Program-made: the position numbers and the translations under genes | The notes under the pieces: model-generated | What the model was told of the DNA's origin: nothing | The model's database searches: none | What the model saw: only the letters and a program-made list of their open reading frames with translations | Part shown: in pieces, positions 1 to 64,000 of the stretch | Layout of the letters: each line of letters opens with the position of its first letter | Position numbering within the stretch: position 1 is the first letter of the stretch | Assembly: GCF_032118995.1 (NCBI RefSeq) | Contig: NC_092648.1 | Coordinates: 883,001-947,000, forward strand | Reading direction: 5' to 3' | DNA length: 64,000 bases | DNA from: Asterias amurensis | Taxonomy: Eukaryota > Echinodermata > Asteroidea > Forcipulatida > Asteriidae

Positions 1-1199
1 ATCTTTTTTAGAGTGTATCTTAACAACAACTTAGAATGGCTCACAAATCATGCAGTCCAATGCTCATGGATTAAGTTGTCAAAGAAAATAAGTTGCCATT
101 TTGATGACCTTGGAGTGTTTTTCTGTCCCAGATTTTTGTCCCAGATTTTTGCCCAGATTTCTGGTTTGGATTAAGAGATAGTTAGAGGTCATTTGGAATA
201 CTCTCCACGAACCCCTGACAAAACAACAGTCCGATGTTTTGTCTTCTTCACTCTAAATCCCATTGTTGTCCTAGAGATTAGAGACTTTTGTATCCAAACA
301 TCATAATCCTTAAAGCAAAAGGCCTTATCCTGAGATTTAAAGTGATCCGCCTTTTGATGCATAGACATGGTGGATTTAGGGTGAAAGTCTTAGTGGTTGG
401 GAGTGTATAGACTCAGCCACTCAAGGTTGAAATCAAATCAGTTGATACAGAACACGTTCTGATTGCAAATATTGCTGTAACCCCCCTCCCCCATTTTAGT
501 TTGATTTGATACAGATTTCTGTTGGAGTAATATGCCCTTACCTGGCTGCAATAATTAACAGCACTAGACACTAATTGCACTGGGAGAGCTGCTGACAGTA
601 TAAAACTTTGTGAGAGACGGCTCCCTCTGAAATAACGTTGTTTTTGAGAAGGAAGTAAGTTCTCACTCAAATTTTTGACTTGAATTATGAGGTCTCGAAT
701 TCAAGCATCTGAAAGTGGGACAAGGATTTTTTTCTTACTATTCTTTTGCAACTTCGATGACCAATTCAGTCCAATTCAGTTGCACAAATTTGCGTGCTTT
801 CAGATGGCTTTAAGGCCTGAAGTCTTTTATTATTTAAGTGAGAAATTACCTCTTTCTCTAAAACTACGTTACTTCAGAGGGAGTTGTTTCTCACAATATT
901 TTATGCTCTCCATCAACAGCTCTCCATTACTCGTTACCAAGTAAGTATTCAATTATGTAGAAGAGTTACAAACAGTGTCCAGTGCCTTTAAAAGAATTTG
1001 AAGCTGAGCAGAATACCGCAGCTCACCCAGACTCTTCAAAGCTCTTCCCTTCTTTATCCCAGTATAGAATATCTCCATGGGAGACTGTCTAGCTTGATAG
1101 CTAGCTAGCTTGTTTGGGTCTTCATCTATTGAAGTCAAGATTTGACAATCCATTGTTATGATTCTTCTTTGATCTTTTCTTAAAGGATTGTCACTACAG
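1..1199. other. Upstream non-coding stretch, probably intron of the DUF229 gene
   Basis: I see no convincing exon here. The stretch contains repeat DNA: from about 535 to 992 it carries phrases of the dispersed inverted-repeat element family seen at 13.4, 26.4 and 41.8 kb (the flank near ggctccctctga and a terminus close to gtgtccagtgcctttaaa). Because the DUF229 gene clearly starts upstream of the window, this is most likely intronic. Confidence 0.5.
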
Positions 1200-4100
1200 A
1201 CCTCCAGTTCTTGCTCATGTTGAGCATGGATGGCAAAAACGAGAGAATGAGGAGGTATGTAAGGTGGAAACACAACTAAAGAAGTGTCACATAATTTGTT
1301 TTACCCTTACACCCATGGTATCAGGGACTGTATACTCAGTACTTTGCCAAGTCCTGTGAAAAAAATCCCAGGCAAATCACTCTTACATCTATTTAAGAAA
1401 TGCCTGTCTAAGGTTTGAAATTGCACTACATATCATATAACCATATAATGCTGTCTTAGGTTTGTATGTTTATATTTTTTTATCAGTGTTGGGATCAGGT
1501 TGTCTTAGTGGTTTCTTTCCCTGCCTTTCAACTCTGTGGATCCCTGTTCGAATCCCACCTCGTGCCAGAGCCTTGTGTGTGGATTGGGTTTTCAGTAGTA
1601 ATGGTATCATGCTCTTTTCAATATTAACAATTTGCTTCGGTTTTGGGCAATCTCCAGTTTTCTGTTGTTAATAACTGTATCATTTTAATTGTGTTACACT
1701 CATGTGTGAAGCCTGAATTAAAAAACTAAACAAATTATCAATAAAATGTCTAATGCTGTTTGTGTTAAGACAAAGTGAGGTCAATGCAAGATGATTGAAT
1801 GCAAACAAAGTTAGTGGCCTAACATTTCAACCCTAGTAGAGTCTTTCTTGAAGGCTAAATGACAACAACCCAAGATGATTGTGAGCATTGATCCATTTTG
1901 TGACTTCACTTTAAACCCATCTTGTCACTGTATCGAGGGAGCAATATATTACATCCAAATGAAGTATATTTGTGTATATTTTGCTGTAGGTGAAACCCAA
2001 TATCCTGTCCGGTTTGTGTGATGGAAACCACATGTTACATGAATATATTCTCAACTACACCAGAGATTTCCTGAGACACCCCCATCAGGCTAAATGGGCC
2101 GCTCTGGACTTAAACGCAGCTCACAGGTTGGGACTCTATTTCAGGATAACTCATTTTGTAACTGGGGGCCATTTTTCATCAGCATACTCTGTTTTTATAA
2201 GTGTTATGGCAATTAATTTGCAATAATTACAGTCCCCCCACCCCCTCTCTATCTCTTCTGCACCATGCATTATACAGGGCAGTCAGGTTGGTTCTACAGT
2301 GGTTTATGTCCCTGCCTTTTACCTCTGTAGACTCCGGTTCGATACCTGGATTTGAAGCCTGCGTGTGGATAGTGGGTTTTCCCAACATGGGTTTTTCTCT
2401 CACAACTTTTTGATAAAAAGTTGGTGTGATATTTCCATTAGGATACTTTGCCGATTTCATCAATCAGATTCAGATTCAGATTCAGAGTCTGGCAAAGATA
2501 GGAAACTTGTGCAAAATCAAAGTCAGTTTTATATTTATAAGCCCTAGGCCTAAAAAAGAAAACAGCCCGGATGAAACCATAGAACCATGAAAAATAACAC
2601 CAGCTCCTTCCTAATCATTGTTTTTGTTCATAATTTCAAAGGGGAAATGTTTCAGACGTTTGAAGTGTTAATTCCTGTTTCATGCCATTACTTTATGTTA
2701 CTACACAGGCGACCTAGTTGCCAATAACCCCTATGTTTGTATTTGATGTTTCTTCTTCTAACGTTGTTGTTCCTGTAGGAGGGAGACAGAATCAGGCAAT
2801 CAAGTTGACACTGAACTGGCCTCCTTCCTGGAAGTAGTTTTACAAGAAAACAAGAACCTTGTAGTGGTAGGTTGATCTTTAGAGAGAGTAGATTAAAGGC
2901 ACTGTACACTATTGGTAATTACTCAAAATAATTGTTAAAATAATTGTTGGCATAAAACCTGACGTGGTAGCCAGCAATGGAGAGTTGTTGATCGTATAAA
3001 ACATTGCAAGAAATGTCTCCCTCTGAAGTATAGTGTAGGTTTAGAGAAAGGGGTAATTTCTCACTTGAATATTAAAAGACGTCGGGTCTGAAGCCTTTTT
3101 TAGCCATATGAATTATTAATAGATTTATAATAATAATTATTGTATTTTTACTCTTTGTATATATGCATCCGCAATTCGGCTTGTTGGCCGCCATGTTTGC
3201 ATTTTTAATTAACCAATAATAATAATAATAATAATAATGAAAGCACACAAAGTGCAAACATTGTGTTTTTCCATTCATTATTCTCTTGCAACGCTATGAA
3301 ATTGGACCCAAATAGCTTTCTTGGCAATTGTTCTAATTGTGAGAGGTAGGAAGTCAAACCCATTTCACCTCAAATTGTCACCTCATGTAACTTACAGAAA
3401 AATACCCGTATCTTAAGACATTAAGGTAACGAATAGCATATACTGCTTAATATAATGTCCTGTTATTTCTCAGTTTGTTTTAGGAGACCACGGTAAACCT
3501 CTACATAAAGATCCGTCACATCTTGCAAGTTACTACGAGACTTTGTTACCATTTTTATCTGTTGTCATGCCAACATGGTTGCTACAAGAACAACCTCAAG
3601 TTATGGCAAACCTTATAAGTAATCAACAACGATACCTTGTAAGTGAGTTTACTGATCAATTGTTATATATCCTAGCATCATCTTTATGACACTTCTCAGT
3701 TCTGAAATCTACTCTGTGGTAGTAGAGAAGTCTCTCAAATTCTGAAAAATTTACTACGAGGCAGTAACTTATATAGCAAGACAAGTTATCAAAACATAAT
3801 ATACCCAGCAAGTTGTTATCGAACAATGCAATTACCACTTTTATGGTCCAGTAATCCATCCTTTCATACTGAACATCTTTTTTCCTCACCACTTTACTCC
3901 TACTGATTCATAGCCACCAATTGTTTCTGAAACAGAAACTTTGATTGGCTGTTATTTTCCCACTTCTTTCTGGATCCTTCCCTAAATCCCTTTCCCCTCT
4001 CTTTTTCTATATGTAATTGTTTGTACTTGGTTTAGGCCTCTGAAGAAGGTCCGGTTCGGATCGAAAGCTAAGGCCATCTACCTTACTCATTACATGCATA

Positions 4101-6695
4101 TACCCAGCGAGTTGATATACATGTATATACATGGTGTTACTGCAATCCAAATATACATAGATATCTCACTATGCAATGCCTAAAAACCCAATTATCATCT
4201 TGATGGTTGCAGACATCTTATTGGTGAAATAGTTCAAACAGACTCTACAAATGTTGAGCTGCTTTGAAGAAGCAGTAATAATTGGTGACAGATTTATGGT
4301 TAAATCACCAGTAATTGGTTGTGTAGCTCTTTAACAACTTTGAATATTTGAGCTTTGGTTGACAAGCTTGAGAAGAAGTAATAATTGATGACAGATAACC
4401 AGTTAAATCACTGATGACTGATTGTGAAACCCAATAACATCTTTCAATAAATATATTCCTAGGTACAAGCCGATCTACATTTAAGCATGAAGTCTCTCCT
4501 TCATTATCCCTACATGGAGAGAGTAGACGGCGTCGTTGCCTCTAAAGCTGTCAACATTTTCACCAAGGAAATTCCCAGCCACCGGTCATGTGAGCAAGCT
4601 AACATTCCTGCCTGGACCTGTGTGTGTGGCTTCATGCAGGTAAACATGACAATGCATCTGCGTCTTAATTCAACAAGGAAGCCTTTACTTACAGCTCTAC
4701 TTCAGAGACTATTTTGGTTCGGCAGTGTTTGGAAGTTTTCAAAGAGTGAAAGAGTAAATGAGTTGACCGTGTTTGGAAGTTTTCAATGAGCCTTTGCTTA
4801 CAACTCTACTACACAAACTATTTCTGATTTGACCGTGTTTGAAAGTTTTCAATGAGTGAAAGAGGAAGACGATGGTTTGACTGTGTTTGGAAGTTTTCAA
4901 TGAGTAAAAGAGTAAATAGTTTGACCGTGTTTGGAAGTTTTCAATGAGTGAAAGAGGTGCTGGCTTGACGGTGTATGGAAGTTTTCAATGAATGAAAGAG
5001 TCCATTCATGAGGTTTACTGTGACGGGTGACAGCACTAATGATGTAGACTCAGGAGTCAATATGGTTATTTAATGAGAGAGTAGATGTTAAGAGTTTGGT
5101 ATATTTAATGATGGGGGATTATACACTCTCATTAGGCAATTATTGAGTCACTTAGAGAGATCTCTACACAGTGGGATTGATGTCATTGTGTAAGGCAATC
5201 TGGAATCAGACTGGGTACCTTCAAGTCAAGCAGAGTCTGAATAACCAGCTTTCAGTACCAGCTGTTTGGGGTGTGTGGTTTGAACCTAAAATTCCCAGCT
5301 TCTTGAGGGTTGCAAATCTGTATTCGAAACAAGTGTTTCTCACCAAACAAAATGTATCTTGCTGATTTGTGTTGCCTTAATAGTCACAAATATTTCTCGA
5401 GTGATAATGCCCTCTCTTGAGAACATGTCTATTATGGGTCATGTACTATGTATGACCCATAATAATAACAATAATATTAATAATGTATAACTGATGAAAC
5501 ATACATGAGTACATATGATGAGTACTTAAAGAAGAACATCACTCCAAACAAATTTTGAATGAACTGTCAAAGGAGTAGTCAACCGCCAGTTCTTTTTACA
5601 CATGGCGCTACCGCAAACCTCACCTAAGTATACTCCCACTTTGCTAAGTTTCAAATCCTACTTAAGAAATGTCTTTTTTTGTCTTAGAGTGGACCAATAA
5701 AAGATCCATGTTAATCCTTCATAATCTAAATCATTCATAAAGTACAGCATATTTTAAAACACCACATTATTAAAAAATAAATATTGCTTATAATTATCGT
5801 AACTCTCTTCTCCTACACAGAAACTACCCGAGTCTGACTGGACACCGAGACACACCAGTATGGTCCAATACACACTGGATTACATTAATAAGATGCATAG
5901 CCCAGAGATGCTTGCCTCTAAGACCACCAGTATAACCGAGGAGTCATCTTGCATTGATCTGCACTTCAGGAGAATCTTAAGTGTTGTTGTTAACGAGAAC
6001 AAAGAAGAATCCTTACACTCAGCGAGACGTTTTGTTCATCATTTGTCATTTCAAACTATTGAAGAAGACACTGTGTGGTCTGTCATTATGGGTAATCAAA
6101 TGGACATTAAACAGGTATGTAGCGCCAGCTCTTGCAAAACCTTTTAACAAAATTCATGATAATTCTTGATGCCTATTTGAGCTAAAAACAAAATGCTTTC
6201 CGATGCATTCATCTTCAGAGTTGGGATGCATAAAAAACACAAATGGTGAGCCAAGAAGACAATCGATGGTAACCAAACACAAACATGACAATAAATAGCA
6301 CACTGACAGAGCACCAGTGCGATCTCGCATAACATGGGACGTCCCATTGTTGGGAATGCAATGTGCGTGATCGTGTGAATTTTTGTCATGATATTGCATG
6401 CAACCTTTGGAATAGCCAACTGGCGCCAAAACAATGGTTGTTGGTTTTCGGTTCTCGTGTCAAAAGGTCTCTACACGAGAGCATATAAAAAGTTATAAAA
6501 TACAAATATTGATAAAGTATGTATTCATTTGTTAAAGTAAGCAAATTCCAACTTTGTCTTTAACAGGTGAAACAAATCACCCTGTATCAACCTTACGATG
6601 TCTGCTGGGACAGACGAGTTCCTCTACAATTCTGTGTTTGTATCAAGCCTTCACAACAAGCTCCAACAATATTACATCAACCGCCTGTCAGGTGA
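1200..6695 (+). CDS. DUF229 family protein (alkaline phosphatase/sulfatase superfamily), 3' part
   Basis: Exons read from GT-AG borders in continuous phase: 1200-1254 (tentative), 1990-2126, 2779-2866, 3474-3638, 4463-4639, 5821-6114 and 6567-6695 (TGA at 6693-6695), about 347 aa of the C-terminal part. The exon at 3474 encodes FVLGDHGKPL; DHG is a metal-ligand motif of the alkaline-phosphatase/sulfatase fold. The exon at 4463 encodes ADLHLSMKSLL followed by a Cys-rich segment (RSCEQANIPAWTCVC), matching the usual DUF229 order: DHG, then D-L-H, then a Cys cluster. The N-terminal half, signal peptide or anchor and nucleophile lie outside the window. The substrate is unknown; the family is expanded in nematodes and some marine invertebrates. 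The exon at 1200 rests only on splice sites, phase and fit. The donor at 2127 (AG/gttggg) is weak. Confidence 0.85.
1495..1610 (+). mobile_element. tRNA-derived SINE fragment
   Basis: It shares ttgtcttagtggtttctttc, a B box tgttcgaatcccacc and the following tgtgtggattgggttttcag with the 33.43-kb SINE. Intronic in the DUF229 gene. Confidence 0.6.
2279..2410 (+). mobile_element. tRNA-derived SINE fragment
   Basis: gcagtcaggttggttctaca, a B box ggttcgatacctgg and cgtgtggatagtgggttttc identify it as the same SINE family. It lies directly after the DUF229 exon ending at 2126. Confidence 0.6.
2893..3085 (+). mobile_element. Truncated copy of the GGCAGTGGACACTATTGG inverted-repeat element
   Basis: It starts with ttaaaggcactgtacactattgg-like sequence and runs through 'gtaattactcaaaataattg' and the ggctccctctga-like phrase. 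This is the left half of the non-autonomous element seen complete at 13.4, 26.4 and 41.8 kb. It lies in a DUF229 intron. Confidence 0.6.
4039..4140 (+). mobile_element. Retroelement-end fragment with hairpin-CGAAA motif
   Basis: CTGAAGAAGGTCC-loop-GGATCGAAAGC (hairpin stem 4048-4062) is followed by ttaccttactcattacatgc and the phrase 'catggtgttactgcaa'. That last phrase recurs (in either orientation) near 14.81, 37.45, 48.25, 49.89 and 61.95 kb. The arrangement resembles the conserved ends of Penelope-like retroelements. Confidence 0.4.
4721..5005 (+). repeat. Minisatellite, unit about 44 bp, six copies
   Basis: The unit core 'gtgtttggaagttttcaatg', followed by agtgaaagag, recurs six times with small differences inside the DUF229 intron between exons ending at 4639 and starting at 5821. 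Units differ in length because of a variable spacer. Confidence 0.9.
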
Positions 6696-7045
6696 ACCAA
6701 GCGACCAGAGAGCTAGAAAGAGTATAACATCAACTAGGCCAAAGATGGACTCAACCAGAGAGTTATAACACCAACCGGCCATCGGGTGGACTCGACAACC
6801 AGAGAGCTAGAAATGGTATTACATCAACCTCCAGTCAGTGAACAGCTAGAAACGGTTATTACACCAGCCGGCCATCCGGTGAACTGAACAACCATAGCTA
6901 GAAATTGTATTACATCCACTAGGCAAAAGGTGGACTCACAAGACAGCTATAAAGGGTATTACATGTACATCAACAAGCCGTAAGGAGAACCAAACAACAA
7001 GATGCTAGAAATGGTATTACATGTACACACTTGCAGCCAAGACTT
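6667..7045 (+). repeat. Degenerate tandem repeat spanning the DUF229 stop codon and 3' UTR
   Basis: Units of about 40-60 bp begin tattacatcaac, contain a cgg-tgaac core and end with gagagctagaaa. At least six can be followed from 6669 to about 7040. The first unit contains the last ten or so codons and the TGA of the DUF229 gene, so the coding C-terminus is made of repeat sequence. Confidence 0.8.
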
Positions 7046-8252
7046 AACCAGGTTAAAGCATCAAAACAAGATTACAATGCCATTGAGCCAGTAACTTTAT
7101 TACAAAACTAACTAGGCCTAACCAGATTACAACACTTGCCAGTTCATTGAACCGGATTACAACACAAGCCAGGCCAGAACTGGATTACAACCACGTCATG
7201 ACATGATAATAACACTTGTTAATTGATCAAGTGATTTCCTACACCAGTCAGTTAATGCCTGGATTGCAATGATTAAAAATGGGATAAATATCAACGTCAA
7301 TTCAAAGAAAACCTTCTAAGATTCAGTCATGGTGGAGAAAGGAATGTGAACAATGAGTAAAGTTGCTCAGGTTTGATTTATGCTGCAACAATACTAAATA
7401 CATTTATATAATTATGGAAGAAGAATTTTTCTTTAAGATGGAGCTTGGGAATACCATGCCAATATTTTGGTCAAAAATCACTTCTTTTCAAGAGTGAAAC
7501 TAGAATGTTATCAAAGAAGTATTTTGTAGTTGCTTTTACACATTGCCTGTGCATTGGAAGTTCACCCATCAATGAATTTATGATTAAATGTTTATTTTGT
7601 GGCTATATTTGTTCAGATTTAAGAGGTATAGTGGCGCTGTCGGCACCAGGGTGCAAATTCACAATTTCCTGTTTTAGCGTGAAGGCCGGAAACATGAGTG
7701 GGGGAAGTGTGTTTATATTTGACATGTCCACCATCTCTATGGAGACCAAACAACTGCCTGTCAGAAAGTGCAAATATATTCCACATTAAAACAAACCGTG
7801 TGTGTTCAACACTCTTTCATCAGTCAATTTAACTTGATAATGATCATGAAGGGTTTATATTAAGCAATGACTGTTTTTGCATCTTATCTTTACAAAACTG
7901 TTTTTCTTTTAAATCTTAAAGTGTTTCAAAAACAAATCCTTAAATGAAACATGGATTGAATTAATATAGGCAATACAATTTTTTTTTTAAAGAAAGGCGT
8001 GTTAGTTATTTGCTCAAATTTTTCTGCTCATTAAAAAGATGATAAAAACTGTTTGTTAAAATTTAGCTGATGATTTTTTTTATATAAAACATGATGTCAT
8101 CACAAATCATACATCATTAAAAATTACTGTTGAAATGAAGCAGACCTATATATGAAAAACAAATTATAAACATGGTATCACCACAATTATTTCTGACAAG
8201 CACACCCCCGAACAAAGATATTGACAAAATAGTGAGATTGCCAATATTGTAC

Positions 8253-8335
8253 TAGACAGCTCCGGTGGTAAAGCACCAGTATGTAAATATGGAGGTCACA
8301 GGCTCAAGTCCCATGCCAGTCAATTATTGCATGTT
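8253..8335 (+). mobile_element. tRNA-derived SINE fragment
   Basis: It contains an A-box-like ggtggtaaagcacc and a B-box-like ggctcaagtccc at tRNA spacing. There is no acceptor-stem pairing, so this is a SINE relic and not a tRNA gene. Confidence 0.45.
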
Positions 8336-9619
8336 TACCAAAGACTGAATTAAAATGTGAAATGAAAAACCAGCATATGAGTCTTTCAAACACCAGACAG
8401 AAAACTCAGGCCTGCAATTACACGAAGGGCGCGTAGGCCATGACCTATGTTGCCCTGGTCTTGTCCTTAGTGCCCTTTCAAAAGTGTCCCATAGGTTTTA
8501 CGATTTTCCAATGGAAGTGCCCTTTGCAATATGAAAATGGCCTTGCCTTTTCAAAGATGAAACTCCATGCCTGGAAAACTAACAATATTATTGTAGTTTT
8601 TGATCTAGTGCAATTTTGATTCTTTAAGAAGCTTGGATGAGTTAATCTAAAACAGTCTAAAATGGATTTGTTTCCCAGTCACGCCTGAAATTATACTCAG
8701 GCCATGGCCCCCGTTGCGCTGGTCTTGGCCTTGGTGCCCCTTCAAAAGTTTCTGATTGACTTGACGATTTTCCAATGGAAGTGCCCTTTGCAAAATGAAA
8801 AGGCCTTGCCTTTTCAAGATGAAATTATGGGTCTGATGGCCTGCCAAGTTGTTCAATAATTCTAAGGGGGGGGGGGGGGGTAGTTGTGAGGATAAGGTTC
8901 CCTAGTTTGAATCATGGCACTTTATACAGGAGCCCAACCGGAGTATAATGGCAGTGAAATGTAAACAGCGAGTGGTACTATGACACTTATTGTGCCAATA
9001 AATCTCTTAAACTATCATCAACTTGGCCGGTTTGTTGACATTACAGAAATCACTGCAAAAAGGTCAACTGCAGGGTTGTATAAACTCCCAATGAAAACGG
9101 AATTCCAAACCAACATGGAGCTGCGAATCAACAAATAAAAACGCTGTATCATGGGCCAAGTGTGGATTACAACATTTATGGTCATGATGTTAATCCAATG
9201 AGCAATTTCAGACAAATTAATGTCATCTTTGATAAGTTATGGGATTTGATTTAGTTTATGTTCACATTCACATGCTGTCATAGTAGATCAAACAGCGGTA
9301 CTAGTTAACAATGTGGACCCAAAAATTTTAAAAGGCTGATTTTTAAGTTCAGCAGGCTGGCTTTAAAAGTTTAATTCAGATAAAAGTCTGAAATTTCTCA
9401 ACCCTGCATAATTGACTAAACTTTGATTATGAATCAAAATCCTCAGAAGTAGAATGTTTGTAAATTGTTGTTTCTTACAAATTGTCAAACAGACAAGTGA
9501 GGGATTCTGATTTGAGAAAATCAACTGCTGAAGTAAATTAATATATATATCAACTGATAAAATGATTTGTCTGTAGATTTTGTATTGTCTGATTTTTACT
9601 TATCAGTATCTACTTGCAA

Positions 9620-9757
9620 AAATCAAGGTTTTATTTATCAGTGAGTAAATCAAGATTTTATTTATCAGTGAGTAAACCAAGGTTTTATTTATCAGTGAGT
9701 AAATCAAGGTTTTATTTATCAGTGAGTAAATCAAGGTTTTATTTATCAGTGAGTAAA
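9620..9757 (+). repeat. 28-bp tandem repeat, about five copies
   Basis: The unit is 'ggttttatttatcagtgag' plus taaatcaa, repeated almost perfectly about five times. Low divergence suggests a young minisatellite. Confidence 0.95.
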
Positions 9758-10576
9758 TATAGAGGATGAGAGATGTGTTTTGATGAATTCAATTGAATTT
9801 TGCCAATTATTTTGTAAATCTGAAATCCTTTGCTCCTTGTACAAGTATGAATTGTATGCTGGAATTTATGTACATGTAAATGTTTCATTATTTAATCAGA
9901 ATATCAAAATAGGAGTAGATCTCATAATTTAAAAGTAGTCCCAAATACCTTGCAGGGAATACTGTATGTAACAGCGCCTTGAGCGTCACTGAGTGACGGA
10001 TATGAGCCCTATATAAGAAGCCACTATTACTATTATTATTATTACTATTATTATTAACGGTACTACAACGCCCAGGTATGTAAATTTTCAGCTATTTTTT
10101 CAGTTTTTCCTGTTGTGAAATTAAAACAAATCTGCATATTGCATGCCTGCAAGAAAACATCAGTTTATAAATCCCAAATTAATTTAACAAAATTGAAGTA
10201 AAATATTGTTAACCACACTTTTTTTTATTATGACTCTTCAATGTGTATTCCTGTGTTGCATTAGCATGTACATATCAGATAAAATGTACAGTATTTATTT
10301 ACATTTATACAATATTAAAAAGATGACAATAGTATTCCTAATGCTTTGCTTGTCTTGGTGTTATCATTGCCTTTGCGTGGTCGAACCCAGTCATATTTAT
10401 TATATTATGGTGCAATCTTGTCCTAAAATCCATGTTCACATTAATCCAACCAGCATCGTTTCTTACCACAAATCTCACCCAAGCCAGAACCCAACCTTAT
10501 AGAAATATAAACTCATGTTATTATGAGTAGGATAAGAAAAACACGACTTTCACCAAGGCCCAAATTCATAGAGCTG

Positions 10577-10953
10577 CTTAAAGGAACACGTTGCCTTGGA
10601 TCGGTCGAGTTGTTTATAAAAAGCGTTTGTAACCAATTGTTAACAAATGCATATGGTTAGAAAGATGTTGTAAAAGTAGAATACAATGATCCACACAAAC
10701 ATGTCTCGAAATTGCACGTTTTTCCTTTTACCTCGTCGACTAGCACAGTCGGCCATTTATGGGAGTCATTTATGGGCCGACCATGTTAGTTCGCACAGTA
10801 AAAGGAAAACCACGCAATTTCGAGGCAAATTTGTGTGGATCATTGTATTCTACTTTGAAAACATCTTTCCAATCATATGCATTTTATAACAAACGGTTAC
10901 AAACGCTTTTTATAGACCAACTCATCCGATCCAAGGCAACGTGTTCCTTTAAG
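10577..10953. mobile_element. 377-bp foldback/MITE element
   Basis: The ends are cttaaaggaacacgttgcc and its reverse complement ggcaacgtgttcctttaag. Pairing continues through both arms, about 185 bp each: for example caatgatccacac in the left arm matches gtgtggatcattg in the right, and aaacgcttttta mirrors taaaaagcgttt. It is non-coding. It appears inserted next to another repeat end (ggcccaaattcatagagctg) of the type found complete at 54.1 kb. Confidence 0.9.
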
Positions 10954-11764
10954 CACACAAATATGTACATCCTATTCGATATACTATTCATAGGGTCTAG
11001 ATTTGATCACAAGAAATGTTTCTGATCAGGAATTTAAACTTTCTGGAGAATTCAAGTTTCTACATGAGAAAGACAGATTTAAGTGTTTTTATGTCTGTCT
11101 ATCTGTTAGTCAATATGTGATCATTGCATAAAAATGTTGATGACAAACCAAACCAGGGATGATCTCTTAAACACTCTCAAGAATTTTGTTGATATGAAAC
11201 CTAACAGTTGTCAAGTCTATAAACCTTAATTAGTACTGACGCAAGAGTATTCATATAGTCAAACCAAGCTCAAACAAACTGCTTCCAATAGAATAGTACT
11301 TGCATTTCCAAAATTAATAAAAACATGCTTTATATCCTAAAACATCACAATCCTTGCCTTTTATGAACAAATATTTGCTTATATATAGTGTTTCACCCTT
11401 ACACCAACAATGTGTATTAAGCACTGTATACTCAGTACTTTGTGAACAAAATCCACATGCAAATCACTGAGGTGAGATTCGAACCCATGACCGTTGCATT
11501 CTGAGTGATCTGCATCCCGACCACCCGAATGATTTGCCTATGGATTTGTCCACAGAACTCTGGAAAGTACAGTGTATACAGTGTTTGATACCCATCGGTG
11601 TAAGGTTAAAACAGATTATATTCTTTATCCCGATGCAAATATAACATCTATTAAATGACTGCCCTTCAGATGAAATCAATTTGTCAAGACATTGTTCTCA
11701 TATTTATTGACATCAGAAAAGTAAAAACAAAACGGTCCAACCTTGTATTTCATTCCTCTACGCA

Positions 11765-19289
<7,525 letters not shown>

Positions 19290-19568
19290 TTTGCAAATTC
19301 GCACTTATTCGTTTGTTCGAGATACGGCAATCTTTCCTCCAATAACTAAACTGGTTACCACTCTACTGCCGTAGTTTTGAAGCAACCTGTCCGAATACCA
19401 GGGAAATAGCATGTGTGTTTGTTGATGTGGTCGGTACAAAAGTTACTGGAATTTTCTTTAGGAAAAGGAGGCCTTCTTTCAGCTTAAAATTTTGTAATGT
19501 AACTTTATTTCAGCTCAACGAAAAACAAGGGATTTAAAGGTCAAATCTGTAGTACAAATTACAATACA
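19290..19568. promoter_or_regulatory. Bidirectional promoter region of KAT5 and POLR3F
   Basis: Only 279 bp separate the two divergent start codons, so both 5' UTRs and core promoters must lie here, unless further non-coding exons exist. A CCAAT motif is visible (tccaataac, about 19338). I see no clear TATA box placed for either gene. A possible splice acceptor (tttatttcag, ending about 19513) could mark a 5'-UTR intron for POLR3F. Assignment of a promoter is inference from geometry. Confidence 0.7.
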
Positions 19569-22500
19569 ATGGCTTCGGATAACGTTGTTATAAAGCAGGA
19601 AGTGGCAGATGCCATGAATCTGGAAGAGCGGTAAGTATTCAGTTCAGGATTCATCATCACTTTTCATTTTCCACCCTTCATCAACTTTCAATCATCATAA
19701 ATAGGCCAATTAATTAGTTAAAGTAATGGGGTAAATGGACAAGCTCCAACATTAACACCAACACTTGAACAGGATTTGTCACCGGTTATCGCTACCACGT
19801 ATTATTATTGTGGAGAGTAAATTTACTTTTTTCTTCAAAATCCAAATAAAATAATTAAACAAAAGCCTACAGGCTACATTACATGTATGAACTAATTTTG
19901 TTGGCATGATGATCGATGATGTTGGTAGTTTAGTTATTATTCATTGTTAATAAAAGGTGTGCAAGCATGATGAGGCGATATTCTTTGCTCACTGTGACAC
20001 CAGTACAGTAGGCAGCAGAAGCCAAGACATTGGCCCAATATTGGCAATGATTGGCGCATCTCCTCTGCCGGGAGTATTTTGGGTGCTGAAATTGAGAAAT
20101 TACTAACCAGTGTTAGTGTTAAAAAAGTATTGCAGAAGAAAATCCTTTTCAAATTGCCTGAAAAATTTCCTAAATGGATCTCAAAATGCGTCACTGGTGT
20201 CGTGCGGGTGCGAATAGAGTTCAATAAGGTGTTTTATGTCACAGCTACAGCAGCTAAGCAGCAAGCGAGCTTCATTAGGCGGGTACTACACATGCACACT
20301 TTGACTAGAATCTGACAAAGTTTGCATGCACCCTCTCACTCTCAGGTGCTACACGCTTATTAATTTTATACAAAAGAGCTAATGCGTAAATAGACCTATA
20401 TAAAGTCAATTCTCTCTCTTGTTCATTTTTCTCGACAGGATTCTCGATATGTGTAAAGAAGAAGCTAAGGGTGTACCAGATGCTTTCATTAAGGACCAGT
20501 TGCCTCATATTGACGCTCAACAGAGAGTTAAAGCCATCAACAGATTACTCTCACTGGTAAGTAAGCATCGTCAGTCTCTGCTTAATAACCCCTTGTCACA
20601 AGCCCATAACAGTCCCCTCACTGAGGTGATAGAAGAGCTATCCATGGCTGAGAGTCCTGCATAGTGTGACATGTATGCAGGTTACAATTGTGTGACAACA
20701 TTGTCGGCCAATAGACCGATCCACCAAGCTATGCCCCATTGCGTAATGACCAGTCACAACGCAACGATGGTCCGACAAATGAGGTCAGAAATGTGTGCGC
20801 GTATCTTGGTGCACGCGGCAGAGGTGTGCAGAAAGACTTTGGAGAGCCCCACGTGTTCTTGCTCACACGTGCTTCATGGGCAGAGCCTAATGGATCGGTC
20901 TATTGCAAGCGGTCTATTGAAACAGTCTGAGTGTTGGTAGCCAAGTAAACTTGATGCCAAGTCGTTAAATTGCAGTGGCGTTAGCGTAATGGCTCTCACA
21001 TGACTTAACTCTCCAAAGACTACTGCTCCTGTGACACTTCTGCTCTCATGATGACAGCAGTAGTTTGGAGCCAGCAGTCTTGTGCAATAGCAGTAAAGTC
21101 AAGTGAGAGCCGAAAGTCAAACACAGTTAACGCCTTGTTCACAAGTCTAAAAATTACTTTCTTGAAGAGGAAACAATTACAGTGAATGGTTTTTGACTTT
21201 ATCTTCAAATAAAAGAAGTCTGCAGTTTTTTCATCCAATTCAAAAACTCGCTCTAAAAGATTAAAGACTCATGGATTTATTTAAAGTCAGAACAATAAAA
21301 ACTAAAATTATTCAGGCATGCCAATGAGTTATTTTCCCTGAAACTTGATGAAAAATGGATTTCTATGTCTTAATGCATTGAACTCATTATTTGGTATGAG
21401 TTAGGAATCATTTTAACATGTAGTGATTGCTTTGTGTCTTACCAGGGGCAGATAGATCTTGTGAAGCATGGATCTGAATTGTTGTATCGTCTGAAAGATC
21501 CATCCTCTATTAGGTGAGTAAATAAACATGGGATGGAGGTTGTAACATATTTTGTTTGCACTAACACAATGTGTGTACTTGCTGGGTAGATTATGTTCTT
21601 TTTAGAATTTGTCTTGCTATAATCTACATAGCAAGACAAGTTCTCACAGAAGAGAAGTTCTCACAGGTGTATGACTACTGACTGGCATCCTTTGAACAAC
21701 AATATTAACAATAGGGCGACCGTCAACATTAGGGCTCTAATACTTAGCCCAGGCGGTAGAGTGCTGGCACGTTAATTAGGCGGTCTCAGGTTCAAGTCCT
21801 GTTCTGTCTAGTCAATTTTTTCTTGGTCAACACAAAACTAACATTATGTTGTTAAGACAACTATTGATTAAAAGTGCAGTTACTTTTGAAGGCATCTTAT
21901 CTCATAACATAATTGTCTTGTATCTTTGTAGTAAAGTGAAAGGAGTTGACAACCAAGAGAGACTGATATATCAGATCATTGAGGATGCAGGAAATAAAGG
22001 CATCTGGATCAGAGATATTCGTCTACGAAGCAATCTCCTTCTTACACAACTCAATAAGATCTTGAAGACGTTGGAAAGTCGCAGTCTTATTAAGGCTGTT
22101 AAATCTGTTGGGGTAAGTTTGTATTTTTCAATTCATTTTATTTCATTTGATCTGGTTGTTAATCAAGTTATTAAGTCAAGGACTCTCAGAAAAGTGAACT
22201 TATCACTAAACTAGCCAGGAACCCCATGGAGAGAAGACAAGGAAGGAAGTGTCAGTTTAAGATGATTGAGGAAAACCTTAGAGAATTATTCTGGGGAAAA
22301 CTTACGCAGTCAGGTAGGGACTGAAAACTCAAGTGTCCTCAGCGTGTTTCAAACCAGGGTCCAAGAGATGGAAGGCAAGGCAAGATACCACTAGGCCAAC
22401 CTGACCGCCCAATTTTATTAGATGAATTTAATTATCATTTATTGGGTTTTTCAGTCAATAAAAGGTAGAAATAATCAGAAATGCTTGTATGCCGCTGCAT

Positions 22501-25500
22501 ACAAATGTAGTAATAATGTTAAAACACTTATTGTATCAGTATTGAAAAAAATGAATTCTGGGTCTGATTTTCTGACATAAATGAACCCTAAATATTTGTA
22601 ACATTTCTCATCATCTGTTTATTTTCAGGCCTCAAAGCGTAAAGTTTATATGCTTTTCAATTTGGAGCCAGACCGATCGGTTACCGGTGGAGCCTGGTAT
22701 AGTGATCAAGACTTCGAGTCGGAGTTTGTGGAAGTTCTCAACCAGCAGTGTTATAAATTCTTACAACAGAAAGTAAGTTTATTGATAATCCGTAGAAACA
22801 ACACTCAAATCAAAATCTTGATACTTTGTTTTTGTAAGGTATAGGTAGTTTTTTTTAAGGTCACCTGTATGAGGGAAACTTCAATTTGAAATTAAACATT
22901 TCGAGGGGCATGGAGACTATAGACCGATCTATTAAGCTCCGCCCCATTGCGTATGACCAATCACAACCCATTGCACAACCAAAAGTCTGACACTATAAAA
23001 GTCCGACATGCGTGCGCGTATGCTTGTCGCGCGCGGCAGAGTTGTGCACAATGGCATTGGAGAGGCTCACGTGTTCTTGCTCACACGTGCGTCGTGGGCG
23101 GAGCCTAAAGGATCGGTGTATTGCCTCTGCTGCCTCTATGAAGTATCAGGCCTGCATAAAATAAAATTGTTGTAAACATGATATTTTCTGATAAATAAAG
23201 TGTTTGTTGTGAAATTTTGTTGATCTTTTTTGAGTGATGGCATTTCATGATGTCGGACCTGAAACTTCATATTTATGAGGGCAAGGCCATTTTCATTTTG
23301 CATATTGGAAAATCTAAAGGTCTATGAGAAACTTTTGAAGGGGCACCAACACCAATGCCAAGTCCAGGGCATCAGAGGCTGTGGTCTCCGTGTAATCCTA
23401 GACATGTGATGTTTCTCAAGAGTAAGTGGCCAATTTTACTCTGCCTTCTTTCAACAACTCTGAGTTGTATTTATTTCTGACTATTCCAGGCGGACCTAGC
23501 CTCGGAATCCAATCTGGATCCGATCTTAAGAAGGAATCAATGTTACGGATCTTCAGATGATGTCTGGAAGTTTATCCGTGAACTTGGGATTAGTAAGGTA
23601 AGAGCTTGTTGCTTCTTGTTAGTAAAGATACTTCGATTGAAAATTATTGGCTTCACAACCAGAATTTATCAATTTTTCTTTTGTCACCTTCATGGTATTG
23701 TTCTCTTTGTGTAAACTCAAAGCTCTATGCCTGTATCACAATATGATGATTTCTTATTGAAAAGCTAAGAAAACAAGGTTGAATGCTATATAGAGAGGAC
23801 CCTTCCATGATAATATTAAACAGTTCTATTGTGGGTGAATGTGAATACCGCCCTCTGTTGGTGACTGTTAGTCTGAGAGTGTTGTCCAGAATCAAAATCC
23901 AATATTATAGGTCATCAGAAGGTGACTGCTTGAAAAGTTGTTGTCCCATTATTCTGCTTGCTGTAGTTGTCAATTGATTTGTTTGCTTGCACAGACAATG
24001 GGCTTAGTCACCCCCCCCCCTGCCCCCAATTGTACAGCTGGCTGCATAAGGGGGCATTCATTAAAAGTATCAATAGGATATTTATAAGTGGTTCAGAAAA
24101 GTTGAGACTTTGTTTATTTAGCTGTTTCAACATAATAGTTGGAACAGCAATTGTTTACATAGAAATCTTTTTTTTGTTTTTCTTATTATTTGTACCGTCC
24201 GTTCAAAAACCCATTTGATTTGTACATACATTTGTGACCTCCTAAAATTCTATGGTCCTACTTAGCTAGTATAAAAGAGTCAGATCCTATCATATCACAG
24301 CTTAGGTGATGATTTATTTGATTTGTGTCACGCCAAGAAATATTTTTTCGAAATAAGATGTGTTTCTTATTTCAAGAATACCATTTTTAGCAGTGCTAAC
24401 TTCAGAACTAGTTAGTCTACTTGGTTATAATGACATAAATGATTAGTCACGTTGCTTGCACAGTGTATTTTGGTATTATTAAAAAGTAGTACAATGAGGC
24501 AGTCAATTTGTCTTAATGTTGTATTTTGGCAACATTAAAACTTAACATTTAAGTCGTTGATCAAATTGTCTTTACGTTCGTTGTATTCAAGTTGTGACAG
24601 CTACGTTGTCTCAACGTTTTTACTACACCACATTTTGTGACCATCACGGTGTAAACATTGTAGGCCCATAGCTTTGTTTTTACAATCACGTCGTGAATTT
24701 CTATATTTATACTTTCATTGCATCGTGCGTTAAAAAAATACATTATTGAAAATATTGTACTTTAGTTTGTATCAGTGAATTATTCATGTTTAGACCATCA
24801 AGTTGAATAGTTCAAACATCTGGTTGGGATGGTATGGGATTTGATAGTCATTTAACAACTATAATATCATTTTTGACATCACAAACAATGTTAGCTCTCA
24901 ATTTTATCTGTTATGGTTTTTCATAAACAAAAGGCCATACAAGGAGCAATGCCATCACGTGGTGATGAAGTAAGAAGGCTGGTCTTTGACAATTACCAAT
25001 AGTGTCCAGTGTCTTTAAAGATATTTTCAAAGTTTGAGATAATTTTTGCTTCAGCTCAGTTTTGTACCCGTACAAAGACCTACACTTCCGTTCCTATTGT
25101 AGGAAAAAGCAGGGCTCAAATTAAGTGGAAATAGCCACAAGACCGCAGGGCATGTAGCTTTACTGGACCAGAAAATGTGTTACAAGAGCAGAATCAATGA
25201 GAAAAACTTACCATACAGTATCACAATTAAGTTTTTTTCTTTGATCTTATGGGTCATTCTTTCAATACTCTTTCAAAGAAGTGAAATACATTTACCAGAC
25301 TCAAAAGTCAACATAAAATAAAAAAAGCGCAATACTTGAATTGTCTAGAATAAAACACACATGGAGTTACCTGGCGACTTTAAACAGGACATTGTTTGAA
25401 CTAGACCAAGGATATGAATTGCAAGTCATGAATTATATTGAAGGTTATGGACACAACTTCCTTTGTTGACATTATTCTATACTGAAATACCCATTCTAGT

Positions 25501-28500
25501 TTGTCAAACATCCAATGTGCGATATATTACCCTTTGCTTCCTTGTATTTGAAGTATGTTCGCAACGTGCACGTAGCCACACTCAAAAACTAACTTTGTTT
25601 ACTTTAGAAAGAACAGTTGAGTTCAATACAAGGAAATTAAAGTTGACAATATTAACTTGGAACGCCATTGAAAACCCACAGTCATAAAATCTATAATAAT
25701 AATTATTTAGACACCTGTTGGTAGATTTCTTAGAAAAAGAGTGCATCTGTGTTGACAGTTAAGAATATTTTAGTGAATAAATAGAAACATTCAGCTAGAC
25801 ATAATGCAGGATGTTGCTTCATTTCTGACATACACTCCCAACACACTGTTTAAAGGTAGGGCCATAGATAGGTTTTTTTTGGGTCAATATAATGCTGATT
25901 ATTGGCAAAACTATTAAGAAAGATACAATAAAAGTAACATGTGAAAGTGCCGGCTGAATACAGTACTAATAGTTGAGAATACAGCAAAAAAAATTCACTT
26001 TGTTTTTGTTACAAAAATGTCAAATCCATCCACCTTCAGCAATGTGACAGCGAGTACCAACCATTTCTCTGGCCAACGACACCAACCCTCAGAAAACTAA
26101 TCTCAGGTTAAAAGGTTTTATTTCTTTATTCTTCCATTTATGTTGTTTATCCTGTTATATTTTGTTTTGAATTGTTTATGGCACATCCATCACAAGCCGG
26201 ATGATGCCTCCTTGTGCATATGTGGAAATAAATGTTCTGTTGAATTTAATTGATTTTAATTAAATGGAGCATTTACAGATGAAATGCTTCAAAGGATTCT
26301 CACTACCATTACCATCTCTATATCAAGGAGGTTTTGGGATAGAAATTACTCAGTTGGTGGTGGGGGGGGGGGGGTGTTATTACTAAACTACACGGGTGTC
26401 ATTCCTAAAGTACGTGTCTGACACACCCTTAAAGACACTTGACACTATTGGTAATTGTCAAAGACTAGTCTTCACAGTTGGTGACTTGACACTATTGGTA
26501 ATTGTCAAAGACTAGTCTTCACAGTTGGTGTATTTCAACATATGCATAAAATAACAAACCTGTACAAATTTGAGCTCCATCGGTCGTCGAAGTTGCAAGA
26601 TAATAATGAAAGAAAAAAACACCCTAGCACACGAAGTTGTGCGCTTTCAGATGCTTGATTTCGAGACCTCAAATTCTAAATCTGAGGTCTCGAAATCAAA
26701 TTCATGGAAAATTACTTCTTTCTCGAAAACTGCATTACTTCTGATTACTCGTTACCAAGAAAGGTTTAATGCTAATAATTATTTTGAGTAATTACCAATA
26801 GTGTCCACTGCCTTTAATGTTCACTGTCCATTTTGTGTAATGTACTGGGTATAAAATTCTCCATTTGGTTTTATAATGACAGTTACCACAATTGAAACCT
26901 CGCCAAAAGAAATGACCAATTTGTTCAGGGTTAATACAAGTACATGTATGACTACTCTTAATGTTCAGAAATCGTTGAGTAATGCCTTGCAGTATAAAAT
27001 ACTCCACATGGTGGTAGTATAAAGACAGATACCACAGATCAAACTTGTCATGTCATTAAATCCCAGACAAACATGGAGTATCTTGACCTTTCTTACCTTG
27101 ACATTGTAACCCACATACCACCTGCTCTAAACTATTGACCTTAGACTGACCCCCATCTTACCCCCAGCTAGGCCCCAAGGACACCCTTTGACTCATATAG
27201 ACTTCCTCTATAACAGCTCTGTCATGATCAGGGTAATTTGGAACAATGGGGGTCAGGTGGGCCAACTCTGGAGGGTCTGAACTTGTCACCCAAATCAAAT
27301 TGAACAACATCTCATACTCTAGGTATTTGTCATTGTCTGGTTTCATTATTCATTTCTACAGCCAGGTCTCCTGTCATTCTTCATTTAGTTTGTCTGTCCT
27401 GTAATTTTGCATCTGCAAATTCTGGAAATTTGATTTGAAATTTGACAGTTTTGTTTTATTTTGCTACATTTATATTTGCAGTATCATATAATTGAAGTGT
27501 CATATCAGAATCTACAATATTATTTTAACTTAGAAAATGAATGAATTACTTTGGAGACAACTCTTGGTCATTTCACCCAATCTACAAGGACAGCCCCAAA
27601 TTATGCAAAGCAAATTTTTTAATGAAATCTATACAAATTGCACTACTACTGACATTAGTCCTGAGCCGCATATTTATTTTTAGCTTCTCAATTTGGGTAC
27701 AAATATATAAGAAATTTATAACCTACATGACATTTTCCTGCTCTAGACTTACTTGTCTCTGAATGAACATTGTAAGATTGATCTTAGAGTTTGTTAACCT
27801 CCCTGCTGATCATTAAATCAATGTCTCAGACTGTGTCATGAATATTCATAAGCAGCTACTTTCAAGTTGCCCTGGACTTGTCTCTGAACGAAGATTGTTT
27901 GTGAGATTGATCTTTAGATCTATTCACACGACAGCAGTTTAACAATGGACCCTTGCTTTTAAAATTTTAGCATGGTTTTAGAATGTAGTAGTTGTTTGAG
28001 TACAAGTTTTTACAAGAAACCTTGGACAGCACATAAATTGTCGTCCTCTCGCACGAGTTACATTTTGTAAAACTGTATAACCATGCAAAAATTTAGCAAG
28101 GGACCCTAACTAAATGGCTCTCGTGTGAAAGGGACTTTAGAGTTTGTTATCCTACCAGCTGCTCATTATCTCAATGTCTCAGACTTCATCTTGAATATTC
28201 ATAAGCAGCTACTCTCAAGCTGTGATAAGAATCCACAGCTCAAAATAGTCTGGTTCTGGGGTTATCGTACATGCATGTATTATCAAATACCTCACCATAT
28301 TAAGCTCATACAATTAATTCCTGCGCCTGGCATACCAATCCTTTTATGGTGTATGTTTGATGGTCAAGGAAACCGATGTGTAAGACAACTACATGTACTT
28401 CTACTTGTACGTAATAAATTCTATATTATATTCACATTACTCTGTAATATATGACATATTGCCAATTAATGCTTTGATTTAAATGTCAAATAGTTTGCCT

Positions 28501-31500
28501 TGAGGCCATGCCTTGGTGTGGTATATCTGACGAGTTGCCATGTCAACCAAAGAAGCTTGAGAGTGATACTTGGCTTTCTTAAGCCCGGTTCATACTTCCT
28601 GTAATGCAAATGCGAAGCAAATGTTGACGTCACAAATTCGCAACGAATAATTCGCAGCAGTTCAACTCTGCTCTACTCACTTGCGAATATTAGCATGAAG
28701 TATGAACCAGGCTTTAATAGAAGATGATCTTGCATAAATAATCTATGTGAATTGCATTTCCTTATCTGTTTTATTGTTCACATCCAAAACAATTTCAAAT
28801 CTGTAGTTTTTATGAACTAGAAATTGGAAGAAAGATTCCTAAGTTATTTTCCAGAACTTGGTAGCATTCAGGAAAGTTTTTAACACATTTTCATTTTTTC
28901 TTCTTGGTGAATACAGCAATTAAAATAAAATAAAATTCTGTCTTTTCTGTTGTTCCAATTAAGTTGTTTAAGCAACCCCTCTCATATCATAATCAGTCAT
29001 CCGTTTTAATGGTTTATTTATAGTTGTAGTTAAAAATACCATGCAGCCATAAAGAGTAAAATTATATCTTTGCTGTGGAAAGTGGCACATGTACATGATG
29101 CGTACAGACTGCTTTCTCATCCCGGCCGGACTGTCATTTCAACGGGATTGAAATATTGATTGATACGCCCTAAGTACATTGCTTTATGTTCAGAACCCTG
29201 AAATAAACATTGACAAAAAATGACATGCAGAATCAATGTAACTGTAAAGCCTTAAAGGTAGGGTCATAGATTGGTAAATACTCAAACAATAAATGAACGT
29301 AAAATTTTACTGGGTTAAAAGGAAACTGCATCTGTTGGTATGAACTATTTTGAGGAAGGATTCCTTTCAAAGTGATATTGGTTTGGATAATTTGTTAACC
29401 AATCTGAGAAACAATTCACAGGCCTGATACTTCAAAGAGGTATTGAAGGCAGTTGCCTCCATGCCCCCTGGTCAATGCCTTGGTGCCCTTGAAATGTACA
29501 ATTTCCTCATAGGGTGCCCTTTACCAAGGAGGAAGTGCCTTGGTTCTCTTGCCCTTTCAAAAACGAAACCTACAGGCCTGGGTTAATGCTGGAATCATTT
29601 CCGAGATTTCTGAGTGTCTGTTTGAGAATGCTTTGGCTAGATGTGGTTGGTCACCTCGCATAACATGGATGGAAAATATCATGACAGTTTTGGTTTTGTT
29701 TTCACATCAAGTAGACACTGTATCCAGTTGAAATGTTTACATGTGGATCTGTCTTTATAAAGTTGCCTACAAATCAGCATTACTATGACAAAAAACGATC
29801 TAAAGGCACTGTAGTGTGTGTTTTGACTGGAATACTCCTATGGTCTGTACATTAAGCACAGACCAGCTGTTTGCCCTTAGCACCATGCATGCTAGACTTG
29901 GCTACCCTAGTCAATTGCCTCCTGTACTCGCATCACTTATGCCTAGAGCACCTTGAATGTCAGAAATCTCACTGACTCCATTCGTTGCATCTCTACATCA
30001 GTTTGCCCACACTGCACATTGAATGCCAGCTGATCCCACATCCATCAGTGTAGAGTTTTTGTCATTTCCATCTTCTTTGTTGAGGCAGAAATGAATGGAT
30101 ATATGTCCTGGGGGTAAATTGCTTGCCTTTTATTAAATTTAAAGGCAAAGTATACCTTGGGTTTTGGGGACCGTTCCATTGTTTTAATCTTAATGTAAAT
30201 GTACCCAATCAGGCTTGTATGCTTCATTTTCGAAAGGGCAAGAGCACCAATCCATTTCCTACTTGGTAAAGGGCACCCTGTGAGGAAATTGTAAATGTCT
30301 AACATTTCAAGGGCACCAAGGCAATGACCAGGGGGCATGGAGGCAATAACCTTCATTGCATCTGTGAAGTATCAGGCCTGCACACTAAAACTAATATCCC
30401 ATACATTTCATTTAAAAACGTGGTCGTGTTTTTGAGTAATTGTTGAAAATCCTGAGCGAATTTCCATGATGGAAGAATAAGCCCTAGGAGAAAACACAAT
30501 CTGAGAAGCTTTACCTACAGTAATGATTGTCAGATTTAAATTTCGGTGCATAACCACATTTCTTTGCAGTGAAATGTTTCTAAAAATGCTTGATACTATG
30601 CTGTAGACTGCCATTATTTTTAAGAGTGATTGCCAAACGTTTACCTTCCCTTTAATATCCAAACGTGTCTTCTACAGAGCCTTAGGAGTTTTCTTTCTCC
30701 CATCGTTCATAAATAATTATGCAAATTGCTGCTTTGTGCCTGACGTCCTCGTATCCAAAGAGCCTAGTCTTTTATTCCAGGCGTATTTTCATGTTTTTGT
30801 AAGGTCAAGTAACATGGATGGTTGTCGTCTAACACAGTCTAAGTTTAAATGAAATCATTGCATTCGTCAAATGTGTGATTTTAAGAGATTGAAACTTGTT
30901 CTTTGTAAAAATAACCCTAAAAACAACAATGATTTTTAAAGCACACAAACAATATGTTTCCTGAATTGAATGTTGATTCAAATTAGCCCCAGCTATTAAT
31001 AGATTCAAAGCACCAAGATGAAATAGAGTAAGAACAACTACAGTAAAATATTTTACTCTTTGTCATTAGGAGGAAAACAAATTTCAAAATGTGTCGTCGT
31101 GAAATTGTTCTAATTTTCCGGAAATGTGGTTACATAATGCAGAATGTTTTCCAAATACTAAGGAAGTTGGAAGTCTGTGGTAAAACACGGATCTTAACAT
31201 CAGTGTCAGGTAAAATGCAATCAATCTCAGCGGCTGACCCAATATTTGATATCCCAGGGTCTTAATTGAGTTTATGACATATAGCAATGAGATGGCAAAC
31301 AGTTTGGGCACAATGGACCCTTCCCATGAAATATGTTAATTACATTCACGCATGCGTACATACCCTGTTGATTGGCAAACGCCATAGAGTTGTGCACTGA
31401 GCAGACGCGCAATCGCGTCTGCGTCACGCAACCATTAGTCGTGTGCAAAACAGCGTGATGTTCCCTCATTTTGCCAACCAAAACGTTAGTGCGCACGCGC

Positions 31501-34500
31501 TATGTGCAATTTACATATTTCATGGGAAGGGTCTATTATGTTTTGTAGACTCATGAGCTTTAAACCTGAACTTGGCATCCAGGGTTCCTAAATCATAAGT
31601 GTTTGTCTAATACTGACTGGTACCTTTTAGCCCTTTGTGTTTGTCTGCCTTTGGAAGTATTCCAATCCCTGTTAAAACAAATGCACTGAAGGAGTAAATA
31701 ACACGTAGTTGTGCATTTTATAAGGACCTGGATACCATAGTAAAGTTTTACAGCTACGATGTGAGATTTAAACCATGTAATTAGGTGTTCGGCCACCAGC
31801 CGAACAACTATTGTTATTGTTCTGTTTTTTTTTTTTTTTTTTTTTTTTTTTCTGCGTGTTCTTCTCCTCGAACGTTCTCGCGCGATTTTCGCAAAAACTA
31901 AAGCTTGTATGAACCTGAAACTTACCATATATATTGATCTTAATGAGTAGACGAAACAGCAATATTTTTGGAATGATGACGTCATTGATGACGTCATTAC
32001 GTTCAAAAAAACGCTAAAAATTGGAGAGTTCATATCTTGAGAACTACAAATGCCACACACAAGATATTTGGTGCATATAAAAGGTCTTGTAATTAGCTAC
32101 AAAAGTCGTGCACAACGTGACCTCATGTGACTTTTACTTCCGGTTGAAACAGGAAGTTCAAAATTTCAAAAGTTCATATCTCAAGAACTATATATCATAT
32201 TTGCAAAATTTGAATATCAGTTTGAAGATCAGTTATCCTGCTCAAACTTTTGCACAAACATAATGCCAGTTGAATTTTGCCTTCTGGTCGTAAAAGCGCG
32301 CGTTTGTGTTGACCTCCATTCATTACGCGTAGAAACCAGATAGTATCGCCATTCATGTATGTGAATGCTACTATTGTATTGTGGGTGTGTGTGCGTGTAG
32401 TTCATGTAGGCCTACATTGTATCCATGCTCTACGACAAAACAGCACTGCGTGGCTGTGGGCATTACGGGTTGTGTATACACATGCAGACTCCGTTGAAGG
32501 CGCGCGTAATTCAAATTCCACTACGCTGGGATTCGCCTCATCTTTCTTCGTGCGATTTTGAACAAAATGTTAAACTACTACGAACTTGTTGAACAAAACT
32601 AACGCTTGTATGAACTTGAAACTTACCATGAACATAAACCTTAGTGTGCAGACGAAACCAAAACTTTTTTTGGAATGATGACATCATCGATGACGTCATT
32701 AAGTTAAATAAACGGTAAATAATTGAAAAATTCATATCTTGAGAACCACAAACGCTACGTACAAGATTCTTTCACTACATGAAACCTCTTGTAATGTTCT
32801 ACAAATGTTGTACACAACGTGACCTCATTTGACCATTCACCCGAACACCCTGAGTTTGTACACAAACTCTCAATTTCTAGTTTTTCATGCAATGTTTATT
32901 TTTCGATGCTACCTTCATCCATGCTCCATCCATCTATAAAAACATTAATGGCCTCGCTTTAATTGTAGTTCCATTTAGCTTTATTAATTTCCATTTATCA
33001 TTTCTTCTTTGGAGATTGTGTAGTAGATTTATAATATCATTTGATACATGCATAATGCGAGTGAAAACAAGCCACCAAGGCCATGTCTTCATTATGCATT
33101 GCTGGAAGCATATTGGAGGTGTGTTTTCATGTCTGGTTAGATACAGGGAAACACTACAGTCTTTTTTTTGCCTGAGATGTGAAATACAACACTGGTGGGT
33201 TTGTGCTAATAATTAATGCTAGACTTCCTTTGATATTGAGATCTGTAGAGACAAGGAAGATGCACACTTCCTAAGGCTAAAGGGCCTTTGTTAAAATGTC
33301 TGCAGGCCAACAAATTTACCGTTTCAAGAAAGAAAAATCTTTTTAGAATGTTAACATCATACAAAAGTTATCTAAAACAAGACTTGATTGAAAAAATAAA
33401 AATGTGAAGTTGTTCCAATCAAGGCAGAACCTGGGTGGTCGGGTTGGCGTAGTGGTATCTTGCCTTGCCTTCCAGCTCTGGGACCCCGGTTCAAATCCCA
33501 CCAGGGCAACGTATGTGGATAAGGTTTTCAGTCCCTGTCTGACTGCGTGGGTTTTCCCTGCAATAATTCTCAGGGTTTCCGTTGAACAGCTAAAACTGAA
33601 ACTTCCTTCCTTGTCTTCTCTCCACTGGGTTCTTGTCTTGTACAAAGATTAAATTCGCTTGTCTGGTGGTCCTGGGCCACACAACCAGAATTACTATTAT
33701 AAATTCAAAATAAAAAAGAGACCCATGCCTCGTTTGTACTAACACAAACTAAAACAAATCAAAACATCTCTTCTAATTTTTTTTTTCAAAATTGATCACA
33801 AACCTTCATCTGATAGTTCTTTTTTAGGAATGTTAGCAATTCCTTTTCCTGGCAACTTCCCTTACTGAAACCACTAGGGGGATGTTGGAAATTTACTCTC
33901 AATTAGTTGATACATTTCCGTGCTATCATTTTCCAGTTTTATATTTACACTAGATGTATCAGACAATGCTATAGGGTTCCAGTCTGGTCAGCCTATTGAT
34001 TTGACAAAGCTACACTGTAGAACTGCACGCATCGTAATATGCCAACACTTGAAGCATAGAAAACATTAGTAGAAAAATCAATGATGCATCCTGAATACTG
34101 AGTCAGCTGCCCTTTCTACAGGACGCATGACTGACTGAGTGGGGCCACATCGAACACAAATTCTAAAGACAGAATATTTAACCTGCTTGGAATGTGCTAA
34201 TTTGTTGTTCAAACTAAAAGCGAGCTCATATGCCAATATTAATGACAATACCAGAGTGTAGTGTACATGTATTTCTACCAATGAGGTACATGTAACTAAG
34301 GCACTTTAACAAAGAGAAACATTTAAGACAGGACCAAAAGCTTTCATCCAATCTGATGGATGATGCAATAATGGTTAAGTTCTTGCTTTAGGAGACATGT
34401 GTCAAGACAGGACTCGAACCCACACTCTGCTGATCATAAAGTCAAGTGAACTTGAGCACCGCTAAGCCATGACCACCCACAATAGTTGAACCCAATAGTT

Positions 34501-37500
34501 GAACCCTTACTCTATAGTTGAACCATCACCCATATGGTTTTCATGGTTAAACAAATAACTCATATTTTGTGGGTAGTGCAGAAGGGTAAATGAGCTATAC
34601 TTTAATTTTAGAAGACAATTTTAAGGTTCAATAATAGCCACTTTTAAACAAAACTCAGGGGAAAAGTCACATCTTGGCAGGAATTTCCATTTGATAAACC
34701 CTCTTTAACACAGGCTCTGTGTGACATTTATATGGCTCTAAATGTCAGTTTGCTTGCTCCACGCGCCTCCAACTTGTTTAATCTTAAATTATTCAGGGTT
34801 ACAACATTGAATCAAAGTCATTGCCATAGTAACGGTTACGTAGGAATTTCCATTGTCAGCTTTTTTGCAATCCTTCAAGAGTCTCCACACTCTGTCTTTT
34901 CTGGTTTTCTTTCATCTGTTTTTGGCTTTTCTGTGCATTTATTTTTGTATAAATCAAATAAAGGTTTAAGTCAGTATTTGGTAAAAGGGTCTCCATATTC
35001 ACCAGAGACTTAAACACAAGGTGTCCAAACTGCTCACTTACAACACATTTACATGTAAATGACATATAAAACAGGATGGCCAAATTTAAAACAGGGTGTC
35101 CAAAAGATACCCCTCTGGCTAACACTATGCATCGAGTCTATTTTTGTAAGTTAAATTTGATATTATGTAATTTTTGTTTTGTTTGTACCGTTTGTTTATG
35201 TGTGATAGTAAGAAATGAAACAAAATCTATGAAAATACAATTTACTTGACAAATGTTCAGCTTCACTTATACCCGTTATCATCACTGACGCAAAATCTTA
35301 GCAACCTTGTATAAAAATTGCTAATTGCATTTGACTGTTGGTTAAACAAGATCCATACCCTCTCTCTATTCACTGTCCTGAAATGATCCATTAATCAGAA
35401 AGAAACAATATAAAGGCAGAGTGACCTTGTCATTTTTTTAATGGAGGTTTATTTATGGAAGCTGCATCTGCCCAGGGGACAGTTTATATATATTTCTGAA
35501 GGCAACACTGATTATTGAGACGCCAAGTCGCAATAACTAAAACAACTTCAAAAACTGCTACATGTACTTCATGGAGGCAACAAACGCGATTGCCTCTGTG
35601 CCCCCTGGTCATTTTCTTGGTGCTCCAGTAGAAATTTAGTTTAGGCATTTTCTCCTTGGTAAATGCCACCTTATGAGGAAATTGTGACTGTCTACTGGCT
35701 CCAGAGTATTTCAAGGGCACCAAGGCAATGACGAAGGGCATGGAGGCAATCGCCTTTGTTGCCTCTGTGAAGTATCAGGCCTGTTTTCATAGTTCATACA
35801 ATCTCACTCCAGCCGTTGATTTCACAAAACTCTTCCTAACTTAAGACTAATCCTAGGACTTGGGATGAGTCCCAACCCTGCACTGTAGCATGCAGACCTT
35901 AAGACTTAGACTCGGCCTAAGTTAGGACGAGTACTCAACTCGAGATAAGAGTCCTAACTCATTGTGAAATCGACGGTTGGACCTTGTCATTTAAAATTCT
36001 GAAAGAGTGAATCAGGCTTAGGATCTGACCATTTTGAAAGCACCATAGAGCAAGCTTCTTGGTGTATGGAAGGGGGAAGCACTCAGCAGCTTAACTAGGT
36101 CAAGGTGATATCACAGGCTATAAATGTCAGTCAATGACAGTAATCAGCAGAAAGATGACGTCCCTCGTTACTGATTGTCTTTCATTAATTGCCATCCTTG
36201 TTTACATCAAGTAAAGGTTAAAACCTGATGTATATTAACATTGATGTAAATGATGACGTCTTTCCTAAATCATGTCATCTTCAGAGTTTTACTGTCCCTC
36301 GGTCCTCCCTCAGTCTCGTAAGAAGCCTGGCACCACCTCCTTAGATATACCATCATCATCTTTAAGACATGTCGCTGTACATCATTCAGATACTTTAACT
36401 GTAGTTGACTGCCTTTAAACCCATCATCTATGTCCCTCAGTCCTCTTCATCTGAAGCTTGACACCGCCTCCTTACATGTACCATCATCATCTTTAAGACA
36501 TGCAGCTGTATATCATTCAGACACTTTAAAGGAGTTGGTGTATGGAAGCGAATTTATGACCAATGTCGCTTTAAAGCGTGAAGGAATAACATCATGTCCC
36601 ACCATTGGAGGACACTGGACATTTCTAGTCTATGGAAACATAAAGGCCTTGAACTGGGAATGATGAAATTCAATAAACAGATGGTACATAGGATCATTCT
36701 GATATGAATTATGAATATGGATTTTATTCTGTATTCAGCGATGACTGTATTGTTCCAGTTCATCTAACAGTATGGGATTAGCAATATAAACAGACAGCTC
36801 TGTGTCAAAATATGTATTTTCAGTTAGCCTTGGAAGGGTAAAAACATAATGGAATATTACCTGTTAAAGTGTATGATTTTGTTTCCCTCAACCATAAAGC
36901 AATTAACATGATAAGCTACAGCTACAGGGTACATGTAGGGTTCCCCGAAATAAGGTCAAGACTTCATATACAGTACTCATATGGGTTAATGTGGCAGGCT
37001 GCCAATGGTGCCCTTGCTGCCTGCAGCTTAAACCTGTTGTACCCGCAGTGTTCACAATTCAGCTGTATATAAGGGTGATTACCCTCCCAAATTGTTAGTA
37101 TCATTATAAGATCGTAGAATACCGCAGTATTATTCTTGATAGTTGCCATATACCTAGGTAATCTCATCCACCATTTTCAAAAATCTAATCACCCCCCCCC
37201 CAGATATCAATTGATCAGACTTGTTTCCCCTTTGCCCACCCTCCCCTCCCCAGATCAACTGATCAGACTTCTTTCCCCTTTGCCCAGACCTCATCTTGTT
37301 TTCACACCAAAAGTCCCCCTTGCTGATGGCTCTATCTTCACAAAATGTCCTTGTGGATTAGCTTTTCTAAAGAATCATATCTCAGAAGACTGCTGTCTTA
37401 TTCCCACCTCTACCACCTTCTTTAGACTTCCAGAAGATGCTTGTATATTTGGTTTGCGGTAACACCATGTGTATTGCTGGGTAGATCGTGTTCTTTTGAG

Positions 37501-40375
37501 AACTTGTCTTGCTTTATGTTCTACTGCCGTGGATTTTTCAGAATTCATAAGACGTAGATTTTCAGAATTCTGTAAATTTTTCAGTTCTGAAAGGAACTGT
37601 CATGCTTATTCGGCTAGGACACTTCTTCGCTAGTAGATGCTCATTGTTTAATCTAGTTTCTTTGGTCATTATTATTCAGGTTGAATTAGCAGTTGAAGAC
37701 ATAGAGACCATCTTGAACACCCTGATCTACGATGGTAAGGTGGAGATGACAGTCTCATTAAGAACAGGTGCAACGTCTTCCGGAACACCAGGTCAGGTCA
37801 AACTTTATCGAGCCATCCAGCCATTGACCCAGTCTGCTGGACTCATGAAAGTCCCTTGTGGAGTCTGCCCAGTAAGTTCGCACAAACTCTTTCAAATTCT
37901 CTCTAGAATTGTGCATTAATTGTGTGTAATGATGGCTAGGAAGATGAGATGGGATATTTGATAAAACATTCTTTCTGTATATTGAATGCTTCTGAACCCA
38001 ATTGACCTGCAATAGAAATCAAGAATGTATTTTCTTTGAATCCTAGCCGAGTAGGTAGCCTATTGATTTTTGGAAAGCTTTAAGTTTTCTATACACCTCT
38101 TGTCACACCTTGATGTAAGGGTGGCCTCTGATTCTGCCAAAAGCTCCCTTGAAATAAACCCAACTTTCCATATTCTGATGGACAAAATTAAAATGAAAAC
38201 CTGATAATTGAATGTTGAATGTAATTCAAAACATCTCCCTAATTGTTGACACATAATATCCCAGATCGCAAAATGCAAATCTTGGCAACTCATGTCAATT
38301 GCACATTCTGTGACTGGTGTCCTGCCCATTTCCGCTTGGCACTTTAGCAGGAGATTGTTAAGCAATATATGGTCTACTTTATGCATCTCTATGGGCAATG
38401 GACCATGGTCTATGTGAACTCCTTGTACATTGTAGTTCTAGTGGTTCATATTTGTTACATGTAGGTTGAGTGAAGTCAAACCAGCTTGATATCACTTTTA
38501 CTGCTCTAAATAGTCTGTACATTTAGCTTATTTTGTTTTCTCCTTAAATATTCAACCCTTTTCAAGTTGAAATTAAATCCTATTCTAGCCATGTTATCGG
38601 TTATTTAAAGAATGCGTAGGAGTATTTATAACCCAATAGTACTGACAATTCTAGCTTCATAGTAGAGTGTGAATGTGATAAATGTACATAGTGACAATGT
38701 TTGAGCAGGTTGTTTTGACTGGCTATGTCCACATGCAACGCAGCTGTTTTATTACAATCTTTATATCGATGCATTATGAATTGATGTTTTTAACTGGACA
38801 GAGATATAATAAAGGATAATATATTGAAGTAGGAATTAATCAACTCACTGGAATGAACACCTTGGGGGTGTATTACTACAGTAGTGGCACACGCAGTGCC
38901 CCTCTCCCAACCCTTGGGGCATATGGGTACTCTTTCAATTGTGTGTTTTTTATTTGTGTCTCATAGGGGCAAGTGAGGGGCAAGGGTTTTGCTCCTGCCC
39001 CGCCCCCACACCACTGAGAAACTGATTGTCAATGTTGGGTTTTTGAATTATTTATTTCTAACCATATTGTATATGAGGGCATACAATTCATTTAGGGGAG
39101 GGACATTGAAAATAATCGGAGGGGCACATCCCCCTCTTTGAGAGCCATACAAAATTGATTCAGAAAAGGTTGTTTAATCCAAAAACAAAATGCACTTTTC
39201 AACATGTTTACAGCAAGTTGCTTCTCTCAGACTATTTTGGTCTTATCAAGAAGGGGTTAGAGATGCTATAACATAAGCCCTGTGTTTGTTGAGTTGTCTG
39301 AGGGTAAAAGTCAAACAGTCATCACTGCCGAGTCTCAGTCGTGACAGTGCATGCATATGAAACACGTACCTGTACAACTTGAACCTGTCCATGGTACACT
39401 GTATAGTGCATGCTGTGTTTGTTTGTGGTTTCGACAGTAAATAAGGTTGCTATGGGTACCTCACCAGTAATAGGTTTAACTTTGTGGTATGATCTTGATG
39501 AAATATAATCAGTTGAACTTGAAGAGATTGGCAGTGTTTTTGGAGTGGAATTTGGTGTTTTGTCAACAAAGCTTTGTTAAGTCAACAATGAGCCTTAAAA
39601 AGTAACAATGCCAGTTTTATCTTCTTCTTTTGCAAGTTGCCAAAGGTCACTGCACGTTTTTTGTTGGTAATTTGTTTCCACAAGTGACTAACACACCGCA
39701 ATACTGGTGTACTGATAAGCAAACTTTGTTGAAGTTGTTCTTGTTGATTATCCTGAATGAACACTTTTTTTTTGCCCAGTAACTTCAACATTAATTTGTT
39801 CATCATGATAAAGTTTCAAAGTTACTTTTTGAAACATTGCTTGTCCTGCTTTCTTGGCAGAGGCAATGGAAGCTATTTCATTTGTTAATAATTAGTTTTA
39901 TACAATTTTGTAAAAATAAATTGTAAAATTTAGTTTAAGTCTGGTTAAATTTATGTATGAGAATGAGAGTTTTTCTTTCTGACTTGTTTTTGTAAATATC
40001 TGATATTGTCAAAACATGACAGCTCGTTTGAAATAATGGCTGTGGCTGCTGAATGTGTCGTAGCACCTTGTTAACCCTTATAAGGTGCTACATAATTGGG
40101 TCCCAAAATTCATAACTTTAATAACCTGTCTTTTTGTAAAAGTATTCTAAATGCCTTGAGTACCTTCCTAGATACAAGCTCTATATGAGACTTTGATATT
40201 ATTTTTTTCTAGTGGCCTGTTTCCTTTGTATACAGATTACACCATGTTATTTTGTAAGACCTGGTGTTAATCCCATGTATTATTCCCTTCCCCCTAGGTG
40301 TTCAGTCAGTGTTATGAAGGAGGAACTATATCGCCATCTACGTGTGTCTATATGAAAGAATGGATGGATTACTGA
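19569..40375 (+). CDS. POLR3F: RNA polymerase III subunit RPC6 (POLR3F), complete
   Basis: Exons: 19569-19630, 20439-20556, 21446-21513, 21932-22112, 22629-22772, 23490-23597, 37680-37871, 40298-40375 (TGA 40373-40375). All phases join to 316 aa, the same length as the human protein. The N-terminal half carries the tandem winged-helix segments; highly conserved stretches include YQIIEDAGNKGIW and DRSVTGGAWYSDQDFESEFV. The C-terminus holds C287, C290, C296 and C307, the four cysteines that bind a 4Fe-4S cluster in human RPC6. Known role: part of the Pol III-specific RPC3-RPC6-RPC7 heterotrimer needed for promoter opening and contact with TFIIIB. The seventh intron (23598-37679) is 14 kb and packed with repeats; the Fe-S cysteines are split between the last two exons (C287/C290 and C296/C307). 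Confidence 0.97.
20709..20905. mobile_element. 197-bp MITE with 15-bp perfect TIRs (copy 1)
   Basis: The ends are CAATAGACCGATCCA and TGGATCGGTCTATTG, perfect inverse complements. The interior has palindromic cacgtgttcttgctcacacgtg. It lies in the POLR3F intron between exons 20439-20556 and 21446-21513. A related copy is at 22.92 kb. Confidence 0.9.
21735..21825 (+). mobile_element. tRNA-derived SINE fragment
   Basis: It contains cccaggcggtagagtgctgg (D-arm/A-box-like) and ggttcaagtcctg (B-box-like) about 40 bp later. No cloverleaf acceptor stem is visible. It sits in a POLR3F intron. Confidence 0.5.
22205..22411 (-). mobile_element. tRNA-derived SINE, inverted
   Basis: The reverse strand reads gggcggtcaggttggcctag then tggtatcttgccttgccttcc, the same head as the SINE at 33.43 kb, followed by a B-box-like tggtttgaaac. 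The tail shares the ttctccatgggg/ctttccttgtcttctc end with that copy. Confidence 0.7.
22918..23123. mobile_element. MITE related to the 20.71-kb element (copy 2)
   Basis: It begins atagaccgatc and ends gatcggtgtattgc, with the same interior (gctccgccccattgcgta, cacgtgttcttgctcacacg, gggcggagcctaa). It lies in the POLR3F intron between exons 22629-22772 and 23490-23597. It has diverged from copy 1 by substitutions and an inserted segment. Confidence 0.85.
23265..23405 (+). mobile_element. Repeat of the 'caggcctg/catggaggcaa' family
   Basis: It shares tgaaacttcat, ggcaaggccattttcatttt, gaaacttttgaaggggcacc and a terminal ggcatcagaggc phrase with segments near 8.4, 8.7, 29.4, 30.2, 35.6 and 53.9 kb. 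Non-coding. Confidence 0.5.
26080..26258 (+). mobile_element. Possible LINE 3' tail
   Basis: It ends gtggaaataaatgttctgtt, very like gaacggaaataaatgtcttc at 63.79 kb, each followed by a simple AAT-rich tail. This looks like the shared 3' end of a non-LTR retroelement. No reverse transcriptase fragment is visible. Confidence 0.4.
26429..26817. mobile_element. Inverted-repeat element, GGCAGTGGACACTATTGG family, full length
   Basis: It starts ttaaagacacttgacactat and ends accaatagtgtccactgcct then ttaa. A segment of about 47 bp near the left end (gacactattggtaattgtca onward) is tandemly duplicated. The interior carries the tctgaggtctcgaaatcaaa phrase typical of the family. Confidence 0.85.
28581..28714. 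mobile_element. 134-bp MITE with GAAGTATGAACC termini
   Basis: The ends are aagcccggttcatacttc and gaagtatgaaccaggctt, inverse complements with one mismatch. It has no coding capacity. Confidence 0.85.
29419..29580. mobile_element. 162-bp 'CAGGCCTG' element
   Basis: It is bounded at both ends by the 8-bp palindrome caggcctg. The interior is cctccatgccccctggtcaa followed by two related tgccttggtgccctt phrases. Similar DNA, often inverted, recurs at 8.4, 8.7, 23.3, 30.2, 35.6 and 53.9 kb. Confidence 0.7.
30209..30380 (-). mobile_element. 'CAGGCCTG' element, inverted copy
   Basis: The reverse complement of the 29.42-kb unit: tttcaagggcaccaaggcaa, gaccagggggcatggaggca and gaagtatcaggcctg are all present. 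Confidence 0.7.
31315..31533. mobile_element. 219-bp MITE with GGACCCTTCCCATGAAATATG termini
   Basis: The left end ggacccttcccatgaaatat is mirrored on the right by atatttcatgggaagggtc. The centre holds a strong palindrome (gacgcgcaatcgcgtctgcg). Confidence 0.9.
31794..32849. mobile_element. 1.06-kb element with GGTGTTCGG ends and internal direct repeats
   Basis: The terminal inverted sequences are ggtgttcgg (31794) and ccgaacacc (to 32849). Inside, two diverged direct repeats of about 270 bp (31881-32135 and 32551-32834) share gcttgtatgaacctgaaact-like, aatgatgacgtcatcgatga-like and catatcttgagaac phrases. A third, partial unit sits between them. A long T run is at 31827-31850. No transposase is visible. 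Confidence 0.75.
33431..33660 (+). mobile_element. tRNA-derived SINE, best-preserved copy
   Basis: The head ggtcgggttggcgtagtggt (A box), followed by a B box ggttcaaatcccacc about 45 bp later, then a tRNA-unrelated body (gtatgtggataaggttttca, gtgggttttccctgca). Related heads occur at 1.5, 2.28 and 22.2 kb. Confidence 0.8.
34395..34482 (-). mobile_element. tRNA-Leu-like SINE relic
   Basis: The reverse strand reads gggtggtcatggcttagcgg, then an anticodon-arm-like segment and gtgtgggttcgagtcctg (B box). It is a diverged relative of the copy at 56.85 kb. Confidence 0.5.
35575..35785 (-). mobile_element. 'CAGGCCTG' family element
   Basis: It contains cctctgtgccccctggtcat in the first part and, inverted, tttcaagggcaccaaggcaa, gggcatggaggcaat and gaagtatcaggcctg in the second. 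The two halves make it partly palindromic. Confidence 0.6.
35813..35976. mobile_element. 164-bp MITE with CCGTTGATTTCACAA termini
   Basis: Left ccgttgatttcacaa and right ttgtgaaatcgacgg are inverse complements with one mismatch. Inner arms also pair (cttcctaacttaagac with cctaagttaggac). Confidence 0.8.
37440..37520 (+). mobile_element. Fragment of the 'ggtttgcggtaacaccat' repeat
   Basis: The phrase 'tttggtttgcggtaacacca' followed by gctgggtagatcgtgttctt and aacttgtcttgct recurs in part at 21.57, 48.25 and 49.89 kb. It lies at the 3' end of the long POLR3F intron. Confidence 0.5.
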
Positions 40376-40534
40376 GCATCAAGGTAAAGACTTGATGGAA
40401 GATGAGATGACCTCCTTAAGGCGATGCTCATTAAGGATTCAAGGACAACCTCTTGGTCAGTGAGGTACATGAGGAAATCGAAATGCCTTCAAGATGCCTC
40501 CAATCCAAGTAGGACGTGATCTGTGATAGAACAG

Positions 40535-40700
40535 TGCAGGCCTTGAATTTCACTCTTGAAGGAGCGCAGCAATTTACCTCTGGTAAGCAGGACTTTGTTG
40601 AGGACAATTTTAATTTGTGTTGGAACTTTGTGAAAAAGGACACCGCAGCAAAAGCTCATGGCACAACGGGTGTTGTGGGTTATTTTGAGACCTGCAGTGC
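40535..40700 (+). mobile_element. Dispersed repeat inside the POLR3F 3' UTR
   Basis: It shares gcagcaatttacctctggta-like, caccgcagcaaaagctc and gtgttgtgggttattttgag phrases with the element at 15.28 kb. If the polyadenylation signal at 41.15 kb is used, this repeat is part of the POLR3F transcript. Confidence 0.5.
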
Positions 40701-41149
40701 AAGAAGTGGGAATTGCTTTTGAGTTTATGAGAAGAAAACTCACAGTGCTTCATAAAGGATGCTAGCACAGACTTTTGAACCCATGTGTCAACATCATCAA
40801 ATTACTATTGGGGAGGGGCAACAACAGTATCGTCATGAGCGCCTCACATAGCAATTCTGATAAAAGTTTGATTGGATAGGCAGGAAAACCTTTACCTGCT
40901 AAATGAGATTGAGACTTGCCCTAGTCCTCTGGGGGTCGTTAGAATGAGGTTTACATCCTCAGCGTCTACAAAGGTCAAAGGTGAAAAAGGTTGACCTGAC
41001 TGATGCTCTTGGATCCGGCTCAAGCATCATAACAACGACTGCCACGCAGTAAAAGAGGGGACATTTTATTGACCTTAGACACAAAGGATTGTTAATTTTA
41101 CTTTTTGACATTATTGCCCGGAGTCTGCAAGTCTTTATCATGTATTTAA

Positions 41150-41155
41150 AATAAA
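41150..41155 (+). terminator. Candidate POLR3F polyadenylation signal (AATAAA)
   Basis: A perfect AATAAA lies 775 bp after the POLR3F stop codon. The intervening 3' UTR contains a dispersed repeat at about 40.54-40.70 kb. Position and motif only; not proven. Confidence 0.5.
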
Positions 41156-41783
41156 TATGTACCTTCTAAAGGTTGATATGAACTTTTAGTTTAAGGATTA
41201 ATGGAAAGGTTGAAACTATTAAAATACTTTAAAAAAGCCAAATCAATTTGTTTCTTTTATTGTATTCTTTTCTAGGTCTACATCTAAATGTGGGAATTTT
41301 AGTTGTGAGTGAAGGAAACACTTTATGTTTTAAATGAGTCCTTTTCTTTTTTTAATTTAAAGCATTATGAAGAAGTGGATTTGCTTATTGCTAACCACAC
41401 TTAAGTGAGGAACAAAATGTTATGATGAGTTGTTGCTTCTCTATTTTAATTTTTACCTCAGAAGCAAAGAAGATCATTGGTGCATTTCAGAACAATTTTG
41501 AAATGTTGGAACAAAAAGTTGTACACCAATTACAAGGAACACTTTGGAAAGGTAAATATCAGAATATAATGAATCTTATAGAATATTTTGTTATTTATTA
41601 TTTAATAAATGAAAACCCAAAGGCACAAAAATGTAAAACATTTTGAGATGTTTATTTTGGTCGGTCAAAACATTTTTGTGGAAAACACATTCAAATCTTT
41701 ACACCTTGACTATTCTTAATGAGTCCGAAAAATATGCCTTCTCACAACCAAAATAGTGAAACAACTAAGTGTATACCCTGGGC

Positions 41784-42163
41784 TTAAACGGAAGGTACAC
41801 TATTGGTAATTGTCAAAGACCAGTCTTCTCACTTGGTGTATCCCAACATAAGCATAAAATAACAAGCCTGTGAAAATTTGGGCTCAATCGGTCATCGAAG
41901 TTGCGAGAAAATGATGAAAGAAAAAACACCCTTGTTGGACGAATTTGTGTGCTTTCAGATGGGAATAAAATACTTCTAGCTATTAATAAGTCTTTTAATA
42001 TTTTAGTGAGAAATTACCTCTTTCTCAAAAACTATGTTACTTCAGAGGGAGTCGTTTCCCACAATGTTTTATACTATCAACAGCTCTCCAATGCTCGTTA
42101 CCAAGTCAGCTTTTAAGTTAATACTTGTTTTGAGTAATTACCGAACGTGTACCTTCCCTTTAA
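41784..42163. mobile_element. Inverted-repeat element, GGCAGTGGACACTATTGG family, diverged termini
   Basis: It starts ttaaacggaaggtacactat and ends ccgaacgtgtaccttccctt then taa. The interior matches the family: gtcatcgaagttgcgagaaa, gtgtgctttcagatgg, acttcagagggagtcgtttc. Confidence 0.8.
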
Positions 42164-42169
42164 CATCAC

Positions 42170-43250
42170 AGAGCTGCTCAAATTGCTTAACAAATTCTAC
42201 TTACAGGACACTAATCATGGATGGTACATATTTTGCCCAATAACTATATTCTAAAGAGCATAATTTGGTGTGCTTAGTGCTTTTTTGTGAAATTGGTCCT
42301 TGGTATTTATTGTATCTGATTGGATTTAGGTCACTATGTTTATAACTGTTTCTCTTGCAAAGGGGCTTTGTGAATATCTAATTAAACTTAAATCCTCTTT
42401 AAAGTCACACTGGGTTGAAAATATATGCGTGAATCTAAATGTGTTTTAATTGAATCTCTATTCGACCCTGATGATGAATCTATTGGATTATTATAAAGTG
42501 CCTGTCCTCTATTTGTACAGGTACATTTTATTACATTATGAATGTTGTAAATGATTCATAAACCCAGTAGACAGGGGTTGGGTTTAGTGTATGAAATTGT
42601 AATATTTACTCAAATTGATGAAAGTCTAAAGCTAGTCGCTATTGACCAACTGAGTGCACAATTTGACTTTAACTGCAACTACAGAAACTTGTTTAGATTA
42701 CTGAGTTGTTCTTGGTATAATGGTTGTATTTGTTACTTCAATGGTAGCTCTATCAAGTGTAGCTTAGTTTACAAACAGATTACCGTAAGGGTTTCTACTT
42801 TCTTATGTGCTTGGTGTATCCATACGTTGCCCAAACAGTAGCCAATTATTCGAGGCCAGTTATTTGGAAAAGACTATATACATAAGCCAAAGGGTAGTGT
42901 TGATACAAAAGTTGTCAGGGGTACCACTGTTGAGTGCCGGTGTGTTGTGAGTCGTCTTGGAGACCTAACAATTGGCCTATAATCAATCAAGCACGATGTC
43001 CCAAAGCTCTCTGTGGGGTCGGTTAGGTGTTGAATATTCATATAGGTACGTCACTCTGATTTGGAGGTATGAATAAATAACAAGTTAATGAGACGTTAAA
43101 TCAGTTCATTTCCCTTCCTCTATGGGTCAAACGAGAATTGGAAATAAATACATTTTTAAGTACACGAGTTTGTTAAAACCCCAAGCAGGAAATCTAGCCC
43201 ATTTTAAATCAAATGGTGTGCTCCCCACTCGTATAGACCTCCTGTGTATA
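42170..43250. other. Intergenic DNA between POLR3F and arginine kinase; nothing recognised
   Basis: There are short AT-rich open frames without recognisable homology and no obvious repeat boundaries. Confidence 0.5.
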
Positions 43251-43289
43251 CGTACATATTAACACGAACCCGTTATGTACCGGAGCTGC

Positions 43290-43488
43290 TCAGCTATTCA
43301 TTGGCCAACGAGCTTCCCTCATTTGCATAAGGTGTGATTGGCATTTACCGTGGCCTGCAAAACAGGCTTCCCCTGCGTCGGTTTGCATCGATGTTCGTCG
43401 TCAGCGTATGCCTAGCGATATTAGCATTCAGTCGGGAACACTACTGATAAACGGGCTAGCTCTATACAGACATCCTTAGCATTTACCG
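43290..43488 (+). promoter_or_regulatory. Candidate arginine kinase promoter and non-coding first exon
   Basis: This cluster holds two CCAAT motifs in reverse (attggccaac near 43299, gattggc near 43338) and an octamer ATTTGCAT (about 43320). It is followed by a GC-richer stretch ending at a strong splice donor (atttaccg/gtaagaatt, exon end 43488). The arginine kinase start codon sits in an exon with its own upstream acceptor (47540), so a non-coding first exon is required. This is one of two candidates; transcription start and exon limits are inference. Confidence 0.4.
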
Positions 43489-44474
43489 GTAAGAATTATT
43501 TCATTTTCATATATATTTTTTCCGGAATGATAAAATGCAGCAGATAAGGCCATGGTTAATCTCAATGTGGGTGAGAATTTACGGAGAATATTGAACCTTG
43601 CACTTGAGTGACGTTACATTCCATCCTATGGCAAGCGGCGTACAGAATAACACATTGATTGATGTTCATATTTCATGAGTTCGGCGAATCTTACACCTCA
43701 AAGGAATACATCTTAATCTTGTTAATCACTAAGAAAGAAACATGATTACATCTTCCTGTTGATGAAATATTATTCAAAGTAATGTAAGACGATAACATTT
43801 TCAGCTGTCATCGGTGCAGAACATTGTGTAGGAGAAGGAAATACTAGATTTAGTAGACGTGGAACTATTGGATTATGGCTTTCTATGCACATAGCAGACT
43901 ACATGAGCGTTGAATAGAGGAAGCGTTGGCCAGCTTTCATTCTCTTTCTTATTATTGATCTCGAAGAATTCCATCTTAAACAGCTGAAAGGTCTCGGCAT
44001 AATGTGATGTTGTCCCGTATAGCGTGCTATGGTTGTTTCAGTCGGCCAGTTTCATCTTTACATCGCCAAGTGCATAGTATTATAATCAATGGAGTGTGAG
44101 TTGTTGTTTGTCACTTCTCTGTTCGCATTCCTCTTCACAGAATAACGGTGTTGTGGTTAAGTTCTTGAAAAGACGATGTCACCTTGGCGTTTTTGAAAAG
44201 ACCGCCATTTGCAATCCTAGAGCAAAACATAATTTTATTACCTCGTTAAATGTTTGTCGGGTCATAAAAAGTGAGAGACGGTGTTGGAACATAGAATTAG
44301 GCCTATACAGTTTTACAGTTTTTAAATTGCAAAACAAATTGTTAATGTCCTGACGTTTCGACCCTAGCAGAGTCTTTCTCGAATGAACAGTTTAATGGCC
44401 TGACGTTTATGTGTTTAAATTGCTGGCTTTTGGGCGAGTATTTTTCGTAACGTATTGATTGGTTTTACATCCAA

Positions 44475-44700
44475 TACTTTTTCTCTTGCTAGGAAGCATT
44501 TAAAATTCCCGTTTAGTCTAGCTCAATGGTTTTTAATTGCTGTAGTATTATTCTGAAAAATAATGTGTGTATATTTCACTCTCGCATTTGTTTTACATTT
44601 TGATTTATTTTTCCTGCTTAGAACTTTTAAAATTCCCGTTTATTCTAGCTGAATGCTTTTTGATTGTTGTAGTATTATTCATTTGTTCAAAATGTGTGAG
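44475..44700 (+). repeat. Tandem duplication, unit about 150 bp, two copies
   Basis: 'tttaaaattcccgtttagtc' with tagctcaatg...gtagtattattc is repeated as 'tttaaaattcccgtttattc' with tagctgaatg...gtagtattattc. It lies in the putative first intron of arginine kinase. Confidence 0.8.
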
Positions 44701-45416
44701 GGTGCCTTTTATGTGGGTGTTTTACGTCTAGTTTTACGTTTAATTTGCAATTTGTTGATGTCAACCGGCACCGGTGACCTGTACGGGTCCAGTTTCACCC
44801 TTGACGCCATTTTAGCGTCTCATATCCATGGAAACATAATAACGTTTAGAGGTCAAGTTGGATCCTCAAACTGTCGGTCACAAAATAGCTTGGTTTGGAC
44901 TCTCAATCTGGGTTGGCTATGACCTCACGAATTATTAATGTTAATTCGAAGTTTAACCGAGTTGAAAACAAATGATTTGAAGAACAAAAATTTGCGGCTA
45001 AAATTATCGATTTACTCATTGCCACAGGTTTTTGTTGTTTGGGTATTTGTTTGTCTGTTCTATAAAACATGTTTGGGAGAGAAAATTATATCTACTATGT
45101 TATGCCTTTTTACTTCGTTCTGCTCTGCTGTCTGCAGTGGCGCGGTCATAAAGACAAATCACTATTGTTTTATGGTTTTGGTTTTGGTTTTTTACATTTT
45201 CACAATTGGATACGATAGATAAAATGTATGTATACTTCATGTGTAACCTACTTCACCGGTATCCATGCGTAATGAATTTACTATTTTAGTTTATTGTCAA
45301 AGAGACTCAACTAAACACGGCTAGTGTGTGTTCAATGCTTCATTCACAACGTGTTTAGACAGTCAATAGTGTAAAATAGCCAGAAGCGAAGTTGGGACAA
45401 TTACAGGGTCACTATG

Positions 45417-45566
45417 GGTGCGTTCGTCTAGCTCCTCTGGGTCGACCCCGGTGTGTGGTGTTTTTTTTTTCCAGGACAAACGTGTGCAGATAATGACCCA
45501 CGTTCGTCCTGGAAAAAAAACCCGCCACACAACGGGGTCGACCCAGGGAAGCTAAACAAACGCACC
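45417..45566. mobile_element. 150-bp hairpin MITE with GGTGCGTTCGT ends
   Basis: The arms ggtgcgttcgtctagct and agctaaacaaacgcacc, and ctgggtcgaccccg paired with cggggtcgaccca, form a near-complete hairpin. The inner arms tttccaggacaaacgtg and cacgttcgtcctggaaa also pair. Non-coding. Confidence 0.9.
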
Positions 45567-46559
45567 GTATGTGATCGCTCAATGGGTATTCTTATGGTAA
45601 ACGGGCATGGCTTGTAGGTCAACAGTGTATTATTCATCACAATCATGAAGCATGGTGGGGTCGATGCAATAACGAGCAGTGTAAATCGACTGTTGGTCGC
45701 GTTTTTTGAGACATTGCCAATTCAATTGAACCCAAGGACTTGTTTTCACAACTAGGCTTTTGCTGGTTTAGTTTCGCACTGGTGAACAACTTTAACAATA
45801 GGTTCCTATGGTGATGATTGAGTATGACTTTCTCTTGGCCCTATGTGTTGGAAGGCCTGAAGAGAGGGGAACACGTTTATTTTATTTCAGCCACATCCAA
45901 CAACGCAAGCACCACTAACAGTATGGATAAAAACTGGTAATAACATGAGATAGAACAAAAACACGATCAGCGAACAAACAAGTGACTTAAATAAAAATGC
46001 TGAATGATAACCAAATTCCTTCTGGAAAATTATAGTCAGACCTATCTCTGAACTGAAAATCACTTGGTCGGGAGTGGCCTTTTATGTGAGTTTCAGAATT
46101 ACAAGTTTCGTATTTCGAAAACAACAGCTGGTTAAAAAAGATGACGCGGTAGACAGTAACGTTAATTTGCCGTAACATTGTTGATGTTTTCAACCTCATC
46201 AATAGTGTCTGGGTTAATTGATTACTCACTCTCTGACGTACTTGACTTGCTACTTGATCTATGGTTAGATCAAACGAAATAATGAGTGATTCTGGCTAAT
46301 TGCCGCAAAAAGATCCGGGGAACAAAGCATGTTTTTTAAAAATTAATTTCAATCAGAAATAAGTATGGCTCTTTCGAAACCATGGCTATAGCTCAGCTCA
46401 GGCTCGATAGTTATTTTTAAAACCTGTGATTTCGATGGCCGGCTTCAAGCACAGACGAAGCCTGGGCGCAAGCCACAACTGTATTGCTAAAAGGCCCCAA
46501 GTTTCCAAAGCCATAAACAGCGCCCTCTGATTGTCACGCCTCAACGAATCCACGCAAGC

Positions 46560-46692
46560 GCACTGCGTTGAAAATAATTTCGAACGGTCATACCGGCCAC
46601 GTGTGTGGCACAGATTCATACAACGTGCGTGCAGTTCACTTCGCTAAAGTTTGCTCTCGCTCTCAGCTGGCTTTCTAGCTGGGTGACAGAAA
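46560..46692 (+). promoter_or_regulatory. Alternative candidate promoter/first exon for arginine kinase
   Basis: A CpG-richer stretch with an E-box (ggccacgtgtgtgg, about 46595) and a pyrimidine-rich ctctcgctctcagctgg is followed by a consensus donor (gacagaaa/gtaagtag, exon end 46692). It could splice to the acceptor at 47540. Inference from motifs only. Confidence 0.35.
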
Positions 46693-47092
46693 GTAAGTAG
46701 GCAAATTAACTCTCTCACAAAGTTTTGTCTATATTGTGAATTTTGTTTTTGAAACCCTGTGCTTCTTTTTTGAACGTCGTCACTTCTGGAAATCCGGCAC
46801 TTTTGTTTTTCTGTCTTTGCTGTTGTCGAAACGACTGCGAAACGAACAGTATAGGAGAGGTTTGCTTTTCAATCTACGTCATGCAACCATGCGGTTCCGG
46901 GCAATCTCGACGAAGAAATCCTTTTCATTTGAGTTCACAGTTCTTGGGAGTTGTGAGAGTTAAAAGATTGTGTGTTTCCGAACTTGCTCTATGCTTCAGT
47001 TCGTCGTTTCCAAGTTGCCTGTAAAAATCTTTGGCAATAAATCTTCGTCAAGGCGGCGCTGCTAACCTCGATCCAAAAATGTATTTTGGAGG

Positions 47093-47112
47093 TGGGCGGC
47101 GCGCGCGCGCGA
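47093..47112. repeat. Alternating GC run
   Basis: ggcggcgcgcgcgcgcga: alternating purine/pyrimidine GC in otherwise AT-rich DNA, upstream of the arginine kinase coding exons. Confidence 0.7.
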
Positions 47113-47564
47113 CACAACGGATATTATTATTTTGATACAATGTTTTTATACTTTGTAATGGCGTGCATTATTTTCAGCGATGTTGACTAATGGCGTGCGC
47201 CATGTTCAACGATGAACACGACCTGCAAACAATCTCTGTTATGGGTTATCAAACGGTACGAAAATAAGGTTTTGAGATTGCTGGCGTGGTCTTTATCAAT
47301 TTGTTCAAACTTCAATGATGAAAAATCCCTCTTACTAAAATAAAGTTCATTTGGGGGCAATGTCGAAACGTTGGACAGACAATTTTTTTTTTCGTTTGTT
47401 TTTGTTTTACTTTATATTTATTTTGTATTTAGTAAACTCAAACTGTTAGTGTTATTGTATCTTATTGTACCACTTTAAACACTCAAAGCATGACATGATT
47501 GCAATATTCCTATATTTTTTATTCCCTTTCTCTTTATAGAGGAATCTCAACCACATCATCCGTC

Positions 47565-50500
47565 ATGGCAAGCCTTTTCCAGCAGAAGTATGATGCCGAG
47601 AAGGACTACCCAAACTTTACAGGACACAAATCTCTGTTGTCTAAACATCTAACAAAGGATTTGTACACTAAGCTTCGTGATGTACAAACTGAGAGTGGAT
47701 TCACCATTGATAGAGCCATTCAAAATGGAGTCGACAATGCTGGTGAGTTGTACTAAATAATAAAAGGACAAAAGTGACATTTTTATCACATAAAAAAAAA
47801 GGTAACTTTGGATAACTTTGGATAACTTTGCCACCACTTTTTCACTCTAAACAAGAAGAAGGAACAAAACTGACATTGAAATCAAATAAAAACCAGTTGT
47901 AATTTCTACTGTAATTTGGCCATTAGCCACGAGTGTAAAAACAGTCAACTAAACTATTGGATAACTTCCTGTATGGCGCCACCACTTTTTTACTCATTTT
48001 TATAAAAAAGAGATATCTCATTGAGGTAAATTAGATTTATTTCATATCGAATGAAAAAGTGGTGGCGCCATACGGAAACTTTTCCAAACTATTTATCTAT
48101 CTATCTATATTTCATCTATCTATATTTCATCTATATATCTATCTTTATTTCATCTATCTATCTATCTATCTAGCATTGGGATAACATCATCTTATTAGTT
48201 GTCTGCTGTGTATATAAAATTATAGTGTACGGTATCTTGGATATTTGGTTTGCGGTAACACCATGTGTTCATCTATTTGCCAGGTACAGTTGTACTTTTG
48301 CTATGTGTACTAATACAACCGCGAGATAAATTTATCGGAATTGATTTAAGCTGGTATTTTGTGTTCTTTCTTTCCTTTTTCCTTTTACCCAGCACCTTTT
48401 CTGGTAGTTACACAAGAAACCTATATTTATATTGTTCATTTTTTAGAAACAAAAAATAAACAACACAAAGTGTTATATTTTAAAGTGTGTTCATATGAAG
48501 TTGTTTTGTCCGACCTACAGATTTCCACTTGGGAGTTCTAGCTGGTGATGAGCAAACATACGAAGTGTACAAGGAGCTTTTTGACCCCATCATCCAAGAC
48601 TACCACAATGGATTCAAACCCTCAGGTATGGAGACACATTTTAGCTACTTAAGGTATATTTGTAATAAACTGTTTCTTTTTTTGTACATTAGTTTCTCTT
48701 TGCTGCTTTGTGTTGTAATCAAGCATCTGAAAGCACACAACTTCGTGTGACAAGGGTGTTTTTTTCTTTCATAATTATCTCACAACTTCGACGACCGATT
48801 GAGCTAAAATTTTCACAGATTTGTTATTTTATGCATATGTTGAGATACACCAAGTGAGATGACTAGTCTTTGACAGTTACCAATAGTGTCCACTGTCTTT
48901 AAGCAAACATGTCAGTGGCGTATCTATACATTTTCGTATGGGGGAGGTGAGGGAGGCATTCTGAAGGCTTCCATTTTGCTCTCTCCCTTTCACCTCACCC
49001 CCTCACACCCTCCCCAACCCAGTTTGTTCATGCTATCTATTGAAAGATGGATGATAAAGAAAGCTTGTTCATATATGTATACATGTCAGATGTAAAGCAT
49101 ATCCTGCTGCCATTTAATTGCTATTTTTGTGTGTCTTTTAATGTACAATTTTGTGTACAGATTTGCTATGAAGTGCAACTTTTGAACAAATTATATGTGT
49201 TAATGTTTTTTTACTAATACAATGTTTGTACTGAGGGCCTCCATGGAAAACAGTGCTGGGCACTGAAAGGAGTTTACCCTCATTAAATATGATGTAAAAT
49301 TTTGATGATGAGACTCTTTGAATCTCAATGTGTGAAACAAGATTCAGTCACAAGTTAAATTGTTTTGATTTGGGTTGAATTGCAGATAACCACGTCAAGG
49401 ATTTGGACCCAGCAAAGCTTGAGGGAGGCCAGCTGGATGAGAAATACGTCATCAGTTCTCGCATCAGGACTGGACGTAATGTCCGAGGCTACGCACTTTC
49501 ACCCTTTGTTTGCCGCGCTGAGAGACGGCAGGTTGAAAACATTGCTGAACAAGGTGAGTCCATTAATTGTATTTTCTTTTTTGGGGGGTTAAGTGCCTTG
49601 CTCGAGGGCGCTAGTGTCATGATCGGGATTCCAACCCACACTCTGCTAATGACAATGATAGGGTTCGGGTTTTTGAACCTAGACCGCTCACCCACTACAA
49701 GCCACAAGTTAAGTTCTCATCAAGACTTGAATGTTTGGAAATCAAACATTGACTAGGTTATGTTTATTTTCCCATGGTCTTGAGGAGGACACAGGAAATA
49801 AGGAGTCATTTACAACTGAAAATGTTTAAAAAAAGTGAGCTCTAAGGCAAGTAGGATTTGAAACTCTGATTGGTGGAAATACGAAATAGTAAAGGTTTGC
49901 GGTAACACCATATAATGATAATCTCTAAATGAGTTGGGGTGGTGGTTCTTAAAAGAACCGTTGGTTTCAACTCGACGTTTCGATCAGTATGCTCTGATTG
50001 CTTCTGGAGAAAGCTGGACTCTGATGCTGCATGCTGCAGCTCTAAGGCGCTTACAAGCTATTAGTACATCACAACCAATCTAAAATATTCAACCCATTCC
50101 TTTTTATTTACAGCTCTTGCTAAGCTTGGTGGAGAGCTATCAGGCAAATACTATTCCCTGCAGACACTGGGTGAAGCTGACAAACAACAACTGATTGATG
50201 ATCACTTCTTGTTTGAGAGACCAATCTCCCGCCATTTCACAAGCGGTGGTATGGCACGTGACTTCCCTGATGGCCGTGGCATCTGGTAAGAACTCATTTA
50301 TGATAATCCACTTTATCCCTGAACCCACTTCCTTCAACTTGAGCCAATTTTAAGATACAATTTGGAACAAGTTTTCGGTAAAAAGAGTTCTTAAAATAGA
50401 ACAAAATTAATTAAACAGGCAGTAACTCAAGGTTTGTTAAGGTTTTTCCCAGAGTTATTCAGGGTTCAACTTCTAGTTACCTGGAGTTTAACCCGCTTGT

Positions 50501-53500
50501 TAAATTCTGTAGACTGCAAGACTAATAAACAAATGTTTGCTTTAGAGTTAGAGAGGTTGGCTGCTGCCAGCTTGGTGCTTATGTTCCCTTTTTGTGAGTT
50601 ACAAAGTTCAGAATGTTAACTTCTATACTTGGTTTGTATCTTTAGGCATACCAATGACAAGCGTTTCTTGGTGTGGGTGAATGAGGAGGATCATCTCCGC
50701 ATCATCTCCATGAGACAAGGAGGAGACATGAAGGCTGTCTTTGAGCTCTTCTGTGAGGGTCTGAGCAAGGTAAGAACTAGGTCAGATCTTTCAGTCTGCA
50801 ATTCTGGAGGGCCCCAATAGATCTATATACTTGTGGTTTATGTTTATGTCTCATGAAGGCAACTTTGTGAATGCCTTTCTTCTAGGTGATTAATTGGAAC
50901 TGGTTGCCTGAAAATTGCCTCATGTGACATGGACGTTGGCAATGTTTTTGGTTCTCATAATGTATGATCAATGTATATATATTTTTTCTTTTTTCATTTG
51001 CTTTGGCCATGAGTAATGTGTTGTATAAATAGTTATATTGTGTTATAGATGTTGGACCTATTTCGCATTTTAAAGTGTTCACTAAAATGATTTACTAAAT
51101 ATGCTGTATTTGTATCACTCAGCTTCACCCCAAAAAATCAAAGGAAGTTATGAAACTGACCAGTTGTCATTTATAATGTTTAAGATCTTTAAAGACTATT
51201 TTGAATTTTGTTACAGTTTGAGGGTCAAATGGGCAGCCTTGCTGAGCCCAGAGAGTTCATGAGGAATGACCATCTTGGTTTCATTCTGACCTGTCCATCC
51301 AACTTGGGTACCGGTGTCCGATGCAGCGTCCACGCTCGCTTCCCACTTCTTGCCAGCGATAAACGCTACGACCTGGACAAGATCTGTCTTGCTCTTAGAT
51401 TGCAGAAGCGTGGAACAAGTAAGTTGATTCAAATAACTGTCAATTTAATTAAGGTTGGGAATGTAGTGCATTCTGCTCTACCAGCCAGGCTCCTAGTAGA
51501 TGATACCCATGTCTACATCCTTACAGACTATGAAGGGGATAACCCCTTTTTCAGCCCCAGGAGTAGGTGGAAGTTGATAAAAAAATTATAACTACTTTCT
51601 CTTGTGAGCAAAGAAGATAAACTAAAGTTCATTGACTTGAACTTGATTGATTTCGCTTGTGCATTTCTATCTTTATTGATGTTTTTCTTCCTTGTTTCAT
51701 TCATTGTTCTAACTTTGCTGTTACTGTGTACATTTTGATTGACATCAAACTGACTGTATTTATTTTGTGCAATTACTTCATTTCCTTATTCAATATATCT
51801 TGTATTTGAATTCTACATTGTTGCTCTGTTTGACCTATGACTAATGTTTCTTCTTTTAAAGTTGTTTTCTTGATGACTTGTTTCTGATGTATATTTTGTA
51901 TTGTCCTAAATGTTATTGGTTGTTTTTATGCAAAAGAGCTTCTTAGTTGAATCAGGCCTAGTTAATATGTTTAAGTAAGTCAATGTTTCTTGTATTTTGA
52001 TTCTACATTATTATTATGCTTGTTTTTCTGTATGACTTATGTTTAATGTTTCTTCTTTTAAAGTTGTTTTCTTGATGACTTGTTATAGTGATTTTATATT
52101 GGGTATTGTTTAAAATGTTATTGGTTGTTTTATGCAAAATGGCTTCTTAGTTGAAACAGGCTTAGCTGATATGTTAAAGTAAATAAATAAATAAAAACCC
52201 CTAAGGATTTCAATTAATATCTCGTCTTAACATCTCCTAGAGATGATAATTCTACTCCTGTTAAATTTCCATATCTTCTTTGTAACCCAACTCCTAATTC
52301 ATGAATTTGCTTTGTCTCCAGGCGGTGAATTCACCGAAGCCGTTGGCGGAGTTTACGATATCTCCAACTTGGATCGTCTTGGCACCACTGAGGTTCAACA
52401 AGTCCAGTGTGTGATCACCGGTATCAACCTCCTCGTCCAGATGGAGAAATGCCTGGAGAAGGGGGAGCCAATTGATGAACTCCTACCCATGTAAGTAATG
52501 TAAGTATAGCTCTTTGATCATCTACCTGCATGGATGGATCAATGGCGTGACGTCGTGTTCTTGGTGTACGTTGTAGAGGAAGGAAGCTGGTGGTGGTGTC
52601 GCACATCTTAGTTTGCATGGTATTAACTACACCCTGGTCTAGTTGGTTGTTATGTTGGTACTTATGTGGCTTTTATAGTGTGTAGTTTTTATTCTTGTAT
52701 AGTTTAGCACTATTAGTAGGGTACAGTAGCAAAATAATGAACTGGGTCCAATATGAGGATCTGCATACCTGGCCTGTGCTTACACCCATAGCACTATGTG
52801 CTTTATATTACAGGCAGAAATCCATGGTAAGCAATGAAATAGGAACTTTTGAGACACTGTCGGCAGCAGACATATCAGTCCTTTTGTGCGGCTCTGAGCG
52901 TGCTCGCATCAGCTCACTATTGCGCATGTGGGACTGAGCCTGTGCATTATTGTGAAGAAGGACCGTCTAAAAGTCTTCCGTTGGACCCTGGCCTGACAAA
53001 AACAAATCTTTGCAGTCAAAATTATTTTGATCTAAAAAGTTTAAAATCACACACCATACACTTTAAATTCAAGTATGGTATCCGTTTCAACACATGCCAA
53101 GAAACGTTATGTTCATTTATTTAGACTGATAGTCATTCAGTACATTTCAGTGGCAACTGGTTTCTTATAGGACCATTCTACAACACTCCCAAGGCACATC
53201 GCTACAGTCAAATATTAAACACCCCTTCATCCCAACCCGTGTTAGATTTGTTTAACGATTTTCTAATACAAATTACTAGTGGGGTTTAGTTTGGTGTTCT
53301 TATATACTCCCTGCATGTGTATAAATCCCTTTTGAATATTGTGATTCAAGTTGAATAACAAATGTATCTTTGATTTGCTGTTTGGTTTCCACTGATCCAA
53401 GAGTATTCAACCCTAACAATGAGGGAGTTTTCCCCCTCATTTGATCCTTCTTTTTTTTTGGGATACTAAACTGTTGATCAACTCGATAACATTTAGCCTT

Positions 53501-54773
53501 GGTTCACAGAGTCAGAGATTAAATGTAAAAGTCACATTAGTATCTCAGTGATTTTGACTGACTATGACTTACTTCATTCGTGAGGACCAACAGAACATTT
53601 TAATGAAAGATTTACACAGCTTATCTTGTTAATCTAAAAAGAAACTTAATCTAAAAAGAAACTGTTTGGGGTTTTATCTTTTACTATTCCATAAGTTTTC
53701 AAATCTAGTATAAATAGTCATAAGGAATAGTGTAGGCATGCTAGATAAAATAGATACATATTAGATATTAGTGAACATGCTCAATATGAATAATGCAAAT
53801 AAATATTTCAAATTCTGACAAATTTTGTTTGTGATTAAAAAGAGATAAATGACTCTTTTTATTTAGTGTTGTCGAACCATTCAGCTTGGTATTTCAGGCC
53901 TTTGACAAAACAAAGCCATTTTCATTTTGCAAAGTGCACTTTTGTAGGGGACTTAGACTTAGACTTAGGGGCTCCTTTGTAGGGGCATCAAGGCCAAAAC
54001 CAGGGCAACAGAGACCATCCTCTGTTGCCTCTGTGTAATTCCATATCTGGGCAGTGAAGATACTCAGGTTCCACACATAGGGCACTTCCTCTGGAACATC
54101 TTAAATATGATGGGAAACACGAGGCCAAGACCAGGGCCCAATTTCATAGCGCTGCTTAACGGTAAGCAAATTTGCGTGCTTACTGTAGCAGAAAACTTTG
54201 CTTAAGCCTTAGCGTATTTCACTGGTTAGCAGAAAAATTGGGCGGCCATATTGCGTGTTGCATTGTGCCGTCATTTATTTTTGTGCGGTAAGCACCGGAA
54301 GGTTAGCATGCCTTTTCGTGTGCTTACGGTTAGCAGCGCTATGAAATAGAAATTGCAAAGTAAGCACAAAATCGACCGCTAAGCAGCGCTATGAAATTGG
54401 GCCCTGGTCTGGTCAGTGGAGATACTCAAGTTCCACACATAGGGCATTCCTTTGGTACATCTTAAATATGATGGAAAACACCAAGGCCAAAACCAGGGCA
54501 ACAGAGGCCATAGTGGGTGACCATTTTATCCCGGGCTGGGTGCTCATTTTACTCTTTGATAATTACTATTCACTCTTCACAATGCACTGTATACTGTCCT
54601 TGTTGTTTCAGTTTTTCTCTCTTGTCTTTGTTGATTCTCATAAATTATAGACTAATCTATTTTATTCCTTCTGGTTTTCTAGGGGCATAACAGCTGATGA
54701 AAACACCAACACCAACAACAGCAGCCGAGCAAAGAGCGGTCAAAAAAAGACAGGAGTCTGCGTAGCACTGTGA
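47565..54773 (+). CDS. Arginine kinase, creatine-kinase-derived (echinoderm) type, with C-terminal CaaX tail
   Basis: Coding exons: 47565-47742 (exon begins 47540), 48521-48625, 49386-49553, 50114-50285, 50646-50769, 51217-51418, 52322-52490, 54683-54773 (TGA 54771-54773). All phases join to 402 aa. It transfers phosphate between ATP and a guanidino substrate to buffer cellular ATP. Visible motifs: short specificity loop [13 protein letters not shown] (58-70), arginine clamp [17 protein letters not shown] (218-226), reactive C275 in TCPSNLGT, and the flexible loop [13 protein letters not shown] with E319, where creatine kinases have Val. The scaffold ([28 protein letters not shown]) is creatine-kinase-like, as in echinoderm arginine kinases. 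Usual length is about 355-380; here a 29-residue tail (374-402, basic, ending KKTGVCVAL) comes from the last exon. Arginine specificity is inferred from the loops. Confidence 0.96.
48093..48172 (+). repeat. (ATCT)n microsatellite
   Basis: Runs of tatctatctatc are interrupted by atttcatctat. It lies in the first coding intron of arginine kinase. Confidence 0.9.
48716..48902 (+). mobile_element. Half copy of the GGCAGTGGACACTATTGG family
   Basis: It runs from caagcatctgaaagcacac through acttcgacgaccgattgagc to the terminus caatagtgtccactgtcttt. It begins about 90 bp after an arginine kinase exon. Confidence 0.75.
49592..49700 (-). mobile_element. tRNA-Leu-like SINE relic
   Basis: The reverse strand carries gtgggttggaatcccgatca (B box) preceded by an arm related to the 34.4 and 56.85 kb copies. 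Intronic in arginine kinase. Confidence 0.45.
49888..50015 (-). mobile_element. Retroelement-end fragment, ATCAG-AGCATA-CTGAT hairpin with CGAAACG
   Basis: The reverse strand reads CCAGAAGCA, hairpin ATCAGAGCATACTGAT, then CGAAACGTCGAG; 'ggtttgcggtaacaccat' is at its other side. It matches the copy at 16.7 kb. Intronic in arginine kinase. Confidence 0.55.
51790..52190 (+). repeat. Tandem duplication, unit about 190 bp, with AAAT-rich end
   Basis: 'aatgtttcttcttttaaagt' with tgttttcttgatgacttgtt and atgttattggttgttttt occurs twice, each followed by cttcttagttgaa(a/t)caggc. It ends in taaataaataaataaa. It could be two copies of a retroelement tail. It lies in the intron before the exon at 52322. 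Confidence 0.8.
53895..54040 (-). mobile_element. 'CAGGCCTG' family fragment
   Basis: aggcctttgacaaaac, gccattttcattttgcaaag, aggggcatcaaggccaaaac and tgttgcctctgtg place it in the family seen at 23.3 and 29.4 kb. It lies in the last arginine kinase intron. Confidence 0.5.
54129..54409. mobile_element. 281-bp MITE with 30-bp perfect TIRs
   Basis: The ends GACCAGGGCCCAATTTCATA... and ...TATGAAATTGGGCCCTGGTC are perfect inverse complements over 30 bp (through GCGCTGCTTA). The interior contains repeated taagca/gttagca words. Perfect TIRs suggest a recent insertion. It sits in the last arginine kinase intron, 273 bp before the final exon. Confidence 0.95.
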
Positions 54774-55476
54774 TCCAAATTTAAATACACTATCCTTAAT
54801 GACACAGACTGGTAGAGGGCATGAGACTCATAAACGCTAAGCAGCCAGGCTGCTGCTTAGCGCAAATGGCAAGTTTATATATTTGATAATATCTAATGCT
54901 TAGTAACTTTATCCACACACTTTGTTTTGGATGAGACGTGCAGCATGCCCTTTCCCAGTCTGTGATGTCCATTCTGCTTCCACTGTTAGATTATTATGAC
55001 CTGACTTAAAACTAGGTTTGACCCGAGTTTGACCTTAGTTTTCGTTCAAGAAAACAACTACAAACTATTTTTAAGACAATTCAAGCTCAGATTTGAACTA
55101 TGTCAGCTCTTAAGTCACGTTATAATACTGACCCACCTCATTGGATTTTTATACTTTTTGACAATACAGCAAAGACAAGAACATATCCCCAACTTTCTTT
55201 AAGAAGTTTCGTTGTATATAATATTGCTATCAGTTTTTATTTTTTATTACAGAGTGACCCTTTATACGAACTCGTTTGTGTGAATATTAATACTTTAATA
55301 TATACTTTTCTCATTTGTTGCTTTCCGATAAGGGTCAAACCGAAAACAAAATTTGTTGATTTTGTTCCAATTTAAAAATAACAATTTAAAATGATAAAAG
55401 CTGAAATTGTAACCCAGATTATGGAATCTGAACTGTAAGCAATATGGTTTTCCTCTCTATCTTAAAGTGTGTCTAA

Positions 55477-55482
55477 AATAAA
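55477..55482 (+). terminator. Candidate arginine kinase polyadenylation signal (AATAAA)
   Basis: AATAAA lies 704 bp after the stop codon, in AT-rich 3' UTR DNA (54774 to about 55500). Position-based inference. Confidence 0.55.
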
Positions 55483-56459
55483 GCAAATTTGAGTTCCAGT
55501 GCTATGCAAAAAAAAAGATCTTCAACTAGATTAGAATATTCATGAATATTTATGAGTTAATGATCACAAACTAAAAAACTGACAAAGACTAAGGCTGTTG
55601 CTTTGTTTGGCTGTAATTGATATGCTTAATTCATGGGATGATGATAATTTGGGGTTATTTCAGTTAGCTCTAGAAGTGTGTAAAAATTGTGTGTTGTCCT
55701 TGATATAAATTATATATGTCAGTATTTGCCGTGTGTTCCATCATTTTTCCATCTGGGGGTATGAAGTTTTGTCATTAAACATGGCAAGTAAGTGCAGACT
55801 CTCTATTCGTTATGTAGACTTAAAACCACACAATGTCCTTGAGTTGTTTTAATTAATTTGTCGTTGAGAAGGAATGTTTTTTGAATGGATAGAAACCTGG
55901 AGAATTTGCCATTATTCTCAAACAGGATGAAATAATTTCTGATACAAATCTTTTCAAACACACAAAAAGCTGCCATTTGGTAACCAAAAGAAGATGACAT
56001 CCTTCATGCCATAAACAAGTACATTCCTGTAACTATGTGTCCCAAACTGAAAGATCATTGTACAAATAGGATAACCCATGGCTCAACATAAACCATTATG
56101 CTTTGGTTTCTGAAAACTTTAATTAATTTATCCCGATATATGCCGACTAGTTGTACTGATAACTTAAAAATCATGGTTCACATGATCTTTAAGTAAAATA
56201 TACACGGATTCGTCTGTAATGCATCTATCTTACGGTTGGATACATACATGACGTACATTTGTTAACTAGAATTCCTCTTGCAATGTAAGCATGTGTGATC
56301 ATAATAAAGTAAGCAACGTTAAACAAAATCTGTTTGGTCCTTGGCTAATAGTACTCTTGTGTGACTTCTCACTTGGACTTGATTGTAAGGCTGTCTTGGG
56401 CGTGTACCATCTTAATAATACTACACGTACTAGGTTCTTATATAGCGCTTTATCACACC

Positions 56460-56611
56460 CCAGGGGCCGATGTCAAAGATCTAAGATTGATCGTAACTGC
56501 AAATCAATCGTAGTTGCTTAGTAAAACGTGATGTCACAATACAAATCACTATGGTGAAACTGAAAATTTGTCTTGCGATGAATTTTATTGCTTTGTGAAA
56601 TCGGCCCCAGG
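56460..56611. mobile_element. MITE with CCCCAGGGGCCGAT ends
   Basis: Left accccaggggccgatgtc and right gaaatcggccccagggg pair in inverse orientation. The inner arms (gatcgtaactgcaaatcaat and related) also pair locally. Confidence 0.7.
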
Positions 56612-56847
56612 GGCGTATTAAAGTGCTCAGTATTATTTCCTGCAAGGTATGTGGAGCTATGTTTTGAAGTATGAGGCCTTTTCCTTTACAACACAAATGG
56701 TAGTGGTTACGAGGTGCTGTGGCGCAATATACAGCACTGAAGCGAACCCCCCTCTCTTTTCAATAAGTGCACTGGGTTATTTTGTTTGCATTACGAAACA
56801 CGCAAAACCAACGGCTTTACGTATACCAACCAAAGGACCCAGCAATA

Positions 56848-56941
56848 ATGGTTAACGGGACTCGAACCCCACACTGCTGCTGAGCAGAAACACTAGACTT
56901 TGAGTCTGGTGCTCTTATCCGCTTAGCCACGACACGCCAGG
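56848..56941 (-). mobile_element. tRNA-Leu(CAA)-like SINE head or tRNA pseudogene
   Basis: The reverse strand reads gtggctaagcggataagagc (D arm), ccagactCAAagtctag (anticodon stem-loop, CAA), a long variable arm and gggttcgagtcccg (T arm). The 5' and 3' ends do not pair as an acceptor stem, so this is not a working tRNA gene. Diverged relatives are at 34.4 and 49.6 kb. Confidence 0.6.
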
Positions 56942-56984
56942 TTATTATGCTTCTTTAAGTCTGCCAATTATATTTCAGCCTAGT

Positions 56985-57145
56985 TGTCAGACTCGCCCTG
57001 TATTATGGTCCATTAAATACAGTCTGAACCACCCTTTAAATAAAATGGAAAGTTCCTCCATTCATAAAAATGCAAATGAGCCCATGCCCCAGCACATAAA
57101 TACCTCTCCAAACCATTGAAGCATTAAATACAGGGTGAGTCTCTC
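56985..57145. repeat. Foldback segment containing an ATGCAAAT octamer
   Basis: agactcgccctgtatt is mirrored by aatacagggtgagtct about 140 bp later. Between them lie ttaaatacagtctgaacc, an octamer atgcaaatgag (about 57070) and cacataaatacc. Could be a small MITE. Confidence 0.6.
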
Positions 57146-57978
57146 CTCCTACGGCTTCATATAATTCCAATTATGTGTCAGGTAAGAACCTTAACATAGT
57201 TTGAAATTATTCGCTAATACTGTATATCATAGGACCTGATGTGGTTTTTCCCCCAAGGTATTACTTTTAATGATCACTGCGAGTAGAACAAAATAGATTA
57301 CTGATATTTCAAATGGAATGAAACCAAATACAATATTTACTAAGCAATTTTTTAACTTCCTCTAATATAAACTGGAAATAAACAAAATTCAAGATTCATA
57401 TTGCTATTGCTTCTTTAATTCCAGCACCCATGATTGATCACAAATAATATTTAACCACTAGACCCAAGCCTAGTCCTTTGAAAGCAAATGCCAAACAATG
57501 ACATGCGATGCAAACAATCCATACACATCGTTTTTAAATTGTGAATACCCGGCTGTGGCAGTTCGCATGCAGTTATTATGGCATGGTTAAATAAATATGT
57601 ACATTAAGATACAGGTGATATATCAAATTACACATTACAAGTACTAATTGATACATGAACCACACGTAAGGTATTATTTCATCTTTACAGAAACTTCTTT
57701 CTGTTTTATTTGAAGAATCATATACATTATTGCTTTTACAATTAAAACAGAAAATATATGCGGACAATCTGTTAAATTAGAAACAGTAGAAACACTGCAC
57801 TAGCTTACATTTTATTCAATACTCCTTCTCTTGGTACAATTTTCCAACAAATCGAACAAGCATTTTGAAACCATTCACCAGCAAAGACTATGTTAAGTTG
57901 AACACTTGCATACTATGCATGCATTTACCACATGATATCAGTATGCAGCCTATCATGCAAAATCAAATTGAATGGGCA

Positions 57979-58178
57979 AACAGTAGGAGGGTTGACTTTT
58001 GACATCACATTACAGGCTGGTATATCTATCATTCAAAACCCGAATGGTTGACATTGAATGGTTACACAGTAGGAGGGTTAATTTTGTACAGTCTAGTTTC
58101 ATTCACAATGACATTCACAATATGATATCATTCAAAATCCTAGTAGACGACGTTTAACGATTGGACAGTAGGAGGGTT
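57979..58178 (-). repeat. Three copies of a 14-bp motif, spaced 86 and 99 bp
   Basis: acagtaggagggtt is found at about 57980, 58066 and 58165, each preceded by diverged attcaaaa/gaatgg sequence. On the pyruvate carboxylase strand it reads aaccctcctactgt. Confidence 0.8.
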
Positions 58179-59934
58179 ATAAAAGCTCCAAGTCTACTTA
58201 GACCAGAGCAGTACAATTGTCATTAGTTTCACACAATGGCTGGCTCCCTCAGACTTATGTGTTAATCTGGAGCTAATTCATTGCTCTGTACAATCACTAC
58301 ACATTTCAAGTTATGAGGTAATTTATTGTACTTTACATTGCAATTTATTTGGAATAGTTTACTGGCGAACATTGTGGATTAGAATTGTACCCATTAACAT
58401 AACTGTACTGAATTTCATGTTTAGACATTACATGACGATGTCATCTTACAATGACCGAGGCAAATTATAAAGTACTGTAAAGTTGTACAACTAACAAGAC
58501 TCATTACATGTAGTCAACAAATGGACAATCCCAAAAACTTGCATTGGTAAGGCTGATATACTATAAAGAAAAAAACACATTTATCTAGATATGGTTCAGG
58601 AGAACTACTGGAAGTTTTTAATAAAACAAAATGTGACAAAAAGTAAAGATGTTAGTGAAAATTAATTTATTGTAAGAACGGCTAAAAAAAGACAAAACCC
58701 TGGTAAAAAAACTATCACGAAAGGAACCCTTAAGAATCTAGTACAGAAATTGTATATAACTCATCCCCAGAATTTCCAAGGAAATTTCTATAGTTTAAAA
58801 GGAGCTTTTGTTATATGTATCCCATACATGTAAGGCCATTCTTACTATTTGTTGAACTTATTATGTGCCTATCTGCTTTGCCATATTTCATAGGTGCATT
58901 AACTTAAAACAACATCAAGGTTTATTCTTGCTCCTATTTTGCGTTATCTGCACTGACCTAACTTTATACCCTGGAACATTTAGATACCATTACACCAAGC
59001 AAAGTTTCAAAACCAACTTAAGTTTGTTTCACAAGCTATCATTGCTAAATATCCATCCATTCATACTTAAACGAAATAGTCAACTGGCACTGATAAACTA
59101 AAGCACACTTTCTTGCGGAAGTTTTAAAACATCCGAGGAGTGTCTAATTTGAAGACTGATGCTAGGAAACAAAATAACTTATCGGCGACTAAAACAGGCA
59201 GATAGTATTAAATATTCTTTTTCTCAGTCCTACTTACTTACTGCAGACCAAGATTCATTACTTTATACTAACTAGCGTCAGCCCACGACACATTTTCACA
59301 CAAAAAAAATGAACAATTTTAATTGCTAAGCAAAGTGTAATGTCATAGCACATATCACTACAGTGATATTGACAGCACATCTTTACGGTAAATCTTAGTG
59401 CTTTTTGAAATAGCTGAAGATTAGTAACTAAATGCTAATTGACATGATTTCATAACACAACCAACAATAACCATAAAAATATATCTTGTATTGATATGTC
59501 GAAACTAAAACTTTAGGCAGTCAAATTTACAAAATATAACTATTTCATTCCAGATAAAAGGTTCTTGGATTCCAGAAATGTTTACAAATATAAAGAAGCA
59601 AGATGAAAACATTGTATGTTGGGCGTAAAAGATATTTCTTTTAAAAAACACACGATTTCGTTCTGAGTGTAAAAACATCTACCCGCGTTATCTCTCACCT
59701 TCAACTTTACTGTGAACTAATTCAGGAGGTTTAATTTTTCAGTCATAATCTCTGCTTTACTGTTGAAGCATTTTAAAGATTCAAAACTCCTAATTAATTT
59801 AGATCCGGTTTAAATTATCCATATCGGTCTATTTTTTTTTACCTATTGGCCAAATTCTCTGATTTACATTATTCACAATGTAAATATTTCAATAATATAC
59901 AAATAACATGTAGTACTAAGGAAATAAAATACAT

Positions 59935-60080
59935 GCCTCAAAATAACCCTCGGCAATTGTCGTGGTGCCCTGTGCTTCTGCTGTGGTGCTCTTTGCAAAG
60001 TTCCAAAACAAAATTTGCAAAGTTTCAAAACAAATTTCCGTTTTCCCCATAGCGTGCCCCTTTCAAGAGTGATGTTCAAG
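59935..60080 (-). mobile_element. Dispersed 'gttattttgagg' repeat near the pyruvate carboxylase 3' end
   Basis: cctcaaaataaccctcggca, cgtggtgccctgtgcttctg and cctttcaagagtgatgttca are the inverse of the segment at 40.54-40.70 kb. Probably in the pyruvate carboxylase 3' UTR. Confidence 0.5.
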
Positions 60081-60336
60081 GCCTGAAGATGTACATGTAG
60101 TACTGAGGTTCGCTCGACCCCAGCGCCTTGCCTTAACCAAAAGCATTGGAATGGGCAAACGTATCAAGCACGCTCATTGGTAAATGCTCAGTCCCATCAT
60201 GCAGCACACTCACATTGAGCCAAGCACGCATGACATACTTCCTGAACAAGAATCTGTCCAATCTGATTAGCCCATCCCAGCCGTCCTGGTTAGATCTGGC
60301 TGCTGGGGCCGAACGAAATACTGAGGTTGATGCATT

Positions 60337-63300
60337 CTACTCAATCTCAACCAAGAGATCATCTCCTTGCACTGCTAAACCTTTCCTTGCATGAATATTC
60401 TTGACTGTCCCAGCAATAGGTGCCCTTACAACCATCTCCATCTTCATAGCACTCAGGACGACAATAGGGGCATCTTTCTCTACTTGGTCTCCTACTTGTA
60501 CCCTAATATCAATCACTTCCCCAGGCATAGGAGCTCCAATGGATCCCTTCACACCCTGCTGGGCTTTGGGATGGATGTTAATCTCCTAAAACAAAAATCA
60601 TAGATTAAATTAAAAAAGTAAGAATTACGTCCTGGTAACAAAAACCCTGCTTGGCTACCTTTAAATTTGTTTTCATATCCTGTTTAGAATAATTAAGCAC
60701 CCTTAACAACATAAACAAATATCAAAGACCAGTATCTGAACTTCATGTGATCAAATATTTCAAATGGCATTTTGGCTGGTGACATATTCTGGTAAAAACA
60801 ATTTTATTGTGCTTAGCTTCTTTTTGTGCTTAAGTAGCTCTATGAAATTGGCCCAAGACGAGTTGGGTCTGTACTTATATGACATCTTACCTTGGTAGCT
60901 ATTGTGTCCTTGATCAGCAATGATCGGAGTTGACCGTTGAGTTCAAAGAAGACTTCTCTCTCTCCAGTCTTTTCATCCATATCTCCCATAGCAAGCATCT
61001 TCACATGGAGTCTCTTTCCCTTCTCAATTTGAATCTGACAAAAACACACACAGAAACAAGTTGCCATAAATCATTTCTAAGCTCGACTGTAAATCTACCA
61101 GTAGTTTAGTTGACAGCATGATTAGAAACTTGTTGGATAAGTGTGAATCATAACACTATGCTGATTTCAAGACTTTGTTCCAGCAAGACCTAGTTTCATG
61201 GTTTTGCTGAAAGAAGAGTGCTCACTGAAGGGCTTACAAAAGCAGGGAATTCCCTGCTTACGTCAAGCGTAATTCACAGGTTAGTAAGTTCTTCCCTTAC
61301 ACAGCTAGCGCAAAAAATTCCACGCTTGCCCCGGAAGTGAAGATTGGTGATTGCAAGCACAGAATTCAACGATAAGCAGAGCCTTGCCATCAGTAGATTT
61401 AATTTTTGATCAAAAACTGGAGTTGGAATGTACATTCAAAACTTACATCAAATTCTTCTGCAATGTTAGGTCCAACAAAGAACAATCTCGTTGATATTGT
61501 CTCTACAGGACCATACAGTTTCCTGAAGTTGCGGAAGTCATCATAGACCTTTGGGTACAGGGCTGATGTAACAATGTTCTGCTCAGTCACATCTGAGCCA
61601 TGTTTCTCAACCAACTCCTCCTTGAGTTTGTCAAAGTCCATTGGAGGAAGCATCTCTCCTGGACGCTTATCAATCCTTGGCCCATCTTTAATGATCTGTT
61701 TTAAGAAATAAGAGATTGTTTGATTAACCCTTGATCATAGCAAAGTGACTCATGCTTTCCATCTCATGCCAATCATGGTTGAGATTCATAAAATTCAAGC
61801 ACAGTCTAACTTCAAAAAATTCTGATGCACTGCTTTGCTCTATACAACTCATATCTAGCTCATAGAAATATGATTGTATTAAAACAGGAGTTGATTTACC
61901 ACTGCTGGTTTTTTTCCAAACCACAATTCAAAACAAACATTTTATATACATGGTGTTATTGCATACCATACTAGACTGTATCTCCACCTTGCAAAATTTC
62001 AAATCCTAGCCATGGTGTAACTGCAAACTTTAATAGATTTAATTGTTGTGGGGCAACTAATAACTGTGTACCTTTGATCTGAGTGGTTCAGGAAAGCCCC
62101 CATAAGGTTGTCCTAAGTATCCCTGCATGAATTCTACCACTGAGGTCGGGAAAGACAATTCTTCTGCTTTCTCCAGAAGCGTCGCACCGTCCATCTTATT
62201 CTGCACCATGAACTGAGCCAAGTCACCCACTACTTTAGACGAGGGAGTCACCTTCAAAAAACGAAAGCAAATCTTATTAAATTGAATGATCAAAAAGACA
62301 GATGACTGAAAATACAATACAATGTAGATTGAATCAAGAGTAGACATTGTTATTTCAAGATTTCTCAAAGCAAGCTCAATCATCAACAAAAACATTGACC
62401 AATAACTAAAACAAAAATGTTAAAAACTTAACCTGTTTTCCATACGACTAAAGCTGTGAAAGACTAAAACAGCTTGATATTCAATCATTTATTAATAGTG
62501 TGTCCTTTAAACAAAACATTCAGTGGTGACCAACGGTTGTATTACAGAAAAGTACACAAAAAATACAAAATGTAAAAAGATGATACAAAATTATACAGTA
62601 AATCAATAGTGTAGAGTATCTATGACCAAACATATATCTTTATCTATATTTCCACATTTTCAAAAATTAAATAGCAGAAAATATATCAGAGTAAAGATCA
62701 GTAATATCAGAAACTAAATAAAACAAATTATATCAGAGGTACAAATTAGTGATTTGACAAAATAAATAATAGAAAATATATCAAATGTATAGATCAGTGT
62801 CATTAGAAATTAAATAACACAACAAATATCAAAGTAAAGATCAGTGATATCAGAAACTACATAACACAAATTATACCAGAGGTATAGATAAGTAATATAA
62901 GAAAACAAATAACAGAAAATGTCAGAGGTATAAAACAGTGATATCACAAGCTAAAAAACAGAATCATTATTAACACTATATCATACCAGATGTATAAAAC
63001 AGATATATCAAAAACTAAATAAGATAAAATATATCAGATGTATAGATCAATAACATCAAAAATTAAATAACAGAAAATATATCTGAGGTATAAAACAGTT
63101 ATACACTAAAAATGGAAAATATATCAAGTATACATATAGTTTAGTGATATCATAAACTAAATAACAGAAAATATACCAGATAGTATTTTGTTCATGGAAA
63201 CTTACCTTGATAAGGTCTCCCAGCAACTGATTGGCTTCTACATAAGCTTTCTTGACTTCCTTAAACTGAGACCCGAGTCCAAGAGTGAAAGCCTGGAATT

Positions 63301-64000
63301 GTAAGTTTGTGTATTGACCACCAGGGATTTCATTCTTATAGATGTCTGCATTACCACTCTTCATTGTTACTGCACACTCAAATGGACCATAGAACTGACG
63401 TACAACCTCCCAATAAGCACTATAGTTAAAAACCTCCTCCAATGGGATTCCTGTTAGAGGGACAATCAAGTATTCAAATAGTTTATAAAATATATGCAAA
63501 ACATACAAAGTTAAATTTTTCTCAAAGTGCTTTATACTATCGTAAGCTGCTGTTACAAATTTGTGTTTATTGCTATTGTTTTAAAGAGTGATTATCAAAC
63601 ATATACCTCCCCTTTAAGTGAATAGAAAACCTATCTTAGAGGTATGCAAAAGCACCATATATTATTGTTCATGTTAGTCCATTGTGTTTTGGTTTGTTTG
63701 CGTGGACATGCCTACCACAAGCTTTGGCTTTTCTGGTTATGCCCCCCCCCCTTGTTCTTTGTTATTCTTATTTTGATTATCTGTTGGAACGGAAATAAAT
63801 GTCTTCAAATGAAATAAAATGAAATCCTTTGGGACATAATTTCACTTGGAACAAAAAACCGGATCTTGTTTCCGAGTCACCTGTATCCAATTCAGTGCCT
63901 TCCAGCGCTGCAACAACAGCTCCCATACTCGGCTGTGATGTCATCCCAGACATCGTATCCACTGCAACATCCACAGCATCAGCACCAGCATGAGCAGCAG
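60337..64000 (-). CDS. PC: Pyruvate carboxylase, C-terminal third (5' part beyond window)
   Basis: Exons in coding order: 63881-64000 (cut by the window edge), 63206-63450, 62072-62251, 61447-61695, 60891-61034, 60337-60585 (TAG 60337-60339). Phases join to about 394 aa, aligning with the last third of the roughly 1,180-residue enzyme. First come the end of the carboxyltransferase domain ([34 protein letters not shown]) and the tetramerisation/allosteric region ([34 protein letters not shown]). The biotin carboxyl carrier domain follows, with AMKME; the biotinylated Lys codon is at 60442-60444, 34 residues before the C-terminus, as in human PC. Known role: mitochondrial, biotin- and ATP-dependent conversion of pyruvate to oxaloacetate. 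It converges on arginine kinase. The biotin carboxylase domain and targeting peptide are outside the window. Confidence 0.97.
61200..61390. mobile_element. Degraded copy of the 54.13-kb MITE family
   Basis: gcttacaaaagcagggaatt, ccctgcttacgtcaagcgta and gattgcaagcacagaattca share the words of the 54.13-kb element. It lies in a pyruvate carboxylase intron. A related end (tatgaaattggccca) is near 60.84 kb. Confidence 0.4.
62575..63190 (-). repeat. Degenerate minisatellite, unit about 50 bp, roughly 12 copies
   Basis: Words such as atatatcagaggtataga, tcagtgatatcagaaac and taaataacagaaaata recur about every 50 bp, filling most of the pyruvate carboxylase intron between exons 62072-62251 and 63206-63450. 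Confidence 0.9.
63660..63835 (+). mobile_element. Possible LINE 3' tail
   Basis: tggacatgcctaccacaagc to gaacggaaataaatgtcttc plus an aatgaaataaaatgaaat tail resembles the 26.1-kb segment. It lies in a pyruvate carboxylase intron and includes a 10-C run near 63742. Confidence 0.4.

Follow-up and report, generated by a model that had tools for sequence, protein, structure and literature searches.

Does a starfish arginine kinase gene end in an exon that would equip the enzyme for membrane attachment through a prenyl lipid? The question is raised by a locus in a 64,000-nt stretch of the Asterias amurensis genome (GCF_032118995.1, NC_092648.1, positions 883,001 to 947,000; hereafter the window), for which an earlier reading of the DNA had predicted a CaaX-like box at the C-terminus of the enzyme. 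Phosphagen kinases are mostly soluble, and their placement near ATP users is thought to matter. We know of no C-terminally prenylated phosphagen kinase.

An arginine kinase gene with a terminal tail exon

The plus strand of the window carries a gene of eight coding exons, extending over 47565-54773, that encodes a 402-residue arginine kinase (Table 1). GT-AG dinucleotides were found at every exon join, and a single frame stays open as far as the TGA. Both Pfam domains of the family scored above cut-off (PF02807 at residues 21-85 and PF00217 at 143-359), and the best match among 49 distinct solved sequences was the arginine kinase 3ju5/3ju6 (E 1.2e-174), with query residues 1-372 aligned. The core fold of the enzyme is known from this structure, which we take to be from a sea cucumber. 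In the specificity loop the alignment to 3ju5 is gapless, whereas four extra residues are present in the two creatine kinases (CKs) with alignments compared. On the basis of the best solved match and the short loop, we class the product as an arginine kinase of the CK-derived (CK-like) type, with substrate use predicted. The N-terminus reads MASLF, without Gly2.

The original prediction placed an Asn/Ser/Lys-rich stretch, residues 374-402 ending KKTGVCVAL, past the normal enzyme end and joined it to the core by a splice from 52490 to 54683. Translation of the spliced frame agrees with this tail, and the frame together with the GT-AG joins confirms the coordinates and the splice at the level of sequence. 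The acceptor of exon 8 has its junction between cttctggttttctag and GGGCAT. Both frames, with and without the box, exist in the gene, and AATAAA motifs are found at 53798 and at 55477/56303. Searching the genome with exon 8 and its flanks returned only the exon itself, that is, a single copy. An origin of the tail by copying from another gene was considered and abandoned, as no sign of it was seen and the tail's end was matched only by itself; one flagellar-CK domain match extended to residue 384, but across a stop. A location of exon 8 within a repeat was likewise rejected, since repeats of at least 25 nt in 52491-56500 do not overlap the exon.

Table 1. Features of the arginine kinase gene (positions in the window)
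Feature	Position	Strand	Remarks
Coding exons 1-7	47565-47742, 48521-48625, 49386-49553, 50114-50285, 50646-50769, 51217-51418, 52322-52490	+	Residues 1-372 plus two bases of codon 373
Donor CAT/gtaagt fused with in-frame ATG-TAA	52488-52496	+	Unspliced reading ends ...DELLPM at 373 aa; TAA 52492-52494
Intron 7	52491-54682	+	2192 nt; contains AATAAA at 53798, then a T/G-rich stretch; possible short-transcript end (predicted use)
Exon 8	54683-54773	+	91 nt; TGA 54771-54773; 29-residue basic, Asn/Ser/Lys-rich tail ending KKTGVCVAL
CaaX-like box Cys399-Val-Ala-Leu402	54759-54770	+	From translation; Cys399 codon 54759-54761
AATAAA	55477-55482	+	Could serve as poly(A) signal for the tailed transcript (predicted use); second at 56303

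The exon 7 donor coincides with the natural end of the enzyme

The donor of exon 7 reads ACCCAT/gtaagt and is in phase 2. Given that a phase-2 intron beginning GTAA always yields an in-frame TAA, the stop at the donor is by itself uninformative; what is notable is its position. Residue 369 of 3ju5 (370 aa) aligned to query residue 372, with one 3ju5 residue beyond the last aligned proline, and the unspliced form would thus stop where the known enzyme stops. 3ju5 has no tail; in the window gene, 29 further residues can follow M373. Because the tail begins at the natural enzyme end, a free 373-residue form and a tailed 402-residue form are both possible from one gene. This standard-length enzyme, which can be made if intron 7 is kept, had been overlooked in the original prediction.

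The chance of finding GT right after an ATG-TAA end is ~1 in 16. The donor score at 52490, 4.7, is the lowest of seven (the other six range from 4.8 to 8.1, with consensus weights set by hand), and RNA structure at the donor was nothing special (z = 0.87). A likely history is that an ancestral stop codon was turned into part of the donor and a downstream stretch into the tail exon.

Intron 7 also contains, at 53986-54511, a foldback whose 36-nt arms are 97% complementary and lie 211 nt apart (54128-54163 / 54375-54410). It sits amid direct repeats of 33-39 nt and resembles a small mobile element.

Exon 8 has features of a coding exon

Scored with the hand-set consensus weights, the acceptor at 54683 reached 7.4, the top value of the 216 AGs in 52551-56500; the six other acceptors of the gene scored -0.2 to 7.5. 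An equally strong best acceptor arose in 806 of 4000 dinucleotide shuffles of 52491-56500, so acceptor strength is unremarkable by itself and, not being significant alone, was dropped as proof of exon 8. A Cys four residues from the end was reached from 11 of the 216 AGs, four of which correspond to the exon 8 frame itself. Judged by criteria chosen after the tail was seen, peptides read from the best acceptor closed with CxxX in 109 of the shuffles and with Cxx[LIMF] in 36; 5 of the 4000 combined Cxx[LIMF] with at least three K/R in the 11 residues preceding Cys.

Codon use was also scored. The tail reached 10.4 bits toward coding. Open 30-codon windows of noncoding sequence, which overlap one another, averaged -12.5 bits, and 0/2348 of them scored as high as the tail; when synonymous choice only was considered, seven of the 2348 matched it. 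Exon 8 ranked first among 125 candidate frames when the codon table was built from the other two kinase genes or from the three together, and fourth when it was built from arginine kinase exons 1-7 only. Under the three training sets the tail scored 10.8, 5.9 and 10.9 bits, compared with -10.2, -8.7 and -10.0 for the 10 codons preceding the acceptor. The 30 codons past the TGA, with stops omitted, still gave 3.2 to 4.7 bits, and the codon signal is therefore not sharp. Collectively, these sequence features suggest that exon 8 is very probably translated.

The tail resembles a prenylation substrate with an unusual a2 residue

In the predicted protein, Cys399 is fourth from the end of 402 residues and is followed by an aliphatic residue at a1 (Val400) and Leu402 at X; the a2 position is occupied by Ala401 rather than by one of the favoured Ile, Leu or Val. 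The 11 residues preceding Cys399 are small, flexible and hydrophilic, and four of the 11 are K/R, with Val at -1 departing from the pattern (judged by eye against the account in PMC1175975). That paper describes a small, flexible, hydrophilic, lysine-bearing linker of ~11 residues in prenylation substrates, a preference of GGTase-I for Leu or Met at X, and the strongest aliphatic constraint at a2, with a +2 correlation in the learning sets of 0.85 (FT) and 0.87 (GGT1) (PMC1175975). The last point justifies the caution, already voiced in the original prediction, that Ala is less favoured at a2. The presence of a terminal exon past the enzyme end, with a linker that is basic, hydrophilic and flexible in front of Cys-Val-Ala-Leu, supports a tail architecture like that of CaaX proteins.

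Lipid attachment to such a tail is less well supported than had been proposed. Leu at X had been taken to indicate the GGTase-I class; Leu402 does fit the preference, but CVAL falls outside the motifs reported as prenylated by Arabidopsis GGTase-I (PMC3017772). There, CVAL is among the motifs made, and of the a2 series only CVIL and CVFL are stated to be prenylated (PMC3017772). Since no other member of the set containing CVAL is so described and its a2 is Ala, we do not class CVAL as a GGTase-I substrate. For plant FTase, the same paper reports that charged a2 residues are strongly excluded, without naming Ala, and that CVIL is used at 0.06 of CVIQ (PMC3017772); farnesylation of CVAL is thus possible, as the exclusion concerns charged residues. 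In a yeast screen reading farnesylation, Leu at X was underrepresented (PMC4358939).

Data from other systems are more permissive. CVAA, CAAQ and CASA were observed to be prenylated in a yeast reporter despite a negative PrePS prediction (PMC9231725). Human GGTase-I expressed in yeast fully modified CIIM, CVIM and CVLL and modified versions with Ser, Ala, Leu or Gln at a1 by about half; Val at a1 favours this enzyme, and some non-canonical motifs were also modified (PMC11152559). The specificity of animal GGTase-I may be wider than that of the plant enzyme. CxxX ends are themselves common, occurring in 1207 human Swiss-Prot proteins under the broadest definition (PMC11152559), and human CaaX candidates number >600 versus >200 shown in mammalian cells (PMC4358939).

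For the processing machinery, prenyltransferase beta matches were detected at three places in the genome; exons at two of these places have their closest solved counterparts in GGTase-I beta (E 1.4e-27) and in FTase beta (E 3.1e-19). An ICMT match is also present. The Pfam model for Rce1 had no match in the genome; this model detects 11 of 14 controls, all prokaryotes, and we read the missing match as a limit of the exon-by-exon search. Given exon 8, we put lipidation of Cys399 at somewhat under even odds.

A model with anchored and soluble forms, and its alternatives

Our main reading, to which we assign a probability of roughly 0.35, is that a CK-like arginine kinase gene with a dedicated tail exon gives a spliced form that would be prenylated and membrane-held and an unspliced form that would be soluble. 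Removal of intron 7 would produce the 402-residue form, whose flexible basic tail would present Cys399 to a CaaX prenyltransferase, either an animal GGTase-I tolerating Ala at a2 or farnesyltransferase. The lipid, together with Lys390, Lys394, Lys395 and Arg388, would hold the tailed enzyme at anionic membranes, where it could regenerate ATP locally, beside membrane ATPases. If intron 7 were kept, or if transcription ended inside it, the ordinary soluble 373-residue enzyme would result. A stronger version, which we consider unlikely, is that nine bases act as a soluble/anchored switch, the ancestral stop now being part of the donor, with the kept intron giving a soluble enzyme and the removed intron a prenylated, membrane-tethered one.

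Several other explanations have to be set against this reading. At nearly even odds in our estimate, exon 8 could be translated and Cys399 never prenylated, the basic tail acting instead by electrostatic binding to membranes or RNA, by S-palmitoylation, or by offering V-A-L to class II PDZ domains, whose ligands are C-terminal hydrophobic-x-hydrophobic sequences. The acceptor and codon use that make exon 8 look coding fit such a tail, and this account draws on the position of CVAL outside the motifs reported as modified by plant GGTase-I (PMC3017772), on the atypical Ala at a2 (PMC1175975) and on Leu at X being poor for FTase (PMC3017772, PMC4358939). Against it, Cys399 is at precisely the fourth position from the C-terminus and follows a linker like those of prenylated proteins (PMC1175975), and some motifs with Ala at a2 were prenylated in yeast (PMC9231725).

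The two-form part of the main reading, and only that part, is affected by an account that otherwise overlaps with it: every transcript may use exon 8, so that no soluble form is made and the TAA at the donor is an automatic product of a phase-2 GTAA intron. The strong acceptor and the fact that any such intron creates an in-frame TAA are consistent with this, while the coincidence of the stop with the natural enzyme end and the candidate poly(A) signal within intron 7 point the other way, neither being decisive; we rate its chance at just short of one half. Conversely, exon 8 might be unused or a product of rare mis-splicing, with the functional protein being the 373-residue form ending DELLPM and the GTAAGT coincidental. 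Such a protein would end as 3ju5 does, the GT after ATG-TAA is a coincidence of only ~1 in 16, shuffles often yield an equally strong acceptor (806/4000), the AATAAA at 53798 could serve a short transcript, and with arginine kinase codons alone the exon ranks only fourth of 125. We nevertheless regard disuse of exon 8 as improbable in view of the exon's codon use under the larger training sets and the fact that the single best acceptor leads to the CVAL tail.

If the main reading is correct, this would be, to our knowledge, the first known C-terminally prenylated phosphagen kinase, and the gene would provide a natural free/anchored pair from one splice with which the location of ATP buffering could be tested against its amount. 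It would also add a C-terminal anchoring route to a family whose known lipid-type cases are N-terminal. Should Cys399 not be lipidated, exon 8 would still be of note, as it lengthens in an unusual way an enzyme whose size is conserved.

Comparison with known terminal-exon choices and targeted phosphagen kinases

The closest functioning counterpart is human OAS1, in which splicing at the end of the gene determines whether an otherwise soluble enzyme acquires a CaaX box with Leu as its last residue; one choice gives the CaaX-ended, geranylgeranylated p46 and the other the soluble p42 (PMC8357416). Terminal-exon choice can therefore give an enzyme a working CaaX. OAS1 is an unrelated enzyme, and its p46 ends CTIL, a motif that human GGTase-I expressed in yeast shifted completely (PMC11152559), whereas the window enzyme ends CVAL with lipidation predicted. 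The second form also arises differently, by a shifted acceptor in OAS1 and, in the window gene, by what would be intron retention.

Mitochondrial CK has a basic C-terminal extension that binds anionic membranes, and the window enzyme resembles it in that its phosphagen kinase core is extended at the C-terminus; the mitochondrial enzyme differs in its location and in having no CaaX box. Sea urchin flagellar CK carries an N-terminal acylation-type signal. Like this CK, the flagellar arginine kinase AK3 of T. brucei would be similar to the window enzyme in being a phosphagen kinase with a targeting end that places ATP buffering at a membrane; the N-terminus of AK3 was aligned with those of acylated calflagins, and lipid-type targeting was proposed by that resemblance (PMC4517888). 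Both flagellar kinases have their signals at the N-terminus, and these belong to the myristoyl/palmitoyl type (for AK3, by the likeness to calflagins), unlike the C-terminal, prenyl-like signal of the window enzyme, whose N-terminus is MASLF. Drosophila ArgK1 is relocated to mitochondria via alternative N-terminal exons (PMC13215054).

These comparisons narrow the original view that a lipid anchor is undescribed in arginine kinases: the T. brucei AK3 N-terminus is a proposed parallel (PMC4517888). Neither a prenylated arginine or creatine kinase nor a starfish arginine kinase was among the matches listed in the open-licence literature, and priority cannot be claimed. A 2012 paper in Gene reportedly covers CK and arginine kinase isoforms from the starfish Patiria pectinifera; a tail of this kind may already be described there.

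Other phosphagen kinases and neighbouring features

A genome search for phosphagen kinases, which scores best candidates only and could miss an additional gene, returned relatives whose ends lack a CaaX box. The mitochondrial-type CK (L009/L010, G000:C14, ~4265.8-4274.6 kb) ends SLIPKA (by eye), and its C-terminus is without a long basic extension; vertebrate mitochondrial CK has one. A triple CK ending GLLPKGI is encoded at L011 (G000:C2:15880587-15883940, minus strand) by one intronless open frame of 1113 codons with three CK domains, presumably resembling sea urchin flagellar CK. The open frame at L012 (G000:C2:14661735-14662781), 481 codons long and free of introns, encodes a divergent phosphagen kinase that has a long N-terminal stretch and ends LLAELTM; this protein is 37% identical to the window arginine kinase over 22-364. 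A search for relatives in viral contigs with exon 6 as query gave 15 pattern matches, of which 0 were confirmed.

Elsewhere in the window, two GTAAG-type sites noted by eye upstream of the coding exons, near 43489 and 46693, might act as splice donors for alternative exons in the 5´ untranslated region. Farther upstream of the kinase gene, a gene for an RNA polymerase III subunit (PF05158, Rpc34) has plus-strand exons at 21780-22211 and 37551-37916. On the minus strand, exons with a conserved carboxylase domain of the pyruvate carboxylase type (PF02436) lie at 62060-63580 and converge on the kinase gene.
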